Below are positions 1-64,000 of a stretch of DNA of 64,000 nt, piece by piece. Origin of the DNA: Dyadobacter luticola (GTDB lineage: Bacteria > Bacteroidota > Bacteroidia > Cytophagales > Spirosomataceae). The stretch covers positions 434,001-498,000 of the forward strand of contig NZ_VCEJ01000005.1 in assembly GCF_005860805.1 (NCBI RefSeq), read 5' to 3'. The notes below the pieces were generated by a model that had not been told where the DNA came from, did not search any database, and saw nothing but the letters and a program-made list of their open reading frames with translations. The position numbers and the translations under genes were made by a program. Each line of letters opens with the position of its first letter. Within the stretch, counting starts at the first letter, position 1.

Positions 1-35
1 TTATTGACAAATAACTGATTATAAGATCTGATCAT
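1..35 (-). CDS. Possible start of a gene running off the left edge
   Basis: An ATG on the minus strand at 35 opens a frame that reads MIRSYNQLFV and continues past the window edge without a stop. It lies 100 bases downstream of the small hydrophobic ORF at 135-437, in the same direction. Too little is visible to assign a family. Confidence 0.2.
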   Translation of the reverse strand, partial: MIRSYNQLFVN

Positions 36-134
36 GATTTCTGAAAAAATTGAGAATAAAACATACAGGTTAATGCGCGGCGCAAGACGAAATGTCCCGA
101 CGGGGCAAACCTTGAAATAAACTTTAACGGGAAA

Positions 135-437
135 TCAGATCAGTTCCGGTGGGGGAGAAAGGAGCTTATAGAAAGTCTCGCTTTGGAACTGGTTTGTGAA
201 AGAGAAGGCGTTTTTAAGCGGAATGGCTAAGCAGCATTTGCCAAAATCCAGTGAGTGCGAGGTCAGTAACTGATCGTCACCGATTTTTTCAACCTCGGTT
301 TCTTCGTTTTCATTGTCACAGGTGCCCGACTCGCAAGTCACGGAAGCTTTTTGCTTCGCCAGCAAAAGACCCGCAACACCTGTGGCTTTACAGATGAGAA
401 AGGTCGTAAGCAGTATGAGGCAGAGCGTTCTGAACAA
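135..437 (-). CDS. Small hypothetical membrane or exported protein, about 100 aa
   Basis: The frame is open further upstream (to 578), but that upstream part reads antisense-free through another small ORF and through a strong hairpin at 462-493, so a start after the hairpin is more plausible. The only such start in frame is a TTG at 437. From there the protein begins with one hydrophobic stretch (about residues 2-25), then a cysteine-containing acidic region (TCESGTCDNENEE), and ends in a proline-rich tail (SPPPELI). I do not recognise the family. An ATG at 530 is the alternative start. Existence as a gene is moderately supported, the start is uncertain. Confidence 0.4.
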   Translation of the reverse strand: MFRTLCLILLTTFLICKATGVAGLLLAKQKASVTCESGTCDNENEETEVEKIGDDQLLTSHSLDFGKCCLAIPLKNAFSFTNQFQSETFYKLLSPPPELI

Positions 438-461
438 TGTATGCTTTGTTTTAAAAACAGA

Positions 462-493
462 AAAGGAACATTCACAACGTAAAATGTTCCTTT
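462..493. terminator. Bidirectional hairpin terminator
   Basis: An 11-base perfect inverted repeat (arms 462-472 and 483-493, arm AAAGGAACATT) is flanked by T-runs on both strands. It starts eight bases after the stop of the 36-aa ORF at 502-612 on the minus strand, which makes it a likely terminator for that unit. Confidence 0.55.
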
Positions 494-501
494 CGTTTTT
501 C

Positions 502-612
502 TTATTTATTGACTTTCCAGTTCTTCTCATTGTTTTCCAACCAACGTCCCACCAGGAAAGCGGAGCCGAGTAAAACAATGTAAAAAGCGATCATTATAAT
601 GGTCATGAACAT
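502..612 (-). CDS. Possible 36-residue single-pass membrane peptide
   Basis: ATG at 612 to TAA at 502 encodes a short peptide that starts MFMTIIMIAFYIVLLGSAF and ends WLENNEKNWKVNK: one membrane helix followed by a charged tail. It is too short for routine gene calling, but a hairpin with a T-run follows directly after its stop, as for a real transcription unit. It overlaps, in another frame, the upstream extension of the 135-437 ORF. No family recognised. Confidence 0.3.
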   Translation of the reverse strand: MFMTIIMIAFYIVLLGSAFLVGRWLENNEKNWKVNK

Positions 613-657
613 AAAAATACGCAGTTGGTTTTCGACTTAACGGTAACAAAAATAGCT

Positions 658-682
658 AAAAAATGCCAAGGTCGGCTTGGCT
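658..682 (-). terminator. Terminator after hisB
   Basis: On the minus strand a GCCAAG/CTTGGC stem (plus-strand arms 665-670 and 676-681) is followed by a run of six T, ten bases beyond the hisB stop codon. Confidence 0.6.
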
Positions 683-691
683 GGGAAAAAA

Positions 692-1816
692 TTAAAGTAC
701 ACCTTTTGTGGAAGGCATGAAGTCCAGGGCTTTCAGATCACGCTTAACCGCCATTTTGATGGCTTTTGCAAATGCTTTAAAAATTGACTCGATCTTGTGG
801 TGCTCGTTTTGTCCTTCCACTTTAATGTTCAGGTTCGACAAAGAGGTATCTGAGAATGATTTAAAAAAGTGAAAGAACATTTCTGTCGGCATTTCACCGA
901 TTTTTTCTCTCTTAAATTCCGCATCCCACACAATCCATGGACGGCCCGAAAAGTCGATTGCGACCTGGGCCAATGCTTCGTCCATCGGGAGAAGAAATCC
1001 GTAGCGGCTGATGCCTCTTTTATCGCCGAGTGCCTGGCGATACGCTTCGCCCAGTGCCAGGGCAGTATCTTCAATAGTATGATGTTCGTCAATGTGTAGG
1101 TCACCTTCAACCTGGATTGTCAGATCCGCGCCGGAATGTCGCGCGAGTTGGTCGAGCATGTGGTCGAAAAATCCGAGTCCGGTGTGAATGTTGGACCGGC
1201 CGCTGCCGTCGAGGTTCAGCTCAACTTTGATCTGCGTTTCTTTGGTATTTCTTTCAACAGAAGCTTTGCGGGAAGGTAGTTTCAAATGTTCGTAAATGTT
1301 ATCCCAATCATTGGAAATCAAGGAAGTAGTCACATTCATCTGATCCGACATGCCGCTTTCCGGCACGGCATCGGCAATCAAAATCGCTTTTGCACCCAGG
1401 TTCACAGCAAGCTGCACATCTGTCAGTCTATCACCGATTACGTAGCTATTTGCCAGATCATATTCTTCTGAAAAATAGGAAGTTAACATGCCAATTCCCG
1501 GCTTACGGGTCGGAAGGTTGTCTTCGGGAAAACTTCTGTCAACATATATCTCCGTGAAATGTACACCTTCACCCTCCAATGTTTTGAGCATTTTGTTCTG
1601 CGCAGGCCAGAAGGTATCCTCCGGAAAAGAATCCGTTCCTAAACCATCCTGGTTTGTTACCATTACCAGCTCATAATCAGTTTCTTCCGCAATTTTTCTC
1701 AGGTTGGAGATTGCTTTTGGCAGGAATTCCAGTTTTTCAAGAGAATCAACCTGAAAATCGGTTTTGGGCTCAACAATGATCGTTCCGTCACGATCTATAA
1801 ACAGGACTTTTTTCAT
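692..1816 (-). CDS. hisB: Bifunctional histidinol-phosphatase / imidazoleglycerol-phosphate dehydratase HisB
   Basis: Catalyses two cytosolic steps of histidine synthesis: dehydration of imidazoleglycerol phosphate and dephosphorylation of histidinol phosphate. The N-terminal HAD-type phosphatase (about residues 1-165) has the DRDGT motif at residues 8-12 with both catalytic aspartates. The C-terminal dehydratase (about 185-374) has two metal-binding motifs, DEHHTIED and NEHHKIES. At 374 aa it is close to the usual bifunctional length (about 355-380). The cysteine-rich zinc loop seen before RKP in E. coli HisB is replaced by a cysteine-free sequence ([14 protein letters not shown]). No other his gene lies nearby, so it is transcribed on its own and divergently from ribE. 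The enzyme call is firm. Confidence 0.95.
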
Positions 1817-1998
1817 GAATGGTGATTAGAGATTAGCGGATTTCAGGAGTGAACATGGATTCCTTTACCGGTGCAAAGTTCGCAAACTATATGAAACTGG
1901 AAAGTAATCGCGGGGTAAACATCACTTGCCTCTTACATGTTGAAAGAAAGAGTAGCGAACAAATCGTAACTTAGTGCTTTCAAAAATTGTAATTAACC

Positions 1999-2592
1999 AT
2001 GTTTACAGGAATTGTCGAGTCAATCGCGGAAGTAGTACATATAGAAACCGAGGGTACCAATAAGACTTTTACACTGAAATCTTCTCTCGTACCCGAATTC
2101 AAAATTGACCAAAGCGTAAATCACAATGGTGTTTGCCTGACGGTGGTAGCGGTAGAAGCTGATACTTATAAAGTGACCGCTATCGAGGAAACATTGTCGA
2201 AAACAAATCTTGGGCTTCTGAAAACAGGAGATAAGGTAAACCTGGAACGCTGCATGCCAGCAAACGGACGGTTTGACGGGCACATTGTGCAGGGGCACGT
2301 GGACCAGACGGGTATCTGCACGAATGTGGAGGAGCGTGACGGAAGTTGGTTGTTTGATTTTGACTACGACGGCTCGGTAGGTAACATTACCGTGGAGAAG
2401 GGTTCGATATGCATTAACGGCGTGAGCCTCACGGTTTTCAATTCGCAGGAACATGCTTTCCGGGTGGCTATTATCCCTTATACTTATTCATTTACGAATT
2501 TTCATTCACTGAAAGCCGGTGATTCGGTGAACCTGGAATTCGATATTCTGGGTAAATACATGCAAAGAATTCTTGGTTCTTATCGCGTATAG
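1999..2592 (+). CDS. ribE: Riboflavin synthase alpha chain
   Basis: Converts two molecules of 6,7-dimethyl-8-ribityllumazine into riboflavin and a pyrimidine by-product in the cytosol; it acts as a trimer. The 197-aa protein starts with the family signature MFTGIVE and has two lumazine-binding repeats (about residues 1-97 and 98-190), each with the NGVCLTV / NGVSLTV type motif. It is divergent from hisB and is followed 67 bases later by the PASTA gene. No FMN riboswitch is recognisable in the 182 bases upstream. Family assignment is secure. Confidence 0.95.
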   Translation: MFTGIVESIAEVVHIETEGTNKTFTLKSSLVPEFKIDQSVNHNGVCLTVVAVEADTYKVTAIEETLSKTNLGLLKTGDKVNLERCMPANGRFDGHIVQGHVDQTGICTNVEERDGSWLFDFDYDGSVGNITVEKGSICINGVSLTVFNSQEHAFRVAIIPYTYSFTNFHSLKAGDSVNLEFDILGKYMQRILGSYRV

Positions 2593-2659
2593 TGTATTGG
2601 CTTCTTGAAATATTACGTTTATTTTTACCCAACCATCATTTTCGCGCAGCATTACATTC

Positions 2660-3457
2660 ATGGCCAAAATAAGTACACAATCCCGAAAGGACCTTTTCAC
2701 GCATATTGGAATAATCGTTTTACTTCTTGTGGTCCTTTTTCTCGGGTTCTTTTTTGTCTATCTGCCTTTCACGACCAATCACGGAGAAGCGATTACGGTA
2801 CCTGATTTGAAAAAGAAAAATGTGGAGGAACTGGAAGAATTCCTCGGCGACCGCGACCTGCGCTATGAAGTGGACTGCACATTTGTAACCAACACACCGG
2901 CCCTGACCATTATTTCACAATATCCTTTGCCAGGTTCCAAAGTGAAAGAAGGCCGGAAAATATATGTGACGGTAGTGTCGCGCACGGCGCCGCTGATCAA
3001 AATGCCGAAACTGACAGATATGACGCACCGCAGCGCGCAAATGTTGCTGAAAAGCGTCGGTCTGGAAGAAGGAAATATTTCGTATGTGCCTGATATGGCG
3101 CAGAATGCAGTTTTGAAACAAATGTATAACGGCAAGGAAATCCTGCCGGGACAGGCTATCGCAAAAGGTTCGCGGATTGACCTGCAACTCGGCGAGGGAT
3201 TGGGAACTGCGCAGTTTGAGGCACCCTCTGTGATTGGTATGCCGCTGGATGAAGCTAAAATTGCAATTATCGGTGCTGGGCTTAAAATCGGGCAGCAAAT
3301 GGAAGTGCCTGCGGAAGAAGGTCAGGCGGCTGGTTCAGTGGTGCGACAAAATCCGGATGCGGGTAATAATGTGAGAATAGGGGATGTAATCGATCTTTGG
3401 GTAACACCGCAGGGCGCCGAACCAGTTGAGAATGAGACGAGTTTACCACAGCCATAA
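2660..3457 (+). CDS. Membrane-anchored protein with three PASTA domains
   Basis: The 265-aa protein has a short cytosolic tail, one membrane helix (about residues 14-36, IGIIVLLLVVLFLGFFFV), and an outward-facing part of three successive PASTA domains (about 42-112, 113-186, 190-258). PASTA domains bind muropeptides or beta-lactam-like ligands in penicillin-binding proteins and kinases; here there is no kinase or transpeptidase domain. Stand-alone PASTA proteins are common in Bacteroidota. Its 3' end overlaps the start of the downstream T9SS cargo gene by 26 bases, so the two are probably co-transcribed. The partner and exact role are not known. Confidence 0.85.
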   Translation: MAKISTQSRKDLFTHIGIIVLLLVVLFLGFFFVYLPFTTNHGEAITVPDLKKKNVEELEEFLGDRDLRYEVDCTFVTNTPALTIISQYPLPGSKVKEGRKIYVTVVSRTAPLIKMPKLTDMTHRSAQMLLKSVGLEEGNISYVPDMAQNAVLKQMYNGKEILPGQAIAKGSRIDLQLGEGLGTAQFEAPSVIGMPLDEAKIAIIGAGLKIGQQMEVPAEEGQAAGSVVRQNPDAGNNVRIGDVIDLWVTPQGAEPVENETSLPQP

Positions 3458-5300
3458 AAATTTCTTCATTAATATTCAATTTTTGCTGATTGCCGGGATG
3501 TTCGTCCTGGCTCAGTCGATTCCTGCTTTTGCCCAGCTTCGGATTGTCCCGCTCGGTGAGTTTCCACAGCATTTAGAATCCACCGAGGATTTTAAGGATC
3601 CCGCAAGAATCGGGGCGTCACTCAGCTTACCTTTCTTTGACGACTTTTCGACCACCAAAACTTCGGCACCGAGCAATGCTTACTGGCTGCCGGGGAGTGG
3701 TGTCTACGTCAATAACACGCTCACAAATTCTCACCCATCGGTGAATGTAGCCACTTTTGATGGGCTGAATGCTGGCGGGATTCCGTATAGTCTGGTAAAT
3801 CCGCTCACGCAGAATTTTACCGATACACTTACTTCTCAGCCTGTTAACCTTGCTGGAAAAGCCGCTGCCGATTCTGTTTATCTAAGTTTTAGCTGGGCTG
3901 CAAAAGGTTTGGGGGAACTGCCCGATTCCAGCGATTTTTTGCAACTTGAATTTTATAGTAAGGCCAATGGTTGGGTGGTGGTTTGGAATCAACTGGGCTA
4001 TAATGTCGATACATTATTTCATCAGCAGTTTATTGCTATTAAAGATGCCGCTTACTTCCACGATGCATTTCAATTCAGGTTCAGGTCTTATGGAAGAAAT
4101 ACAGGGCCGTATGATACCTGGCATCTGGATTATGTTTATCTCAATGATAAAAGGTCTGTAAAGCAGCCTTATCTCTTTGATGTGTCTGTTAGAAAGCCAC
4201 TTACGTCATTTTTGAAGAAATATACGGCGATGCCGCTGGGACAGTACAGGGTTAATCCGATCGCGGCTACTGCCGATTCGCTTAGAACGGATATTGTCAA
4301 TCATTTCAACAATTTCAATGTGCTCACCAGCGTCCTGACGGTTTCTGATGAGCAGCGGGGGACGGAATTGTTGCGAGCTACACAGAGATCCATTTTGATA
4401 GAATCACTTAAATCAAAGTCACTTTCGGCCAAGATCAGTCCGCCTGCTATCCCTGCAACATTGGATAGTCTGCATTTATTATCGAAATTCTATATCGTCA
4501 CTACGGACACGATTCCGAAGGTGAATCTCAAAACCAATGATACGATTTACGCACGAACAACATTATCGGATTACTATGCCTACGACGACGGAAGCGCAGA
4601 ATACGGGGTGCAGGTAAACCAAAAGTTGGGTAGGGTAGCAGTTCAATATGTACTTTCAAAACCGGACACGATTGGCGGGGTGCGAGTGGCATTGGTACCT
4701 TTCAACAAGGATATTTCGGGACAAAGTTTTACGGTTCAAATTTACAATAACAAAAATGGCCGGCCCGATCGGATGATCGCCCAAAGGTCGGTTCCAGTGC
4801 GCTATGCGTCCAGCAGAAATGCATTTATCGATTACGCATTCAGCAACCCGGTGGCGGTTTTGGATACTTTTTATGTAGGCTGGCTGCAAATCAATGAGCA
4901 GCCGGTGACAGTTGGTTTTGACCGTAATTCGACATTCAGTAAAAATTCTGTTTACTATAATCTGGGAACCGAGTGGGCGAAAGAAACGACATTAAATGGT
5001 AACATTATGCTGCGGCCATATCTTGGCAAAAAAGCGCAGGCGATTGTTACCGGAAATGAGCCGGTAGCTAGTCAGGAAGTACATTTTTTCCCAAACCCAA
5101 ATAAGGGGGAAATTAGTTGGCAAAATAAATCCATTAAAAAGATTGAGATATTCTCGGTGCAGGGACATTTGATAGAAACGATCATTCCGAAAGAAAACGC
5201 ACAGACAGCTACATTGACGAATGTGATCGACGGCATGTACATTTTAAAAGCGACCGACGGGAAACGATCTTTTGTGCAAAAGATGTTATTTTTTAAATAG
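3432..5300 (+). CDS. Secreted protein with type IX secretion sorting domain
   Basis: About 622 aa. I chose the ATG at 3432, since the longer frame needs a TTG at 3426; either start lies inside the PASTA gene. The N-terminus is a signal peptide (hydrophobic FLLIAGMFVLAQSIPAFA, cleavage likely before QLRIV). The last 75 residues match a type A T9SS C-terminal sorting domain: FFPNPNKGEI, then KIEIFSVQGHLIE, GMYILKATDG and a final VQKMLFF. The middle is beta-rich and I recognise no catalytic domain. It should cross the outer membrane through the T9SS machine whose core genes lie at 7.5-13.6 kb. Substrate or adhesive role unknown. Confidence 0.85.
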   Translation: MRRVYHSHKNFFINIQFLLIAGMFVLAQSIPAFAQLRIVPLGEFPQHLESTEDFKDPARIGASLSLPFFDDFSTTKTSAPSNAYWLPGSGVYVNNTLTNSHPSVNVATFDGLNAGGIPYSLVNPLTQNFTDTLTSQPVNLAGKAAADSVYLSFSWAAKGLGELPDSSDFLQLEFYSKANGWVVVWNQLGYNVDTLFHQQFIAIKDAAYFHDAFQFRFRSYGRNTGPYDTWHLDYVYLNDKRSVKQPYLFDVSVRKPLTSFLKKYTAMPLGQYRVNPIAATADSLRTDIVNHFNNFNVLTSVLTVSDEQRGTELLRATQRSILIESLKSKSLSAKISPPAIPATLDSLHLLSKFYIVTTDTIPKVNLKTNDTIYARTTLSDYYAYDDGSAEYGVQVNQKLGRVAVQYVLSKPDTIGGVRVALVPFNKDISGQSFTVQIYNNKNGRPDRMIAQRSVPVRYASSRNAFIDYAFSNPVAVLDTFYVGWLQINEQPVTVGFDRNSTFSKNSVYYNLGTEWAKETTLNGNIMLRPYLGKKAQAIVTGNEPVASQEVHFFPNPNKGEISWQNKSIKKIEIFSVQGHLIETIIPKENAQTATLTNVIDGMYILKATDGKRSFVQKMLFFK

Positions 5301-5326
5301 ATTTGATTTTTACCAAATTCAATCAC

Positions 5327-5626
5327 ATGGATATCACAGTTGAAGAATTAAAAGAGCGCCTGGATAAAGGCGAAGACCTTCACTTTTACGATGTTCGCGA
5401 AGAACATGAATATGAAGAAGATAATCTCGGTGCCACATTGATACCGCTGGGCGAGCTGCCGGATCGTCTGGATGAGCTCGAACCTTTGAAAGATGAAGAG
5501 ATCATCATTCACTGCCGTTCGGGAGCCAGAAGTGGCCGGGCGGCGCAGTATCTGGAATCTCAGGGCTTCACGAATGTGAGAAACGTTGTGGGTGGGATTC
5601 TGGCTTACCGCGAGCTCGAAGACTAA
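5327..5626 (+). CDS. Single-domain rhodanese-like sulfurtransferase
   Basis: A compact 99-aa rhodanese domain. The ATG at 5327 (MDITVEELKERL) is preferred to a TTG 24 bases upstream because the family begins here. The active-site loop HCRSGARSGRAA contains the catalytic cysteine that carries persulfide sulfur; the DVREEHEYEEDN stretch is the conserved CH2A-type motif. No signal peptide, so cytosolic. It follows the T9SS cargo gene by 26 bases and ends at a hairpin terminator. The physiological sulfur acceptor cannot be told from sequence. Confidence 0.9.
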   Translation: MDITVEELKERLDKGEDLHFYDVREEHEYEEDNLGATLIPLGELPDRLDELEPLKDEEIIIHCRSGARSGRAAQYLESQGFTNVRNVVGGILAYRELED

Positions 5627-5644
5627 GTTTTATTCAGTTAGAGA

Positions 5645-5677
5645 AGCAGTTCGTAGCATGGTTACGAACTGCTTTTT
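5645..5677 (+). terminator. Terminator after the rhodanese gene
   Basis: Perfect 11-base inverted repeat AGCAGTTCGTA (5645-5655) with its complement (5663-5673), followed by a T-run on the plus strand. The T-run overlaps the last codons of convergent miaA. Confidence 0.7.
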
Positions 5678-6599
5678 ATTTGGCCGCAGCAATTTCGGAC
5701 TTGACATAGTCGAGAATTTCTTCAAATGCACCCGCATTAAACCATTTAAAATTTCCCTGGTGACGGAACCAGGTCAGCTGGCGTTTCGCGTAGCGCCGGG
5801 AGTTTTGTTTCAAAAGTCGGATCATTTCTTTTTCGTCATATAATCCGTCCAGAAATCCGTATACTTCCTTATAACCAACTGTTTGCAGCGCGTGATGCGC
5901 CCGGTATCCAATCAAATCCTTGGCTTCAATTACAAGACCGTCGGCCAGCATTTGATCCATCCTACTATCAATCCGGTGATATAATTCTGCCCGGTCGCGG
6001 TCGATGGCAATGTTCAGCGCCAAAAATGGCCGCTTCCTGGTATCCCGCTGCTGATATTGACTAATCGGCTTTCCCGTGGAATGATACACTTCCAAAGCGC
6101 GTAAAACCCGCTGCGGGTTCATGATTTCTTTTTTAGCCGCAAATGATGGATCAATTACGTTGATTTCTTTTTGCAAAATCGCAAGTCCCTCCGTCTGCAA
6201 TCGCTGCGTGAGTGATTCCCTCAGGCCGGGTAGGGGTGCCGGCAGGTCATCCAGTCCTTCCAGAACTGCCTTAATGTACAGTCCGGAACCTCCCGTCATG
6301 ACTACGTAATCGTATTTCTGAAAAAGCGATTCGAGCAGTTTTAATGTATCTCTTTCGAAATCGCCTGCACTGTAGTTTTCGCTGATGGAATGTGAATTGA
6401 TAAAATGGTGCGGTACCTGTGCCAGCTCCGCCTCGCTGGGCTTAGCGGTACCGATATTCAGTTCCCGAAAAAATTGCCGTGAGTCTGCCGAAATGATCTC
6501 CGTGTTCAGCGCTTTTGCCAGCCTGATCGAGAGTTCGGTTTTCCCGACAGCAGTCGGTCCGGCTATCACAATCAGATGTTTTATTGAAGCCTCTGGCAT
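5676..6599 (-). CDS. miaA: tRNA dimethylallyltransferase MiaA
   Basis: Transfers a dimethylallyl group to N6 of adenosine 37 in tRNAs reading U-starting codons. The 307-aa protein has the P-loop GPTAVGKTELS (about residues 13-23), the substrate-binding SADSRQ and NIGTAKP motifs, the RRYAKRQLTWFR motif near the C-terminus (about 265-280), and normal family length. It is convergent with the rhodanese gene and divergent from the collagen-like lipoprotein gene. Assignment is firm. Confidence 0.96.
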   Translation of the reverse strand: MPEASIKHLIVIAGPTAVGKTELSIRLAKALNTEIISADSRQFFRELNIGTAKPSEAELAQVPHHFINSHSISENYSAGDFERDTLKLLESLFQKYDYVVMTGGSGLYIKAVLEGLDDLPAPLPGLRESLTQRLQTEGLAILQKEINVIDPSFAAKKEIMNPQRVLRALEVYHSTGKPISQYQQRDTRKRPFLALNIAIDRDRAELYHRIDSRMDQMLADGLVIEAKDLIGYRAHHALQTVGYKEVYGFLDGLYDEKEMIRLLKQNSRRYAKRQLTWFRHQGNFKWFNAGAFEEILDYVKSEIAAAK

Positions 6600-6804
6600 T
6601 GCTGGATTTTTGTGTTATTCGTGGATTACAAAAATAAGTAACCGGTTTTAAAGCGACCCGGCATTCTTTGGATGCGCAGAAGGATTAATAATATTTTTTG
6701 CATAATTTATGCCTTGAACGCCTTTATGCTCGTCACTTTACATTTTGCTTGCGTAACGACTCTTACAATTTCTTCTTTAATTCACAATTTAAACGTTAAC
6801 AGTT

Positions 6805-7413
6805 ATGTTCAAAAAATTATTACTTTTTGCCTGGGTAGCATTAATGGTGGCATTCATTGCAAGCTGTAAAGGGGAGCAGGGTGATGTGGGACCAAAAGGA
6901 GACACAGGCGCTGCGGGACCAACCGGGCCAGCGGGACCTGCCGGCGCTGATGGCCAGGATGGTACGGGTGGCGGCGGTGGAGGCTCGATCATCGCTTTTA
7001 TGGGTGAAATTGAGACGGATACAGCTGGTAATATGGTTGTTGGTGATACTGCTTTCTTCACGGGATTTACCGCAGATGAAATTAAAAGTGTTGAAAAAGG
7101 GGTTTTCCAGGTGTATCTTAAAGATGATGGCGCTTATTTCCCAGTACCAGGACTTGTTCTTTTCAGTGACGAGGCGATTAGCTATGGTTATTACTATGCT
7201 GTGGAAGGCAATGCACTATACTTCCCAATTTACAGAACATCTGCGGCGAAAGTGAAAAAGCGGTCATTTGAAGAAGTTAGAGTTCTGGTTATCCCAGCGG
7301 CCAATGCAAACGGTCGGGTGAGTTCAAATGTCAATTGGAAAAATTACGATGAGGCGGTAGCAGCGTTAGGGCTAACTGAGGCGGATGTAAAGGTGGTGAG
7401 AAAAGGTCACTGA
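6805..7413 (+). CDS. Lipoprotein with a collagen-like Gly-X-Y stretch
   Basis: The 202-aa protein has a lipoprotein signal ending in AFIASC (Cys21 is the probable lipidated residue). Directly after it come ten Gly-X-Y triplets (about residues 23-52: GEQGDVGPKGDTGAAGPTGP and on), then a glycine-rich linker (TGGGGGGS) and a C-terminal domain of about 140 aa that I do not recognise. Ten triplets can form a short trimeric collagen helix, so a trimeric stalk holding the C-terminal domain off the membrane is plausible. The 205 bases upstream are AT-rich and noncoding. A hairpin terminator follows. Confidence 0.8.
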   Translation: MFKKLLLFAWVALMVAFIASCKGEQGDVGPKGDTGAAGPTGPAGPAGADGQDGTGGGGGGSIIAFMGEIETDTAGNMVVGDTAFFTGFTADEIKSVEKGVFQVYLKDDGAYFPVPGLVLFSDEAISYGYYYAVEGNALYFPIYRTSAAKVKKRSFEEVRVLVIPAANANGRVSSNVNWKNYDEAVAALGLTEADVKVVRKGH

Positions 7414-7446
7414 TAAATCCCTGAATCTGAGATATTCGATGCCAAT

Positions 7447-7482
7447 AAAAAAGGAGCTAACCGTAACGGTCAGCTCCTTTTT
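7447..7482. terminator. Bidirectional terminator between collagen-like gene and gldN
   Basis: Stem AAAAAGGAGCT / AGCTCCTTTTT with an inner ACCGT/ACGGT extension; T-runs on both strands let it serve the lipoprotein gene and the convergent gldN. Confidence 0.75.
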
Positions 7483-7500
7483 ACTTTGATTTCCTTAAAA

Positions 7501-8568
7501 TTAATATTCCCAAAGACCGTGTTCAAGCTCCATCAACTCCTGTTCGTAGTTAAGAGATTTGATCAACGCTTCTTTTTCGCCGCTGTAAATGTCCAAAAAC
7601 GCTTTATCGCTGGCATTTGAGAATTTCACGATCCTTCCGTAGAATAAGCGCAGATCAAATGCATCTGCCAGGTTTTTATTCTGGGCGGTATTATGCGTGT
7701 TATACCAGATATATTTCTTAGGATCGCTTCTGAACAATCTTTCAGCATCTTTCCAGCGGAATGAAGCAACTGGTACTTCAAGACCCGTCGCAGTTTGATC
7801 AGACGGAAGAATGATTGTCAAAGTCTGAACATCATTATAGAGGCGTGATCTCTTTTTGTCAAATGTCCAGTCTTCCTTGATCTCAATGATACTCAACTGC
7901 TCAGGAAAGTATTCTTCGTCGCTTGCAGCTACCTGGGTTTCGAAAGATGTAGAGTCTACCTTAGGTTGTTCTACCACAGGTTCTGCTTTTGCCACCTCGT
8001 TTTTAGCACCTTTTTTAGAGCTTTTCTTCTTAGGAGGTCCCCATCCATCGTCTTCTACGATTGCCTCTTTCTTAGGATCTTTTTTTGCAGTATTTCCCCA
8101 GCCATCGTCCGCCGAGGTTGCTTGCTTGGCAGGATCTGCTTTTGGTTTGCCTCCCCATCCGTCATCCGTTTTTGCAGGTTCGCCAAATCCGGCTGCTATC
8201 TCTTCTGCCGATAGTCCGGCTGTCTGATTAGGGATTAATATACGCTTATGCAGATCATCAGAAGTAATCTTGGTTGCGCAAGAATCATTCGTGTAAGCAT
8301 CGATCAATCCTGCTTTCGCAGCTTCCAATAAATAACGGGTAATCTCATTATTTTTTGAAAACATGGATACGTTCTGCTTTTCTTTCAAGTCGATCCGTCT
8401 CCATAATGTCCTTTTCATCATCACATCGCCATCACTGATGGGACGGGATGAGAAATTGTTTACAGTCGAGTCCTCCTTTTCCTGGGCAAATGCAACTCCG
8501 GTTCCCAGCGACAAGGATAACAAAGACAGTGCAATGTGTTTTCCGTTCATTCTTCTCATATCACGCAT
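7501..8568 (-). CDS. gldN: Type IX secretion / gliding motility protein GldN (PorN)
   Basis: GldN/PorN is a periplasmic component that forms rings with the lipoprotein GldK/PorK under the outer membrane. I place the start at the ATG at 8568 (38 bases after the gldM stop), which gives about 355 aa with a signal peptide ending GTGVAFAQ; the frame is open further up inside gldM but without a good start. Family segments: ISDGDVMMKRTLWRRIDLKEKQN near the N-terminus, and IIEIKEDWTFDKKRS, SFRWKDAERLF and KNLADAFDLRLFYG later. Between them sits a low-complexity insert with a 19-residue repeat (listed separately). Last gene of porP-gldKLMN. Confidence 0.93.
   Translation of the reverse strand: MRDMRRMNGKHIALSLLSLSLGTGVAFAQEKEDSTVNNFSSRPISDGDVMMKRTLWRRIDLKEKQNVSMFSKNNEITRYLLEAAKAGLIDAYTNDSCATKITSDDLHKRILIPNQTAGLSAEEIAAGFGEPAKTDDGWGGKPKADPAKQATSADDGWGNTAKKDPKKEAIVEDDGWGPPKKKSSKKGAKNEVAKAEPVVEQPKVDSTSFETQVAASDEEYFPEQLSIIEIKEDWTFDKKRSRLYNDVQTLTIILPSDQTATGLEVPVASFRWKDAERLFRSDPKKYIWYNTHNTAQNKNLADAFDLRLFYGRIVKFSNASDKAFLDIYSGEKEALIKSLNYEQELMELEHGLWEY
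7996..8166 (-). repeat. 57-bp (19-codon) tandem repeat inside gldN
   Basis: Three consecutive 19-residue units each begin with DDGWG, followed by a lysine/proline/alanine-rich segment (GKPKADPAKQATSA; NTAKKDPKKEAIVE; PPKKKSSKKGAKNE). Their DDGWG starts are spaced exactly 19 codons apart (about residues 135, 154 and 173 of the protein counted from the 8568 start). The units are diverged apart from the DDGWG box. Confidence 0.85.
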
Positions 8569-8605
8569 AAGGTTGTATTGACCAAACAACGACTGAATTT
8601 TTTTA

Positions 8606-10198
8606 TTAGTATAAGATGACACTTCTGATTTGGTTGCCCATTTCAACCTCGTTCACAGCACCTTTAAAGTTCTGGCGCTCAACTTTTAAAATCGTGATCA
8701 CATAGCGGTCACCAGGTTGTGCTTGTTGTGCCAGAGAAGATATTGAACCGCCACCGCCACTCAATGTAACACCATTAATGCGTCTTGTGCCGCGGGCCAG
8801 CGAAACTTCAATTTGAGATACCCTGAATTTCGCATCTTCCGGAGAGAAGTTTTTAAAGCTTTCGTCAGGAACGGCAATTACCTGAATGCTGCGGGTTCCG
8901 CTTGCAGGCGCGCCGCGTCTCTCGTCAAAAGTTGCACCATTTACACGCACTTCGATAGAAGGCTTGGGCACTTTATTTACTCTGAAAGGCTCGCTACCCA
9001 GCTGGTTTCCAGCATTAAATACATTAATGTTCAGCTGCGCTTTATTAGGGACAATCGTGAATTTTCCTTTTTGTCCGCTCGCGATAATTTCGCCGCCATC
9101 TGTTGTAAAATTAGGTGCCCAAAGCGCGCCCAATGCAGGGCTCTGAATACTCAGCTTATTTGCGCAACCCAGATACAAGGGAGGCAATGTTCCTGTCTCG
9201 ATCTGGTAAGATGGTTTTACAACAAAATATTCCTGGCTCATGCTGTAAGTGGTATCTCTGCCCGAAGGGGTAGGGATGGTGATTTTACCTTGCAGCTCTC
9301 TTTTTGCCAAACCTTCGGCATTATAGCCACCACCTTGTGCAGTGAACTCGATCAAACCAACACCATTTTCAACTTTCACAGGCGCACCGTTTAAGCTCAT
9401 ACGGGGAGTGATACCTGATGCGGAAGCCGCAATGAACATTTGTCCTTTAAACTTGGTACCTGCTACAACCGTCTTGGCGTCTGCGCTTACCATAGCCAAA
9501 ACACGGTCAAACTTGATATCAGCTGCACCTACTTTGCTGGCGAGATAGTTCAAAACTTCACCCTCCATCCGGCGGATGTCGGTTTGTTTCTGGCTCAATA
9601 CCGCCAATGCTGCTGCTACGGGAGTCGACTCAAAATTAAGCTCGGCAAAATCCTTATTGCGCTGCTCCTTATTTCCTTTCACAACTGGATCATCTTTTCC
9701 ATCCAATGCAAGTCCTGAAAATTTGTTAGGAGAAATCTCGCTCAATTTGGAAGAATAAGCATTTAATGTTTGCTGCAATTTGTAGGCTTCTCCTTTTTTT
9801 CCAGCACCAATCATCATCTCAGCCACTTTTGCCTCTTCTTGCGGATTTTTGATCCCGCCTTCCTCATTCAAACCGCCGCCAGCTTTGGTAATGATCTGTT
9901 GTTTCAGGGCATTAAGCTCATTGGTAATATCAGACGAAAGTTTGCGAACATCTTCTGCTTGTTTAAAAACGGCCACATCCGCTGCGCGGTTACCTGATTT
10001 TTCTACCGCAGATTTTATTTTAAGTACAGTTTCCTGGTTGATTTGATTTGCTGCTCCGGAGGATAGTTCCAAAGAATTGTTCAGAAGAATGAATTTTTCT
10101 ATAATGGCTGAACTTACCTGCAATGCGAGCATCGCGGTAAGTACCAGATACATCATTCCAATCATCTTTTGACGGGGTGTTTCTTTTCCACCTGCCAT
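8606..10198 (-). CDS. gldM: Type IX secretion / gliding motor protein GldM (PorM)
   Basis: GldM and GldL form the proton-driven inner-membrane motor of the T9SS; GldM has one membrane helix and a long periplasmic rod that contacts the GldK/GldN ring. The 530-aa protein starts with the family signature MAGGKETPRQKMIGMMYLVL, in which the single membrane helix (about residues 14-34) follows, and continues as a coiled and beta-domain periplasmic part. Length is normal (about 515-530). It lies 90 bases after gldL and 37 bases before gldN. Confidence 0.96.
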   Translation of the reverse strand: MAGGKETPRQKMIGMMYLVLTAMLALQVSSAIIEKFILLNNSLELSSGAANQINQETVLKIKSAVEKSGNRAADVAVFKQAEDVRKLSSDITNELNALKQQIITKAGGGLNEEGGIKNPQEEAKVAEMMIGAGKKGEAYKLQQTLNAYSSKLSEISPNKFSGLALDGKDDPVVKGNKEQRNKDFAELNFESTPVAAALAVLSQKQTDIRRMEGEVLNYLASKVGAADIKFDRVLAMVSADAKTVVAGTKFKGQMFIAASASGITPRMSLNGAPVKVENGVGLIEFTAQGGGYNAEGLAKRELQGKITIPTPSGRDTTYSMSQEYFVVKPSYQIETGTLPPLYLGCANKLSIQSPALGALWAPNFTTDGGEIIASGQKGKFTIVPNKAQLNINVFNAGNQLGSEPFRVNKVPKPSIEVRVNGATFDERRGAPASGTRSIQVIAVPDESFKNFSPEDAKFRVSQIEVSLARGTRRINGVTLSGGGGSISSLAQQAQPGDRYVITILKVERQNFKGAVNEVEMGNQIRSVILY

Positions 10199-10288
10199 AT
10201 TGTTCCGTAATCGGTTTTCTGTGTGAAAAAATAATTTAAGAGGAGAGAGGTAGAACCGGCAAATTTGAGCGGCTACTCACTTCCTATT

Positions 10289-11104
10289 TTAGGCATTACC
10301 TCCGCGCATTGCAGTAAGCATGTTACCGTAAATGCCATTCAAAGAAGAAATGTTAGTTGTCAGTTTCGACATTTCGCTTTTAAATACCTGAGATTCTTTT
10401 GTAGCATCTGCCATGTTTTCCATCGCAGCAGTCAAGTTGCCATAGAATGCATTCATTGCTTTCAAATGCTTCGTAGTGTCTTGCAATTCCAGTTCATAGA
10501 CAGCATTTAATGCGCCCATATTTTTAGTAATCTGCTGAAACTGGTCTCTGTAAGACTGTGCATCTTTCGTAGCATCGGCCATAGAGCTCATCGCGTTGAT
10601 CGCAACACCATACGATTTATTCATGTCATTGATTGCAGTTGAAGCATTTTTGACATTTTTCGCGTAGTCATTGGTAGCAACTGTCGCATCAGTCAGGTCT
10701 GAAATTCTGCCAACGGTGTCAGAAAGATTTCTGAACCCTTTTCCAAGGCTGTCGAAAACTTCTGGGGACAACTTGGCATTGTCCAGCATGTTGTCAAGTT
10801 TCGCTGTGATGTTGCTGCTTTGTGTTGAGCCACGTGTGATAGCAGGTCCGTTGTAATCGTCCGCCAGCTCAGGATACACACGTGTCCAATCCGGATCTTT
10901 ATCTGCTCTTTGTGTAATTGTTTGTAGCGCATATAGTAGGAAAATAACTACCTCAGTTCCCAAACCGATAGTAAGCATCTCGCCACCTCCATCCCAATGT
11001 TGAATTTTAAATAAAGCTCCTAAAATTACGACTGCTGCACCCGCGCTATATATTGTAGGTACTACCCTATCCCAAACAAAACTAGGTCCATTACTCTTAG
11101 CCAT
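10289..11104 (-). CDS. gldL: Type IX secretion / gliding motor protein GldL (PorL)
   Basis: Inner-membrane partner of GldM. The 271-aa protein has two closely spaced N-terminal membrane helices (about residues 11-32 and 39-60; the segment FKIQHWDGGGEMLTIGLGTE is typical, with the glutamate in the second helix thought to be the proton-binding residue) and a long cytosolic helical tail (about 90-271) made of repeating segments (YRDQFQQITKNMGALN; FKSEMSKLTTNISSLN). It is separated from gldK by a terminator-like hairpin. Confidence 0.96.
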   Translation of the reverse strand: MAKSNGPSFVWDRVVPTIYSAGAAVVILGALFKIQHWDGGGEMLTIGLGTEVVIFLLYALQTITQRADKDPDWTRVYPELADDYNGPAITRGSTQSSNITAKLDNMLDNAKLSPEVFDSLGKGFRNLSDTVGRISDLTDATVATNDYAKNVKNASTAINDMNKSYGVAINAMSSMADATKDAQSYRDQFQQITKNMGALNAVYELELQDTTKHLKAMNAFYGNLTAAMENMADATKESQVFKSEMSKLTTNISSLNGIYGNMLTAMRGGNA

Positions 11105-11170
11105 ACGAATTAAATCAGTTACAGTGAAAATTTGTTATTAATAAAGTGTATTTGTTTTTGAATTGACCGT

Positions 11171-11202
11171 AAAAAAGAAGCAGAGTAAAAACACTGCTTC
11201 TT
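11171..11202 (-). terminator. Terminator-like hairpin between gldK and gldL
   Basis: On the minus strand a perfect 9-base stem AAGAAGCAG / CTGCTTCTT (plus arms 11194-11202 and 11175-11183) is followed by a T-run (plus-strand A-run 11171-11176). It lies 19 bases after the gldK stop and 67 bases before the gldL start. I see no convincing promoter between it and gldL, so it probably lowers rather than ends read-through. Confidence 0.6.
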
Positions 11203-11220
11203 CGTTATTGTAATTACGTT

Positions 11221-12294
11221 CTAGCGACGACGGGCACGGGCACCTCCACGGTCGTTAACATTATCCATCACGCAGCGGAACCCTATGAAAGCCCGGCGTT
11301 CGGTTTCAAATTCATAGGTACGTGTACCAGTTTGCAGGTAGTAAGCAATGTCTTTCCATGAACCGCCTTTTACAACCTTACGAGGTTCGTCAGGATTATT
11401 GTATTGCGGGTTCATATCCCAAACAATCGCAGTAGCATTATCGGTATAAGCATCCGAAGTCCATTCTGCCACGTTTCCAGCCATATTATACAAGCCGAAA
11501 TCATTTGGATTATAAGCGTTTGCCGGTCCGGTGTATGGGTATCCATCAGCGTCATAATTTCCGCGCTGCGGTTTGAAGTTAGCCAGGAAGCATCCCTTTG
11601 CATTCATCGTGTAAGGGTTACCCCAAGGATATTTCGCAACTGCTCTTCCACCGCGTGCAGCCCATTCCCACTCAGCTTCGGTCGGTAAACGGAAGCCAGT
11701 TGAATTAAACTGACCTTCTTTGTTTTGAAAATCGTGCAGCAAATTGGTTCTCCATTTTGAGAAATACTCTGCACCGATCCAGCTAACACCTACTACCGGA
11801 TAAGTATCGAATCCCGGGTGCTGATAGTAATATTCTACAAATGGGTCTCCGTTTGAATAGGCGAAGTCTTTTTTCCAGACAGTTGTATCGGGATAGTATT
11901 TGGACATAATTTCTTCCTCGCCCAAAACTGATACAGAGTCAACTAAAAGTGCATTGACGAACTGGCGGTATTCATTGTTTGTGATTTCAGTGTCATCCAT
12001 GAAGAATGAACTGATGGTAACGCGGCGGTTCATGTTGTTCATTGAAGATGCAATATCTTCGTCCGCCTGGCCCATCACAAAAGAGCCTGAGGGTATAACC
12101 ACCATACCTGCGGGTGTTGTCTGCTTAAATCCCTTCCGGGCTGTTGCTGTAATTTCTCCGTTTGAGATACCGCTTTCTTCTTTTCCGCCCTTGCCAAACT
12201 TGCTCTTGATAAATCCGCAACTCTGCATGAGCATAAGAGCGGCTATCAAAAGCAAACTTTTGACTCCATCCCGATAGAACACTTTCACATTCAT
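11221..12294 (-). CDS. gldK: Type IX secretion / gliding lipoprotein GldK (PorK)
   Basis: Outer-membrane lipoprotein that forms the periplasmic ring with GldN. The 357-aa protein has a lipoprotein signal (LLLIAALMLMQSC, Cys26) and a formylglycine-generating-enzyme/sulfatase-modifying-factor fold (about residues 60-345): GMVVIPSGSFVMGQ, SWIGAEYFSKWRT, GFRLPTEAEWEWAARGG, YNMAGNVAEWTSDAY and KVVKGGSWKDI. In GldK this fold is structural; the enzymatic cysteines of true FGE are not apparent. A 357-base noncoding gap separates it from porP upstream. Confidence 0.95.
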   Translation of the reverse strand: MNVKVFYRDGVKSLLLIAALMLMQSCGFIKSKFGKGGKEESGISNGEITATARKGFKQTTPAGMVVIPSGSFVMGQADEDIASSMNNMNRRVTISSFFMDDTEITNNEYRQFVNALLVDSVSVLGEEEIMSKYYPDTTVWKKDFAYSNGDPFVEYYYQHPGFDTYPVVGVSWIGAEYFSKWRTNLLHDFQNKEGQFNSTGFRLPTEAEWEWAARGGRAVAKYPWGNPYTMNAKGCFLANFKPQRGNYDADGYPYTGPANAYNPNDFGLYNMAGNVAEWTSDAYTDNATAIVWDMNPQYNNPDEPRKVVKGGSWKDIAYYLQTGTRTYEFETERRAFIGFRCVMDNVNDRGGARARRR

Positions 12295-12651
12295 AGTGGT
12301 TTTGTAAAATTATGAGTAATAAAATGTTAGCCTAAAAACGTTGACCAATGTGATATATTATGCCTTAAATCGAACAAAAATCAGTTTGATGACGTAGCGA
12401 TCCAGGGCAAGATCTGTGTAAAATGTTGTGCCGGAATTTATCAGCAAATTCCATAACCACCGACTTAACGCACGAAAAAGAGTTTTGTTATAATAGCCGA
12501 CAGTTTTACAAATATAATTTAAAGTTTGGCAAACTGGGTTAAGCAGATTATTTACAGGGCGATAAAAAAGGATTTATTAAAGCCCATAAAGCCTAGACTT
12601 AAATATTTCTAATATAAAATGTTATTTTATCCACAAGGCGCTCGGGCTTCA
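12295..12651. other. 357-base intergenic region between porP and gldK
   Basis: AT-rich, with no ORF or clear hairpin. Being upstream of gldK on the minus strand it most likely holds a separate gldK promoter and leader, but I could not pick out a convincing TTTG / TAnnTTTG pair. Confidence 0.4.
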
Positions 12652-13629
12652 TCAATACCGGAAACGTGGCGTTCTGATGATCGTTTTCTTGCCGAACTTG
12701 GGTGAAGGCAGCGCATAAGACAGCATGACCTCGAAAGACGATGGCGCTTTAGATTTGTCGCCGCCCAATACCAGATCATACGCTCCGGAGAGACGAAGCG
12801 ATTGATCGCTCAGCAGATAAATACCTCCCATAATAATAAAGTAAGTGTCTTGCTGGCGATAAGTACCTCCAATCCAGTATCGCTTGTTATAGGTTACCGT
12901 CGCGCCACCTTCCACGGAAACTGTGCTGATATCTGATTTTACCAAAACAATAGGTTGAATGTCAAGCAAGTAACCAAGTTCAATATTTACACCGGCGTTA
13001 AAGTATAATGTTCTTGGTAGTGGATTAGTACCAGTGGCCGAGCCCAGTTCGTATTTCGGTTTTAAAAAATGGTTTAGAGATACGCCTGCGTAAAAAGTCT
13101 CATTTTCATAGCGTACACCCACGTTGAAATCCGGGTTAATTTCTGAAATTATGCCTGTCTGGATCAAGGGGTCGTCCGGGTCACGGGCTCTCAGCTTACC
13201 ATAATCAATTGCCTGACGGAATAAACCTGCGCTGGCCCCAACCTGAAAATTTCCACCGGAGAGCGGAATGTGGTAAGCTGCCGAAATTTTGAAATCCTGA
13301 TCAGTTCTAGGGCCGCTTTTATCATTTAAAGCATAAAATCCAATCCCAAAATTTTTAATCGGCATGCTGAATGACAGCAGCTGGGTAGATAATGCGCCGC
13401 CCGTATCGTCCAGGTTTGTACCCTGGTAACCCGCATATTGCGTCCTGTGGGTCAGCTGAAATTTTGTAAGCCCGTCCGCCCCGGCCGCGGCAGGATTGAG
13501 GTACAGTTGATTTAATGAAAACAAACTGAATTGGGCGTCTTTCTGGGCTACTGCACTAAACGAAACTAGAAGAAATATAGCAAGGAGCCGGGTATATTGA
13601 GAACTTTTGAGAGTAAACGTAAATGTCAT
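12652..13629 (-). CDS. porP: PorP/SprF family type IX secretion membrane protein
   Basis: PorP/SprF proteins are outer-membrane beta-barrels that work with the T9SS; some anchor or present particular cargo. The 325-aa protein has a signal peptide (LLAIFLLVSFSAVAQ) followed directly by the family signature FSLFSLNQLYLNPAAAG, then repeated amphipathic strands, FKISAAYHIPLSGGNFQVGA, and a C-terminal end with alternating aromatic residues. It lies upstream of gldKLMN in the same direction, matching the porP-porK-porL-porM-porN order of Porphyromonas. The start ATG is at 13629. Confidence 0.92.
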   Translation of the reverse strand: MTFTFTLKSSQYTRLLAIFLLVSFSAVAQKDAQFSLFSLNQLYLNPAAAGADGLTKFQLTHRTQYAGYQGTNLDDTGGALSTQLLSFSMPIKNFGIGFYALNDKSGPRTDQDFKISAAYHIPLSGGNFQVGASAGLFRQAIDYGKLRARDPDDPLIQTGIISEINPDFNVGVRYENETFYAGVSLNHFLKPKYELGSATGTNPLPRTLYFNAGVNIELGYLLDIQPIVLVKSDISTVSVEGGATVTYNKRYWIGGTYRQQDTYFIIMGGIYLLSDQSLRLSGAYDLVLGGDKSKAPSSFEVMLSYALPSPKFGKKTIIRTPRFRY

Positions 13630-13713
13630 GCTACTGGGTTAGTTAAGGAACTTGCCGATAGTTTGAAGATCCTATTCATAACGCATATTGCTTAAAAAAA
13701 TTGACAAAAGCAT

Positions 13714-13746
13714 AAAAAAGCCCTGGAAATTTTCCAGGGCTTTTTT
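13714..13746. terminator. Bidirectional-looking terminator downstream of hemD-like gene
   Basis: A perfect stem AAAAAAGCCCTGGAAA / TTTCCAGGGCTTTTTT. It lies just after the stop of the minus-strand uroporphyrinogen-III-synthase-like gene and upstream of porP; minus-strand transcripts of the hemD-like unit should end here. Confidence 0.8.
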
Positions 13747-13760
13747 ATGCCATTTTGGGC

Positions 13761-14543
13761 TCAAATGTTGTTGGCTTTTCGAATGTAAAGATCCAGTGCG
13801 CCAGTCATGGAAGGGGCATTTGGAAGCGGTGCCTGAATGTCCAGGATCAAGCCCGCATCTTCAACAGCTTTCGCGGTTGTCGGGCCAAACGCTGCCAGCC
13901 GCGTAAAGTTTTGCTTGAAATCTGGGAAGTTGTCGAAAAGCGACTTGATTCCCGACGGGCTGAAAAACGCGATGATGTCGTAGTAAACGTCTTCCAGATC
14001 TGAAAGATCAGCCGAAACAGTTTGATACATGGTCGCTTCGGTAAAGTGAAATTCCTCAATGTCCGCAAATTCAGGAATGTCATTCTTGCGAACGTCCGAG
14101 CAGGGATAAAGGAATTTCTCTTTTTTATGCTTGCGCATCAGCTCAATTAGCTCGGCAGCGGTTTTGGTACCTGTAAAAATCTTTCTCTTACGGATAACAA
14201 TGTATTTTTGTAAGTAATTGGCTGTCTGCTCTGAAATACAAAAATACTTCATCGTAGCAGGCACCTCGATCCTTCCTTCGTTGCAAATCCTGAAAAAGTG
14301 GTCAATGGCATTACGGCTGGTAAAAATAACCGCCGTATGGTCGAGGATATTAACTTTTTGTTTGCGAAAGTCTTTGTAAGAGACGCCGTCTACTTGTATG
14401 AAAGGGCGAAAATCAACTTTGATATTGTACTTTTTTGCCAATTCATAATAGGGTGAATTCTCGTCGGCTGGTCTGGATTGACTTACAAGAAGACTGGTTA
14501 CTTTTTTAAGCCTCTCCTGATCAAAATTGATGGTATCACTCAT
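13761..14543 (-). CDS. Uroporphyrinogen-III synthase-like protein (HemD)
   Basis: HemD closes and inverts ring D of hydroxymethylbilane to give uroporphyrinogen III. The 260-aa protein has the two-lobed HemD pattern: an N-terminal lobe (SLLVSQSRPADENSPYYELA, HTAVIFTSRNAIDHFF), a middle linker, and a C-terminal lobe with YYDIIAFFSPSGIKSLFDNF and LAAFGPTTAKAVEDAG, the usual phosphate-binding loops. It follows the DUF4271 gene by 43 bases in the same direction, a pairing seen often in Bacteroidota. HemD sequences diverge strongly, so function rests on fold-level motifs. Confidence 0.85.
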   Translation of the reverse strand: MSDTINFDQERLKKVTSLLVSQSRPADENSPYYELAKKYNIKVDFRPFIQVDGVSYKDFRKQKVNILDHTAVIFTSRNAIDHFFRICNEGRIEVPATMKYFCISEQTANYLQKYIVIRKRKIFTGTKTAAELIELMRKHKKEKFLYPCSDVRKNDIPEFADIEEFHFTEATMYQTVSADLSDLEDVYYDIIAFFSPSGIKSLFDNFPDFKQNFTRLAAFGPTTAKAVEDAGLILDIQAPLPNAPSMTGALDLYIRKANNI

Positions 14544-14586
14544 GTAAAATCCTCAATTAGTTTAAGTCCCGTGTCACTATTAATTA

Positions 14587-15768
14587 TTACAATGCAAATT
14601 TCATACTAACAATGAGAGGGATTATTTCAATGACGCAAAGGTAAGAAAATAAATAGAGATTAATCAATGAACCAGACGGCTTGCTGACCACGTACAAGCC
14701 TATAAAACGCACCAGATAGAAGATCAGAAAGGGCAGCAGAACATAGCCCCTGGCCGCGCTGAGCCAGTCGACGTGGTTGAGGTTCAGCGTGAAAACTAGC
14801 ATAAAAACCAAGGCGTAAAAAAGGTAGGAAGATTGTACTATTTTGATAAAAATAATGTCCACCTGCTTGTCCAGGTTCAGCATGTTTCCGGCGAGTACCA
14901 TGCAAATATATTTGGTATATGTCAGTACAAAAAAGAGCGTGGATAGTATCAGGAAATCGCTGAGAATGAGTAGCGTAGTTGACTTTTCTGATAAAATGGT
15001 ACTGAGCGAAAAAAGATTAAGCTTATTCGTGGAAAAGTAAATCAGGATGAAGCTCATCAGCATGGCGCTGATGATGACGAAGAAAATAATTGTATTGCTA
15101 TAAGGTTTATTGATTTTCGAAAGCTGGTCCCGGGGATCACTGTTAAAGAATTCGATCGGATTGATTAAACGTATAAATGAGAGTGGATTGAGATTATAGA
15201 TCCACACATTCAGGATCAAAATGACGATCAATGCGATGGCCGCAAAATTTCCGAACGGGGAGAAAGAGATGGGTTTAATGTTGATGAAATTCGGCCTCGC
15301 CCCGGAAATGATCCCGGATTCGTTTTGCTTCTTTTCATTACACAATAAGACCGTTTTGTCCCCAATTCCCGCATTTCCGTAAATGGTCAGCAACAATTCT
15401 TCGGTGCGGTAAATCCTATAAAGACTATCAATGCTGAGTTCCTGCCACTTATTCGGCACAATCCGGTTTTGCAAAGCCCCTTCCAGAAAAAGATAGCTTT
15501 CGTTTTCCGTCCGGATCAGGAGCGAATACTGTCGGTTTTTAAGAAGGTCAATGTAAAGACTCACGAAGCGCGAACCCTCATTCACGCCCTGCGAAAACGG
15601 GACGTAGTTTTTATACTGGCTATTGTAAACCTGCCAGTCGTTTTGAAAATTGTAAACAGGAAAAAACTTTTCGGGTGGGGTGACCTTTGCGGCACTGTAA
15701 ACCAATGTTCCTGAAAGCAGGAATGCTGAGAAAAAAGCCCAAAAAGCAATCGAAAATATGGACTTCAT
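14587..15768 (-). CDS. DUF4271 membrane protein
   Basis: I choose the ATG at 15768 (MKSIFSIAFWAFFS), which begins a signal-like helix; the frame is open to another ATG at 15807. The roughly 393-aa protein has an exported beta-rich N-terminal part (about residues 30-165) and a C-terminal half with about seven membrane helices, which I recognise as DUF4271. In Bacteroidota this family sits next to hemD, as here, so a link to tetrapyrrole metabolism or envelope has been suggested only by context. No biochemical function is known to me. Confidence 0.8.
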   Translation of the reverse strand: MKSIFSIAFWAFFSAFLLSGTLVYSAAKVTPPEKFFPVYNFQNDWQVYNSQYKNYVPFSQGVNEGSRFVSLYIDLLKNRQYSLLIRTENESYLFLEGALQNRIVPNKWQELSIDSLYRIYRTEELLLTIYGNAGIGDKTVLLCNEKKQNESGIISGARPNFINIKPISFSPFGNFAAIALIVILILNVWIYNLNPLSFIRLINPIEFFNSDPRDQLSKINKPYSNTIIFFVIISAMLMSFILIYFSTNKLNLFSLSTILSEKSTTLLILSDFLILSTLFFVLTYTKYICMVLAGNMLNLDKQVDIIFIKIVQSSYLFYALVFMLVFTLNLNHVDWLSAARGYVLLPFLIFYLVRFIGLYVVSKPSGSLINLYLFSYLCVIEIIPLIVSMKFAL

Positions 15769-15825
15769 TGGTATAAAAAAGGGCGGAGTTTCCTCAGCCC
15801 TCTTCATGTATCTGCTTGAATAAGA

Positions 15826-16704
15826 TTATTTTCTTCCTAATGCGATCAGCATTGTTTCGCCGATCAATGCAGGAGATTCAGCTACGAAAATACCACATTC
15901 TTTCATGATCCTGATTTTTGCCTCAGCAGTATCGTCAGCGCCGCCGATGATCGCACCCGCGTGGCCCATCCGACGACCTTTCGGCGCAGTCTGGCCAGCG
16001 ATAAAACCAACAACCGGCTTTTTATTTCCTGTCGATTTCACATAGCGAGCAGCTTCTGCTTCCATGCTTCCACCAATTTCACCAATCATAACGATCGCCT
16101 CCGTTTCAGGATCTTCCATCAATAATTCAACAGCTTCCTTGGTCGTGGTACCGATGATCGGGTCACCGCCGATACCGATTGCCGTAGTTTGTCCCAATCC
16201 GGCGCGTGTCAGCTGATCCACCGCTTCATAAGTCAATGTTCCTGATTTTGAAACCAGACCCACTGTACCTTTTTTGAAGATAAAACCTGGCATGATACCC
16301 ACTTTGCATTCTTCTGCAGTGATTACACCAGGACAGTTAGGGCCGATCAAGCGGCAATTTTTACTCTTGATATATTCTTTCGCCTGCATCATATCCTTGG
16401 TAGGGATACCTTCGGTGATACAAACAATGACTTTAATACCAGCATCAGCAGATTCCATGATGGCGTCAGCAGCAAAAGCGGGCGGAACGAAAATGATCGA
16501 TACGTCGGCTCCGGTAGCGCGCACAGCAAGGTCAACTGTATTGAACACAGGTCTTTCCAAATGAGAAAGTCCACCTTTACCAGGAGTTACACCACCAACG
16601 ACGTTTGTACCGTATTCAATCATTTGCTGGGCATGAAAGGACCCTTCCGAACCGGTAAATCCCTGAACTATAATCTTAGAATTTTTATTGACTAAAACGC
16701 TCAT
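15826..16704 (-). CDS. sucD: Succinate-CoA ligase alpha subunit
   Basis: With SucC it interconverts succinyl-CoA and succinate with ATP or GTP formation in the TCA cycle. The 292-aa protein has the CoA-binding Rossmann domain ([29 protein letters not shown]), the ligase motif GPNCPGVI, and the [13 protein letters not shown] motif with the phosphorylated histidine. Length is standard. sucC is not in the window, so the two subunits are encoded apart, as often in Bacteroidota. It is followed 57 bases later by the DUF4271 gene. Confidence 0.96.
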
Positions 16705-16807
16705 GTTGGTAAATCAGTTTTTTTGGTAAAAGTAGAACGAAAAGCACGAAGTAGCAAAATGTAACCAGATTTTGTAAATTGCTTTTTTGACATTTCGACG
16801 GGTGTTT

Positions 16808-17410
16808 ATGGATATACTTAGCAATCCTCATATATTTTCAAACCTAGTTCTCAGTTTCACCAGTCTATTCATTTTTTTCAGATATTTTAAACAGCAAACA
16901 ACCATAAGCCGGTGGCTCTGGGGCATTTTCCTGTTTAGCATTACGTTCGTCGCGCTGACCGATCTACTTGTGTATGCCGGGGTTGAAAAGCTGGAAAATC
17001 TGCATGAAATTGTGATCGCCGGGGAGATGACACTCGGCGCAATGTGCCTGGTATCCGCATCCTGGTGCCTGATTATGCGCTACAAAGGAGGTACCTACTT
17101 ACTCACGTCCACAATCGGTTTGGGATTGCTGCTTTTTTACTGCATTACCTGGTTCCGCGTCGAATATGTGGGGTTGATTATCAAATCACTTTGCATTCTG
17201 GTCACATTGCTCATTTCCTGCGTCGGTCTGGCGAGCAAGCAGAAGAGTGCATTATGGGTCGTTTTTTCCATGATGCTGCTGGCCTTGTCTACCAAATCGG
17301 GCAACATGCCAATTCCGATGGACCCGGTGGATATCAACCATTATATGATGGCGCTGGCGGTGGTTTGCGTGGGCCGGGCGGTGCGTGATCAATACAAAAT
17401 CCTGTTCTAA
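16808..17410 (+). CDS. Six-helix membrane protein of unknown function
   Basis: About 200 aa from the ATG at 16808 (an upstream TTG is less likely). It has about six to seven membrane helices with short loops (for example LVLSFTSLFIFFRYF, WLWGIFLFSITFVALTDLLVY, IGLGLLLFYCITWF, LCILVTLLISCVGLA, VVFSMMLLALST) and a cytosolic-looking end VGRAVRDQYKILF. I do not recognise the family. It is divergent from sucD and followed by an AT-rich terminator before azurin, so it appears to be a single-gene unit. Confidence 0.7.
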   Translation: MDILSNPHIFSNLVLSFTSLFIFFRYFKQQTTISRWLWGIFLFSITFVALTDLLVYAGVEKLENLHEIVIAGEMTLGAMCLVSASWCLIMRYKGGTYLLTSTIGLGLLLFYCITWFRVEYVGLIIKSLCILVTLLISCVGLASKQKSALWVVFSMMLLALSTKSGNMPIPMDPVDINHYMMALAVVCVGRAVRDQYKILF

Positions 17411-17423
17411 AATTTAGTTTATC

Positions 17424-17450
17424 AAACAATTGTTAATGAATTGTTTTTTT
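17424..17450 (+). terminator. AT-rich terminator
   Basis: AAACAATT / AATTGTTT stem (17424-17431 and 17439-17446) running into seven T, 13 bases after the membrane-protein stop codon. Confidence 0.5.
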
Positions 17451-17471
17451 AAAATGGCGTGTCGTAAATTG
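17441..17471 (+). promoter_or_regulatory. Candidate azurin promoter
   Basis: TTG at 17441-17443 and TAAATTG at 17465-17471, 21 bases apart, resemble the Bacteroidota primary sigma pattern TTTG-N19-TAnnTTTG. It would give a leader of about 40 bases before the azurin ATG. The -33 box overlaps the upstream terminator. Confidence 0.3.
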
Positions 17472-17514
17472 CACAGGTTAATTTTAAACAATCAAGTTTA
17501 CTAATACTCAGAAC

Positions 17515-18012
17515 ATGAAAACGACCAAGTATGGCGTAATGCTTCTTGCCTCAGTTATGGCTTTCGGAGCACTTACAATGAACCCTGTTGCAGCTGAAAC
17601 TACCCCTGCCGTGAAAGTGGCAAACGATGTGAAACAAGCCAAGGTTATCACGATCAAAGGTAGCGATGCAATGCAGTTCGACCTGAAAGAAATAAAAGTA
17701 AAGGCTGGACAAAAAGTGAAGCTTACCCTGACGCACTCTGGTAAACTGGCGAAAACTGCGATGGGCCATAACTGGGTTTTGTTGAAACCAGGTGTTGACA
17801 TTGCCGCTTTCGGATCAAAAGCAGCTGCTGCGAGAGAAACCGAATACATCCCTAAATCGGAAGAAGCTAATATTATCGCACATACTAAGCTGGTAGGCGG
17901 TGGCGAAAGCGATACCGTTGAATTTACAGCTCCTGCAAAAGGAACTTACACATTCATTTGCAGCTTCCCAGGTCACTACGCGCTGATGAAAGGAAGTTTC
18001 ATCGTTGAATAA
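17515..18012 (+). CDS. Azurin-type blue copper protein
   Basis: Periplasmic type 1 copper electron carrier. The 165-aa precursor has a signal peptide (about residues 1-27, MAFGALTMNPVAA) and a cupredoxin domain (about 45-165). Copper ligands are visible: His85 in AMGHNWVLL, Cys149 in FICSFPGH, His154 in PGH and Met158 in ALMKG. Length of the mature domain matches azurin (about 128 aa). It probably shuttles electrons to a cytochrome c peroxidase or oxidase, but no partner gene lies adjacent. Monocistronic, ending at a strong terminator. Confidence 0.92.
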   Translation: MKTTKYGVMLLASVMAFGALTMNPVAAETTPAVKVANDVKQAKVITIKGSDAMQFDLKEIKVKAGQKVKLTLTHSGKLAKTAMGHNWVLLKPGVDIAAFGSKAAAARETEYIPKSEEANIIAHTKLVGGGESDTVEFTAPAKGTYTFICSFPGHYALMKGSFIVE

Positions 18013-18023
18013 TATTTAAAGCA

Positions 18024-18062
18024 TAAAAAAATGGCGGTCAGGTTACTGATCGCCATTTTTTT
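18024..18062. terminator. Bidirectional terminator between azurin and TlpA-like genes
   Basis: AAAAAATGGCG...CGCCATTTTTT with an inner TCAG/CTGA extension and one G-T pair; T-runs on both strands serve the two convergent genes. Confidence 0.8.
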
Positions 18063-18077
18063 TGTGTTGATACTAAA

Positions 18078-18617
18078 TCAAATTTCTGCTAGTTGCTTGT
18101 CGATTAGATCGATAACTTCGGGTCGGTCCCATTTTGAAGCACCAACTTCCTGGGCGATGATCTTTCCTTTATAGATAATGTACGTTCTGGGAATCGCATT
18201 TCCGTCCAGTGCCGGGGGATAGGGTCCCACGAACTGATAGAAAGGCAGCTCGTAACCTTTTCTTGCAATAAACGGCGTAACTGTCGCCGCGTCTTCATCC
18301 GAAATAATGTAGAATGCGATTTTCTTATCATTCTTATATTTATCGTAAAGCTTCTGGATACCAGGCATTTCCATGTTGCAAGGCCCGCACCAGGTAGCCC
18401 ACACATTCAAAAAGATCAGCTTATCTTCCTCCATTTTCACCGGATTTCCGTCCAGGTCATTCAAAGAAGTCAGATAAACGGACGATTCCGGTGCTGCTGA
18501 CACTACCTCGCCCGCAGGTATCTGCTCGTCGGCGGGTTTGAAGAAAGAATAATAAACCGCGGCGGCGCCAACCAGGATCAGTACGACCAACAATATTTTC
18601 TTTGGAGCAGAACTCAT
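18078..18617 (-). CDS. TlpA/ResA-like membrane-anchored thioredoxin
   Basis: A 179-aa thiol-disulfide protein facing the periplasm: N-terminal membrane helix (about residues 8-26, ILLVVLILVGAAAVYYSFF), then a thioredoxin fold (about 48-179) with active-site WCGPC at 76-80 preceded by FLNVWAT, and the cis-proline loop GNAIPRTYII. TlpA-type proteins reduce disulfides, often in cytochrome c or copper-site maturation. It is convergent with azurin; a shared copper-protein theme is possible but only inferred. The acidic EEDKLIFLN start of the fold is usual. Confidence 0.9.
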   Translation of the reverse strand: MSSAPKKILLVVLILVGAAAVYYSFFKPADEQIPAGEVVSAAPESSVYLTSLNDLDGNPVKMEEDKLIFLNVWATWCGPCNMEMPGIQKLYDKYKNDKKIAFYIISDEDAATVTPFIARKGYELPFYQFVGPYPPALDGNAIPRTYIIYKGKIIAQEVGASKWDRPEVIDLIDKQLAEI

Positions 18618-18809
18618 AATGATGCTTTGATGGATGAAAACGAAACTGCCTCAATGCAGAATCAGGTAAAAGTAACCATAATATGAGAAAATATTTTAAT
18701 GCAGCGGTTTCCTGAAATAGCGCAGCTGATCATTTGATGCAACGTGGGAATTTGAATACTTTTATAGAATAATTTTACGATATCTGATTTGAGGAAAAGG
18801 TTTACGTTC

Positions 18810-20153
18810 ATGAAAATTTTAATCTTTGGCATTACTTCTGTCATTGCTTCAATTCTCCCCTTCCACATTTTTGCTCAACGATCCGCAGCCGAATTTTTTG
18901 AAGAAGGAAATACAAAAGCGGGTACCGGCGATTTCAATGGTGCCATGCAGGCTTACACGGCCGTCATTTCCATGAATCCCGAGCATGCGCCGAGCTATTT
19001 TAACCGGGGTTTGGCGAAAGCAAATCTGAAAGATTACCGCGGCGCCGTGCTGGATTATGACAAGGCCATCGAGCTGAATTCCAAGGAGGCCATGTACTAC
19101 CAGAGCCGGGGCGTCAGCAAAAGTCTCCAGGAAGATTACCGCTCGGCCATCGAGGATTATTCCAAAGCCATCGAAATCAATCCCGATGAGCCCAAAGCTT
19201 ACTACAACCGGGGAGTAAGTTACGCCAAGCTCAAAAACCTCCGCAGTGCCCTAGCCGACCTGGATCATGCGCTTTCCCTCAATCCCGATGAGCTCGCAGC
19301 ATTGTATGCACGGGGAAACTGCAAGCAGGATATGCAGGAATATGCCGGAAGTCTCGCAGATTTTACAAGAGTTATTGAGTTGAGCCCAAAAAGAACTGGT
19401 GCGTACGCCGGACGGGGTTTGGCAAAGCTGGAATTAGGTGATTACCAGGGAGCTGCGGCTGATTTTACAAGAGCGATAGAGCTAAGCCCAAATGAAGGTG
19501 ACTATTACAGCAACCGTGGTTTTGCTAAGAATAAAATTGAAGACTACACCGGAGCGATCATTGATTTTGATAAAACAATTCAGCTCAATCCGGATGATTA
19601 TAAAGCTTACTATGGCCGGGGCTTTTCAAAAGGCAAGCTGAATGATTCGAGAGGCGCGATCGCCGATCTTTCCAAATCTATTGAATTGAAAAACAGCTAT
19701 GTGGGCGATCCTAAGAAAATCGCGTACACCGGCAAAATCAATAAAGAAAAGCTGGACGAATTACGCGAGCAGGTTCAGCAGCACATTAAGATAGAAAACC
19801 TGACAAATGAGCGTGCAGAAGCCTATTTTATCCGCGGAATTAATAAATCAAAAGTAGGAGAGGTCAAAGGTGCAATCCAGGACTTGACTACTGCGGTAGA
19901 ATTAAACCCGACTTATTCGAATGCTTACTTCTCACGCGCATTGATCCGCTCCGCATCGGGAGACCAGATGGGCGCAGTGCTGGATTTCACGAGCTCAATC
20001 AAATTACGCTCCGACTATCCGGAAGCCTATTATCTCAGAGGAATCCTGAAAAACAGCCTGGGTGAAGTAAATGACGGCTGCCTGGATCTGAGCAAAGCCG
20101 GTGAGCTGGGATATCAGCAGGCTTATAAGGTGATTGGGAGTTATTGTAACTAA
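18810..20153 (+). CDS. Secreted tetratricopeptide-repeat protein
   Basis: About 447 aa from the ATG at 18810; signal peptide KILIFGITSVIASILPFHIFAQ. The rest is about ten TPR units of 34 residues (each with patterns such as AYYNRGVSYAKLKNLRSALA DLDHAL and IELNPDE), interrupted once near residues 290-325 by a spacer (KKIAYTGKINKEKLDEL). TPR superhelices bind peptides or partner proteins; this one should act in the periplasm or at the surface. No enzymatic domain. It is a single-gene unit ending at a bidirectional hairpin shared with the superoxide dismutase gene. Confidence 0.88.
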   Translation: MKILIFGITSVIASILPFHIFAQRSAAEFFEEGNTKAGTGDFNGAMQAYTAVISMNPEHAPSYFNRGLAKANLKDYRGAVLDYDKAIELNSKEAMYYQSRGVSKSLQEDYRSAIEDYSKAIEINPDEPKAYYNRGVSYAKLKNLRSALADLDHALSLNPDELAALYARGNCKQDMQEYAGSLADFTRVIELSPKRTGAYAGRGLAKLELGDYQGAAADFTRAIELSPNEGDYYSNRGFAKNKIEDYTGAIIDFDKTIQLNPDDYKAYYGRGFSKGKLNDSRGAIADLSKSIELKNSYVGDPKKIAYTGKINKEKLDELREQVQQHIKIENLTNERAEAYFIRGINKSKVGEVKGAIQDLTTAVELNPTYSNAYFSRALIRSASGDQMGAVLDFTSSIKLRSDYPEAYYLRGILKNSLGEVNDGCLDLSKAGELGYQQAYKVIGSYCN

Positions 20154-20154
20154 A

Positions 20155-20193
20155 AAAAGGGTTAACAGATCATTTTCAATCTGTTAACCCTTT
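20155..20193. terminator. Bidirectional terminator between TPR and sod genes
   Basis: Perfect 15-base stem AAAGGGTTAACAGAT / ATCTGTTAACCCTTT with A-run before and T-run after. Confidence 0.8.
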
Positions 20194-20210
20194 TCCTTGA
20201 TTGTTTATTT

Positions 20211-20921
20211 TTAAGCTTTTTTCAAATTCTCCGCTACTTTTTCCCAGTTAACTACATCCCAGAATGCTTTAATGTAGTCCGGGCGTTTGTTTTGGTAATG
20301 CAGGTAGTAGGCATGTTCCCAAACATCTAGTCCTAAAATCGGGGTGCCTTTAAGATCCGAAATGTCCATCAGAGGGTTATCCTGATTGGGTGTAGAACCT
20401 ACCGACAGCTTACCGCCTTTGGCCACGAGCCACGCCCAGCCAGAGCCGAAACGGGTTGTAGCCGCCTTTCCAAATTCTTCCTTAAATTTATCAAATGACC
20501 CAAATTGACCGTTGATGGCATCTGCCACCGCGCCGGTTGGTGCTGCGCTTTTCTTCGGGCCCATTACTTCCCAGAAAAATGTGTGGTTCCAGTGACCGCC
20601 GCCATTATTGCGGATCGCCGCAGGCGCCTTGCCGATGGATTTGATGATTTCGTCCAGAGATTTTTTTTCGAACTCGGTACCTTTCACCGCATCATTCAAA
20701 TTCTTGACATAAGCCGCATGGTGCTTACCATAATGGATTTCCATGGTCATTTTATCAATGCTTGGCTCCAATGCACCAAAATCGTAAGGAAGCGGTGCTT
20801 GTTTGAAAGGCGCAGTTTCTGCAATTATTCCGGTAGAGGAACCCGCGAAAGCGCGGTCAGTAAGCGCTCCGACTGCCAGCGAGCTGCCGGCCAATGTCCT
20901 CAAAAAATCTGTTCTATTCAT
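20211..20921 (-). CDS. sodA: Exported manganese-type superoxide dismutase
   Basis: Converts superoxide to hydrogen peroxide and oxygen. The 236-aa protein carries an N-terminal export signal (about residues 1-27, [19 protein letters not shown]...AFA) absent from cytosolic SODs, then the Fe/Mn-SOD fold. Metal ligands: His63 (EIHYGKHH), His113 (NHTFFW), Asp199 and His203 (DVWEHAYY). GGGHWNH at 107-113 and the glutamine in PNQDNPL near 180 fit the manganese rather than the iron pattern. The signal looks Tat-like (RxDFL) but has Thr where the second arginine should be. Downstream of recR in the same direction (24-base gap). Confidence 0.92.
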
Positions 20922-20945
20922 AACATTGCATTATATATGGATATA

Positions 20946-21560
20946 TCAATCATAAGCCACCCGGCTTACAATACTCCGCCCAAGCGTAATCTCATCGGCA
21001 TATTCCAGATCGCCACCGATCGGGACGCCGCGGGCTATGGTGCTCATTTTTACACCGCTCGGTTTCAGTTTTTTTTGCAAATAAAAAGCGGTGGTATCTC
21101 CTTCCATGGTAGGACTCAGCGCCAGAATCACTTCTTTCACCGGCTCATCTGTATCCTGGTTTTCAACCCGGGCAACCAGCGATTCAATGTTTAGATCAGC
21201 AGGGCCAATACCTTCGAGGGGCGAAATAATTCCGCCTAAAACATGGTATAAACCTTTATACTGATTCGTCGATTCGATCGCCAGAACATCACGGGTGTCA
21301 ACCACGACGCAAATGATCGTCTGGTCGCGCCGTGGATTGGAACAAATGTTACAAAGCTGGTCGTCGGCAATGTTGTGACATTTTACGCAATAAGTCGTTT
21401 TAGTGCGCATATTGACCAATGCCTCAGATAAAGAACGGGTTTGCGACTCTTCTCTCTTCAGCAAATGTAGTGCCAAACGCAGGGCTGTTTTTTTTCCTAT
21501 TCCCGGGAGACGGGAAATTTCACTTACGGCATCCTCAATAAGTTGTGAGGGGTAATTCAT
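20946..21560 (-). CDS. recR: Recombination protein RecR
   Basis: Works with RecO and RecF to load RecA on gapped DNA. The 204-aa protein has the N-terminal helix-hairpin-helix (ISRLPGIGKKTALRLALHLL), a four-cysteine zinc finger (Cys58, 61, 70, 73 in CVKCHNIADDQLCNIC), and a Toprim domain (about 81-175) with VVDTRDVLAIE and ILALSPTMEGDTTA. Length is standard (about 200). clpS precedes it by 39 bases on the same strand. Confidence 0.96.
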   Translation of the reverse strand: MNYPSQLIEDAVSEISRLPGIGKKTALRLALHLLKREESQTRSLSEALVNMRTKTTYCVKCHNIADDQLCNICSNPRRDQTIICVVVDTRDVLAIESTNQYKGLYHVLGGIISPLEGIGPADLNIESLVARVENQDTDEPVKEVILALSPTMEGDTTAFYLQKKLKPSGVKMSTIARGVPIGGDLEYADEITLGRSIVSRVAYD

Positions 21561-21599
21561 GTGAAGGAATTGAGTTTAGGCAGATAAAGATCGCCTTTT

Positions 21600-21875
21600 T
21601 TAGTGTATTTCAGCTGAAATACCTCTTCTGCAAATTTCGTTCCGCATACCGGTCAGCTCATCAAAAGCGCCTTCTTTTACCGAACATTTGCCTTTGTAAT
21701 GTATGATGATCGTACACTGTTCCGCCTGCTCATTGGAGTGTCCGCAGACTTCGATCAAAGTGTCTATAACCCAGTCAAAAGTATTGATATCGTCATTGTA
21801 AATAATGAGCCTTTTGATATCAGTGTCAACCGTCTGTTCCAGAATTTCGACGTCGGTCTCGGTAAGCGCTTGCAT
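21600..21875 (-). CDS. clpS: Clp protease adaptor ClpS
   Basis: ClpS delivers N-degron substrates to the ClpAP protease. The ATG at 21875 gives 91 aa (an in-frame TTG three codons upstream is less likely). Family features: RLIIYNDDINTFDWVIDTLIEV, with the NDD(I)NTF motif that contacts the N-degron residue, and CTIIIHYKGKCSVKEG. Upstream of recR in the same direction. Confidence 0.92.
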   Translation of the reverse strand: MQALTETDVEILEQTVDTDIKRLIIYNDDINTFDWVIDTLIEVCGHSNEQAEQCTIIIHYKGKCSVKEGAFDELTGMRNEICRRGISAEIH

Positions 21876-21983
21876 AACAACCAAATTTCTGTTTGATTAG
21901 CAAATCTAATTAAAAACGCAGATTATTAGAAGTTTTAAGTGCCTTTTAATCCGCTTCCACATCCATTCTAATACCCACTTTTA

Positions 21984-23459
21984 ATGAATCCATACATCTC
22001 CCTGGTCATCCTGATAGTCTATTTTGGCATGCTGATTACGGTATCCATTTACACTTCCAGGGGAGCAGATACCAATACTTTTTTCACCGCAAACCGGCAG
22101 TCGCCCTGGTATCTTGTCGCCTTCGGAATGATCGGTACTTCACTTTCCGGGGTCACATTTGTGTCGGTGCCTGGTGCTGTGGTCAACATTCAATTTTCGT
22201 ATTTTCAGGTAGTTATCGGGTACATTCTGGGATATCTCGTGATCGGTACTGTGCTGATGCCATTGTACTACCGGCTCAACCTGATCTCCATTTATTCGTA
22301 TCTGGAGCAGCGATTTGGTTTTTGGTCTTATAAAACCGGTTCCGGGTTTTTTCTGCTTTCCAGGACCATCGGCTCAGCGGTAAGATTGTATGTCGCGGCG
22401 CAGGTTTTACAACTCGCATTATTCAAACCACTCGGTATCCCTTTCGAAGTGGCAGTGGCCATTACGATTTTCCTGATTTGGATTTATACATTTAAAGGCG
22501 GTGTAAAAACGATTATCGTCACGGATACCCTGCAAACATTCTTCCTGATCACAGCGGTTATTCTCACGATTGTGCTGGTTTCCAGCGAGCTGCACCTCGA
22601 TGGCATCGGCGATATCTGGAACCGCGTGCAGACCAGCGGCTACTCAAAGATCTTTTATTGGGATACCAATGATCCGAAAAACTTCTTCAAACAGTTTTTC
22701 GCGGGCGTTTTTATTGCAATCGTGATGACGGGTCTGGATCAGGATTTAATGCAGAAAAACCTGACTTGCAAGAACATTGGGGAGGCACAGAAAAATATGT
22801 TCTGGTTTACCGTCGTGCTGGTAATCGTGAATTTTCTTTTCCTTTCTCTCGGCGCATTGCTTTACGTATATGCCGAAGCGCAAGGCATTCCTTCGCCTGC
22901 CAAGACTGATGATTTCTATCCAATGCTGGCTCTAAATCACCTCGGATTGGTAGTAGGGATCACATTCCTGCTGGGTATCACCGCCGCCACCTACGCCAGC
23001 TCCGATTCTGCACTGACCGCACTCACCACGGCATTTTGCATCGATTTTATGAGCATTGAAAAACGGCCAGAGGAAAAACGCTCGTCGATCAAGTTCTGGG
23101 TGCACGTGGGTTTTTCAATTGTCTTTTATCTCGTGATTTTAATCTTCAACCGGTTGAACAGTAAGGAAGTGATCACGGCCGTGTTCGATCTTGCCGGATA
23201 TACTTATGGTCCGCTGCTAGGCTTGTTTTCATTTGGGGCATTTCTCAAAAGACCTGTCAAAGATCGGTGGGTTCCTTTGGTTTGCATTATCTCGCCCATC
23301 CTAACCTACATCATCAATGATCACTCGGCAGAATGGTTCAATGGTTACAAGTTTGGTTTTGAAAGATTGATCATCAATGGTCTCATCACATTCATTGGAT
23401 TGTGGCTGCTGCACAATCCCAAAGCTGAACGTTATTCGCCGGCTTCCACGACCAGGTAA
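21984..23459 (+). CDS. Sodium/solute symporter family transporter
   Basis: A 491-aa inner-membrane protein with about 13 membrane helices and the SSS fold: unwound first helix region YLVAFGMIGTSLSGVTFVSVPG, the sodium-site helix LLGITAATYASSDSALTALTTAF, and TGLDQDLMQKNLTCKN in a loop. It imports a solute with sodium; substrate cannot be told from sequence (sugars, sialic acid, amino acids and others occur in the family). Divergent from clpS, monocistronic and followed by a hairpin terminator. Confidence 0.92.
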   Translation: MNPYISLVILIVYFGMLITVSIYTSRGADTNTFFTANRQSPWYLVAFGMIGTSLSGVTFVSVPGAVVNIQFSYFQVVIGYILGYLVIGTVLMPLYYRLNLISIYSYLEQRFGFWSYKTGSGFFLLSRTIGSAVRLYVAAQVLQLALFKPLGIPFEVAVAITIFLIWIYTFKGGVKTIIVTDTLQTFFLITAVILTIVLVSSELHLDGIGDIWNRVQTSGYSKIFYWDTNDPKNFFKQFFAGVFIAIVMTGLDQDLMQKNLTCKNIGEAQKNMFWFTVVLVIVNFLFLSLGALLYVYAEAQGIPSPAKTDDFYPMLALNHLGLVVGITFLLGITAATYASSDSALTALTTAFCIDFMSIEKRPEEKRSSIKFWVHVGFSIVFYLVILIFNRLNSKEVITAVFDLAGYTYGPLLGLFSFGAFLKRPVKDRWVPLVCIISPILTYIINDHSAEWFNGYKFGFERLIINGLITFIGLWLLHNPKAERYSPASTTR

Positions 23460-23753
23460 TTCTTATTCAATTTGTTGTAACATTTTCTCAAACCGCCTGC
23501 AATATGTTTCAGGCGGTTTTTTGTGCTGTGTCCGTTCGCTTTCAAACAGAAACGTTCGGTACTGAACATCGCCGGACGCGGCTAAAAATTTTTTAAAATA
23601 ATCGTAAAATACTTTTAAACATCTGTATATCAATGGTTTAAAAACGTAAATTTTAGCTGTAAAATCGTTGGAAATTAAATCTGGCACATTCCTTTTTCTG
23701 TATAGATCAACCACGCCAAATGGCTGGTCATAACATAAAACTCATATATAGCC
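23460..23753. other. Intergenic region of about 290 bases
   Basis: Holds the symporter terminator at 23491-23522 and an AT-rich stretch that should contain the promoter of the next gene. An 83-codon minus-strand frame here shows no family features and I regard it as chance. Confidence 0.5.
23491..23522 (+). terminator. Terminator after the symporter gene
   Basis: Stem AACCGCCTG / CAGGCGGTT (23491-23499 and 23510-23518) followed by a T-run. Confidence 0.75.
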
Positions 23754-24149
23754 ATGAAAATTTCAATCGTTTCCAACCTGTTCTGCGCCTTAGCGCTCAC
23801 TTTGTCCCTTTCTTCATTCGCTGCTGACAAAACCAGCAAAGACGAAAAAAATGCGTCAGCCGTCTCTTTCGACGCCGCGCTTTACAAAGTTGCACAGACA
23901 AACAAAGTAAAACTTTCCGTAGACAAAAACGCCAGCGACAGATTGAGAGTCGTTTTGCGCGACAAAGCCGGAAAAGTTTACTACTCGGAAGTGTTCAATG
24001 ACAAAGACGCAAAATACCGCCGCGTTTTTGACCTGGAAGAAATGACTGACGGAACTTACTATTTCGATTTGTACAACAACAACAAAGCCAAATTGACAAA
24101 AGAGGTTCAGATCCAGAGCAACAACGAAAAGCTGATCTCATTGCAATAA
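23754..24149 (+). CDS. Small secreted beta-rich protein
   Basis: 131 aa with a clear signal peptide (MKISIVSNLFCALALTLSLSSFAA). The mature part of about 105 residues is lysine- and aspartate-rich with alternating beta strands (KVKLSVDKNASDRLRVVLRD, KVYYSEVFNDKDAKYRRVFDL, GTYYFDLYNNNKAKLTKEVQ). The pattern strand-KAGKVYYSE-...-GTYYFDL resembles an isolated T9SS sorting-domain-like or Ig-like beta sandwich, but there is no cargo domain ahead of it. I recognise no named family. Monocistronic with terminators on both sides. Confidence 0.75.
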   Translation: MKISIVSNLFCALALTLSLSSFAADKTSKDEKNASAVSFDAALYKVAQTNKVKLSVDKNASDRLRVVLRDKAGKVYYSEVFNDKDAKYRRVFDLEEMTDGTYYFDLYNNNKAKLTKEVQIQSNNEKLISLQ

Positions 24150-24168
24150 GGTTAGAAGGTTCACCATG

Positions 24169-24207
24169 AAAGCAAAAATCCCGGCTTAGGCCGGGATTTT
24201 TTGCTTT
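24169..24207. terminator. Bidirectional terminator
   Basis: AAAGCAAAAATCCCGG / CCGGGATTTTTTGCTTT stem with flanking A and T runs; its right end touches the stop codon of the convergent ATL gene. Confidence 0.8.
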
Positions 24208-24544
24208 AAAGTAATTCGTTTTCCGGGTCCCAGAAAACCGCCTTCCAGTTTTGTATCTTATCATTTTTGACCGTAACGCCCTCACTTTTCAGTCTTTCCT
24301 GCATGGCAGTGGGCGTTTCGAACAAATGTCGCGCACTTAAAATACCCTGACTATTTACGACCCGGTGCGCTGGTATGCCTTGCTGCAAATAACCATTTCC
24401 CATCGCCCAGCCCACCATTCGTGCGCCGCGTTTCTGGCCCAAATACTTTGCGATAGCACCATAGGAAGTCGCTCGACCTTTCGGGATCTGACGGACTACC
24501 TCATATACGTCGTTGAAAAAGCTATTTTCCTTCGCTGCCTTCAT
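24206..24544 (-). CDS. Alkyltransferase-like (ATL) DNA-binding protein
   Basis: 112 aa, the size of a stand-alone MGMT C-terminal domain. Features: [32 protein letters not shown] and [10 protein letters not shown] (residues 58-67). In true O6-alkylguanine methyltransferases the motif is PCHR with a reactive cysteine; here Ala59 takes its place, so it cannot accept the alkyl group. ATL proteins bind and flip alkylated bases and pass them to nucleotide excision repair. Its start overlaps the 3' end of the DUF3109 gene by 23 bases, so translation is probably coupled. Confidence 0.9.
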
Positions 24545-25121
24545 TGGCTCTCGCTGCCTGGCGTTCGTTTATTTCCTCGTTGAGCTGCTCGTACCAGCCT
24601 TCTCCATAAGCCCGGATCAGCGGTTCTTTCAGAAATTTGTAAACCGGCACGCTGAGCTCTTTACCAAAATCACAAGCCGGACTGCAAATATCCCAGCGAT
24701 CGTAGTTCAGCGCATGGTATTGCTCATATTTAGTGACCCTAATCGGGTACAAGTGGCAGGAAATGGGTTTTTTATAACTGATCTTACCATCCAGATATGC
24801 CGCTTCGATGCCGCATTTTAAAATGCCTTTCTGATCATAAATGGCGTAGGCACATTCTCGTCCTTTAATGATAGGCGTCACGTAATCGCCATCCCAGTCT
24901 TTTGTGTAAGTACCTTCCGCAGCGATCACCGCCTTTCCTTCTTCGGAAAGATACGGTTCTACAAAAGGATAGATTTCATCCAGGATTGGAAGTTCGTCTT
25001 CATCCAGCGGCGCACCCGAATCTCCTTCCACACAGCAAGCCCCTTTACATTTGTCCAGATTACAGACAAAGAATTGGTCTTCAATATCGTCACTGATGCA
25101 CGTGTTGTCGATGAGGATCAT
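24522..25121 (-). CDS. DUF3109 cysteine-rich protein
   Basis: 199 aa, cytosolic. The N-terminal cluster [11 protein letters not shown] and later cysteines in [31 protein letters not shown] and [10 protein letters not shown] recall metal- or iron-sulfur-binding YkgJ-like proteins. I assign it to DUF3109, a conserved Bacteroidota family without a known function. It lies 10 bases downstream of the LysM transglycosylase gene and overlaps the ATL gene. Confidence 0.85.
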
Positions 25122-25131
25122 AGCTAAGAAC

Positions 25132-27600
25132 CTATTGCTGAGGTATTTTTAATTTTTGTCCAACCATAACACTGTTGCCGGACATATTGTTTAGTCTTTT
25201 CAAATCCTCAATGTTGGTATGGTAAGTTTGCGCAATTCGAAAAAGTGTTTCACCGGCTGCCACGGTGTGCGTTTGAGTACCTGAACCCGATGTCACTGAG
25301 TTAGCACGCACAGGTTCAGCAGATTCTTGCTTTTTTACCCGCAGACGCTGGCCAGATTTCAACCGATCCGACTCGCCTAGATTGTTCAGTTCAAACAATT
25401 CTTTAATGGTCAAACCGTAAGCTTTTGAAATGCTGTAATAGGTCTGACCAGCTTGTACCGTATGAAATTCACTGCCGGTATTCGCTGTCAGGCGGGTTTC
25501 TTCCTTGATTTCCTCCGGTGTTTTGAATGTTTCCTCCGGCGCGGTCCGGGTTACTTCAATTTTTTCAGGCACCGCTTTCGCTACCGGCTCCTCTGCTTTT
25601 GAAGCTGCCAGCTCCCGGCCATTTTTACTCACAATCAGCTTTTGACCGGAAATTAACCTGCTTTTGCTCGTGCGTTTGTTCAACTCCAGAAGTTCAGCTA
25701 GGGAAAGCTGGTATTTTTCAGCAATGCCAAAATAAGTATCTCCCGAAGTCACGGTGTGGTAAGTAGTTGGCTTTTCAGCAACACCACTGGTTTTGGTCGT
25801 TGTCTCACGCGCTTCCCGCTCTGCTGCCGCAGCTCTTTGCCGGGCATACACAGATGTCGGTGCCGTGGCGCGGCTATCATTTGGCGTGATCACCTTGGAA
25901 GGCGTTTCTGATTTCGCGATCGGCCTGGTTTCGTCACCCGTTTTAAATGATGAATCTGCATTATCCTGTGTGATGATCACCACCCGCTCATCGGACTCAG
26001 GGTTGGCTGCGGAAGGTTTGCTGCTCGCGGCGCTTGTCGTTTTTGGAGCAGTAACCGTAGGGACGGTAGCAGGAGGCACAGCGCCGGTTGCGGGCGTATT
26101 CGCAGGAGTTGCGCTGGCCGTTTCTGATTTTTCAACAAGCACCGGCGTATATTTTTTCCGTCCCGATGGTTTATCCGGAATAGTATTCGTCGAAGCAGGA
26201 GTTGCCGGGGCTTTTTCAGGAACTACTGCCACAATCGAATCCTTCACCACAGACTTAGGCTGCGGCGGCGCAATGATCTCGATCGGCTGGTTTTTCGGAC
26301 GTCTTTTTGTCAAAAACAGTACCTGACCGGTTTGGATCGGGTAATTTCTGCTGGTAGTTCTGTTAAATTTCAGCAAGCTGACAAGCCGCAGACCATATTG
26401 CTGCGAAACGCTGTGCCAGGTATCGCCCGGTCTTGCGGTATGGAAAGGTGTTGCTGCTTTCTTATTTTTCTTTGCCAGATAATAAACATTGCCGGGTACC
26501 AGAGGCATTTCGGCCAGCATATCATTATAGCGCATGAATTTCGGCATTCTCATACCTCCTGCCTTCGCCAATGTCTTAGGCTTATCGCCGGCCGACGCCT
26601 GGATACCAGGCAGACCATTGATTTCATACAACTGCGGCGAACCCGGCCCACCAGAATTACCTGATTTTTTCAAAACGGGATACCCCGTATCTTCATAAAC
26701 CGATGCCACGGCTGTTTGTCTCGGAGGCAATGATAGCTTCTCACGGACCGACGCCACCTGGCTCACGGGCACAGGCAAAGTGACCATATATTCCCGGTCA
26801 CCCGGAATTTTATCGTCGGTCAGCCATTTATTATAAGTTTTCAAATCCGCCGAGGAAATGCCCAGGTTACTCGCCACATCATCCAGGCTTTTACCTTTCC
26901 CAAAATCTGACTCCATCAGGATATAAGGAACCGGTGTTTTGTAGCGATCGAGGCCAGCTTCGAGCGCGATCTTATGTGCAAAAAACCGCAGCATGTACCG
27001 GTCGGTTTTGGAAGTCAATGTTACTTCACGCGCATACGCCCAGTTGGCCGGGACGATCTTTTTTACGCCGCCCGCGCCGAGATAGTAAGAATATAAGGTA
27101 GTGACCCAGTTGTTGAACTGCTGGTTATTTTTTTTCAGATACCAGGCAGCGGCGTGCGTGGAAGAACTGATATTTTTTCGCTCGTCGATATCATCATCCA
27201 CCCGGAGATTCAATCCGCGCGCAGTTTCCGGTTTAAATTGCCAGTAACCCACTGCATTTGAGCTGGATACGACATCGGGACGAAAAGAACTTTCCTGCAC
27301 AGCCAGGTATTTAAAATCGATCGGGACTTCTTCATCCATTAAAATTCCTTCCACAATCGGGAAGTGAAGTAGTGCGCGGTCCATTTTTTCCTCCCAAAAC
27401 TTCCGGTTGGACATCAGGTTTTTGACATCTTCCTCGATCAGGTTTTGCGCACTTCTGTCAAATTTTACAGTGATGCCGCCGAAAGAAACGCTGGATGGAA
27501 TTTCGGGCACGGCTTGCGCGTGAATGTTTCCGCTGCCGAAAACTACGAGTACCCAAACCAGTGTGCAGTACCGGATGTTGTTAATGAAAGTTCTTGCCAT
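25132..27600 (-). CDS. MltD-like lytic transglycosylase with four LysM domains
   Basis: An 822-aa exported peptidoglycan hydrolase. A signal sequence (about residues 8-29) is followed by an SLT domain (about 90-210) with the catalytic glutamate in [12 protein letters not shown], then [18 protein letters not shown] and the [19 protein letters not shown] segments. LysM domains follow at about 390-440, 614-660, 712-756 and 777-820 (for example [20 protein letters not shown]). A linker of about 170 residues rich in Pro, Ala, Thr and Ser separates the first and second LysM. It cleaves glycan strands to 1,6-anhydro muropeptides at the cell wall. Family assignment is firm. Confidence 0.93.
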
Positions 27601-27633
27601 AAATAGTAATGCTCGGCTTCTGAATTTAAAGAC

Positions 27634-28278
27634 CTATAATTTTTGAAGTATCATTAACCCGTCACGAATCGGGAGGAGGAGGTTTGATACACGCGGATCT
27701 TCGTGTACCATTTTATTAAAGTCCAGTAACGCCTGGGTATCCTTGTCTATTTTAGTGTCGGGCTGCGTAATTACCTTTCCGCTCCACAGCACATTGTCTG
27801 CAATCAGGAAACCTCCCGGCCTGACTTTATCAAGACAGAGGTCAAAATAAGCAGAATAATTGATTTTATCCGCGTCGATAAAAACCAGATCGAAAACCTC
27901 TGAAAGCGTCGGCACAATGTCCAGCGCGTTGCCGATCCGGTAGTCGATCTGCGGTTCGAAAGGACTTTCGCCGAAGTACTTTCTCGTTAATGTTTCCAGT
28001 TCTTCGTTAATATCGATCGTGATCAGCTTCCCGCCCGGCTGCAATCCTTCGCATAAACATATCGCCGAGTAACCGGTATAAGTGCCGATTTCCAGAATGT
28101 ATTCCGGACGGATCATTCTGGAAATCATGGACAAAAACCTTCCTTGCAAATGTCCCGACAACATGCGGGGATTGAGCACATTGGCGTGCGTTTCTCTGTT
28201 CAGGGATTTTAGCAACCCGCTCTCATCTTCCGTGTGTAGTTCGGAATAATCCTCTATTTCCTCTGCCAAAAACTTCAT
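27634..28278 (-). CDS. SAM-dependent O-methyltransferase (class I)
   Basis: 214 aa. Typical of the catechol/caffeoyl-CoA O-methyltransferase-like family: YILEIGTYTGYSAICLCEGL (SAM-binding motif I), KLITIDINEE, FDLVFIDADKINYSAYFDLCL (metal-binding DADK) and GGFLIADNVLWSGKV. It should methylate a hydroxyl on a small molecule, with substrate unknown. It lies 33 bases upstream of the LysM transglycosylase gene and 29 bases after rmlA, in one long minus-strand run. Confidence 0.92.
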   Translation of the reverse strand: MKFLAEEIEDYSELHTEDESGLLKSLNRETHANVLNPRMLSGHLQGRFLSMISRMIRPEYILEIGTYTGYSAICLCEGLQPGGKLITIDINEELETLTRKYFGESPFEPQIDYRIGNALDIVPTLSEVFDLVFIDADKINYSAYFDLCLDKVRPGGFLIADNVLWSGKVITQPDTKIDKDTQALLDFNKMVHEDPRVSNLLLPIRDGLMILQKL

Positions 28279-28307
28279 GTAAACCCTGAGCCAGTGATCT
28301 TAACTTA

Positions 28308-29174
28308 TCATAAATTGGCTACAATGCGTTCGAGGTAAGTTCCGTAGCCGCTCTTAACCAACGGTTTAGCGATCTCACGCAGTTGTTCTGCATTAATAAA
28401 GCCCATCCGAAAAGCGATCTCCTCAATACAGCCCACTTTCAACCCTTGTCTCTCCTCAATCACCTGTACAAACTGTCCGGCTTGCATTAACGATTGAAAA
28501 GTACCGGTATCCAGCCAGGCAGTGCCTCTGTTGAGCACACCTACTTTGAGTTTGCCTTTTTCAAGATATACCCGGTTCACGTCGGTAATTTCCAGCTCGC
28601 CGCGCGTGGATGGCGGGATCGTTTTCGCGATCTCTACCACATCATTATCATAAAAATATAAACCCGGAACCGCGTAATTGGACTTGGGCGTCTCAGGTTT
28701 TTCCTCGATAGAAAGTACGTTATTGGACTTGTCAAACTCCACCACACCGTAGCGCTCGGGATCATGAACCTGGTAAGCGAAAATTACGCCGCCGTCGGGA
28801 TCATTGTTGGATTGCAGCAGCTGCGAAAGTCCCGCGCCGTAGAAAATATTATCTCCCAGGATCAACGCCACTTTTTCATTTCCGATAAATTCTTCGCCGA
28901 TGATAAATGCCTGCGCAAGACCATCCGGACTTGGCTGGACTGCGTAGCTGAACTCGCAACCGAGGCGGCTGCCGTCTCCCAGCAGCTTTTCAAAATGCGG
29001 CAGATCGTGCGGGGTGGAAATGATAAGGATCTCCCGAATTCCCGCCAGCATTAAGATCGATAGCGGATAATAGATCATTGGTTTGTCGTAAACCGGCATT
29101 AATTGTTTACTAACCGCCAATGTGAGGGGGTGCAGCCTCGTACCGGAGCCTCCGGCCAATATAATTCCTTTCAT
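28308..29174 (-). CDS. rfbA: Glucose-1-phosphate thymidylyltransferase
   Basis: First step of dTDP-sugar (usually dTDP-L-rhamnose) synthesis: dTTP + glucose 1-phosphate to dTDP-glucose. The 288-aa protein starts [18 protein letters not shown] (nucleotidyl-transfer loop), with [25 protein letters not shown] and [11 protein letters not shown]. Normal length. It follows rfbB by about 72 bases. rmlC and rmlD are not in the window. Confidence 0.96.
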
Positions 29175-29246
29175 AATGTTGTTTTCAATTGAAATTTAAA
29201 ACGAATGTGTTGAGATCGGGAGATTTTAAAGGACTACCCGTCCGGA

Positions 29247-30302
29247 CTATCTGTCCGAATACATTTCGTTGTAATATTTCTGGTAATTGCCTGAGGTGAC
29301 GTTATTAAGCCATTCCTGATTGTTCAGATACCAGTCAACCGTTCTTTCCAGGCCTTCCGCAAATTGCAGCGAAGGTTTCCAGCCCAGTTCTTCCGAAAGT
29401 TTGGTGGCGTCGATGGCATATCTCAAATCGTGGCCGGCGCGGTCGGTGACGTAGGTGATCAGTTTTTCAGTTTCTCCCGCTTCACGTCCCAATTTGCGAT
29501 CCATAATGCTGCAAAGCAACAACACAAGGTCAATGTTTTTCCACTCGTTATGGCCGCCAATGTTGTAAGTTTCGCCATTTACGCCATCATGGAAAATGAC
29601 ATCAATCGCAATTGCGTGGTCTTCTACGAACAACCAGTCGCGGATATTTTCGCCTTTTCCATACACTGGAAGTGGTTTTTGCTGGATAATGTTATGGATC
29701 ATCAGCGGGATCAGCTTCTCAGGAAAATGGTTTGGGCCGTAGTTGTTGGAGCAATTTGAAATAACAACCGGTAACTTATATGTGTTGTGATAAGCTCTTA
29801 CAAAATGGTCAGATGAAGCTTTGGAAGCTGAGTAGGGAGAGCGTGGGTCGTATTTGTTGGTTTCAACAAAGAATGTACCCGGGTCGTGGAGCTCGCCGTA
29901 CACTTCATCCGTAGAAACATGGTAGAAACGACGGTTGCTGAAATCTTCTTTCCAGGCTTGTTTTGCAGCATTCAGCAGATTCACCGTGCCTACAACATTT
30001 GTCATCACAAATGACATCGGGTCCGTGATAGACCTGTCGACGTGACTTTCGGCAGCAAGATGAACTACGCCATGGAAATCGTTTTCGCTGAAAAGTTGAT
30101 CAATAAACGCAGCGTCAACAATGTCTCCTTTTACGAATGTATAATTAGGCTCGTGCTCTATATCCTTGATATTTTCCAGATTTCCTGCATAAGTCAGGGC
30201 ATCGAGATTATATATGTGATAGTCTGGGTGGAATTTTACGAAGCGACGAACAACGTGTGATCCAATAAAGCCGGCGCCTCCTGTGATTAAGATTTTTTTC
30301 AT
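29247..30302 (-). CDS. rfbB: dTDP-glucose 4,6-dehydratase
   Basis: Converts dTDP-glucose to dTDP-4-keto-6-deoxyglucose. The ATG at 30302 (MKKILITGGAGFIGSHV) gives about 351 aa; a longer frame starting at 30335 lies inside galE and lacks family similarity. Features: NAD-binding GGAGFIGS, HLAAESHVDRS, the catalytic YxxxK in SPYSASKASSD, HVSTDEVYGEL and NNYGPNHFPEKLIPL. Its ATG overlaps the galE stop in an ATGA, so the two are translationally coupled. Confidence 0.96.
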   Translation of the reverse strand: MKKILITGGAGFIGSHVVRRFVKFHPDYHIYNLDALTYAGNLENIKDIEHEPNYTFVKGDIVDAAFIDQLFSENDFHGVVHLAAESHVDRSITDPMSFVMTNVVGTVNLLNAAKQAWKEDFSNRRFYHVSTDEVYGELHDPGTFFVETNKYDPRSPYSASKASSDHFVRAYHNTYKLPVVISNCSNNYGPNHFPEKLIPLMIHNIIQQKPLPVYGKGENIRDWLFVEDHAIAIDVIFHDGVNGETYNIGGHNEWKNIDLVLLLCSIMDRKLGREAGETEKLITYVTDRAGHDLRYAIDATKLSEELGWKPSLQFAEGLERTVDWYLNNQEWLNNVTSGNYQKYYNEMYSDR

Positions 30303-31318
30303 TGTTGAGTAGTTATTTTTAATTGCCAGTTCCACGCATCCCGAAGCGCATTCGCCATGGTTTTTTCAGCGTACCATTTCATTACATTATTGACTTTGTC
30401 GGATTGCGCGTAGATTTTTTCAACATCCCCCTCTCTCCGCGGCCCGATGGTGTAGTTCAGTTTCACACCATTTACTTCTTCAAAAGTATTGATCAGTTCC
30501 AGCACGGTATAACCTTCGCCAGTTCCTACATTAAATACATCATAAAAATCTGTTTCTGTCTGCGCGTCAAGTAGTTCCAAAGCTTTTACGTGCGCTTTTG
30601 CAAGATCTACCACGTGAATAAAATCGCGGATACAAGTACCGTCGGACGTATCATAATCACTTCCGAAAACCGTCAGTGATTTGCGTAGGCCGGCGGCGGT
30701 TTGGGTGATAAAGGGTACCAGGTTACTCGGAACACCATTTGGCAGCTCGCCGATCAAGGCCGATTCGTGCGCGCCGATGGGATTGAAATAACGAAGCGAG
30801 ATCGCCTTTACGCCTGATTTGGCATGAACATAGTCGCGGATAATGTCTTCGCCGATTGCCTTTGTATTCCCGTAAGGTGAATTGGCAGGTTTGCGAGGCG
30901 TGTTTTCTGTGACAGGGATTTCGTCGGGCTGACCGTAAACGGTGCAGGAAGAAGAGAAGACGAAGTTAGGTACCTTGAATTCCTGCGCGGCCCGCAGCAG
31001 TACCATCAGTGAGATCAGGTTGTTTTCGTAGTAGTTGAGCGGCTTTTCTACCGATTCGCCGACGGCCTTATATGCAGCGAAGTGGATAATGCCGTCAAAC
31101 TTTTCTTTCTCAAACAGCTCCCTGACTTTTTGTGTGTCGTTGCAATCAATCTCGTAAAAAGGAAAATCCTTGCCTGTGATTTTCTTGATCCCTTCCAGAA
31201 CCCCGCGGTTGGAGTTGTAAAGATTATCAATGATAACTGGTTCGAACCCCGCTTTATCCAATTCAACAACGGTGTGGGAACCTATGAACCCGGCTCCTCC
31301 GGTAACGAGAATTTTCAT
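30299..31318 (-). CDS. galE: UDP-glucose 4-epimerase
   Basis: Interconverts UDP-glucose and UDP-galactose. 339 aa: MKILVTGGAGFIGSHTVVEL (NAD binding), FVFSSSCTVYG with the catalytic Ser/Thr, SPYGNTKAIGEDII with the YxxxK, SLRYFNPIGAH, and GDYDTSDGTCIRDFIHVVDLA-like substrate region. Length is normal (about 338). First gene of galE-rfbB-rfbA, which supplies activated sugars for surface polysaccharide. Confidence 0.96.
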   Translation of the reverse strand: MKILVTGGAGFIGSHTVVELDKAGFEPVIIDNLYNSNRGVLEGIKKITGKDFPFYEIDCNDTQKVRELFEKEKFDGIIHFAAYKAVGESVEKPLNYYENNLISLMVLLRAAQEFKVPNFVFSSSCTVYGQPDEIPVTENTPRKPANSPYGNTKAIGEDIIRDYVHAKSGVKAISLRYFNPIGAHESALIGELPNGVPSNLVPFITQTAAGLRKSLTVFGSDYDTSDGTCIRDFIHVVDLAKAHVKALELLDAQTETDFYDVFNVGTGEGYTVLELINTFEEVNGVKLNYTIGPRREGDVEKIYAQSDKVNNVMKWYAEKTMANALRDAWNWQLKITTQQ

Positions 31319-31476
31319 GCGTTATGGACTTGATTATGTATTAAATATCGTGGTATAGATGGCAAAAATGACGTCGTCGCCCCGCATTTTTTCCGGGCAA
31401 AAGTAGAAAATTTGATGTCCATATAAAAAAAATGTTTTTATTTATCCGTTGGTTGTTAAATGCAGATTTGAGGAAA

Positions 31477-32325
31477 ATGAACCAAAGAGAAATCAAGGCA
31501 CTGATATCCTTGCTTGATGACGAAGATCATGAAGTGAGCCAGCATGTGGAAGGAAAGATCTTGTCATTGGGAGGTAATGTGATCCCTTTTTTGGAAACTG
31601 AGTGGGAGGAAAGTTTCAACCCGATCGTTCAGCGGAAAATTGAGGAATTGATCCATGAGCTTCAATTGAGCATTATGATCGAGCGCCTGCAAGCCTGGAA
31701 AAACGGGGGAGGACTGGACCTGCTGGAAGGTTTGTGGATCATTGCAACCTATCATTATCCCGACCTTTCGATGGAAAAACTGCGGACGTCCATCGAGCAG
31801 CTTTACTACGATATCTGGATCCAGTTTCAGGAAGAAATGAATGCAGTGGACCAGGTAAAAAGGATCAACAGCATTTTTTTCGGTACCATGAATTTCGCGG
31901 CGAATACCAAGAATTTCCACTCGCCTTCCAATTCGATGATCAATGTGGTGCTGGAAAGCCGCAGAGGTAACCCGATCACATTATGTGTCATTTATTTGCT
32001 GATCGCGCGGAAACTGGGGATGCCGGTTTATGGGGTTAACCTGCCTAATTTGTTTGTATTGACTTACAAAAGTGACAAAACGCAGTTTTATATCAATGTT
32101 TTCAACCGGGGGATTATTTTTTCCAAAACAGATATCGATCACTACATTGCCCAGCTGAACATTAAATCCAAAGACATTTTTTATCAGCCCTGCACCAATC
32201 TCGAAATCGTGCAGCGTGTTTTGCGAAACCTGATTTTATCTTACGAAAAAACCAGCGAGCAGGAAAAGATCAGGGAAATTGAGAAAATCCTGAAATCGAC
32301 ACTCGACGACCAGGACGATAATTAA
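31477..32325 (+). CDS. SirB1-type transglutaminase-like protein
   Basis: About 282 aa from the ATG at 31477 (preceded by a purine-rich GAGGAAA); an upstream TTG/ATG extension is less likely. The protein has an N-terminal helical region and a SirB1/transglutaminase-like core: VLESRRGNPITLCVIYLLIARKLGMPVYGVNLP, with GNPITL as signature, but the reactive cysteine of true transglutaminases is not evident at that site. Related proteins often have a C-terminal TPR region. Cytosolic; function unknown. Divergent from galE. Confidence 0.82.
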   Translation: MNQREIKALISLLDDEDHEVSQHVEGKILSLGGNVIPFLETEWEESFNPIVQRKIEELIHELQLSIMIERLQAWKNGGGLDLLEGLWIIATYHYPDLSMEKLRTSIEQLYYDIWIQFQEEMNAVDQVKRINSIFFGTMNFAANTKNFHSPSNSMINVVLESRRGNPITLCVIYLLIARKLGMPVYGVNLPNLFVLTYKSDKTQFYINVFNRGIIFSKTDIDHYIAQLNIKSKDIFYQPCTNLEIVQRVLRNLILSYEKTSEQEKIREIEKILKSTLDDQDDN

Positions 32326-32327
32326 TT

Positions 32328-32957
32328 TTAGAGAGAAATCGCGAGGCAGTGCCTGTCAAACCATCTGACATAAATCTTTGAAGTGACGATCAATGTTTCG
32401 TCTGTCAGCCTTCCTTCCAGTAACTCGTCGGATTTTTCAAAATGACTGATCCGGATCGAGTCTTTGAAACTGATCTTTTTTTTGCCATACAACTTATATA
32501 AGGCTTCTTTCGCGCACCAGTACATGCAGAGCGTGTCGATTTCATTGGCTGCATGCTCAAACTCCGGTACTGACAAATATTTGGAAGAAGTACGCTGCAA
32601 CTTTTCATCACATTTCTCCATATCGATACCCACTGCGGCGAAAGGATTTAATGCAACCGCGACAAAATCAAAGGTATGGGTGATGGAAATGTGCGAGTCA
32701 TTATCAATCAGAAATGCCTTGCCGTGCTCGTCTTTGTGCAAACCCACGTAAGCGATCCCGAATTGCTCGGCCAAAGTCTTGATCAGCAGCCTGCTCGCCA
32801 GCCACTCGCGGACTTTTTGCGGGTGAGATATCGCGTCCAATTCCTGCGAAATGTAACTTTTACCCAGCATTTCACGTAACTCAACTTCGGTTTCGGTCAG
32901 TTTCCAGAGCAGCAGCGTGCAGGTCTCCCCAATAAGTTCGGAATGAACGAGCGGCAT
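32328..32957 (-). CDS. 4'-phosphopantetheinyl transferase superfamily protein
   Basis: Transfers phosphopantetheine from CoA to a carrier-protein serine. The 209-aa, Sfp-like size protein shows HKDEHGKAFLIDNDSHISITHT, the Mg-binding AVGIDMEKCDEKL, and CMYWCAKEALYKLYGKKKISFKD (the WxxKEA motif). It ends two bases from the convergent SirB1-like gene and is divergent from the WD40 gene. Its carrier-protein partner (fatty acid synthase or a secondary-metabolite synthase) is not in the window. Confidence 0.92.
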   Translation of the reverse strand: MPLVHSELIGETCTLLLWKLTETEVELREMLGKSYISQELDAISHPQKVREWLASRLLIKTLAEQFGIAYVGLHKDEHGKAFLIDNDSHISITHTFDFVAVALNPFAAVGIDMEKCDEKLQRTSSKYLSVPEFEHAANEIDTLCMYWCAKEALYKLYGKKKISFKDSIRISHFEKSDELLEGRLTDETLIVTSKIYVRWFDRHCLAISL

Positions 32958-33016
32958 AAGAATTCTGTTTACAATTTCTATTTTTGGATACTACTTTCCG
33001 CCACAAAATTAATCGG

Positions 33017-33919
33017 ATGAACATTCGCAAAGTAGACACTTTTTCGGGTCATCGGGATAGTGTCTATACAATTATTTCAGATAGTACGACGCACGGTTTT
33101 TACTCGGCAGGCGGTGACGGCTTTGTAATCCACTGGGATCTCAACAAGCCGGATCTCGGAAAACTGGTGGCCCGGGCAGGCGCATCGGTGTATGCGATGG
33201 CGCTCGACAAAAGTCAGAATGCACTCTGGATCGGGCAGAATTATGAAGGCATCCAGGTGCTGGACATTGCCAATAATAAAATTGAAAAAACGTCCAAACT
33301 GACCAATGCAGCTATTTTTGACATTCAAATCCAGGATGGAAATGCATTGCTGGCCGTAGGCGATGGCGTGGTGATCGTCGTCGATATTGCTACCTTCTCG
33401 GTACGTAAGCACATCAAAGTTTCGGATAAAAGTGTGCGCAGCATTGCCTTCAACCCTGCCACCAATGAATTCGCTACCGGGGACAGTGATTGTAATGTGC
33501 ATATTTTCGATATGGATGGTTTTGGTTTAAAAAAGACCATTCAGTCACATTCAAACTCCGTCTTTTCCGTTAAGTATTCACCAGACGGCAAATATCTTTT
33601 CACCACCGGGCGTGACGCCCACCTGAAAATCTGGGACGTAAATGATGCATACGGGATGGTAACCGACATACCTGCACATTTATATGCGATCAACGACATT
33701 GCGTTCAGTCCCGACAGTGCTTTTTTTGCTACCTGTAGTATGGATAAATCCATCAAAGTCTGGGATGCAGGTACACTTAAATTAAAGAAAATCATCGACC
33801 GGGCGCGTCACGCAGGGCACGGAACTTCGGTCAATAAACTCCTCTGGACAGGCTTTGAAAACCAGTTAATATCATGCAGCGACGACCGCATGATATCCGT
33901 TTGGGAAGTGTTTGAATAG
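33017..33919 (+). CDS. WD40-repeat protein
   Basis: About 300 aa from the ATG at 33017. Seven WD-type blades are visible: VDTFSGHRDSVYTI...FVIHWDLN, SVYAMALDKSQNALWIGQ, IFDIQIQDGNALLAVGD, VRSIAFNPATNEFATGDSDC, HSNSVFSVKYSPDGKYLFTT...LKIWDVN, YAINDIAFSPDSAFFATCSM and VNKLLWTGFENQLISCSDD. That makes a single beta-propeller, a protein-binding scaffold. No signal peptide, so cytosolic. Cytosolic WD40 proteins of this type are common in Bacteroidota; the partner is unknown. Confidence 0.9.
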   Translation: MNIRKVDTFSGHRDSVYTIISDSTTHGFYSAGGDGFVIHWDLNKPDLGKLVARAGASVYAMALDKSQNALWIGQNYEGIQVLDIANNKIEKTSKLTNAAIFDIQIQDGNALLAVGDGVVIVVDIATFSVRKHIKVSDKSVRSIAFNPATNEFATGDSDCNVHIFDMDGFGLKKTIQSHSNSVFSVKYSPDGKYLFTTGRDAHLKIWDVNDAYGMVTDIPAHLYAINDIAFSPDSAFFATCSMDKSIKVWDAGTLKLKKIIDRARHAGHGTSVNKLLWTGFENQLISCSDDRMISVWEVFE

Positions 33920-33951
33920 CATACTTATAATATGGTATTATTGGCAAATAC

Positions 33952-33983
33952 TTTGAAAAATGGTTCTTATATCTTTAACTTAC
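33952..33983 (+). promoter_or_regulatory. Candidate promoter of the DivIVA-domain gene
   Basis: TTTG at 33952-33955 and TAACTTAC at 33976-33983 with a 20-base spacer fit the Bacteroidota TTTG-N19/20-TAnnTTTG pattern with two mismatches in the second box. Leader would be about 30 bases. Confidence 0.35.
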
Positions 33984-34021
33984 ACGACTGTTTCTAACCT
34001 AGTAACAAAGCATTCAGCATC

Positions 34022-35017
34022 ATGAAGATATCCGCAATAGAGATACGCAAGCATACTTTTGAGAAGATTTTCAGAGGTTACGACCCGGATGAAGTAGATG
34101 CTTTTTTGAACTCGTTGTCGCAGGAATGGGAACGTTTTGCAAGTGAAAACAGTCTGCTGAAAATGCAGTTGGAATACGCTGAAAAAGAGCTGAGTAAGCT
34201 GAAAGATATTGAATCCACACTGTTCAGAACATTAAAAGCCGCCGAGGATACCAGCAGGCTGATCGAGAAGGAAGCGAACGAAAAAGCGGAGCAGAGAATA
34301 GAGGAATCACGGATCGCGGCAGACCAGTTGGTGTCGGAAGCTGAGGCCCGGACCAACCAGGTAATTACGCAAACCGAGGAGCGCCTGAGACAGTATAAAG
34401 AGGAGTTTGCGCTTGAAATCAAGAAACAGGAAAGAGACTTTAAAGCGATTGAAAACTTCCGCGACAACCTGGTTGTGCAGCTGACTTCTTTGGCCAATAA
34501 TACCATTGATACCGTCGATCGTTTCGAGCAGAAATATGATAAAGAATCCGTTCTGAACAAGATGGAGGAAATCAGGCAGCATGTTTCAGAAATCGAGATT
34601 CCTAAAAAGGCGGTTTATCACACGCCGGTCGAAATGGAAGTGGTGGAAGAGCAGCCGGAGGTAGAGGAAGTGACGCCTGAGCTGACGGTTGTTTTGCAGG
34701 ACGATAAACCGGAAGTTGTTTTCGAAGTAGCTGATATTGAGGATGAAATTGAAGAGGAATTAGCAGAGCCGGAGGCAACATCGGCGCAGGAAGAAATTGC
34801 GCCGATAGAAGAGCCGGAACCTGAGCCGGTGGAGGAAAAGGTCGCATACCAACCTCGTGAAACGGTAAAAACTGCGGCGGACGAAATGAATGAGGTACTG
34901 GCTGAAATGCACAAGACAGCAGAGAAAGCCCGTGAAAATTCTGGCGGCGTTAACCGTCCCCGCGAAAATACCAGGAAGCCTAGCAGTGGCGGTGGTTCAT
35001 TCTTTGATCAAATCTAG
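34022..35017 (+). CDS. DivIVA-domain coiled-coil protein
   Basis: 331 aa. The N-terminus matches the DivIVA/GpsB membrane-binding domain: KISAIEIRKHTFEKIFRGYD PDEVDAFLNSLSQEWE, with the IRKHTF and GYDPDEVDAFL signatures. A long coiled coil follows (about residues 35-200, rich in Glu, Lys, Ala), then an acidic, proline-containing disordered tail (about 205-300) and a basic end. In Gram-positives DivIVA marks curved membrane at poles and septa. It is followed five bases later by folB, likely co-transcribed. Polar or septal scaffold role here is inference. Confidence 0.88.
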   Translation: MKISAIEIRKHTFEKIFRGYDPDEVDAFLNSLSQEWERFASENSLLKMQLEYAEKELSKLKDIESTLFRTLKAAEDTSRLIEKEANEKAEQRIEESRIAADQLVSEAEARTNQVITQTEERLRQYKEEFALEIKKQERDFKAIENFRDNLVVQLTSLANNTIDTVDRFEQKYDKESVLNKMEEIRQHVSEIEIPKKAVYHTPVEMEVVEEQPEVEEVTPELTVVLQDDKPEVVFEVADIEDEIEEELAEPEATSAQEEIAPIEEPEPEPVEEKVAYQPRETVKTAADEMNEVLAEMHKTAEKARENSGGVNRPRENTRKPSSGGGSFFDQI

Positions 35018-35022
35018 CCACA

Positions 35023-35373
35023 TTGGGAACGATCAGCCTCGAAGGACTCGAATTTTTTGCTTATCACGGATACTATCCTGAGGAGCAGCGGATTGGCAAC
35101 AAATATGCGCTGGACATTACCATCACAACCAATTTCCAGGAAGCCGCACAAAGTGATAAATTAAGTGAAACGGTCAACTATGAGACCATTTACCAGATCG
35201 CCTCAAAAGTAATGCAAGAGCCAGCCAAGTTGCTGGAACACATTGGTTTTAGTGTGATTGCAAAAATAAGGGAGTCGTACCCGGCAGTGGAAAATGTGAC
35301 TGTCAGGGTTTCCAAGTTCAACCCGCCGGTTGGTGGAGTTTGTACCCGGGCGGTGATCACGATGGAAGGATAA
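35023..35373 (+). CDS. folB: Dihydroneopterin aldolase
   Basis: Folate synthesis: 7,8-dihydroneopterin to 6-hydroxymethyl-dihydropterin and glycolaldehyde. 116 aa, full family length only if translation starts at the TTG at 35023 (GTISLEGLEFFAYHGYYPEE); the next ATG would delete more than half. Signature segments: FFAYHGYYPEEQRIGN, ETVNYETIYQIA, LLEHIGFSVI and the terminal KFNPPVGG. It sits five bases behind the DivIVA gene, which favours translational coupling from that gene as a help for the weak TTG start. Confidence 0.92.
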   Translation: MGTISLEGLEFFAYHGYYPEEQRIGNKYALDITITTNFQEAAQSDKLSETVNYETIYQIASKVMQEPAKLLEHIGFSVIAKIRESYPAVENVTVRVSKFNPPVGGVCTRAVITMEG

Positions 35374-35408
35374 TAAAAGAGCCGGTTTCGAAACCGGCTC
35401 TTTTATTA
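35372..35408. terminator. Bidirectional terminator
   Basis: Nearly perfect palindrome AATAAAAGAGCCGGTTTCG and its complement; serves folB and the convergent dehydrogenase gene. Confidence 0.85.
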
Positions 35409-36620
35409 TTAGTATTCGTGGGGCAAATTAACGTTAATCCGCTCATTCCAATGCAATCCATGCTGGTTGAGCAGATCCATGAAAGGATCCGGATTCAGTT
35501 CCTCAACATTATAAACGCCCGGTTTCATCCATTCTTCGTTGGTCAGCATCAGCATTGCACCGATCATTGCCGGTACACCGGTGGTGTAACTCACAGCCTG
35601 CGCCCGCACTTCGCGGTAGCATTCAGCGTGATCGCAGTTATTCCAGACGTAGTAGGTTTTCTCTTCCCCATTTTCAATTCCCTTGATCTGGCATCCGATG
35701 GACGTTTGTCCTGAATAATTTTCACCCAGAGAATCCGGAGCAGGAAGTACTGCTTTCAAAAATTCCAGCGGCACAATGTCCATTCCTTGAAATTTGATCG
35801 GCTTAATGCTGGTCATACCCACATTTTCCAGCACATTCAAGTGCGTAATGTAAGCCTGGCCGAAAGTCATCCAAAAACGTGCGCGTTTCAAGGTCGGGAA
35901 GTTCTTTACCAAAGATTCAAGTTCCTCGTGGTAAAGCACATAGCTTTCTTTCGGCCCGATGCAAGGGTATTCGATGGGTTTATGGATAGACATCGCAGGG
36001 ATTTCAATCCACTCGCCATTTTCCCAATAGCGGCCGGGTTGCGTAATTTCCCGAATGTTGATTTCAGGGTTAAAATTCGTTGCGAAAGCTTTACCGTGGT
36101 CACCGGCATTACAATCAATGATATCCAGATAATGTAGCTCGTCGAAATGATGCTTTGCGGCATAGGCTGTAAAAACCTGCGTCACGCCCGGATCGAAACC
36201 GCAGCCGAGTACCGCCATCAAACCGGCATCTTTAAATCTTTGCTGATAAGCCCACTGCCAGCTATATTCAAATTTGGCAACATCTTTGGGCTCATAATTG
36301 GCAGTATCCAGGTAATGTACGCCGGTAGCGAGGCAGGCTTCCATGATCGTCAGATCCTGATACGGCAGCGCAACATTGATCAAAACTTTTGGCTGAAAAC
36401 GTTTGATCAGCAGCACTGTTTCGGCCACGATGTCCGCATCAACCTGCGCAGTCTGGATGGTCACGCCATGCATTTCCAGGATCTCCGCTGCGATTTTATC
36501 GCATTTTGCTTTTGTGCGGCTGGCAAGTAAGATTTCCGTAAAAACGCCGCTATTTAATGCGCATTTATGCGCGACAACACTACCAACCCCACCAGCACCA
36601 ATGATTAATACCTTGGACAT
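35409..36620 (-). CDS. Saccharopine dehydrogenase family protein, carboxynorspermidine dehydrogenase-like
   Basis: 403 aa. N-terminal Rossmann domain with VLIIGAGGVGSVVAHKCA, then GVHYLDTANYEPKD, GLMAVLGCGFDPGVTQVFTAYA and VLYHEELESLVKNFP. I match it to the carboxynorspermidine/carboxyspermidine dehydrogenase branch, which reduces the Schiff base of aspartate semialdehyde and a diamine in sym-norspermidine or spermidine synthesis. The decarboxylase partner is not in the window. It is the last gene of the minus-strand run that begins with eboA, 92 bases after the PQQ-type dehydrogenase. The family is firm, the exact polyamine is not. Confidence 0.88.
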   Translation of the reverse strand: MSKVLIIGAGGVGSVVAHKCALNSGVFTEILLASRTKAKCDKIAAEILEMHGVTIQTAQVDADIVAETVLLIKRFQPKVLINVALPYQDLTIMEACLATGVHYLDTANYEPKDVAKFEYSWQWAYQQRFKDAGLMAVLGCGFDPGVTQVFTAYAAKHHFDELHYLDIIDCNAGDHGKAFATNFNPEINIREITQPGRYWENGEWIEIPAMSIHKPIEYPCIGPKESYVLYHEELESLVKNFPTLKRARFWMTFGQAYITHLNVLENVGMTSIKPIKFQGMDIVPLEFLKAVLPAPDSLGENYSGQTSIGCQIKGIENGEEKTYYVWNNCDHAECYREVRAQAVSYTTGVPAMIGAMLMLTNEEWMKPGVYNVEELNPDPFMDLLNQHGLHWNERINVNLPHEY

Positions 36621-36640
36621 TTCGATTTGTTTGTTTTTTA

Positions 36641-36670
36641 GACCTGACAGGTTTTAAAACCCATCAGGTC
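36641..36670. repeat. REP-like palindrome
   Basis: GACCTGACAGGTTTTAAAAC followed by CCATCAGGTC: outer arms GACCTGA/TCAGGTC and an inner GGTTTTAAAACC palindrome. No T-run follows on either strand, so it is unlikely to be a simple terminator. Similar CTGACAGG...CCTGTCAGG palindromes recur between genes in Bacteroidota genomes as I remember them; only one copy is in this window. Confidence 0.5.
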
Positions 36671-36712
36671 CAGTTTCTAATTCCGGCAAAGATAGAACCC
36701 GAGGCTAACTTT

Positions 36713-37903
36713 TCAATTTAAATTTCCGTTAACCAGCTTCATGATTCTGCCTTCGCCGTAGTTTAAAAAGTATACTTCGCCTTTCAAATCCTGGCCAAAT
36801 GACGAAATGCTCCCCTGTCCTTCCAGCAAAACTGCGTTGCTTTTTTTCTTGTCGCCATCCAGTTCCAAAGCCCAGATCCGCCCGCTGACGTAATCTCCAT
36901 AAATGTATTTGCCAGCCAGAGACGGAATCCCTGTACCGTGATAGACATACCCGCCGGTCACCGAATGATCACCATTGTCCTGGACATAATCATGGATTGG
37001 TTCAATCAACCCGGAGCGATCGCAATTGGAGGAAGGATTGTAGCAATTGACACCTTCTTTCAGGCGCCAGCCATAGTTACCGCCTTTGCTGATAATGTCA
37101 ATTTCCTCTCTTTTATTCTGGCCCACATCGCCGGCAAAAAGACGCCCGGTTTCCGTATCAAAGCTGATCCGCCAGGGGTTCCTGAGTCCGTAAGCATAAA
37201 TTTCCGGGAAACCCTCACTGCCATTTGCATACGGATTATCTGCCGGGATGCCATAATTGCCTTTTGCCGTACTGTTTACATCCACTCGCAGAATTTTTCC
37301 AAGATGACTTTTCAGATTTTGCGCATTGTTCTGTGGATCGCCGCCGCTGCCGCCGTCACCCGCCGCAATATATAAGTAGCCGTCTTTTCCAAACTGGATC
37401 GAGCCGCCATTGTGGTTATCATAAGGTTGATTATAAGTAAAAAGCACCGCTTCACTCCGAGGATCGGCCTGATTGCTGGTAGGCGAAGTGGCCTTGTAAC
37501 GTGCAATGATGGTTTTCAGCGGATTGCCAGCCGTATAGTTGACAAAGAAATAACCATTAGTTTTAAAGTCAGGGTGAAATGCCAACCCCAGCAAGCCGCG
37601 CTCGCCGCCATCCTGTACTTTATCTTTAATATCCAGAAAAACGCTGCTGGTCGAGGCTGATTTTGAATTTTGAAAAACCTTGATAACCCCAGCCTGCTCC
37701 ACGACGAAAAACCGGGAGCTATCTCCGGGAACCTGCTTCATTTCAACAGGTAAGGTAAATTTGAGTGAAGGAAATGCGTCTGTGGCGCTGATGTCTTTGG
37801 CTGTTTCAGCAGGTAACTCCGGCGTTTCTCTTTCGGTTGACGAGCAGGCGATCGTGAGTACGACCAGAAAAGCGGGGATGAGTCGGTTGAGTGAAGTGTT
37901 CAT
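36713..37903 (-). CDS. PQQ-type sugar dehydrogenase lipoprotein
   Basis: 396 aa with a lipoprotein signal (LVVLTIAC, Cys20). The rest is the six-bladed propeller of the soluble glucose dehydrogenase/aldose sugar dehydrogenase family (GSDH): GVIKVFQNSK, GLLGLAFHPDFKTNGYFFVNYT, NHNGGSIQFGKDGYLYIAAGDGGSGGDPQNNAQN, YAYGLRNPWRISFD, GDVGQNKREEIDII and GYVYHGTGIP. These oxidise sugars with PQQ in the periplasm; many Bacteroidota homologues have unproven substrates. It follows eboF by 57 bases, and its ATG lies in a hairpin arm. Confidence 0.9.
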   Translation of the reverse strand: MNTSLNRLIPAFLVVLTIACSSTERETPELPAETAKDISATDAFPSLKFTLPVEMKQVPGDSSRFFVVEQAGVIKVFQNSKSASTSSVFLDIKDKVQDGGERGLLGLAFHPDFKTNGYFFVNYTAGNPLKTIIARYKATSPTSNQADPRSEAVLFTYNQPYDNHNGGSIQFGKDGYLYIAAGDGGSGGDPQNNAQNLKSHLGKILRVDVNSTAKGNYGIPADNPYANGSEGFPEIYAYGLRNPWRISFDTETGRLFAGDVGQNKREEIDIISKGGNYGWRLKEGVNCYNPSSNCDRSGLIEPIHDYVQDNGDHSVTGGYVYHGTGIPSLAGKYIYGDYVSGRIWALELDGDKKKSNAVLLEGQGSISSFGQDLKGEVYFLNYGEGRIMKLVNGNLN

Positions 37904-37935
37904 GACGTTGAAGTTTTTCTTTTTACAACGTCATG
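37901..37935 (-). promoter_or_regulatory. Hairpin that includes the start codon of the PQQ-type dehydrogenase
   Basis: Perfect 10-base inverted repeat (CATGACGTTG at 37901-37910 and CAACGTCATG at 37926-37935) with a 15-base loop. On the minus strand the second arm contains the ATG at 37903. In the mRNA this could hide the start codon until opened by a ribosome, protein or ligand. No T-run, so not a terminator. Confidence 0.55.
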
Positions 37936-37960
37936 AAGGTAGTTTTGTTTCGAAATTCCT

Positions 37961-39325
37961 TTAAATCAAGTGCTTCCAGATGACATCGTACACATCGATC
38001 GCTTCGATTTCGGATTTTTCCAAAGCATTATCGGTAATGCAGATCGGATAATATTGCGCCGGGACATTGGGACTACCGTGAGAGCCTTTAACCAATGTTG
38101 CATCCAGCGGGATTACATCCATCAAATACCTGAAACCCATCAATTTACGCGCCAGCTTATAGCCGGCACGAAGCTTGATTAAAGGATTTTTCGGATCCAT
38201 GAACATTTCCACCGGATCGTAGCCCGGCTTGCGGTGAATGTCTACCAAATGTGCATAATCCGGTGCTTTCGCGTCATCAAACCAGTAATAATAGGTAAAC
38301 CAGCTATCCGGCTTGGCAACGACCACAATGTCGCCCGCGCGCTCGTGATCAATGTGATAAGCTTTTTGCGCCTCCCGGTCGAGTACCAGATCGATGCCCG
38401 GTGTTTTTTTCAAAACATTCATCACCTGATCTTTCACCGACGGATCATTCAGATATATGTGCGCGATCTGGTGGTCGGCGGCGGCAAATGCTTTTGAAAC
38501 GCCCGGATCCAGTAACTCGTACCAGCGCTCATTCCGCACAGATATCAAACCTTCGTTTCTGAGAATGCGGTTGATATGGATCGGATTATTGACAGGGTTG
38601 ATGCCATATTCAGAAAGTAAAATCACCTTCGCGTTCCTTGCCTCATAAAATTCCACCAGCTCTTTCACCACATCATCGATCTCCTTCAATTCATTGCCGA
38701 TCTTGGAAAAATCAGGCCCGAATTTTTGCAGACAATAATCCAGATGCGGCAGGTAAATCAATGTCAGCGTCGGATTATGCCTTTTTTCAACCGACATGGA
38801 AGCATCTGCGATCCATCGCGTAGACTTAATGTTGGCATTCGGTCCCCAAAAATTGAAGAGTGGAAATTGCCCCAGCTCTTTCTGCAACTCATCCCGAAGC
38901 TCAGGCGGATAAGAATAGCAATCGGGCGCTTTGACACCGTCGGCATGATATTGCGGCCGAGGCGTCACCGAAAAATCGGCGGTGGAGTACATATTATACC
39001 ACCAGAACATTTTGGAAACTGTAAAATTCGGGTCCAGTTTCCTGGCCGCATCCCAAATTTTCTCACCCTTCACGAGCTTGTTCGACTGTTTCCAAAACTT
39101 CATTTCGGCATCGTCACGATCATACCAACCGTTTCCGACTATACCATTTTCAGCCGGCCACTTTCCGGTAATGTATGTGCTCTGAGAAGTAGTAGTAACC
39201 GCCGGCAAGACAGGCTTGATCGGCGTCAGATGCTTTTTTTTCAGATAACCGGCGAGAAAAGGCGTATGCTCGCCGATCAGATTGGCGCTCAGGGCGACAA
39301 TGTCAATAACAACGGTCTTATTCAT
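37961..39325 (-). CDS. eboF: EboF, alkaline phosphatase-superfamily protein of the ebo cluster
   Basis: 454 aa, nucleotide pyrophosphatase/phosphodiesterase-like. Begins MNKTVVIDIVALS with the first metal-ligand aspartate (Asp8); the nucleophile region is PAVTTTSQSTYITGKWP and LPHLDYCLQKFG supplies another ligand pair. The usual SDHG metal motif reads SEYG here, and a terminal KGSHG is present. Cytosolic by sequence: no signal peptide. It overlaps eboE by eight bases and ends the six-gene ebo unit. The chemistry inside the cluster is unknown. Confidence 0.88.
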   Translation of the reverse strand: MNKTVVIDIVALSANLIGEHTPFLAGYLKKKHLTPIKPVLPAVTTTSQSTYITGKWPAENGIVGNGWYDRDDAEMKFWKQSNKLVKGEKIWDAARKLDPNFTVSKMFWWYNMYSTADFSVTPRPQYHADGVKAPDCYSYPPELRDELQKELGQFPLFNFWGPNANIKSTRWIADASMSVEKRHNPTLTLIYLPHLDYCLQKFGPDFSKIGNELKEIDDVVKELVEFYEARNAKVILLSEYGINPVNNPIHINRILRNEGLISVRNERWYELLDPGVSKAFAAADHQIAHIYLNDPSVKDQVMNVLKKTPGIDLVLDREAQKAYHIDHERAGDIVVVAKPDSWFTYYYWFDDAKAPDYAHLVDIHRKPGYDPVEMFMDPKNPLIKLRAGYKLARKLMGFRYLMDVIPLDATLVKGSHGSPNVPAQYYPICITDNALEKSEIEAIDVYDVIWKHLI

Positions 39326-40520
39326 GGTTCAGGATTTTCTTCACCCACTCGATTTCCCGCACGATGGATTCGCCGATGGGCTTTTGCATATCTTCGGGCA
39401 GGACGCCCCAGGTATAAGTTTCCACTTCCAGGTAGGAAGAAAATGGATTTTCGCAATGTAAAGCAAGGGTTTTTACAATATCGCCCTGTGTGGAATCGAG
39501 CACGCCGTAGGAATCAATAAAAAGCGGAACATGGAAATGCACGCGCCACTCTTCCTGGTTTTCCTTCCAGTCGGCCAGCGCTTCGTTCAGGTCGGGATAA
39601 TGTATAAACGAATGATCTGCGTTTCGGGCAACCACCTGGTGCAGGTACACCGGCTCGTCGAATGTTTCGATCGCTTTCAGCTTAATCTCTTTCTCACTCG
39701 AAAAATTCACTTTCAACGCTGAGCTGACCTGTATCCTGCCCACTTTGATGCCATTTGCATTCAAATCCTCCACCAATTCTGCCGGATCTTCGTAACCTAC
39801 CGCCGCGTGGCAAATATCATAGCAAAGCTGAATGTGCCTTAAAATCAGACCTCTTGCTTCGCTAGGTTCAAACCCATGTTTTTCGGACAAATAAATGGTG
39901 CCTTCCGGCAGCAATGTCTGATTGTACCAGGTGATAAAGTCGGAAATATTATCCAGCAAACCATCTGGCTCGGGTTCAATGTCAAGATGCAGGTATTTGC
40001 CTGTTTCGTTTTCTATATCAATCAGTTCATCAAGCAGTTGCAGTACGTGGTGCGTCGCTTCGCGGGTTGCCTGATATTTGTCGGCGTCGGATTTCCACCA
40101 TAACCTGTAAGAAAGCGGAGGCGTAGAAACACCGCCGTGCATGCCTTCGGGCAGCAGCTCCGCTAGAATGTTAAAAAGTCGGATGGTATATTCGAGGCGG
40201 TCGGTCGTCGTCCAATCCGGCGTGTGTACATTGTCTTTTACAACAACATTGTGAAAGCCGCCGTAGGGAAAACCGTTGATTACGAATACATAAATGTCAT
40301 TTTCGTCCAGCCAGTTTTTGAATTCCAGTAAAACCTCCGGCCGCGTTAATTCGATAGAAGCTTCATTCGCCACCCGTAATCCTAACCCAAATGGCTGATC
40401 CGGCGCAAGTTGTCCCTTAATGTAAGGCAATGTATCCCGCAATGCTTTGAAATGATCAGCCCATTTTTCGCCCGGATGAATGTTGCTGCAATAGGTAAGG
40501 TGTCCGAAAGGCGTGATCAT
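39318..40520 (-). CDS. eboE: EboE, metabolite-traffic TIM-barrel protein
   Basis: 400 aa, xylose-isomerase-like TIM barrel. Recognised by FGHLTYCSNIHPGEKWADHF at the N-terminus, NGFPYGGFHN, LHLDIEPEPDGLLDNISDFI and LCYDICHAAVGYEDPAEL, which carry likely metal-binding Glu/Asp/His. Reaction unknown; name and role come from ebo cluster work in cyanobacteria, where loss of ebo genes blocks export of a scytonemin precursor. Overlaps eboD by four bases (ATGA) and eboF by eight. Confidence 0.9.
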   Translation of the reverse strand: MITPFGHLTYCSNIHPGEKWADHFKALRDTLPYIKGQLAPDQPFGLGLRVANEASIELTRPEVLLEFKNWLDENDIYVFVINGFPYGGFHNVVVKDNVHTPDWTTTDRLEYTIRLFNILAELLPEGMHGGVSTPPLSYRLWWKSDADKYQATREATHHVLQLLDELIDIENETGKYLHLDIEPEPDGLLDNISDFITWYNQTLLPEGTIYLSEKHGFEPSEARGLILRHIQLCYDICHAAVGYEDPAELVEDLNANGIKVGRIQVSSALKVNFSSEKEIKLKAIETFDEPVYLHQVVARNADHSFIHYPDLNEALADWKENQEEWRVHFHVPLFIDSYGVLDSTQGDIVKTLALHCENPFSSYLEVETYTWGVLPEDMQKPIGESIVREIEWVKKILNHE

Positions 40521-41692
40521 AGGGTATGGATAATTTTTGAACTTTCGAGGTAATCGACTGACTGTGAGATAATATCTGCATCCAGCTCATGAACTTCCAC
40601 ACCTTTGCCGATTTTATCCAAAAGCATAATGGTCAGTCGGCCGCCCAAATGTTCGCGGAATTCCTGCAAACCATTTCGAAGGTTAATCTTGTCGTTTTCA
40701 GCAAGTTTGGGATGATATAGTTCAAAGCCCAATTTGTTCAGCACATCCAGGATTCTGTTCAGATCCGACTCCGGCAGCTTGCCTACCTTTTCAGAATAAA
40801 CACAATCCAATGCAATGCCGATGGCTACCGCCTCACCGTGACGTACCTGAAAATCAGTAAGATACTCCAATTTATGCGCAGCCCAATGTCCAAAATCCAA
40901 TGGTCTGGACGAACCGAATTCAAAAGGATCGCCGCCCGCAATGTGGTCGGTGTGCATCTCGGCACAGCGGTGGATCAGGTATGACATGGCGGCTTCATCA
41001 CGATTGGCCAGCGCAGTAGCTTTTTCTTCAATCCACTCAAAAAATGCCTGATCCTTAATCAGAGAAACTTTAATCGCCTCGGCAATTCCCCCGCGCCAGT
41101 CGCGATCGTCCAATGTTCTCAAAAAAGTAAGATCATTGAAAACAGCCACCGGCGGCGCAAATGTGCCCAGGAAGTTCTTTTTACCGTGAAAATTGATGCC
41201 ATTTTTAACACCAACACCGGAATCGTTTTGAGACAAAACCGTTGTTGGAATGCGGATCAGCTTGATACCCCGGTGCGAAACAGCAGCAGCATAACCCACC
41301 AAATCCAGCACCGCGCCACCGCCAATCCCGATCACAAAGGAATGTCTGTCAATGCCGTAAGTATCGACAGCTTGTGCCAACTTATTGAATAATTCAGGAT
41401 CATTTTTGGAAGCCTCGCCGCCCGGAACCATGATAATGTCCGCAGCCAGTTGAATGTTTGGAACAGCCGCTGCGAAATACGTACGGATCTGATCAGCAAG
41501 ACCCGGATGATGCGCCGCGAATCCTTCATCCACCACAACCAGCGCCTTCCGCTGAAATCCTTCTTCGCTGAATTTTTTGAAAAAATCAGCCAGTAATGTG
41601 TTAGAATGATCAAACAGGTATTCGGTGAAGAATACCGAATAGTTGTATTCTATTTTAAAACTTTGTTGTATCGTTTGCATTGAACTCGACAT
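40517..41692 (-). CDS. eboD: EboD, 3-dehydroquinate synthase-like sugar-phosphate cyclase
   Basis: 391 aa, sugar phosphate cyclase superfamily. NAD-binding: FVIGIGGGAVLDLVGYAA; active site: IRIPTTVLSQNDSGVGVKNGINFHGKKN, GGIAEAIKVSLIKD, RPLDFGHWAAHKLEYL and the metal ligand in RHGEAVAIGI. Closer to the ebo branch than to AroB by its neighbours; it may act on a heptulose phosphate-like sugar. Its start (41692) lies 73 bases downstream of the eboC stop (41766), the widest gap in the cluster. Confidence 0.9.
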   Translation of the reverse strand: MSSSMQTIQQSFKIEYNYSVFFTEYLFDHSNTLLADFFKKFSEEGFQRKALVVVDEGFAAHHPGLADQIRTYFAAAVPNIQLAADIIMVPGGEASKNDPELFNKLAQAVDTYGIDRHSFVIGIGGGAVLDLVGYAAAVSHRGIKLIRIPTTVLSQNDSGVGVKNGINFHGKKNFLGTFAPPVAVFNDLTFLRTLDDRDWRGGIAEAIKVSLIKDQAFFEWIEEKATALANRDEAAMSYLIHRCAEMHTDHIAGGDPFEFGSSRPLDFGHWAAHKLEYLTDFQVRHGEAVAIGIALDCVYSEKVGKLPESDLNRILDVLNKLGFELYHPKLAENDKINLRNGLQEFREHLGGRLTIMLLDKIGKGVEVHELDADIISQSVDYLESSKIIHTL

Positions 41693-41765
41693 ACTACACT
41701 CCGGAATGCATTTATTATAAGACTAAATTCAGGGTTATTCCCCTCTTCCTATATCATTTTTAACC

Positions 41766-42635
41766 CTAAGTTACTGCGAAAACCCGTGCCAGAAGCAGGG
41801 ATAAAGGTAATAAAGCCAAAACCGCCAGCGCCAGCGGCAGTAATCCGAAAGCCGCGCACCACGAAGCATTCATCACAATCAGTGAAATCACCCCGGCCTT
41901 TACCGCTTTCCCAATCATCGGGCCAATTGGATTCTGGATCGCGTTAAACAGCGGGCGACCGATCAGCCAGGTGTGTAAAAGCACAAATGGGATCGTGAAG
42001 AGCAGGTTTCCCTGCCGGCTTGAAATCGTTAATTGTGCTGACAAAACGATGAGGTAAAGCAGCGCGGCAATATATAATGTCCGTTTTTTACCGCCGTGCA
42101 CCTCATCCTGGCTGATCAATGTGATCGCGCCAATGTAGGCGATGGGCAAAAGTGCGATTAACCCCCATTTTTGAAACGATTCGGGCAAAACGCTCATACC
42201 CAGGATCAAATTTCCGCCCCGGCACATTCCCATCGTGAGCGGGCCAAAAAACACGTGATGCTTGGCAAAACGGTTATACAGTACTGTCAGCACGGCGATT
42301 ACGATGGCGATCATTCCGCTTTGTATGCTGAAAATCCCTGCTGCGATAATGCCTAGCAAAAGCAAAGAAATTCCCATAGTCGCCGCAGCAGATAAAGGCA
42401 CTCTACCACTCGGAATCGGTCTTTCAGGGCGCTCAATGCTGTCGAGTTTTGCATCGAAAACATCATTCATCACCACGCCGCCACCGTACAATCCCAATGT
42501 TGAAAGTACGAGCCAGGCGGGCGAAAAATCTGAAAATGCAAATTGTGCGATCGCCAGTCCCGCCAGAATATCGGCGATGGCCGTAACAAGGTTGGCCGGG
42601 CGGGTTAGCTGCAGATAAGGTTTTAAAGTACTCAC
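41766..42635 (-). CDS. eboC: EboC, UbiA-family prenyltransferase
   Basis: 289-aa integral membrane protein with about eight to nine helices. The first Asp-rich motif is NDVFDAKLDSIERPERPIPSG; a second conserved region reads ISQDEVHGGKKRTLYIA. UbiA enzymes join a prenyl diphosphate to an aromatic or polar acceptor. EboC is a distinct branch found only in ebo clusters. It starts one base after the eboB stop, so it is translated from the same message. Confidence 0.92.
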   Translation of the reverse strand: MSTLKPYLQLTRPANLVTAIADILAGLAIAQFAFSDFSPAWLVLSTLGLYGGGVVMNDVFDAKLDSIERPERPIPSGRVPLSAAATMGISLLLLGIIAAGIFSIQSGMIAIVIAVLTVLYNRFAKHHVFFGPLTMGMCRGGNLILGMSVLPESFQKWGLIALLPIAYIGAITLISQDEVHGGKKRTLYIAALLYLIVLSAQLTISSRQGNLLFTIPFVLLHTWLIGRPLFNAIQNPIGPMIGKAVKAGVISLIVMNASWCAAFGLLPLALAVLALLPLSLLLARVFAVT

Positions 42636-42636
42636 T

Positions 42637-43665
42637 TTATTGAATGACGAGGGAATCTTTGACGGGCGCAGGCTGCTGGCCTCCTCTTAAAATACTGTTA
42701 CCGTGGAATTTAGCAGATTGATCAATGCTGTATCCTCCTTCGAAATCATTCACATCGATCTGTCCGCTTTTCCCGAAAGCATCGATGGCATGCTGATAAG
42801 TTACCAGCCTGATCGTCTCATCCGGAATGCCACGCATTTTCATTAATGCAGCAGTTTTTGGGATAGCCAGCGGATCGGAGATTCCCCAGTCTGCCGCCGA
42901 GTTGATCATAATCCTTTCAGGACCATATTGTTCCACCACTTTTACCATACGTTCGTTACCCATTTTGGTAAAAGGATAAATTGTGAATGCCGCCCAGAAA
43001 CCCTGATCCAGCACGCTTTTCACGGTTTCTTCATTGTTATGGTCCACAATCACCCACGATGGGTCGATGCCATGTTCCAAAGCAATGGCCATACTGCGTT
43101 CGGTACCTTTCTTTTTGTCGCGGTGCGGGGTGTGGATTTGTACCGGCAGTTTGGCTTCTTTGGCCAGTTCCAGTTGAAGGCGGTAATATTTTTCTTCGGC
43201 GGGCGTCTGGTCGTCAAAACCAATTTCGCCCACGCCCACCACGCCTTCTTTATATATGTATAGCGGCAGGATTTCCATCACCTGCTCAGCCAGCGGCTCA
43301 TTATTCGCCTCGCGGGAGTTCAGACCCATCGTGCAATAATGTTTAATGCCAAATTGCGAAGAACGAAATCTTTCCCAACCAACCAAACTGCTGTAATAAT
43401 CTTTAAAACTGGATAACCCGGTACGCGGCTGCCCGACCCAGAAAGCCGGCTCGATCAGGCCGACTATACCCGCCTGGTGCATGGCCTGGTAATCGTCGGT
43501 AGTACGTGAAACCATGTGGATATGCGGATCGAAAAACCGCATTCCTTTGATCAGATCACGGTAATCGTTCCAGGCAATGTCGCGGTGTGCGGGGTTGTTG
43601 ACGGCCTCTTCGCTTTCTTCGAAATGAGAAGGATTTGGCGCAGTTTCATTATGGTTTAGGCACAT
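42637..43665 (-). CDS. eboB: EboB, TatD-like metal-dependent hydrolase
   Basis: 342 aa of the amidohydrolase/TatD superfamily. Metal motif FDPHIHMVSRTTDDY (HxH), GVGEIGFDDQTP, LPVQIHTPH, WVIVDHNNEETV and NSAADWGISDPL as the final aspartate site. TatD proteins are usually nucleases or esterase-like hydrolases; the ebo member is longer than TatD (about 260) and its substrate is unknown. It begins 12 bases after eboA and abuts eboC. Confidence 0.9.
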   Translation of the reverse strand: MCLNHNETAPNPSHFEESEEAVNNPAHRDIAWNDYRDLIKGMRFFDPHIHMVSRTTDDYQAMHQAGIVGLIEPAFWVGQPRTGLSSFKDYYSSLVGWERFRSSQFGIKHYCTMGLNSREANNEPLAEQVMEILPLYIYKEGVVGVGEIGFDDQTPAEEKYYRLQLELAKEAKLPVQIHTPHRDKKKGTERSMAIALEHGIDPSWVIVDHNNEETVKSVLDQGFWAAFTIYPFTKMGNERMVKVVEQYGPERIMINSAADWGISDPLAIPKTAALMKMRGIPDETIRLVTYQHAIDAFGKSGQIDVNDFEGGYSIDQSAKFHGNSILRGGQQPAPVKDSLVIQ

Positions 43666-43677
43666 AGGTTTTCAATG

Positions 43678-44526
43678 TCAATGTTCAAGATCAGCCCAGG
43701 TAAGCGCGCCGGACTTGACGGATTTTTCCAGATCGGTGTATTTTGCAAGTAAGTAATTGGCAGCGCTTGAATTGGACTCAGCGCAAGCCAGGGCTGCTGC
43801 TTTTTGATCGTCAACGTTTTGAGAATCAAATAAATGCTGCATATCAGCGAGCAAAGGAGCATTCAAATATTTTCCAACCAACCGCCAAACTTGTGCAGGA
43901 ACACTTCTGCCCGCTGCCCAGCGTTCGTGCGCAAAATCCGATAGGGTTAATGCCAGTTTTTCATTCGTCCGGTTTTCGAGACCTTCTATTAAATGAATCG
44001 GTTTATCATTGAAAATCGTCTTCAAAACCAGCTGGTTCCAGGCGGCTTCGCTGAAATGTTTTTCGGGATAAGGATTGTGTAATGCGATGGCGTCGAACAC
44101 AAAACCCATATTGGAACGAACTGCATCCGTAGCCCTGAAAAGCCACTGATCGGGATAAGAAAGAAGGGGTAATGCCGAGTAAAGCGCCACGAGCTCGTTC
44201 ATTTCGGCCGTGTCGAAAAGCGTTTCAATGTTCTTTACATAGTCGCTTTTGTCGGAAGGATCGAGCTGGGTTAGCAGCCAAACACGGCTTAATCTTACCA
44301 GCGACCAGCCTTCAACAGAAAATCCGGGGATTTCTGCATTGAGCTCCCACTGTTCTTCCTGGCTGGTCTGGATGATTTTCTTAGGTAAAAACCTCGGGAC
44401 TGCGACGAATGCAGTCATGAGTTCAAGCGGGTTGGATGTTCCTTTTTGTGCGAGCCAGTCGGCCTCGGGTTCGGTCGTGTGCTGCCCGATGATCGCCCAA
44501 ATTTTATCTTTAATGATGTCGGACAT
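43678..44526 (-). CDS. eboA: EboA domain protein
   Basis: 282 aa, all-helical by appearance, no catalytic motif known to me. Family traits: LTAFVAVPRFLPKK, GWSLVRLSRVWLLTQLD, LVALYSALPLLSYPDQWLFRATDAVRSNMG, and IFNDKPIHLIEGLENRTNEKLALTLSDFAHERWAAGR. First gene of the ebo unit; the 196 bases upstream (44527-44722) should hold the operon promoter. Role unknown, but EboA is always present in ebo clusters. Confidence 0.9.
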   Translation of the reverse strand: MSDIIKDKIWAIIGQHTTEPEADWLAQKGTSNPLELMTAFVAVPRFLPKKIIQTSQEEQWELNAEIPGFSVEGWSLVRLSRVWLLTQLDPSDKSDYVKNIETLFDTAEMNELVALYSALPLLSYPDQWLFRATDAVRSNMGFVFDAIALHNPYPEKHFSEAAWNQLVLKTIFNDKPIHLIEGLENRTNEKLALTLSDFAHERWAAGRSVPAQVWRLVGKYLNAPLLADMQHLFDSQNVDDQKAAALACAESNSSAANYLLAKYTDLEKSVKSGALTWADLEH

Positions 44527-44722
44527 AACGTTACTGTCATTCTGATCTACGCGGCGGAGTTCCCGTAAATCGCTTTTTGGTTATGGGTTATTCTGTAATA
44601 ATGCTACTTAACTCTAATAAAGTTTCCAACTAAGGCATTATAACGTTAATCCAACATAATAAGGATCATTTTGGCGCACGAATCTTTGTTTTTTAATCAA
44701 AAACTAATTTAAGGGGAGCTTG

Positions 44723-45358
44723 TCAGAAGTCGAATTCTTTGATCTCGACATCATTCAGCAGGATCTCGGTGAGGGCATCGTGATTTTTTTCGGAGCCTTG
44801 TAAAGTCCAGGTGCCGGTAATGTGGTTACCAGTCCGGCTCTGCTCTCCCCACAGGATTTTTAATTCAAAATCTTTGAAAAGCTGCTCATAAGTTTTGAGC
44901 GTCCGCTGCTGATAAACGCACATCAGGCGATAATTCCTGATCTGACTTTTCCGACGGATGTATTGCTGGATAGGCGCAAGGATCACCATCGAAAGTCCGG
45001 CCACGAAGAAAGTTGCGAGGGATACTTCATAAAACCCGGCGCCGATCCCCATTCCCACAGCGGCAGTAACCCATACAATCGCCGCCGTCGTAATCCCCAC
45101 AACCCGGTTATTCTCCCTGAAAATAATCCCGGCACCAATAAAACCGATACCAGTAACAATGTTGGCAGCAATGCGCCCCGCGTCGGAGCTGATTTTAATA
45201 GAAAGAATCGTAAACAATGTAGACCCAACCGCTATCAGAATCATCGTCCGCAGCCCCGCCGACTTGCTACGATACTCCCGCTCCGTCCCGATGATGGCGC
45301 CGAGTGCAAATGATAGGAGTAGTTTATAAATGTCTTCGGGGAGGAGATTCATATTCAT
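44723..45358 (-). CDS. MgtC/SapB family membrane protein
   Basis: About 211 aa from the ATG at 45358 (MNMNLLPEDIYKLLLSFALG); the open frame extends much further up but that part shows no family features. Five N-terminal membrane helices with the family signature ALGAIIGTEREYRSKSAGLRTMILIAVGSTLF and ITGIGFIGAGIIFRENN, then a cytosolic ACT-like domain (about 145-211). MgtC proteins are tied to magnesium limitation and inhibit the F-type ATPase in Salmonella. Its start overlaps the stop of the DUF5618 gene (TGATG), so the two are coupled. Confidence 0.9.
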   Translation of the reverse strand: MNMNLLPEDIYKLLLSFALGAIIGTEREYRSKSAGLRTMILIAVGSTLFTILSIKISSDAGRIAANIVTGIGFIGAGIIFRENNRVVGITTAAIVWVTAAVGMGIGAGFYEVSLATFFVAGLSMVILAPIQQYIRRKSQIRNYRLMCVYQQRTLKTYEQLFKDFELKILWGEQSRTGNHITGTWTLQGSEKNHDALTEILLNDVEIKEFDF

Positions 45359-45735
45359 CAAGCAACAGCCGTCCGTGTTTCCACCCAGCTGATAATCCGT
45401 TCCGCTTCTTCGAGGCCAAGTTTTGCCAGATCGGCATTTCTGGCACCATCGTATGCCATATCCAAATGCAACACCTGGTAAGCCGTCGAGAAAGAATTCA
45501 GCACTTTTTTGTCCATAGATGCTAATTGTTGTTTGTACCAATCTACATCTTTCCGGCCTTTTGTTTTCTTCCCAAAAAGGTCATCTAAAACCAGCAGAAT
45601 GCCCGTATAAGCTGTATGGCCCGCCATCTTCACGTATTTCGGATCTTCGTAGTAGCCATCTTCCTTCCTGGCCTTTTCTCTTAAAATTTCTTTCGCATTG
45701 CTTAGGTACCTTCTGCCTTCCTGTACTGCGCTCAT
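45358..45735 (-). CDS. DUF5618 family protein
   Basis: About 125 aa from the ATG at 45735 (MSAVQEGRRYLSNAKEILRE). Helical, with KYVKMAGHTAYTGILLVLDDLFG and VDWYKQQLASMDKKVLNSFSTAYQVLHLDM as conserved blocks. I recognise the family as DUF5618; the helix pattern resembles HEPN-like four-helix bundles, but no Rx4-6H RNase motif is evident. Function unknown. It is the first gene of a two-gene unit with the MgtC homologue. Confidence 0.8.
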   Translation of the reverse strand: MSAVQEGRRYLSNAKEILREKARKEDGYYEDPKYVKMAGHTAYTGILLVLDDLFGKKTKGRKDVDWYKQQLASMDKKVLNSFSTAYQVLHLDMAYDGARNADLAKLGLEEAERIISWVETRTAVA

Positions 45736-45931
45736 AAAAAATATTTTTAGTGTATGATTTAGACTCCTCAAATCTACAAAACATTACCGAGTGCCGCATG
45801 GCGTAGGAGTACCAGAATTCTGAGGGGGTTAGCAGTTGCTGGTTTTTGTAACCACTAATTTAATTTGAAAAATTACGTTTATATTGTCCTGATAATCGAT
45901 ACCATCAGCATTACCTAACTACCAGATTTTC

Positions 45932-47458
45932 ATGAAAAGATTGTTTTTGCTTGTCTTTGCATTAATACCATTTGTCCTTTCAGCTGCTCCTAAATACTGG
46001 ATTTACCTGAAAAATAAAGATCTAAATGCAAAGCCGGCAGTTTCTCCTCAAACAATCGAAACACGTCTGAGACTGGGCTTGCCTGCGTCCGAGGATACAG
46101 ATCTTCCAGTGAAAAACGAGTATGAGCAGGCGCTGAAAGGACAATCCGTCAACATTATCAACCGGTCCAAATGGTTGAATGCGGTGTCTGCTACGATGAC
46201 GAGCGAGCAGGTAATGAAGGTGCGGGAAATGGATTTTGTGAAGGAAGTGGTGATGATCGATCCCGGATTTTACATTGCTACTACAAAACCGGTTGAGAAA
46301 GCGCAGATGGCGCCGGTAATGTCGCAGGTGCAGGCTGCCTCCTTTGTAAAAGAAGGCATTACAGCCAAGGATGTAACGATTGGCGTAATTGACGCCGGTT
46401 TTTACGGTGCCGATTCTTCATTTTCCTTGACGCAGATTTTTTCAAATGACAGAATCCTCGGTATCCGCGACTATGTGAAGCCGGGGCGTCCTGGAAAGTT
46501 GCTTTTCAGCACCGCAGAATCATTCTCAGATATGCACGGGACCGAAGTTTTGGCGGCAATTTCGGGCATCGATTTTCAGGACCAGATCCAGTACGGTATG
46601 GCGACGAACGCTAAATTTTATCTGGCAAGAACCGATTATTCAATGCGCGAGTATCGCGGCGAGGAAGATAACTGGATTGCGGCGATGGAGTGGATGGATA
46701 GTCTGGGTGTAAGGTTGATCAATACTTCGCTGGGTTATGCCAAAGGTTTTTCGGACCCGAAAGAAAATTACACGCCGAACCAGATGGACGGCAAAACCAG
46801 CGCAATCACCCGTGCTGCGCAAATTGCTTCGGACAAAAAAGGTTTGATGATCATTGTTTCCGCCGGAAATGAAGGCGATGATAAAACCTGGGAAATCGTT
46901 TCGGCTCCAGCGGATGCAAAAGGTGTTTTATCCGTCGGTGCTACCAATGGAAAGCTTTGGAATAGAATTGGTTACAGCAGCATTGGGCCGGAATCTTTGA
47001 ATTATGTGAAGCCGAATGTTTCCTGCTTCTCTTTATATGGGACTTCCCTTTCTGCGCCGGTGATCACCGGTTTTGCTGCATGTTTGTTGCAGGCAAATCC
47101 AAATCTGACCAACAAAGAGCTGCTTTCGCTGATCGAGAAATCTTCTCATTTATACCCTTACGGCAACAACTTTGTCGGCTACGGCGTGCCGCAGGCTTCT
47201 CGCGCACTAGCCTTGGCAAAAGCGCCTTACTTGCCCAATAATTCCAAGCTCATCAATGCGAAAGGCCGCTCCTGCGAAGTGGATGTGACCAGCGCCGAGC
47301 CGATGGTAGCCATTTACCGCAAGAAAAATGATAAGGATGTTTTGTCGCAGCAGGTGGCCAAAGTCCAGAATGGTAAAATCTCTCTGAAGCGCCAGAACAA
47401 TGAAAAATTCACGACCATCGACCTTCGTGATTATGTGATCGAGGTGGCCTGGGATTAA
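45932..47458 (+). CDS. Secreted subtilisin-like serine protease (S8)
   Basis: 508 aa. Signal peptide (RLFLLVFALIPFVLSAAP), a propeptide-like region (about 20-140) with KYWIYLKNKDLN, then the subtilase domain (about 143-425). Catalytic triad visible: Asp154 (IGVIDAGFYG), His202 (DMHGTEV) and Ser372 (YGTSLSAPV), with the oxyanion asparagine in VSAGNEG. A C-terminal beta region of about 70 aa follows, without a T9SS sorting signature. Probably periplasmic or surface. Divergent from the DUF5618/MgtC pair; its stop is only three bases from the convergent antiporter gene. Confidence 0.92.
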   Translation: MKRLFLLVFALIPFVLSAAPKYWIYLKNKDLNAKPAVSPQTIETRLRLGLPASEDTDLPVKNEYEQALKGQSVNIINRSKWLNAVSATMTSEQVMKVREMDFVKEVVMIDPGFYIATTKPVEKAQMAPVMSQVQAASFVKEGITAKDVTIGVIDAGFYGADSSFSLTQIFSNDRILGIRDYVKPGRPGKLLFSTAESFSDMHGTEVLAAISGIDFQDQIQYGMATNAKFYLARTDYSMREYRGEEDNWIAAMEWMDSLGVRLINTSLGYAKGFSDPKENYTPNQMDGKTSAITRAAQIASDKKGLMIIVSAGNEGDDKTWEIVSAPADAKGVLSVGATNGKLWNRIGYSSIGPESLNYVKPNVSCFSLYGTSLSAPVITGFAACLLQANPNLTNKELLSLIEKSSHLYPYGNNFVGYGVPQASRALALAKAPYLPNNSKLINAKGRSCEVDVTSAEPMVAIYRKKNDKDVLSQQVAKVQNGKISLKRQNNEKFTTIDLRDYVIEVAWD

Positions 47459-47461
47459 AAT

Positions 47462-49060
47462 CTAGGGCGATTTTCTGAGACGGGCTTCTTCCAGGTCCAG
47501 CTCGCGTTCTTTCACTTTAATTAGCTCGTCGGAACAAACCCGCTCGCGTCGGAGCTTGGTAATTTCCACCCGTTTTATATCAATGATTTCCAGCAGCATG
47601 GTCCGGTACTTCCTGACCATGCTTTTTGATGGCGTATCTTCCAGATGGAGCATTTTGGAGTCGGCCATCTGAATGATCTTTTCGTACCGGTTTTTCAGCA
47701 TTTGAAATGGTTCAAACTCCTGTATCTCACCGTCGTAATTAGACCGCATGAAATCCAGGCTAACCGTCGCTAGTCTCGAATTCATCATCGCATTCTGCTC
47801 TTCCAGGTTCTCGCCGTCGTCTTCAATGTTGAGCCAGCGCAAAATCACTGGTAAGCTCAAACCCTGGATAACCAGTGTAAAAAGGATTACGACAAATGTG
47901 ATGAACAGTACCAAATCCCTGTGCGGGAATGGTTTTCCCTCTAACAATAATGGAACTGAAAGTGCAGAAGCCAACGACACGACGCCCCGCATTCCACTCC
48001 ATGCCACGACAAATACCGTTTTCCAGCTGGGGTGCTTTTCTCTTAACCGAACGCCTTTTGAAAAAATACGGGGCAGATACGTGGCAGGGTAAACCCAGAT
48101 AATCCTGACCAGAATAGCCGCAAGGCTGATGACAACCGCATAGAAAATAACCTCATAAAGGTTGTAAGTTTCCAGCCCTGTCATGACTTCCGGGAGTTGC
48201 AGGCCGATCATGATAAAGACGATGCCATTTAAAAGAAATATTACTGTTTCCCACACATAAGTACTCTGAATGCGAGATTGGTAAGAAAAGATTTCGTGTG
48301 CGCGGAAACTCAGAAATAGCCCTCCGCTTACCACGGCCAGCACACCGGAACTGTGAAAATGTTCTGCGCCAATGTACATTAAGTAAGGCGAAATGAATGT
48401 CAGTGCCGTGTCAATACTGGGTGTGGTGGGCAGAAAACGATGGACCAGGTAGAGCACATGCGCGATGGCGAGTCCAATGATAATCCCGAGGCCTGCAACC
48501 TTGAAAAAGTCCATGCCGGTTTGCAAAAGATCAAACTGCACCGCGGCAGGAACAGTGGCCAGCGCAACCCGCAGCACGATCAATGACGAAGCATCATTTA
48601 CGAGACTTTCCCCTTCCAGAATGGTTACAATGCGTTTCGGGACTTTTAAACCCTGCAAAACGGAAGTTGCTGCAACCGCGTCCGGCGGGGATATGACGCC
48701 GCCCAAAACGAAACCCATCGCCAGTGAAAAACCTGGGATCATGGCATGGGAAAGATAGGCGACTGCAGTTGCGGTAAAAACAACAAGCCCGATAGAGAGC
48801 ATCAGGATGGGTCGGCGCCAGAACCAGAAATCTTTCCAGGAAGTATTCCAGGCGGCCATATATAAAAGCGGCGGCAGGAAAATGAGGAATACCAGATCGG
48901 GTTCCAACTGCAAATGCGGCATGCCTGGTACAAAACTGATCAGCAGGCCAGCGATCACCAGGAAAATAGGGTAGGAAATACCGATTTTTTCGCTCACCAT
49001 CGTGAGCATTGATACGATAAAAAGCAGTGAAATAATGAGCAATAAATTGTCCAGGATCAT
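47462..49060 (-). CDS. Na+/H+ antiporter, CPA1 family
   Basis: 532 aa with about 12 membrane helices (residues 1-400) and a cytosolic helical tail of about 130 aa. Typical features: PDLVFLIFLPPLLYMAAWNTSW, the VLGGVISPPDAVAATSVLQGL motif that contains the ion-binding aspartate, ILEGESLVNDASSLIVLRVAL, and VVAWSGMRGVVSLASALSVP. It exchanges sodium (or potassium) for protons for pH and salt homeostasis. Monocistronic. Confidence 0.94.
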   Translation of the reverse strand: MILDNLLLIISLLFIVSMLTMVSEKIGISYPIFLVIAGLLISFVPGMPHLQLEPDLVFLIFLPPLLYMAAWNTSWKDFWFWRRPILMLSIGLVVFTATAVAYLSHAMIPGFSLAMGFVLGGVISPPDAVAATSVLQGLKVPKRIVTILEGESLVNDASSLIVLRVALATVPAAVQFDLLQTGMDFFKVAGLGIIIGLAIAHVLYLVHRFLPTTPSIDTALTFISPYLMYIGAEHFHSSGVLAVVSGGLFLSFRAHEIFSYQSRIQSTYVWETVIFLLNGIVFIMIGLQLPEVMTGLETYNLYEVIFYAVVISLAAILVRIIWVYPATYLPRIFSKGVRLREKHPSWKTVFVVAWSGMRGVVSLASALSVPLLLEGKPFPHRDLVLFITFVVILFTLVIQGLSLPVILRWLNIEDDGENLEEQNAMMNSRLATVSLDFMRSNYDGEIQEFEPFQMLKNRYEKIIQMADSKMLHLEDTPSKSMVRKYRTMLLEIIDIKRVEITKLRRERVCSDELIKVKERELDLEEARLRKSP

Positions 49061-49184
49061 GTTATGCGATAGAGGTTCTTGAGTATAAAAGTATGCAATC
49101 CTTCATTTTACATCTATTAACTTCCGTGTGGGCACGAGCACGCAAAATGATTTTTTGGTTTTTCATTAGCAGAAAAGTTTCAGA

Positions 49185-49216
49185 TTTGCTTATCTTTATT
49201 GCCATTAATAATGTTG
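49185..49216 (+). promoter_or_regulatory. Candidate promoter of the Gfo/Idh/MocA gene
   Basis: TTTG at 49185-49188, 20-base spacer, TAATGTTG at 49209-49216, one mismatch from TAnnTTTG. Leader of about 60 bases to the ATG at 49281. Confidence 0.45.
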
Positions 49217-49280
49217 AATCTGTGGCAGTATACTAAAAATTAAAAATTTCAGTAAATCTATCACCTAATCCCTATTTACA

Positions 49281-50570
49281 ATGAGTACTTCTCGCAGAGA
49301 TGTTCTGAAAATGGCGGGCATGGCACTTGCAGGCAGCACTTTACCAGCCGTTACAATTATCAATCCCAATCGTGCTTTTGCCGGTACCAACGCTGAAACC
49401 CTTAAAATTGGTTTGATCGGCTGCGGCGGACGCGGATCGGGCGCAGCCAACCAGGCTTTGAAAGCTGACCCTAATGTTGTCCTTTGGGCGATGGGGGATA
49501 TTTTTAAAGATAAAATGGACGCATCTCTTGAGAACCTTACCAAAGTACATGGTCCCAAGGTGAAAGTAGATGAAGGCCATAAATTCATCGGATTTGATGC
49601 TTATAAAAAAGTGCTTGAATCGGGTGTGGATGTAGTGCTTCTGGCGACGCCTCCGCATTTCCGTCCTGAGCATTTGACTGCTGCTATAAATGCTGGCAAG
49701 CACGTTTTCTGCGAAAAACCGGTTGCAGTGGATGCACCAGGCGTTCGTAAAGTGCTAGACGCTGCGAAACTGGCGAAACAAAAGAATGTTTCTTTAATGT
49801 CCGGCTTCTGCTGGAGATACCACGAGCCAAAACGCGCCAGCTTCTCACGCATCCTGGACGGCGCGGTAGGAGATATCACGGCAATTTATAATACTTACGA
49901 TACCGGTACATTGTGGTCTTTCCCACGCGTAGCCGGCTGGTCAGACGCCGAATATGTGTTGCGTAACTGGACTTACTATACCTGGCTGGCAGGCGACCAC
50001 ATTGTGGAGCAAGCTGTGCACAGTTTGGATATGATGCAGTGGGCGATGGGCGGTAAAAACCCGGTTTCGGCAGTAGGAACAGGCGGCCGTCAGGTACGTA
50101 CCGATTCCTTGTTCGGTAACATTTTCGACCACTTTGCAGTTACTTACGATTACGAAAATGGTGTGAAAGGTTTCCACCATTCAAGACAGCAGGCCAACTG
50201 TGAAAATAGTTACCTCGTACAAACATTGGGTACAAAAGGTAGCGCGATGGTGAACTGTGCACGTAACGTACACGAGATCACCGGCGCCAATCCATGGAAA
50301 TACGACGGTGTTCAGAATGATATGTATCAGACTGAGCACAACGAATTGTTTGCAGGAATCAGAAGCGGCAAATTTGTGAATGACGGCGAGTTTATGGCTA
50401 CCAGCACATTGACTGCGATCATGGGTAGAATGGCTGCGTATACTGGTAAGCGCATTACCTGGGACGAAGCGATGAACTCAACCGAAAAATTGGGTCCTGA
50501 CGCTTACAGCTTCGATATGAAACCTCCGGTTGTTGAGGTGGCAAAACCAGGTATCACTGCATTCTCCTGA
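49281..50570 (+). CDS. Tat-exported Gfo/Idh/MocA family oxidoreductase
   Basis: 429 aa with a Tat signal (TSRRDVLKMAGMALAGSTLP). NAD(P)-binding Rossmann domain: LKIGLIGCGGRGSGAANQAL; then VDVVLLATPPHFRPEHL, GKHVFCEKPVAVDAPGVRKV with the catalytic EKP, MSGFCWRYHEPK, and AGDHIVEQAVHSLDMMQWAMGG with the histidine pair. Such proteins oxidise sugars or cyclitols; exported Tat members are linked to 3-keto-glycoside metabolism. It is followed six bases later by a TIM-barrel isomerase, clearly an operon. Confidence 0.93.
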   Translation: MSTSRRDVLKMAGMALAGSTLPAVTIINPNRAFAGTNAETLKIGLIGCGGRGSGAANQALKADPNVVLWAMGDIFKDKMDASLENLTKVHGPKVKVDEGHKFIGFDAYKKVLESGVDVVLLATPPHFRPEHLTAAINAGKHVFCEKPVAVDAPGVRKVLDAAKLAKQKNVSLMSGFCWRYHEPKRASFSRILDGAVGDITAIYNTYDTGTLWSFPRVAGWSDAEYVLRNWTYYTWLAGDHIVEQAVHSLDMMQWAMGGKNPVSAVGTGGRQVRTDSLFGNIFDHFAVTYDYENGVKGFHHSRQQANCENSYLVQTLGTKGSAMVNCARNVHEITGANPWKYDGVQNDMYQTEHNELFAGIRSGKFVNDGEFMATSTLTAIMGRMAAYTGKRITWDEAMNSTEKLGPDAYSFDMKPPVVEVAKPGITAFS

Positions 50571-50576
50571 TCTTTC

Positions 50577-51485
50577 ATGCAGCGTAGAGAATTTATCAAA
50601 AGTACGGCCGTAGCTACCTCAGCTATGGCCGTTACTTCATCTGTGGTATCCGGTGCGATACTGCAGACAGCACCTGCAGCCCCGGCCATGGTGAAGAAGA
50701 GCCTGATGTGGGGTATGGTAAAAGAGGATTTGTCGGTAATGGATAAATTCAAATTACTGAAAGATCTGGGCTACGACGGCGTGGAGCTCGATTCTCCGGA
50801 CAAACTGGACATGAAGGAAGTTTTGGCGGCCAGAGATAAAACCGGTTTGCTGATTCCGGGAACCGTGAATTCGATGCACTGGAAACTGCCTTTATCCGAT
50901 CCTGATCCAAAGAAGCGCGAAGAATGTGCGAAGTCGATTGAAAAAGCTTTGTGGGATACCAAAGAGTACGGCGGAAGCACGGTACTGGTAGTGCCGGGCG
51001 TCGTAAATGCGACGGTTACCTACACTCAGGCTTACGAACGCTCACAGGCTGAAATCCGCAAATTGCTTCCTGTTGCAGAGAAAACCGGCGTGAAAATCGC
51101 GATTGAGAATGTTTGGAACCAGTTTTTGCTAAGTCCGCTCGAAGCTGCGAAGTTTGTCGATGATTTCAACAGCCCGATGGTGGGCTGGTACCTGGATATC
51201 GGCAATGTGCTGCGTTACAGCTGGCCGGTTTCCTGGATCGAAGCATTAAACAAACGCATTCTGAAACTGCATTTGAAAGAATTCAGCCTTAAAAAGCAAA
51301 ATGACGAGGGTTTGTGGAAAGGCTTTGATGTGGAGTTTATGGAGGGCGACAATAATTGGTCCGAAGTAAATAAAGCTTTGCAGAAAGTCGGCTACTCCGG
51401 CTGGGCTTCCGCGGAAGTGTCCGGCGGCGACCGCAAACGGTTACTGACGATCCGCGAAAAGATGGACGAAGTGTTTAAAGCCTGA
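50577..51485 (+). CDS. Tat-exported sugar phosphate isomerase/epimerase-like TIM barrel
   Basis: 302 aa. Tat-like signal MQRREFIKSTAVATSAMAVT, then an AP-endonuclease-2/xylose-isomerase-type TIM barrel: YDGVELDSPDKLD, VKIAIENVWNQFLLSPLEA, VGWYLDIGNVLRYSWPVSWI (DIGN), LHLKEFSL, GWASAEVSGGD, providing Glu/Asp/His metal ligands. Probably isomerises or cleaves a keto-sugar made by the oxidoreductase upstream. The pair ends in a hairpin terminator. Confidence 0.92.
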   Translation: MQRREFIKSTAVATSAMAVTSSVVSGAILQTAPAAPAMVKKSLMWGMVKEDLSVMDKFKLLKDLGYDGVELDSPDKLDMKEVLAARDKTGLLIPGTVNSMHWKLPLSDPDPKKREECAKSIEKALWDTKEYGGSTVLVVPGVVNATVTYTQAYERSQAEIRKLLPVAEKTGVKIAIENVWNQFLLSPLEAAKFVDDFNSPMVGWYLDIGNVLRYSWPVSWIEALNKRILKLHLKEFSLKKQNDEGLWKGFDVEFMEGDNNWSEVNKALQKVGYSGWASAEVSGGDRKRLLTIREKMDEVFKA

Positions 51486-51505
51486 TTTACGGTATTTACA
51501 ATTAG

Positions 51506-51536
51506 CAAAAAAGCCCGGCACCGACCGGGCTTTTTG
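51506..51536 (+). terminator. Terminator after the oxidoreductase/isomerase pair
   Basis: AAAAAAGCCCGG / CCGGGCTTTTT stem with a six-base loop and T-run. Confidence 0.8.
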
Positions 51537-51626
51537 TTTATCCAAAAAATTCGGAAAAGTGAAAAACCGGGTATGGAAAAGAGCGGTAAAATAGCCATCT
51601 TGCGACACCTTACTCTATCCCACACT

Positions 51627-52208
51627 ATGTATTCTGAACTGGTTTCTTCCCTTTCAGGCCTTCTGCCTATCAGCGACACAATCTGCGCGCAACTCCTCCA
51701 AAAATTCAAAATCATCCATGTTCGCAAAGGGAAGCTGCTCCTTTCCGATGGCGAAATTTGTGATAAACTATGGTTTGTAAAAACAGGTCTTGTCAGAGGA
51801 TATCAGCTTGTCAACAACCTGGAAGGTACATTCGATGTGACGGAATGGTTTGCAAAGGAAAATGACTTCTTCCACGCATCCGACAGCTTCGTAAACCAGG
51901 TACCGGCATGTGAATACATTGAAGTACTGGAAACCTCCACATTGATCTATGTTTCCCGTCATGACCTCTACCAATTATACAGCGAGCATCCCGAAATGTG
52001 CTGCCTAGGCAGGATCATCGCCGAGCGCGCGCTGCTAGCCCATAAAAAGTTGCTGCGCGACATGCGGATACTCTCGGCCCCACAAAAATTTGAAGCTTTC
52101 CGCGGCCACTCGAAAGAATTAATTGCCCGCGTCCCTCAAAAATACATCGCCTCCTACCTCGGCATTTCCGAGAATTACGTCAGCAAACTGAAAGCGAAAT
52201 ACCTCTGA
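51627..52208 (+). CDS. Crp/Fnr family transcription regulator
   Basis: About 193 aa from the ATG at 51627 (MYSELVSSLSGLLP); an ATG at 51573 is possible, but the family usually starts here. N-terminal cyclic-nucleotide-like beta barrel (ICAQLLQKFKIIHVRKGKLLLSDGEICDKLWFVKTG, ECIEVLETSTLIYVSRHDLYQLY) and a C-terminal winged helix (ARVPQKYIASYLGISENYVSKLKAKYL). No iron-sulfur cysteine set, so not an oxygen-sensing FNR. Ligand and targets unknown; the next genes (barrel and decayed cargo) are the nearest candidates. Confidence 0.88.
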   Translation: MYSELVSSLSGLLPISDTICAQLLQKFKIIHVRKGKLLLSDGEICDKLWFVKTGLVRGYQLVNNLEGTFDVTEWFAKENDFFHASDSFVNQVPACEYIEVLETSTLIYVSRHDLYQLYSEHPEMCCLGRIIAERALLAHKKLLRDMRILSAPQKFEAFRGHSKELIARVPQKYIASYLGISENYVSKLKAKYL

Positions 52209-52303
52209 ATTTTCTGGGTTTTTGTAGGTTGAAAAGCTGGGTTTTTGCAGGATGAGTGTCATTTATCCGTGGTTTCTTTGTGCTAAGCAAATCAAACCCG
52301 GTT

Positions 52304-52963
52304 ATGCAAAAACTATCTGCTTTTTTACTCGCAGCAATGTATTTTTCTGTAAATGCAGCATTCGCACAGCAGCCAATTGAGAAACCTCCCGAAAAGACTA
52401 AGTTTAACAACAAGGATTTGACTGCCTTTAAGTGGGATGCAAGCTTGAACGTCTATCAGTTATTCAGAAGCGGCTCTGGCACTCTGATGCTGAGATATGC
52501 TCCACATAAAAACGGGGCATACAGGTTATCGCTGGGTTTGCTGAACTCTGGTACAAATAAATATCAGGTATATCAAGATTCACTTGGCAGCCCTAGTACA
52601 GATCCCTATGTTTTCAGAAAGATTGGAAGAGCACTGGAAATTCAACTTGGATATGAACGTCAAAAGAATGTTGGAAGGCACCAATTATTTTTCGGTATGG
52701 ACGCTCAGGCTTATTATTCGTACGATCATTCACAGCCATCCATGATTTTGCCCATACGAATGTATGTTTTATCCGCGATACCTTTTGTCGGAATTAAATA
52801 CAGAATTCTAAATCGTCTTTCAGTTTCCGCAGAGACTGGCGCTTCATTTTCCGTTCGACTTTATCGAAACCTGGATTTTGATAAAAATATCATCGCAAAG
52901 CAGACCGGCTACTTTTTAAGCTTTGAATCGCTCAGAGTAATAAACCTATCCTACCACTTTTAA
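52304..52963 (+). CDS. Putative outer-membrane beta-barrel protein
   Basis: About 219 aa from the ATG at 52304. Signal peptide SAFLLAAMYFSVNAAFAQ, a short linker (QPIEKPPEKTKFNNKD), then alternating strands (TLMLRYAPHKNGAYRLSLGL, ALEIQLGYERQKNVGRHQLFFGMDAQAYYSYD, FVGIKYRILNRLSVSAETGASFSVRLY) and a final SLRVINLSYHF ending in phenylalanine as barrels do. No named family. It comes 95 bases after the Crp-type gene and 11 bases before the cargo pseudogene. Confidence 0.65.
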   Translation: MQKLSAFLLAAMYFSVNAAFAQQPIEKPPEKTKFNNKDLTAFKWDASLNVYQLFRSGSGTLMLRYAPHKNGAYRLSLGLLNSGTNKYQVYQDSLGSPSTDPYVFRKIGRALEIQLGYERQKNVGRHQLFFGMDAQAYYSYDHSQPSMILPIRMYVLSAIPFVGIKYRILNRLSVSAETGASFSVRLYRNLDFDKNIIAKQTGYFLSFESLRVINLSYHF

Positions 52964-52974
52964 AATTGAAACAC

Positions 52975-53757
52975 ATGAATTATCTATTTAAGACTTTAAC
53001 TTTTTTCTTATTGAATCTGCTATCATTTAATTCGAGCTTATTCGGTCAGACAATCAATATAACTTGTGGGCCTCAAGGCTGTGTCGGTGCTACACCAGGC
53101 CCTACTTTGGAAGCTTATCTGGCTGATATGACAAATTTTACCAGTTGTAACAATGGTAGCTCATGCAGGTATAAGTGGGAGGTTACAAACGGAATTATTA
53201 TTGCCAGTAATTCAACCACTTATGAGGGTGATGGTAAAAATTCAATCACCGTGAAATGGAACCGCAAATTCTTCTGTTTGCGCGCTGAGCTCCTCTCAAA
53301 GCAAATCTATCCATGTTAAACGCAGCGCCCCAAAACCCGCTTCCCTACTCGTAACTGCCAACGGTGGCAGCTCGCCGGATTTTATGTGTAATGGTGCAGG
53401 AGTAATGTTAAATGCCTATACCAGCGAACCTGGGACGGTCTTTGGGAACTGGAAAACGAGCGATCAATTTTGAATGGGAATGGTGGCTCGGCTTATTTTA
53501 ATTCTTATGTGAACAATTGTTACGGGATCGATATTATGGTAAGTAACTGTTTTGGGGCCGTGCAGAAGGGTATTACCATTTGTGTTGATAATTGCGCCAA
53601 GCCGATGCCGGTATTTAGTGTATTCCCGAATCCGGCTTCGGATTATCTGAACATTGTGTTTGAAGAAGTTACGGATATTGCGAGTTTGCCTGCAACATTG
53701 AAAATGTACAGCGAGTCCAGCCAGCAGGAAGCGAAGGCGATGGATTTGGCAGACGTC
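52975..53757 (+). pseudogene. Decayed T9SS cargo gene (two frameshifts, truncated sorting domain)
   Basis: The first frame (ATG 52975) has a signal peptide (TLTFFLLNLLSFNSSLFGQ) and a domain with TCGPQGCVG and SCRYKWEVTNG, up to VKW at about 53257. There the reading continues in the +1 frame: TANSSVCALSSSQSKSIHVK...TSEPGTVFGNWKTSDQF, to a stop at 53471. A second shift, at a T-run near 53468-53470, continues it as NGNGGSAYFNSYVNNCYGID...VDNCAKPMPVFSVFPNPASD, a type A T9SS sorting domain that breaks off after about 50 residues near 53757, where the convergent lipoprotein gene begins. Taken together it is a former secreted cargo gene. Sequencing error could explain one shift but not the truncation. 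Confidence 0.75.
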
Positions 53758-53776
53758 TGTTCCTCCGCTCATTCTT

Positions 53777-54244
53777 TTACTTCTTCACCTTGTAGCGCGT
53801 CCGCGCATAGTGCCTCAAAGTCTTTATTTTAAGCTGCTTGTCTTCCACAGCCACTGACTTATATTCTTTGAAAACGCCTTTTTTATCCAGAAAACCCACA
53901 ATGCACGATTGCTCCGCAGGGCCTTTCTGAATTTCAACCTTCGGCATAATTCCGAAATTCGGGATTTTTAATGTATCCTCGGCATCTAACTCCATGTATT
54001 TGATTTTCATTAAATAAGTGAATGTTTGCCCGGTTTCGAAAACTTCCACGGCGAAACGCCAGTCATTGTACGGATCTTTCACTTTTTCACTGTACGCCGC
54101 CACCGGACCGGCTTGCACCTTTTCCCGCGTCAGGGGAATGGTATCATTGATCACCGTGTAACCGGAATCGCCCTCCTGTTTTTGATCCGATTTTTGCTGG
54201 CAGGCGGCAAATGTGAGCAGAAAAATAAAGATGCAGTACTTCAT
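53777..54244 (-). CDS. Small lipoprotein of unknown function
   Basis: About 155 aa from the ATG at 54244: lipoprotein signal YCIFIFLLTFAAC (Cys15), then QQKSDQKQEGD. The mature part reads as a beta-rich domain (YNDWRFAVEVFETGQTFTYLMKIKYMEL, NFGIMPKVEIQKGPAEQSCIVGFLDKKGVFKEYKSVAVEDK) with a basic C-terminus. No family recognised. It is convergent with the cargo pseudogene and nearly touches its broken end. Confidence 0.75.
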   Translation of the reverse strand: MKYCIFIFLLTFAACQQKSDQKQEGDSGYTVINDTIPLTREKVQAGPVAAYSEKVKDPYNDWRFAVEVFETGQTFTYLMKIKYMELDAEDTLKIPNFGIMPKVEIQKGPAEQSCIVGFLDKKGVFKEYKSVAVEDKQLKIKTLRHYARTRYKVKK

Positions 54245-54379
54245 TTCAATAGAAACTTGGTTTTGAGTTGTGAGCTGGTTTTGCAATATACTTTTGTTAT
54301 TTGCACGAAATGAAATATTTTACTCTCCGCTTTGTAAATAAATTATTACCAATCCTGCCTCTCCCGCGCCCCTGATCTT

Positions 54380-55615
54380 ATGGCATTGAACTATATTTTT
54401 GTCGGCTTCTTCCTAATCGCCTTTTTCATAGCCCTTTTACAATTTGTGCTGACTGGCGACGTGCAGACTTTTAAAGAGATCGTCGAAGGCATGCTGAAAA
54501 TGGCGGAAGTGGCGGTGATGGACATTGCCCTGCCGCTGACCGGCGTCATGACTTTTTTCCTCGGGGTACTGAATGTGGCAGAAAAAGCCGGTATCATCAA
54601 CGGACTTGCCAGGATTATCGGGCCGTTTTTCAACAAGCTTTTCCCCGAAGTACCGGTCAACCACCCGGCACATGGTCAGATGATCATGAATTTTTCGGCC
54701 AACTTTCTGGGACTAGACAACGCTGCGACACCTTTTGGATTAAAAGCGATGCAAAGTTTGCAGGAGCTCAATCCCCAGAAGGATACCGCGTCGAATGCGC
54801 AGATCATGTTCCTGGTCCTCCATACTTCTGGTTTACAGATCATTCCACTTTCTATCATCGCGCAGCGGGCCATTCTGGGCGCAGAAAGTCCGTCGGACGT
54901 TTTTATTCCCTGCGTGGTCGGGACCTACATTACGACCGTGGCCGGCATGATGATCACTGCGGCCTGGCAGCGGATCAATCTATTTAACAGAGTGATCATG
55001 TTTTGGCTGGGAGGGATTACGGCGCTGCTTGGCCTTACGCTGTGGTATCTTTCGAGCCTGCCCAAAGAGCAGATCGAAACCATATCGATTTTTGTCGGAA
55101 ATTCTGTGCTGCTGGGAGTTATCGCCGGGTTTTTAGGATTTGCGCTTTTTAAAAAAATCAATGTTTTCGAGTCTTTTATTGAAGGCGCGAAAGGCGGGTT
55201 CGCCACATCTGTGACTATAATACCGTATCTGGTAGGGTTGCTGGTGGCAATCAGTGCATTCCGGGCGTGCGGGGCGATGGATTATCTGATCGATGGTTTG
55301 AAATGGTTATTTTCACTCACCGGCCTCAATACAGATTTCACGGACGCATTGCCGGTAGCATTGATGAAACCGCTCAGCGGCAGCGGCGCCCGGGCTTTGA
55401 TGATCGACGCGATGAAGGAATTCGGGCCTGACTCGTTTGTGGGACGTCTTGTATGTATTTTTCAGGGATCGGCGGACACCACGCTTTATATCGTTGCATT
55501 GTATTTCGGGTCGGTCGGTATTAAAAATACACGCTATGCGATCGTGGCCGGAATGATTGCGGATTTAATAGGCGTTGTCGCCGGAATTTGGCTGGGTTAC
55601 CTGTTTTTTCATTGA
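54380..55615 (+). CDS. Nucleoside-recognition (Gate) domain membrane protein, SpmAB-like
   Basis: 411 aa with about ten membrane helices and two copies of the Gate domain: first half VMDIALPLTGVMTFFLGVLNVAEKAGIINGLARIIGPF (about 45-185), second half GAKGGFATSVTIIPYLVGLLVAISAFRACGAM (about 265-410). This looks like a fusion of SpmA- and SpmB-type halves. The Gram-positive proteins act in spore maturation; in non-spore-formers the role is unknown. Loops NFSANFLGLDNAATPFGLKAM and KPLSGSGARALMIDAM are well conserved. Confidence 0.9.
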   Translation: MALNYIFVGFFLIAFFIALLQFVLTGDVQTFKEIVEGMLKMAEVAVMDIALPLTGVMTFFLGVLNVAEKAGIINGLARIIGPFFNKLFPEVPVNHPAHGQMIMNFSANFLGLDNAATPFGLKAMQSLQELNPQKDTASNAQIMFLVLHTSGLQIIPLSIIAQRAILGAESPSDVFIPCVVGTYITTVAGMMITAAWQRINLFNRVIMFWLGGITALLGLTLWYLSSLPKEQIETISIFVGNSVLLGVIAGFLGFALFKKINVFESFIEGAKGGFATSVTIIPYLVGLLVAISAFRACGAMDYLIDGLKWLFSLTGLNTDFTDALPVALMKPLSGSGARALMIDAMKEFGPDSFVGRLVCIFQGSADTTLYIVALYFGSVGIKNTRYAIVAGMIADLIGVVAGIWLGYLFFH

Positions 55616-55729
55616 TTTTTTGACTTTTACGCAAATCCCTTTAACCCATACATGCAACCGTCCGTCCAAAATGGATGGTTGTTTTTTATGTTAAGCACTA
55701 ATATTGATCATCTAACTCTTGAACTTTCT

Positions 55730-57223
55730 ATGCTTATTCCGTTACGCAATTCCACACTTGTGTTGCTTGCATTTATTGTATTTACGGCAGGCAATGCTTT
55801 TGGGCAAAAAGACGTCAACCAGGCGGCAAACACTTACTCCCTGGAAGATTGCATCAGGATAGCCCTGGAAACCAATCCCCAGATCAAACAATCGGAAATT
55901 ACGGTCCAGACCAACGGTTACACCTACGCCCAGTCCAAGTGGCAGCGGTGGCCGAGCATCAGTTTCAGTGCAGGGCAGGGATTTAGCTCGGGTCGTAACA
56001 TTGACCCTTTTACCAACCAGTTTGTTCAGCAAAATATCAATTCCAATAATTACCAGCTCGGCGGTCAGGTTACACTCTTCAACGGATTTCAGATCAGCAA
56101 CACCATTAAATTCAATAATGCCAACTACAAAGCCAGCGAGAAGGACCTGGATGCGACACGCAATGATATTATGCTGAATGTTGCGCTGTCCTATCTTCAG
56201 GTGATTACCAACCAGGAACTGATCGAAGTGGCGCAAAGACAAGTGGACGCATCCACTTTACAGGTTGACAGAACTGCCAAACTCGTCGAAGCGGGAACAT
56301 TGGCAGAAAGTAACCTGCTCGACTTGAAAGCGCAGCTTGCCAACGATGAGCTGACATTGGTCAACAACCAGAATAACCTGGAAGTAGCGAAGCTGAATTT
56401 GAAACAATACATGAATATGCCCGGCAGCGAGCCGATCAATGTGGTGAAAGTGGAAGTGGCCGATCCGACCTTGAAAGCTTACGACGCTACGATTCAGGAG
56501 ATTTTTGATACTGCCTTAAATAACCTTCCGCAAATGAAAGCAGCCAATTTCAGGATTGACGCTGCGCGAATTAATGTGGACCTGGCAAAAGGCGCGGCGA
56601 TGCCTTCGCTGACATTGAGCGGCGGGGTTTACACAGCTTATTCCAGTGCGGCCCCGAAAGAGCGATTTGTTTCTGACGGCAGTGGCGGTACCACTACCAC
56701 GGATGTTGTTTCCCCTACCGATTACATTGTTTACAATGACCAGCAGCTGCCGATCGTGCAGAAAATCACTACGCCAAACGGTGCTCTTCGAACATTTACT
56801 TACCTCGATCAGCTGAACTTTAACCGTAACTCAGCGATCAACCTTAACCTGAACATTCCTATTTTTTCAAACTTCCGGGTAAAATACAATGTCGCCAAAG
56901 CTAAGCTGCAGCAGAAAACTTACGAGTACCAGGCGCAGACGGTCATGCTGACGATCCGTAAGAATGTGGAGCAGGCGTACATTGATATGACCAATGCCGC
57001 GAAAAGATATTCCGCAACGGCCAATCAAGTCCGGGCTTTGCAGGAAACATTCCGGGTTTCGCAGGTGCGGTTTGATGTGGGAGCGATCAATTCGGTGGAG
57101 TACAACATTGCGAAAGCAAACCTCGACCGTGCAAATGGTAACCTGGTCCAAACAAAATATGATTATGTTTTCCGGACCAAGGTGCTCGACTTCTATATGA
57201 ACCGCCCGCTTTCTGATTTTTAA
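55730..57223 (+). CDS. TolC family outer-membrane efflux protein
   Basis: About 497 aa from the ATG at 55730 (MLIPLRNSTLVLLAFIVF, signal to AFGQ). Begins with the family motif TYSLEDCIRIALETNPQIKQSE, and shows the long coiled-coil repeats: LNVALSYLQVITNQELIEVAQRQVDASTLQVDRTAKLVEAG TLAESNLLDLKAQLAND, and later NVEQAYIDMTNAAKRYSAT. It forms the outer-membrane duct of a tripartite exporter. The adaptor gene follows 62 bases later. Confidence 0.93.
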   Translation: MLIPLRNSTLVLLAFIVFTAGNAFGQKDVNQAANTYSLEDCIRIALETNPQIKQSEITVQTNGYTYAQSKWQRWPSISFSAGQGFSSGRNIDPFTNQFVQQNINSNNYQLGGQVTLFNGFQISNTIKFNNANYKASEKDLDATRNDIMLNVALSYLQVITNQELIEVAQRQVDASTLQVDRTAKLVEAGTLAESNLLDLKAQLANDELTLVNNQNNLEVAKLNLKQYMNMPGSEPINVVKVEVADPTLKAYDATIQEIFDTALNNLPQMKAANFRIDAARINVDLAKGAAMPSLTLSGGVYTAYSSAAPKERFVSDGSGGTTTTDVVSPTDYIVYNDQQLPIVQKITTPNGALRTFTYLDQLNFNRNSAINLNLNIPIFSNFRVKYNVAKAKLQQKTYEYQAQTVMLTIRKNVEQAYIDMTNAAKRYSATANQVRALQETFRVSQVRFDVGAINSVEYNIAKANLDRANGNLVQTKYDYVFRTKVLDFYMNRPLSDF

Positions 57224-57285
57224 GCATTTATAAAAAACCCGCACGGACATTTACCTCACTGATAATCAATTGTAACCAAAATTTT

Positions 57286-58695
57286 ATGGCACGTAAATCT
57301 TCAAAACGCATCTGGTGGATTATCGCAGGGCTGGTAGTACTTCTCGCGGCGGGAGTGTTTGGGGCGAAGCAGGCAGGGTATATCGGTAAACCCAAGACCA
57401 CCGAGGTGGAATATGCGGTTGTTAAAAAATCCGATATTGTTGAACGGGTGACGGCTTCCGGCAAAGTGCAGCCGGAAGTGGAAGTGAAGCTCAGCCCGGA
57501 CGTTTCGGGGGAGATTATCAGCCTCAATGTGGCTGAGGGCGATTCGGTTGTGAAAGGACAGCTGCTTCTGAAAATCCGACCCGATAACTACGAATCTTTA
57601 ATGGCCCGCGCACAGGCGGCGGTTAATTCCAGCAAAGCCAATTACGAGCAGACCAAAGCGATGGTGGCGCAAGCCGAGGCGCGGATGGTACAGGCGAAAG
57701 CGAATTACGATCGTAACAAAAAGCTTTTTGCAGATAAAGTGATCTCAGCGGCTGATTTTGAGCAATTTTCGTCCACTTATAGTGTGGCCCAGCAGGATAT
57801 CGAATCGGCCAAAGCCAATGTTTCTGCAGCGTTATTTAACATTAAAAGTTCGGAAGCAAGTTTAAGAGATGCCGCTGAAAACCTGCGCAAGACCAGCATT
57901 TTCGCGCCGGTGAGCGGGATTGTTTCTCTTTTGAATGTGGAAGCCGGTGAGCGCGTGGTAGGTACTTCGCAAATGGCGGGTACCGAAATGATGCGGATCG
58001 CCAACCTTGCCAACATGGAAGTGCGGGTGAATGTGAACGAAAATGATATTGTCCGCGTGGCGATAGGCGATACGGCCGATATCGACGTGGACGCGTATAG
58101 TGCGTCGGGGCGGAAGTTTAAGGGCGTAGTGAAGGAAATCGCTAATACTGCTGCCGGTTTGGCTTCTGCTACGTCTACGAGTACTTCGGTATCCAGCGCT
58201 TCTGCCGACGCGGTGACGGAGTTTGAGGTAAAAGTGAAGATCCTCAGCGAATCATTCAGCGACTTGATGGGTACCAAAAGGTCTTATCCTTTCAAACCCG
58301 GGATGACGGCCTCCGTTGAAATTATCACCGACCGGAAAAATGGCGTAGTCGCTGTACCGATTGCGGCGGTGACGACGAGAAGCAACAAACCAGCCGATGC
58401 GGCCCAGCCACAGGGCGGCCCGCCGAAAGACGAATCTGAAAATGAAGACGAGAACCAGAAAGCCAAAAAAGCGGAGGTGATCAAGGAAGTTGTCTTCCTC
58501 GACGTGAATGGAAAAGCGCAGATGCGGGAGGTAAAAACAGGCATCAGCGACTTCGAAAACATAGAAATTTTGTCGGGACTGAAACCCGGTGACAAGATCA
58601 TTTCTGGTCCGTATATCGCCGTATCTAAGAACCTGAATAACGGGGACTTGGTAGAAAAAAAGAAGGAAGAGGTGAAAAAAGACGAAAAGAAATGA
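57286..58695 (+). CDS. HlyD/MacA-type periplasmic adaptor
   Basis: 469 aa. One N-terminal membrane helix (IWWIIAGLVVLLAAGVFGAKQ), a lipoyl-like half (VKPEVEVKLSPDVSGEIISLNVAEGDSVVKGQLLLKI), a coiled-coil hairpin (about 105-190), then the second lipoyl half (KTSIFAPVSGIVSLLNVEAGERVVGTSQ) and beta-barrel domains; the C-terminus is lysine- and glutamate-rich (ENEDENQKAKK, KKEEVKKDEKK). It bridges TolC to an inner-membrane pump, MacB-like ABC or RND, but no pump gene follows; gpsA comes next, after a terminator. Confidence 0.93.
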   Translation: MARKSSKRIWWIIAGLVVLLAAGVFGAKQAGYIGKPKTTEVEYAVVKKSDIVERVTASGKVQPEVEVKLSPDVSGEIISLNVAEGDSVVKGQLLLKIRPDNYESLMARAQAAVNSSKANYEQTKAMVAQAEARMVQAKANYDRNKKLFADKVISAADFEQFSSTYSVAQQDIESAKANVSAALFNIKSSEASLRDAAENLRKTSIFAPVSGIVSLLNVEAGERVVGTSQMAGTEMMRIANLANMEVRVNVNENDIVRVAIGDTADIDVDAYSASGRKFKGVVKEIANTAAGLASATSTSTSVSSASADAVTEFEVKVKILSESFSDLMGTKRSYPFKPGMTASVEIITDRKNGVVAVPIAAVTTRSNKPADAAQPQGGPPKDESENEDENQKAKKAEVIKEVVFLDVNGKAQMREVKTGISDFENIEILSGLKPGDKIISGPYIAVSKNLNNGDLVEKKKEEVKKDEKK

Positions 58696-58760
58696 AATGA
58701 TAAAGCGAATTGATACGTTGTAAAAATGTAATAAGTTCGATTTAGTTTAGGTTAAAAAGG

Positions 58761-58791
58761 AAAATCCTTGCGGCTTTGCTGCAAGGATTTT
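58761..58791 (+). terminator. Terminator after the tolC-adaptor pair
   Basis: AAAATCCTTGC / GCAAGGATTTT stem followed by a T-run. It closes the unit before gpsA. Confidence 0.75.
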
Positions 58792-58834
58792 TTATTTTGA
58801 CGCCATAATCGGGCAGTTTACTGCATTTTCCAGC

Positions 58835-59845
58835 ATGAGTTTTTTAAATACCACAATCAAAATAGCAGTCATCGGCGGCGGCAGTTGGGCAACTGCGCTG
58901 ATCAAAATTCTTTGTGAGCAAAACAATGTCCAGATCAGGTGGTGGCTCCGGAACCAGCGCGACATTGACCACATCCGAAAATTCCATCACAACCCCAGTT
59001 ACCTCAGTGATGTTGTTTTATCTCCTAAAAAAGTAAAGGTTTTTGAAAAAACCACCGACGCCGTGAAAGGTGCGGATTATGTCATCCTTGCTGTGCCGGC
59101 TGCGTTTGTCCGCGAATCTTTACAACATTTAACAGCTAAACATTTACAGGGAAAACGCGTCGTGTCGGCCATCAAAGGCATGGTGCCCGACCTGAACATT
59201 CTGGTAACCGAGTGGGTTTCCAACGATTTTGGCATACCACCGGAAGAAACCTGCGTGATTGCCGGGCCATGCCACGCGGAGGAAGTAGCCCTGGAAAAGC
59301 AATCCTACCTGTCGATCGCATCTACGGAATGTCCCACGGCTGAGGATTTTGCCGCACTAATGACCTGCCGGTATGTAGCCGCCAATCCGCTCGACGATCT
59401 TTACGGCGTGGAATATGCCGCTATCATGAAAAACATCATTGCCCTGGCTTGCGGCATTACGCACGGGCTGGGTTATGGCGACAACTTTCAGGCGGTGCTG
59501 GTTTCCAATGCCATGCAGGAGATCGGTAACCTCGTGACTGCACTGGACGCCCGCGAGCGGAATTTGAGTTCTTCGGCCTATCTCGGAGATTTGCTCGTGA
59601 CGTCCTATTCCCAGTTTAGTCGAAACCGACTTTTTGGAAATATGATCGGCCGCGGGTATGGTGTGAAGGCTGCGCAGCTGGAAATGAAAATGATCGCGGA
59701 AGGATATTACGCGACAAAAAGTATTCATGAAATCAACAAAATTCATCAGGTTAACCTGCCGATTACCGAGGCTGTACACCGGATTTTATACGAAGAAAAT
59801 TCTCCGGCGGCGGTCATCGACGATTTGAAGAAACTCTTGAAGTGA
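58835..59845 (+). CDS. gpsA: Glycerol-3-phosphate dehydrogenase [NAD(P)+]
   Basis: Reduces dihydroxyacetone phosphate to sn-glycerol 3-phosphate for phospholipid synthesis. 336 aa with NAD-binding IAVIGGGSWATALIKIL, RWWLRNQRDIDHIR, the catalytic-lysine region GVEYAAIMKNIIALACGI, and LGDLLVTSYSQFSRNRLFGNMIGRG. Length is normal. No signal peptide. It follows the exporter terminator and lies 40 bases before the sialidase-like gene. Confidence 0.95.
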   Translation: MSFLNTTIKIAVIGGGSWATALIKILCEQNNVQIRWWLRNQRDIDHIRKFHHNPSYLSDVVLSPKKVKVFEKTTDAVKGADYVILAVPAAFVRESLQHLTAKHLQGKRVVSAIKGMVPDLNILVTEWVSNDFGIPPEETCVIAGPCHAEEVALEKQSYLSIASTECPTAEDFAALMTCRYVAANPLDDLYGVEYAAIMKNIIALACGITHGLGYGDNFQAVLVSNAMQEIGNLVTALDARERNLSSSAYLGDLLVTSYSQFSRNRLFGNMIGRGYGVKAAQLEMKMIAEGYYATKSIHEINKIHQVNLPITEAVHRILYEENSPAAVIDDLKKLLK

Positions 59846-59885
59846 ATAGTCTTTTTAACATCATTCGCTGTAACTCTTTCAAACC

Positions 59886-61016
59886 ATGTTGAAAAAAATG
59901 ATCAGAATATTCAGAAGGGCAAAGTTTCGCAGACTTATCGCAGTGTTACTCAGCTCCGTTGTTTTCGGATCTTGCGGATCGAAGAAAACGGACGGCAGTG
60001 AAGCGAATGCCGATTCGCTGGCCAGTCAAAAAGAATTTGTGTTTGGCGATAAACGCGATTTTGCCCAATGTCACGCTTCGACCGTTTTGCGGCTGAATGA
60101 CGGGAAGTTTCTGGTAGCATGGTTTGGCGGGACAGAAGAAAAGAATCCGGACGTAGGAATCTGGTTGTCCAAAGGCGAGCCTGGTAATTGGAGCGCGCCC
60201 AAAGAAGTAGCCAAAATCCGTGAGGACGCCCACTGGAACCCGGTACTGCAAAAGTCAGAGGACGGTAAGATTTTCCTGTATTTCAAAGTAGGAAAAGAGA
60301 TACCAAGATGGGAAACCTGGGTGCAATCTTCGGATGATAATGGTGAAACCTGGTCTGAGGCGTACGAGCTGGTGCAAGGCGACAAAGGCGGCAGGGGACC
60401 GGTTAAGAATAAACTTCTGGTGCTTTCGAATGGTGACTGGCTTGCCGGATCGTCGAATGAAGTGAACCGCTGGGAAGTTTTTGTGGACAGAAGCAAAGAC
60501 CATGGCAAAACCTGGACTGCCAGCCCGTATTTAAAAGTAGATACTTCTGAAATCAAAGGTAAAGGTGCGATCCAGCCAACATTGTGGGAATCCGAACCAG
60601 GAAACATTCACATGCTGGTACGTACAACCGGTGGCGTGATCGGCCGTGCGGATTCCAAAGATTTTGGTAAAACCTGGTCTCCGATTAAGAAAACGAGCTT
60701 GCCGAATCCGAACAGCGGCATTGATCTCACCAAATTATCAGACGGAACATTGGTACTGGCTTACAATCCGGATGATAAAGATTGGGGATCACGTTCTCCG
60801 CTTTCACTGATCTTATCTTACGACGACGGGCAAAACTGGACAGATCGGACGGACATTGCCACCGGTAAAAAGACCGACGAATATTCATACCCGGCCATCA
60901 TCAGCTGGGGTGATTCCGTGGCGGTCACTTACACTTATAACCGCCAGAAGATCGCATTTTGGACGGGAAGCAAGAAGGATATTATTGAACTGGGAGGCAA
61001 AAACAAGAAAAAGTAA
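59886..61016 (+). CDS. Sialidase-like (BNR repeat) lipoprotein
   Basis: 376 aa with a lipoprotein signal (LIAVLLSSVVFGSC, Cys30). A six-bladed propeller is indicated by four Asp boxes: SSDDNGETWSE, SKDHGKTWT, SKDFGKTWS and SYDDGQNWT. An early CHASTVLRLNDGKFLVAWFGGTEEK block matches the exo-alpha-sialidase-like family (GH33 or related), with DVGIWLSK. Whether it cleaves sialic acids or other sugars cannot be told. Convergent with the DEAD-box gene, ten bases apart. Confidence 0.88.
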   Translation: MLKKMIRIFRRAKFRRLIAVLLSSVVFGSCGSKKTDGSEANADSLASQKEFVFGDKRDFAQCHASTVLRLNDGKFLVAWFGGTEEKNPDVGIWLSKGEPGNWSAPKEVAKIREDAHWNPVLQKSEDGKIFLYFKVGKEIPRWETWVQSSDDNGETWSEAYELVQGDKGGRGPVKNKLLVLSNGDWLAGSSNEVNRWEVFVDRSKDHGKTWTASPYLKVDTSEIKGKGAIQPTLWESEPGNIHMLVRTTGGVIGRADSKDFGKTWSPIKKTSLPNPNSGIDLTKLSDGTLVLAYNPDDKDWGSRSPLSLILSYDDGQNWTDRTDIATGKKTDEYSYPAIISWGDSVAVTYTYNRQKIAFWTGSKKDIIELGGKNKKK

Positions 61017-61026
61017 GCCGGGATCA

Positions 61027-62169
61027 CTAGTATCCCAGCAAATCCAGGTCATACGATTCATGCATCTGAACCTTCTTGCCCATTTTTTTCTGGATGATCT
61101 TGAAATGATGGACATCTTCGGGGGAGATCAGTGATATCGCTTCGCCAGGTGCTTCTGCACGACCGGTGCGGCCGATGCGGTGAACATAATCTTTCGGCGA
61201 GCGCGGTAACTCAAAATTGATCACAAAAGGCAAAAATGCAATGTCGATACCGCGGGACACCAGATCCGTCGCGACGAGTACCGTCAGTTTACCTGATTTA
61301 AATTTGTTCAGAGCCTCGGTGCGCGCGCCCTGGCTTTTTTTGCTGTGCATGGCCATCGCCTGGATGCCGTTTTTATTCAGTTTTTCAACCAGGTTGTCTG
61401 CCGAGCGCGTTGCGGAGACGAATACCAAAACTTGCTTCATTTCCCGGGTTTTGATCAAATACCTTAAAAGCGGCCCGCGGCGGTCAGGATCTACGAAATA
61501 GCCGGTCTGCGTGATCAGATCCAGGTTTTGCTCCTCTTCTTCAATCTCAATCCTTACCGGATTTCTGAGCTGACTCTTATTGATCTGATCTATTTCGTCA
61601 CCCAGTGTGGCCGAAAACAGAATACTTTGTCGCTTTTTGGGCAGCAGGAAAAAGATATCCCTCATTTCCTCTGCAAAGCCTAGGTTCAGCATTTTATCCG
61701 CTTCATCCAAAACCAGGATTTTGGTTTCACCCAGATTCAGCGCTTTATAGGAAAGCAAATCCAGTAACCTGCCCGGCGTAGCCACCAGTATTTCAACACC
61801 CTGCAAAGCAATCATTTGCGGATTAATGGAAACACCACCATACACTGCCAAAGTCTTCACTCTCCTGGGCAGCCGCTCGCCGAATGTTTGAAAAACTACC
61901 GCAATCTGCACCGCCAGCTCACGCGTGGGGACTAAAATGAGTGCGGAAATGTGCCTGTTGGGCGCAGGAGGCAGATTTTGAAATAATTCTAAAACCGGTA
62001 AAACAAAGCTGGCCGTTTTTCCAGAGCCCGTTTTGGCGATGCCGAGTACATCGTTTCCCTTCAAAATCGCAGGAATTGCCTCGGTCTGGATGGGATAAGG
62101 TTGAGTATAATTCTGTTCTGCGATGGTTTTTAATAGTGGTTCGGACAAGCCAAGCGATTTGAAAGACAT
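61027..62169 (-). CDS. DEAD-box ATP-dependent RNA helicase (RhlE-like)
   Basis: 380 aa, the minimal two-domain helicase core with little tail. Motifs in order: Q motif NYTQPYPIQTEAIPAIL, I AKTGSGKTASF, Ia PTRELAVQI, Ib GVEILVATPGRL, II VLDEADKML, III SATL, then domain 2 with VFVSATRSADNL, IV-V VATDLVSRGIDI and VI HRIGRTGRA. It remodels RNA structures in ribosome assembly or cold adaptation. Cytosolic; monocistronic. Confidence 0.95.
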   Translation of the reverse strand: MSFKSLGLSEPLLKTIAEQNYTQPYPIQTEAIPAILKGNDVLGIAKTGSGKTASFVLPVLELFQNLPPAPNRHISALILVPTRELAVQIAVVFQTFGERLPRRVKTLAVYGGVSINPQMIALQGVEILVATPGRLLDLLSYKALNLGETKILVLDEADKMLNLGFAEEMRDIFFLLPKKRQSILFSATLGDEIDQINKSQLRNPVRIEIEEEEQNLDLITQTGYFVDPDRRGPLLRYLIKTREMKQVLVFVSATRSADNLVEKLNKNGIQAMAMHSKKSQGARTEALNKFKSGKLTVLVATDLVSRGIDIAFLPFVINFELPRSPKDYVHRIGRTGRAEAPGEAISLISPEDVHHFKIIQKKMGKKVQMHESYDLDLLGY

Positions 62170-62283
62170 AATGGGCTACTGCGGATGATCAGGACGCAAA
62201 GATACCATTACCCGCAACATATCAGACCAACGTCTGACATCGCCTGAGCGCTTCCCCACATTACTTCATTTTCCATCAAAGAT

Positions 62284-63879
62284 ATGTCTTACAATCGCAG
62301 GGAATTTCTACAACATTTGGGCTTCGGCGCATTGCAGCTTGGTGTGATCAGCGCTATCCCGGCCTCCGCCTGGGCCGCGTCGTTACAATACGGACAACTT
62401 CCCCGGAGCTCGCCCGAGGCGCAGGGAATGTCGGCCAAAGGTATTCTGGACTTTGTGAGCGCGGTGGAAGCCGAGAAGCTCAACTTGCACAGTATGATGA
62501 TTTTACGGCAGGGAAAAGTGGTGGCCGAGGGCTGGTGGGCACCTTATGCGCCGGATCTGAAACATACACTTTATTCTTTGAGTAAAAGCTTCACTTCCTC
62601 AGCGATAGGGCTCGCAGTCGCCGAGGGAAAGATCAAAGTGGACGATAAAGTGGTTTCCTTTTTTCCAAATGATAAACCTGCTACAATCAGTGCGAACCTT
62701 GCTGCCATGCGCATCAAGGATTTGCTAACCATGTCGACCGGGCATGACAAGGATTCGACGCCATCATTGAGAGATGGTAAAGATAATAACTGGGTGAAAG
62801 CGTTTTTATCGCTGCCCGTGGAGCACGAGCCGGGGACATTTTTTGTGTACAACAGCGGCGCCACTTACATGCTTTCGGCTATCATTCAGAAAGTTACCGG
62901 AAAAACATTGCTCGAATACCTAACGCCGCGCCTGTTTGAGCCGCTGGCGATTGAAGGGATGGACTGGGAAACCGACCCGAATGGTATCAATACCGGCGGC
63001 TGGGGACTAAGAGTAAAAACGGAAGATATTGCGAAATTCGGCCAGTTATATCTGCAAAAAGGGCAGTGGAATGGCAAGCAGATTTTGCCGCAAACCTGGG
63101 TAGATGAAGCGACGCGCTCGCACATTCAGTCCAAAGGTGGCGCCAGAAAACAGGAGGAAAATGACTGGCTGCAAGGTTATGGGTACCAGTTCTGGCGCTG
63201 CCGGCACGACGGCTACCGTGGCGATGGGGCTTACGGACAATACTGCATTGTGCTGCCGAAAGAAGATCTCGTGATCGCGATTACGAGCGAAACCAGCAAC
63301 ATGCAGGCTGTGTTGGACCATGTTTGGGACAACATTCTGCAATCGGTGAAAGCGACGGGCGTACCTTCTGACAAAGAGCAGCAGGCGGAGCTGCAAAAGA
63401 AAATTACCACATTGGCTTTGCCGCTGACTGCCGGTAAGCCAACTTCGGAACTGACCGCCAAATTACACGGCAAGAGTTTCAGCATTTCGGATAATGATTT
63501 GAAAATAAACAAGATATCATTTGAATTCGATAAAGGCTGGTGCTTGTTCCGACTGAAAGACGACAAGGGTGAACATTTGGTCGTGAATGGTTTGGGCAAC
63601 TGGAAAATAGGTATGACGGACTTGTCAACATTGCCTTTGAAACTGGTACTAACCCCGGTACCCGGCGAAAAGCTGACAAAAATTGCCTGCAATGGTGCCT
63701 GGATCGATGACAGCACATTTGAAATGACCTGGCGGTTTATCGAAACGGCACATTATGAAACCGTAAGCTGCAAGTTTACCGGTGATAGTATGCAGGTGGA
63801 ATTCAAAAGAAGCCTTGCCATTTTAAACAACACCAAAGACGCGCGGCCGATTTTGAGCGGAAAAATGCTTAACTCGTGA
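62284..63879 (+). CDS. Class C beta-lactamase/penicillin-binding-like serine hydrolase
   Basis: 531 aa with a Tat-like signal (YNRREFLQHLGFGALQLGVISAIP...AWA). Beta-lactamase-fold domain (about 35-365): catalytic serine in LYSLSKSFTSSA (SxSK), the tyrosine motif YNSGATYMLSAI, PRLFEPLAIEGMDWE and TGGWGLRVKTEDIAKFGQLYL. A C-terminal beta domain of about 150 aa follows (WKIGMTDLST, FEMTWRFIETAHYETV). Family members are beta-lactamases, DD-peptidases, esterases or lactonases; activity not predictable. Followed by a secreted protein. Confidence 0.92.
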   Translation: MSYNRREFLQHLGFGALQLGVISAIPASAWAASLQYGQLPRSSPEAQGMSAKGILDFVSAVEAEKLNLHSMMILRQGKVVAEGWWAPYAPDLKHTLYSLSKSFTSSAIGLAVAEGKIKVDDKVVSFFPNDKPATISANLAAMRIKDLLTMSTGHDKDSTPSLRDGKDNNWVKAFLSLPVEHEPGTFFVYNSGATYMLSAIIQKVTGKTLLEYLTPRLFEPLAIEGMDWETDPNGINTGGWGLRVKTEDIAKFGQLYLQKGQWNGKQILPQTWVDEATRSHIQSKGGARKQEENDWLQGYGYQFWRCRHDGYRGDGAYGQYCIVLPKEDLVIAITSETSNMQAVLDHVWDNILQSVKATGVPSDKEQQAELQKKITTLALPLTAGKPTSELTAKLHGKSFSISDNDLKINKISFEFDKGWCLFRLKDDKGEHLVVNGLGNWKIGMTDLSTLPLKLVLTPVPGEKLTKIACNGAWIDDSTFEMTWRFIETAHYETVSCKFTGDSMQVEFKRSLAILNNTKDARPILSGKMLNS

Positions 63880-63921
63880 TTTTACAAACAACTAAACAAT
63901 TATAAAAGAACAACCACATCG

Positions 63922-64000
63922 ATGAAAAAGAACATTGCGCTTTGCCTCGTATTGATTATCAGTGCATTAACAGCACAAGCCCAGAAATTCAGTCCGCTGG
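63922..64000 (+). CDS. Start of a secreted protein, cut by the window edge
   Basis: ATG at 63922 opens MKKNIALCLVLIISALTAQA followed by QKFSPL, a clean signal peptide. It begins 43 bases after the serine hydrolase stop. The remainder is outside the window. Confidence 0.6.
   Translation, partial: MKKNIALCLVLIISALTAQAQKFSPL

Follow-up and report, generated by a model that had tools for sequence, protein, structure and literature searches.

The GldN protein encoded in a 64,000-nucleotide window of the Dyadobacter luticola genome (the window being the whole stretch of DNA that was analysed) carries an array of three DDGWG motifs in a predicted disordered insert. Across the Spirosomataceae, the conserved element of this array is the DDGWG core, often extended to DDGWGxPxK, and not a 19-residue repeat; the 19-residue period is local. 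GldN itself is known, and the array is a clade-specific variant of it. We tentatively read the array as a set of flexible, multivalent docking motifs on what may be the motor-facing side of GldN, most likely for D4 of GldM or for another periplasmic partner.

A three-unit insert in the window GldN

The reading frame listed first in Table 1 encodes GldN, a ring protein of the T9SS (gliding) machinery. In profile searches the protein scored 200.4 bits against PF19841 (cut-off 23, E 4.1e-59) and 131.1 bits against TIGR03523 (cut-off 85.9, E 4.7e-38), above both cut-offs for GldN/PorN (structures 7pvh, 9ots, 9myj, 9mzu), and PF19841 was its sole Pfam match at E up to 10, with none to PF02839. Its AlphaFold model, of moderate confidence, has the same fold, matching the PorN crystal structure 7pvh_A (Z 14.2, rmsd 3.3, 165 residues) and 9mzu_B (Z 13.8, rmsd 4.2, 171 residues aligned). 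The VIA-align comparison listed a single entry other than PorN, a fatty acid synthase with Z 2.1. The genes gldM, gldL and gldK adjoin gldN on the same strand, forming a gldK-L-M-N cluster. The listed gldN frame, which starts at a TTG, overlaps the end of gldM at 8606-8646, and a later ATG is the probable true start; from the reading of the signal peptide, mature GldN probably begins at Gln55 (window position 8484). Convergent with the 3' end of gldN, a frame at 6805-7413 on the forward strand encodes a likely lipoprotein of 202 aa with collagen-like Gly-X-Y repeats, GPKGDTGAAGPTGPAGPAGADGQDG.

Table 1 Features of the gldN region, in window positions
Feature	Position	Strand	Description
gldN ORF	7501..8646	-	381 aa from listed TTG; PF19841, TIGR03523, fold match to PorN 7pvh_A
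gldM	8606..10198	-	TIGR03517 E 3.5e-124; motor arm, proposed partner
gldL	10289..11104	-	TIGR03513 E 2.4e-75
gldK	11221..12294	-	TIGR03525 E 2.1e-131; ring lipoprotein
LSAEEIAAGF block	8185..8214	-	just before the array; short predicted helix, mature H93-97
Disordered segment (predicted)	7921..8178	-	mature residues 103-188, pLDDT <50
Unit 1	8110..8166	-	DDGWGGKPKADPAKQATSA; core 8152-8166; least conserved of the three units
Unit 2	8053..8109	-	DDGWGNTAKKDPKKEAIVE; core 8095-8109
Unit 3	7996..8052	-	DDGWGPPKKKSSKKGAKNE; core 8038-8052
DKKRSR turn	7843..7860	-	by alignment the putative equivalent of PorN turn F156-D162 contacting PorK

The PF19841 match spans 310 residues for 228 profile positions, giving the window protein about 80 more residues than PorN. 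Where PorN has a short loop, the window protein has its three DDGWG units, placed between the helices and the strand that leads to the PorK-contacting turn. A sequence-only reading of the window had described three 19-residue units, each starting with DDGWG, at 7996-8166, and the translation matches this description exactly. Beyond the core the units are dissimilar: any two of them have 25-35 of 57 nucleotides in common, and 3-6 of the 14 residues other than DDGWG, and Tandem Repeats Finder at score 30 listed nothing at the array DNA. DNA encoding DDGWG occurs five times in the whole genome, on one strand only (a reversed control pattern gave 0), with three sites in gldN, one in a GH16 glycosidase and one in a 74-residue frame that looks non-coding. 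A second DDGWG protein was considered as evidence of a shared receptor and was rejected, because the GH16 match is an enzyme and the other frame looks non-coding.

Selection on the core and age of the units

Within Dyadobacter, the last unit contains DDGWG in 36 of 36 proteins. As this peptide is kept despite 21 different nucleotide spellings, it is the peptide that is selected. Counting from the C-terminal end, the next unit has DDGWG in 33 of the 36 proteins, and the first unit has the exact motif in 11, with a looser pattern fitting 33. As the first unit is often degenerate, even Dyadobacter does not strictly require three copies. In this count the middle unit is missing from L041, and the first unit of L062 and of L066 contains Phe. 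In an alignment (A1) of 44 of 65 named loci plus the window protein, residues D145, D146, W148, G149, P151 and K154 of the last unit were invariant in 45 of 45 Spirosomataceae proteins, much of the fold core being equally invariant.

The units are old and have long evolved separately, without concerted evolution. In a set of 34 distinct proteins from Dyadobacter, of which 31 have exactly three Trp in the linker, the identity of the ten residues after the Trp between orthologous units was 0.45 for unit 1, 0.40 for unit 2 and 0.81 for unit 3. The same ten residues were 0.24-0.38 identical between units of one protein, which is the level found between units of different proteins. We therefore rejected a recent origin of the units by duplication, and likewise gene conversion: orthologous units are closer than units within a protein, the DNA shows no tandem repeat, and the units share no more than 25-35 of 57 nucleotides.

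At the scale of the family, 120 distinct Spirosomataceae linkers contained 225 exact DDGWG motifs, compared with an average of 0.03, and never more than one in any of 500 rounds, when residues were shuffled within each linker. The 18 linkers of family f11 (f-numbers denote further sampled families) contained eight, and none after shuffling. The consensus at the 291 Trp residues of Spirosomataceae linkers was D(242) D(273) G(277) W G(260) x P(164) x K(196). Spacing was far less regular, with 19/19 in only 10 of 76 three-Trp Spirosomataceae proteins and a full range of 14-21 residues. With this spacing and pLDDT of about 30-35, a structural tandem repeat of the solenoid kind was rejected, as there is neither a fixed period nor order. 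The basic Lys/Pro/Ala segment of the sequence-only reading also proved not to be general: the median net charge from Trp to Trp was +2 in the Spirosomataceae and 0 in the Trp-type linkers of family f18 (range -3 to 0, 16 spacers).

Distribution among GldN proteins

GldN was detected in 147 of 150 genomes of the family, which its named loci identify as the Spirosomataceae; the figures were 231 of 242 genomes for the order and 71 of 296 for the phylum sample. Proteins were read for part of the genomes with GldN, and after identical proteins and the partial proteins L095, L098 and L100 had been dropped, the final set comprised 237 distinct proteins, 202 from the Cytophagales and 35 from outside. 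One further protein from outside the order, L230 of family f27, with two Trp in its linker and no DxGW match, was left out of the final set, the tree and the shuffling. Genomes of family f2 (G168, G182, G195, G219, G241) and some of f4, f13 and f14 have several GldN matches each, up to six, which suggests an expansion of ring-subunit paralogues in some Cytophagales families.

Exact DDGWG was present in 114 of 118 distinct Spirosomataceae GldN proteins, in three copies in 22, two in 63 and one in 29. The variation in repeat number that had been predicted is real: the Trp count of these 118 was three in 76, two in 15 and one in 27, and GldN linkers outside the family have up to four. A looser pattern, [DEGNSA][DEGNSAPT]W[GDNSEA], was found in 117 of 118 Spirosomataceae proteins, 158 of 202 Cytophagales proteins and 41 of 84 Cytophagales proteins outside the Spirosomataceae; L225 was scored as having none although it reads DDTDWG. 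The motif is hence not peculiar to the window protein, at least one protein in 10 of the 18 Cytophagales families sampled having it in the looser form. Nor is the repeat the same in every GldN, as alignment and counts made clear. Outside the order, 0 of 35 GldN/PorN proteins had the Trp motif, in keeping with the view of the sequence-only reading that flavobacterial GldN and Porphyromonas PorN are not known to have such an insert, and Porphyromonas gingivalis PorN has a short loop at the site; this absence reflects linkers that are short and nearly free of Trp, for which shuffling itself gives 0.3 of 35.

Comparison with shuffled linkers separated the families. The looser pattern was present in 117 of 118 Spirosomataceae proteins against 47.4 after shuffling, in 17 against 3.6 of 18 in f11, in 12 of 16 against 7.2 (shuffled maximum 12) in the f18 linkers that lack the carbohydrate-binding module (CBM) described below, and in 12 against 6.6 of 33 in the remaining Cytophagales families. 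The Spirosomataceae and f11 provide strong evidence for the motif, and other families, with their Gly/Asp-rich linkers, weaker evidence. Linkers of f11 usually have one or two Trp, whereas f17 and one f10 protein have Gly-rich DDWG arrays with two to four; two or three exact DDGWG motifs were found in 3 of 33 f18 proteins, elsewhere in the tree. Besides one or two Trp motifs, the f11 linkers of L115, L116, L120, L157 and L238 contain KDKxGKxI-type stretches. L210 (f10) has four (N/D)DPFA/G units, and L202 (f4) a mixture of DDFG, DDWG and DDGWG units. Versions of the motif with Phe were rejected as a general rule, since a looser Trp/Phe pattern fitted 6 of 26 Trp-less Cytophagales linkers against 5.8 by shuffling. 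Matches to DUF6465 (weak, 4 of 45 A1 members) and MSL1_dimer (1 of 81 members of a second alignment, A3, of 81 of 89 loci) were taken as low-complexity noise.

Outside the Spirosomataceae, a block of the form LSxEExAxGF accompanied the Trp motif: 26 of the 41 motif-bearing proteins had it, as against 2 of the 43 others, 17 of these 43 being CBM-type (Fisher p 4.6e-9, relatedness ignored). In a tree of the GldN core (114 rows, linker excluded, built by a quick method that gave a long-branch warning), the ten three-Trp rows among 28 Spirosomataceae rows formed one starred group. The three linker states, Trp motif, CBM and none, required 11 changes on this tree, so the Trp motif has been gained or lost several times.

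Predicted disorder and probable direction of the insert

The sequence-only reading had called the segment flexible, in agreement with an AlphaFold2 monomer model (45-sequence alignment, mean pLDDT 60.3, pTM 0.53) that predicts disorder at mature residues 103-188 and has pLDDT of about 30-35 over most of the array. The array follows the helical part and precedes the second half of the beta-sheet, and the A3 profile likewise places the insert between the PorN helices and the strand AEVKAYYVKEEWYF.

The published PorN structures suggest where such an insert would point. According to the available part of PMC12421860, the numbering of which equals that of chain 9ots minus 21 (W175 in our alignment being matched to W154), the PorN turn F156-D162 and residues N44-W47 sit in a pocket of PorK. 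By alignment, the strand after the array would have its PorK-proximal end at the DKKRSR turn of the window protein. This PorK-binding turn lies at the far end of the strand and the insert comes before the strand, so the exit point of the insert should be at the end of the fold away from PorK. The same paper assigns PorM D4 to PorN loops 4 and 6, which it describes as flexible, and supports this site by an engineered disulfide between PorM S460C and PorN A241C made in Escherichia coli. If that paper counts its regions in chain order, with the PorK-contacting turn as region 7, the insert would lie in or next to loop 6. Parts of PMC12635249 place PorM, as a prediction of weak confidence, at the periplasmic face of PorN between PorN copies, and argue that GldK and GldN form part of the gliding track.

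The suggestion that the insert extends the ring found no support here. AlphaFold gave the segment no structure, and by our mapping it lies outside the regions to which the consulted portion of the PorKN paper assigns contacts between PorN subunits.

A CBM5/12-type module at the same site

In one clade of family f18, about 45 residues matching CBM_5_12 (PF02839) replace both the array and the LSxEE block of GldN, at the same insertion site as the DDGWG array; CBM5/12 is a module, whereas the window array is predicted to be disordered. The loci concerned include L219, L220, L229 and L240-L252. Seventeen tree rows, sorted by eye from their linkers, are of this type; they form one clade (support 100*) within a group (support 87) that also holds relatives of the Trp type. 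Ten of the 17 fit the looser Trp pattern through the last Trp of the module, and all were excluded from the count of Trp-type linkers. As the additional f18 sample consisted of the best 30 of 76 matching genomes for one CBM-type query, it leans toward the CBM type.

Profile scans with CBM_5_12 matched 11 of 30 whole f18 proteins at E<=0.01 and, at E<=0.1, 13 of the 13 CBM-type linkers given, out of the 17 sorted; in a scan of four f18 proteins three matched, one of them above the cut-off (27.0 versus 26.2 bits, E 4.5e-6). No CBM_5_12 match was obtained for L226, one of the 17 rows. There was also no CBM match in 81 GldN proteins from outside the Spirosomataceae and f18, nor, at E<=0.01, among the 45 Spirosomataceae A1 proteins including the window protein. 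A profile built from the 13 linkers found the chitin-binding domains of chitinases (2rts_A, E 1.1e-7) as well as phage tail proteins. In CBM5/12 an exposed aromatic pair binds chitin. Sequence alignment placed Asp or Asn of the GldN modules (vDnkgs) at the aromatic position of the aligned chitinase (YW-TTS), which makes sugar binding by these modules doubtful.

Comparison with GldM D4

We compared 214 GldM C-termini and ran a pair test on 100 rows, which gave six independent pairs on supported branches and was read for R107 and the first three alignment columns. Positions R107, R45 and R81 of the D4 alignment were common with Trp-type linkers and rarer with CBM-type linkers, but the CBM types are one clade. 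R107 showed no difference over the independent pairs; at this column trait b differed in about 0.6 of six pairs, too few for significance. Coevolution of the Trp motif with GldM D4 was therefore set aside as a line of evidence: no tracking was visible, in a comparison whose six pairs give it no power.

Discussion

A selected core, free spacers, disorder, changes in copy number and a probable motor-facing exit together point to a strap of multivalent linear motifs, and variation in both the length and the charge of the spacers is what would be expected of linear motifs on a linker. As we picture it, a disordered strap would display one to three copies of an acidic-acidic-Gly-Trp-Gly docking motif and would leave GldN on the face, assigned from the PorN structures, that is turned to the periplasm and the GldLM motor, opposite the side of GldK and the outer membrane. 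Each DDGWG copy may be a weak, exchangeable binding site; multiplied on many GldN subunits, the copies would add avidity or reach, and such avidity could allow a moving partner to keep hold while ring or track and motor slide past each other. We think that GldM D4, the tip of the motor arm, is the likeliest partner, followed by peptidoglycan, neighbouring ring subunits, or SprE/PorW as another periplasmic binder of GldN/PorN. The pairing of PorM with PorN has earlier biochemical support, its geometry coming from AlphaFold models and the one engineered disulfide in the sections consulted of PMC12421860 and PMC12635249, one of which gives weak confidence for the predicted PorM-PorN surface and finds it little conserved. 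Several observations count against the docking reading: GldM D4 did not visibly track the Trp motif, the AlphaFold monomer shows no ordered, docked array, the first unit is often degenerate, the looser motif in f18 is only moderately more frequent than after shuffling, and a CBM5/12-type module at the site in one clade fits a glycan ligand better than GldM. The GldN proteins examined from outside the order do without the array, and coupling between motor and ring therefore does not depend on it in general.

That module is what keeps the main rival alive, namely that the Trp and Asp residues of the array, with Lys-rich spacers in the Spirosomataceae, might bind peptidoglycan or another wall glycan and steady the ring or track, CBM5/12 doing the same job elsewhere. 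The match of the CBM-type linkers to chitin-binding domains speaks for such a tether. We nevertheless judge it unlikely, as the GldN modules have Asp or Asn at the chitinase aromatic position, their profile also matches phage tail proteins, a five-residue disordered motif would in our judgement be an unusual lectin, and the Trp-type f18 linkers are strongly acidic (median net charge -16.5, 12 linkers), making them poor candidates for charge binding to wall polymers. The motifs might instead dock on a neighbouring GldN, GldK or GldJ and so strengthen or adjust the ring or filament. One array per oligomer subunit would suit docking in trans, and PorN termini act as arms in the solved ring, as far as the excerpts of PMC12421860 and PMC12635249 describe it; the predicted PorK-distal exit of the insert and the lack of docking in the monomer model, which cannot show trans contacts, weigh on the other side and make this distinctly improbable. 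A site for a different periplasmic T9SS component seems still less probable, even with a known candidate in SprE/PorW, the C-terminal domain of PorW binding PorN with pull-down support in the part consulted of PMC8754138. Least probable of all, and by our estimate very unlikely, is an entropic spacer in which length alone matters and the motif is incidental or drifted: linker length and spacers are highly variable, as it would predict, yet DDGWG is kept while the spacers drift, and stands far above the shuffled expectation in the Spirosomataceae and f11.

Repeated short linear motifs with an aromatic residue in an acidic context are known from the C-terminal tails of SSB and the Trp motifs of COPI. 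Like the array, these would combine a conserved acidic-aromatic core with a disordered linker of variable length and are sometimes multiplied; there is no common consensus, compartment or known receptor, and the likeness is one of analogy only. A limited literature search, covering few subscription papers and no preprints, found no earlier mention of the DDGWG array or of the CBM-type insert in GldN; two papers containing the letters DDGWG were unrelated, judging by their titles.

Broader than the docking reading of the array, and rather doubtful, is the idea that the motor-facing loop of GldN/PorN serves as an evolutionary socket, into which lineages plug either multivalent arrays of DDGWG hooks, as in many Cytophagales, or CBM5/12-type modules, as in one clade, tethering ring or track to the motor arm or to peptidoglycan and setting the grip during rotation. 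At issue is the way in which the proton-driven GldLM motor takes hold of the GldKN ring or track and lets it go. A conserved, countable docking-type motif on the presumed motor-facing side would offer a direct handle on this motor-ring grip, and the CBM5/12 module that another clade has in this position would be a second, independent handle on what that face touches.
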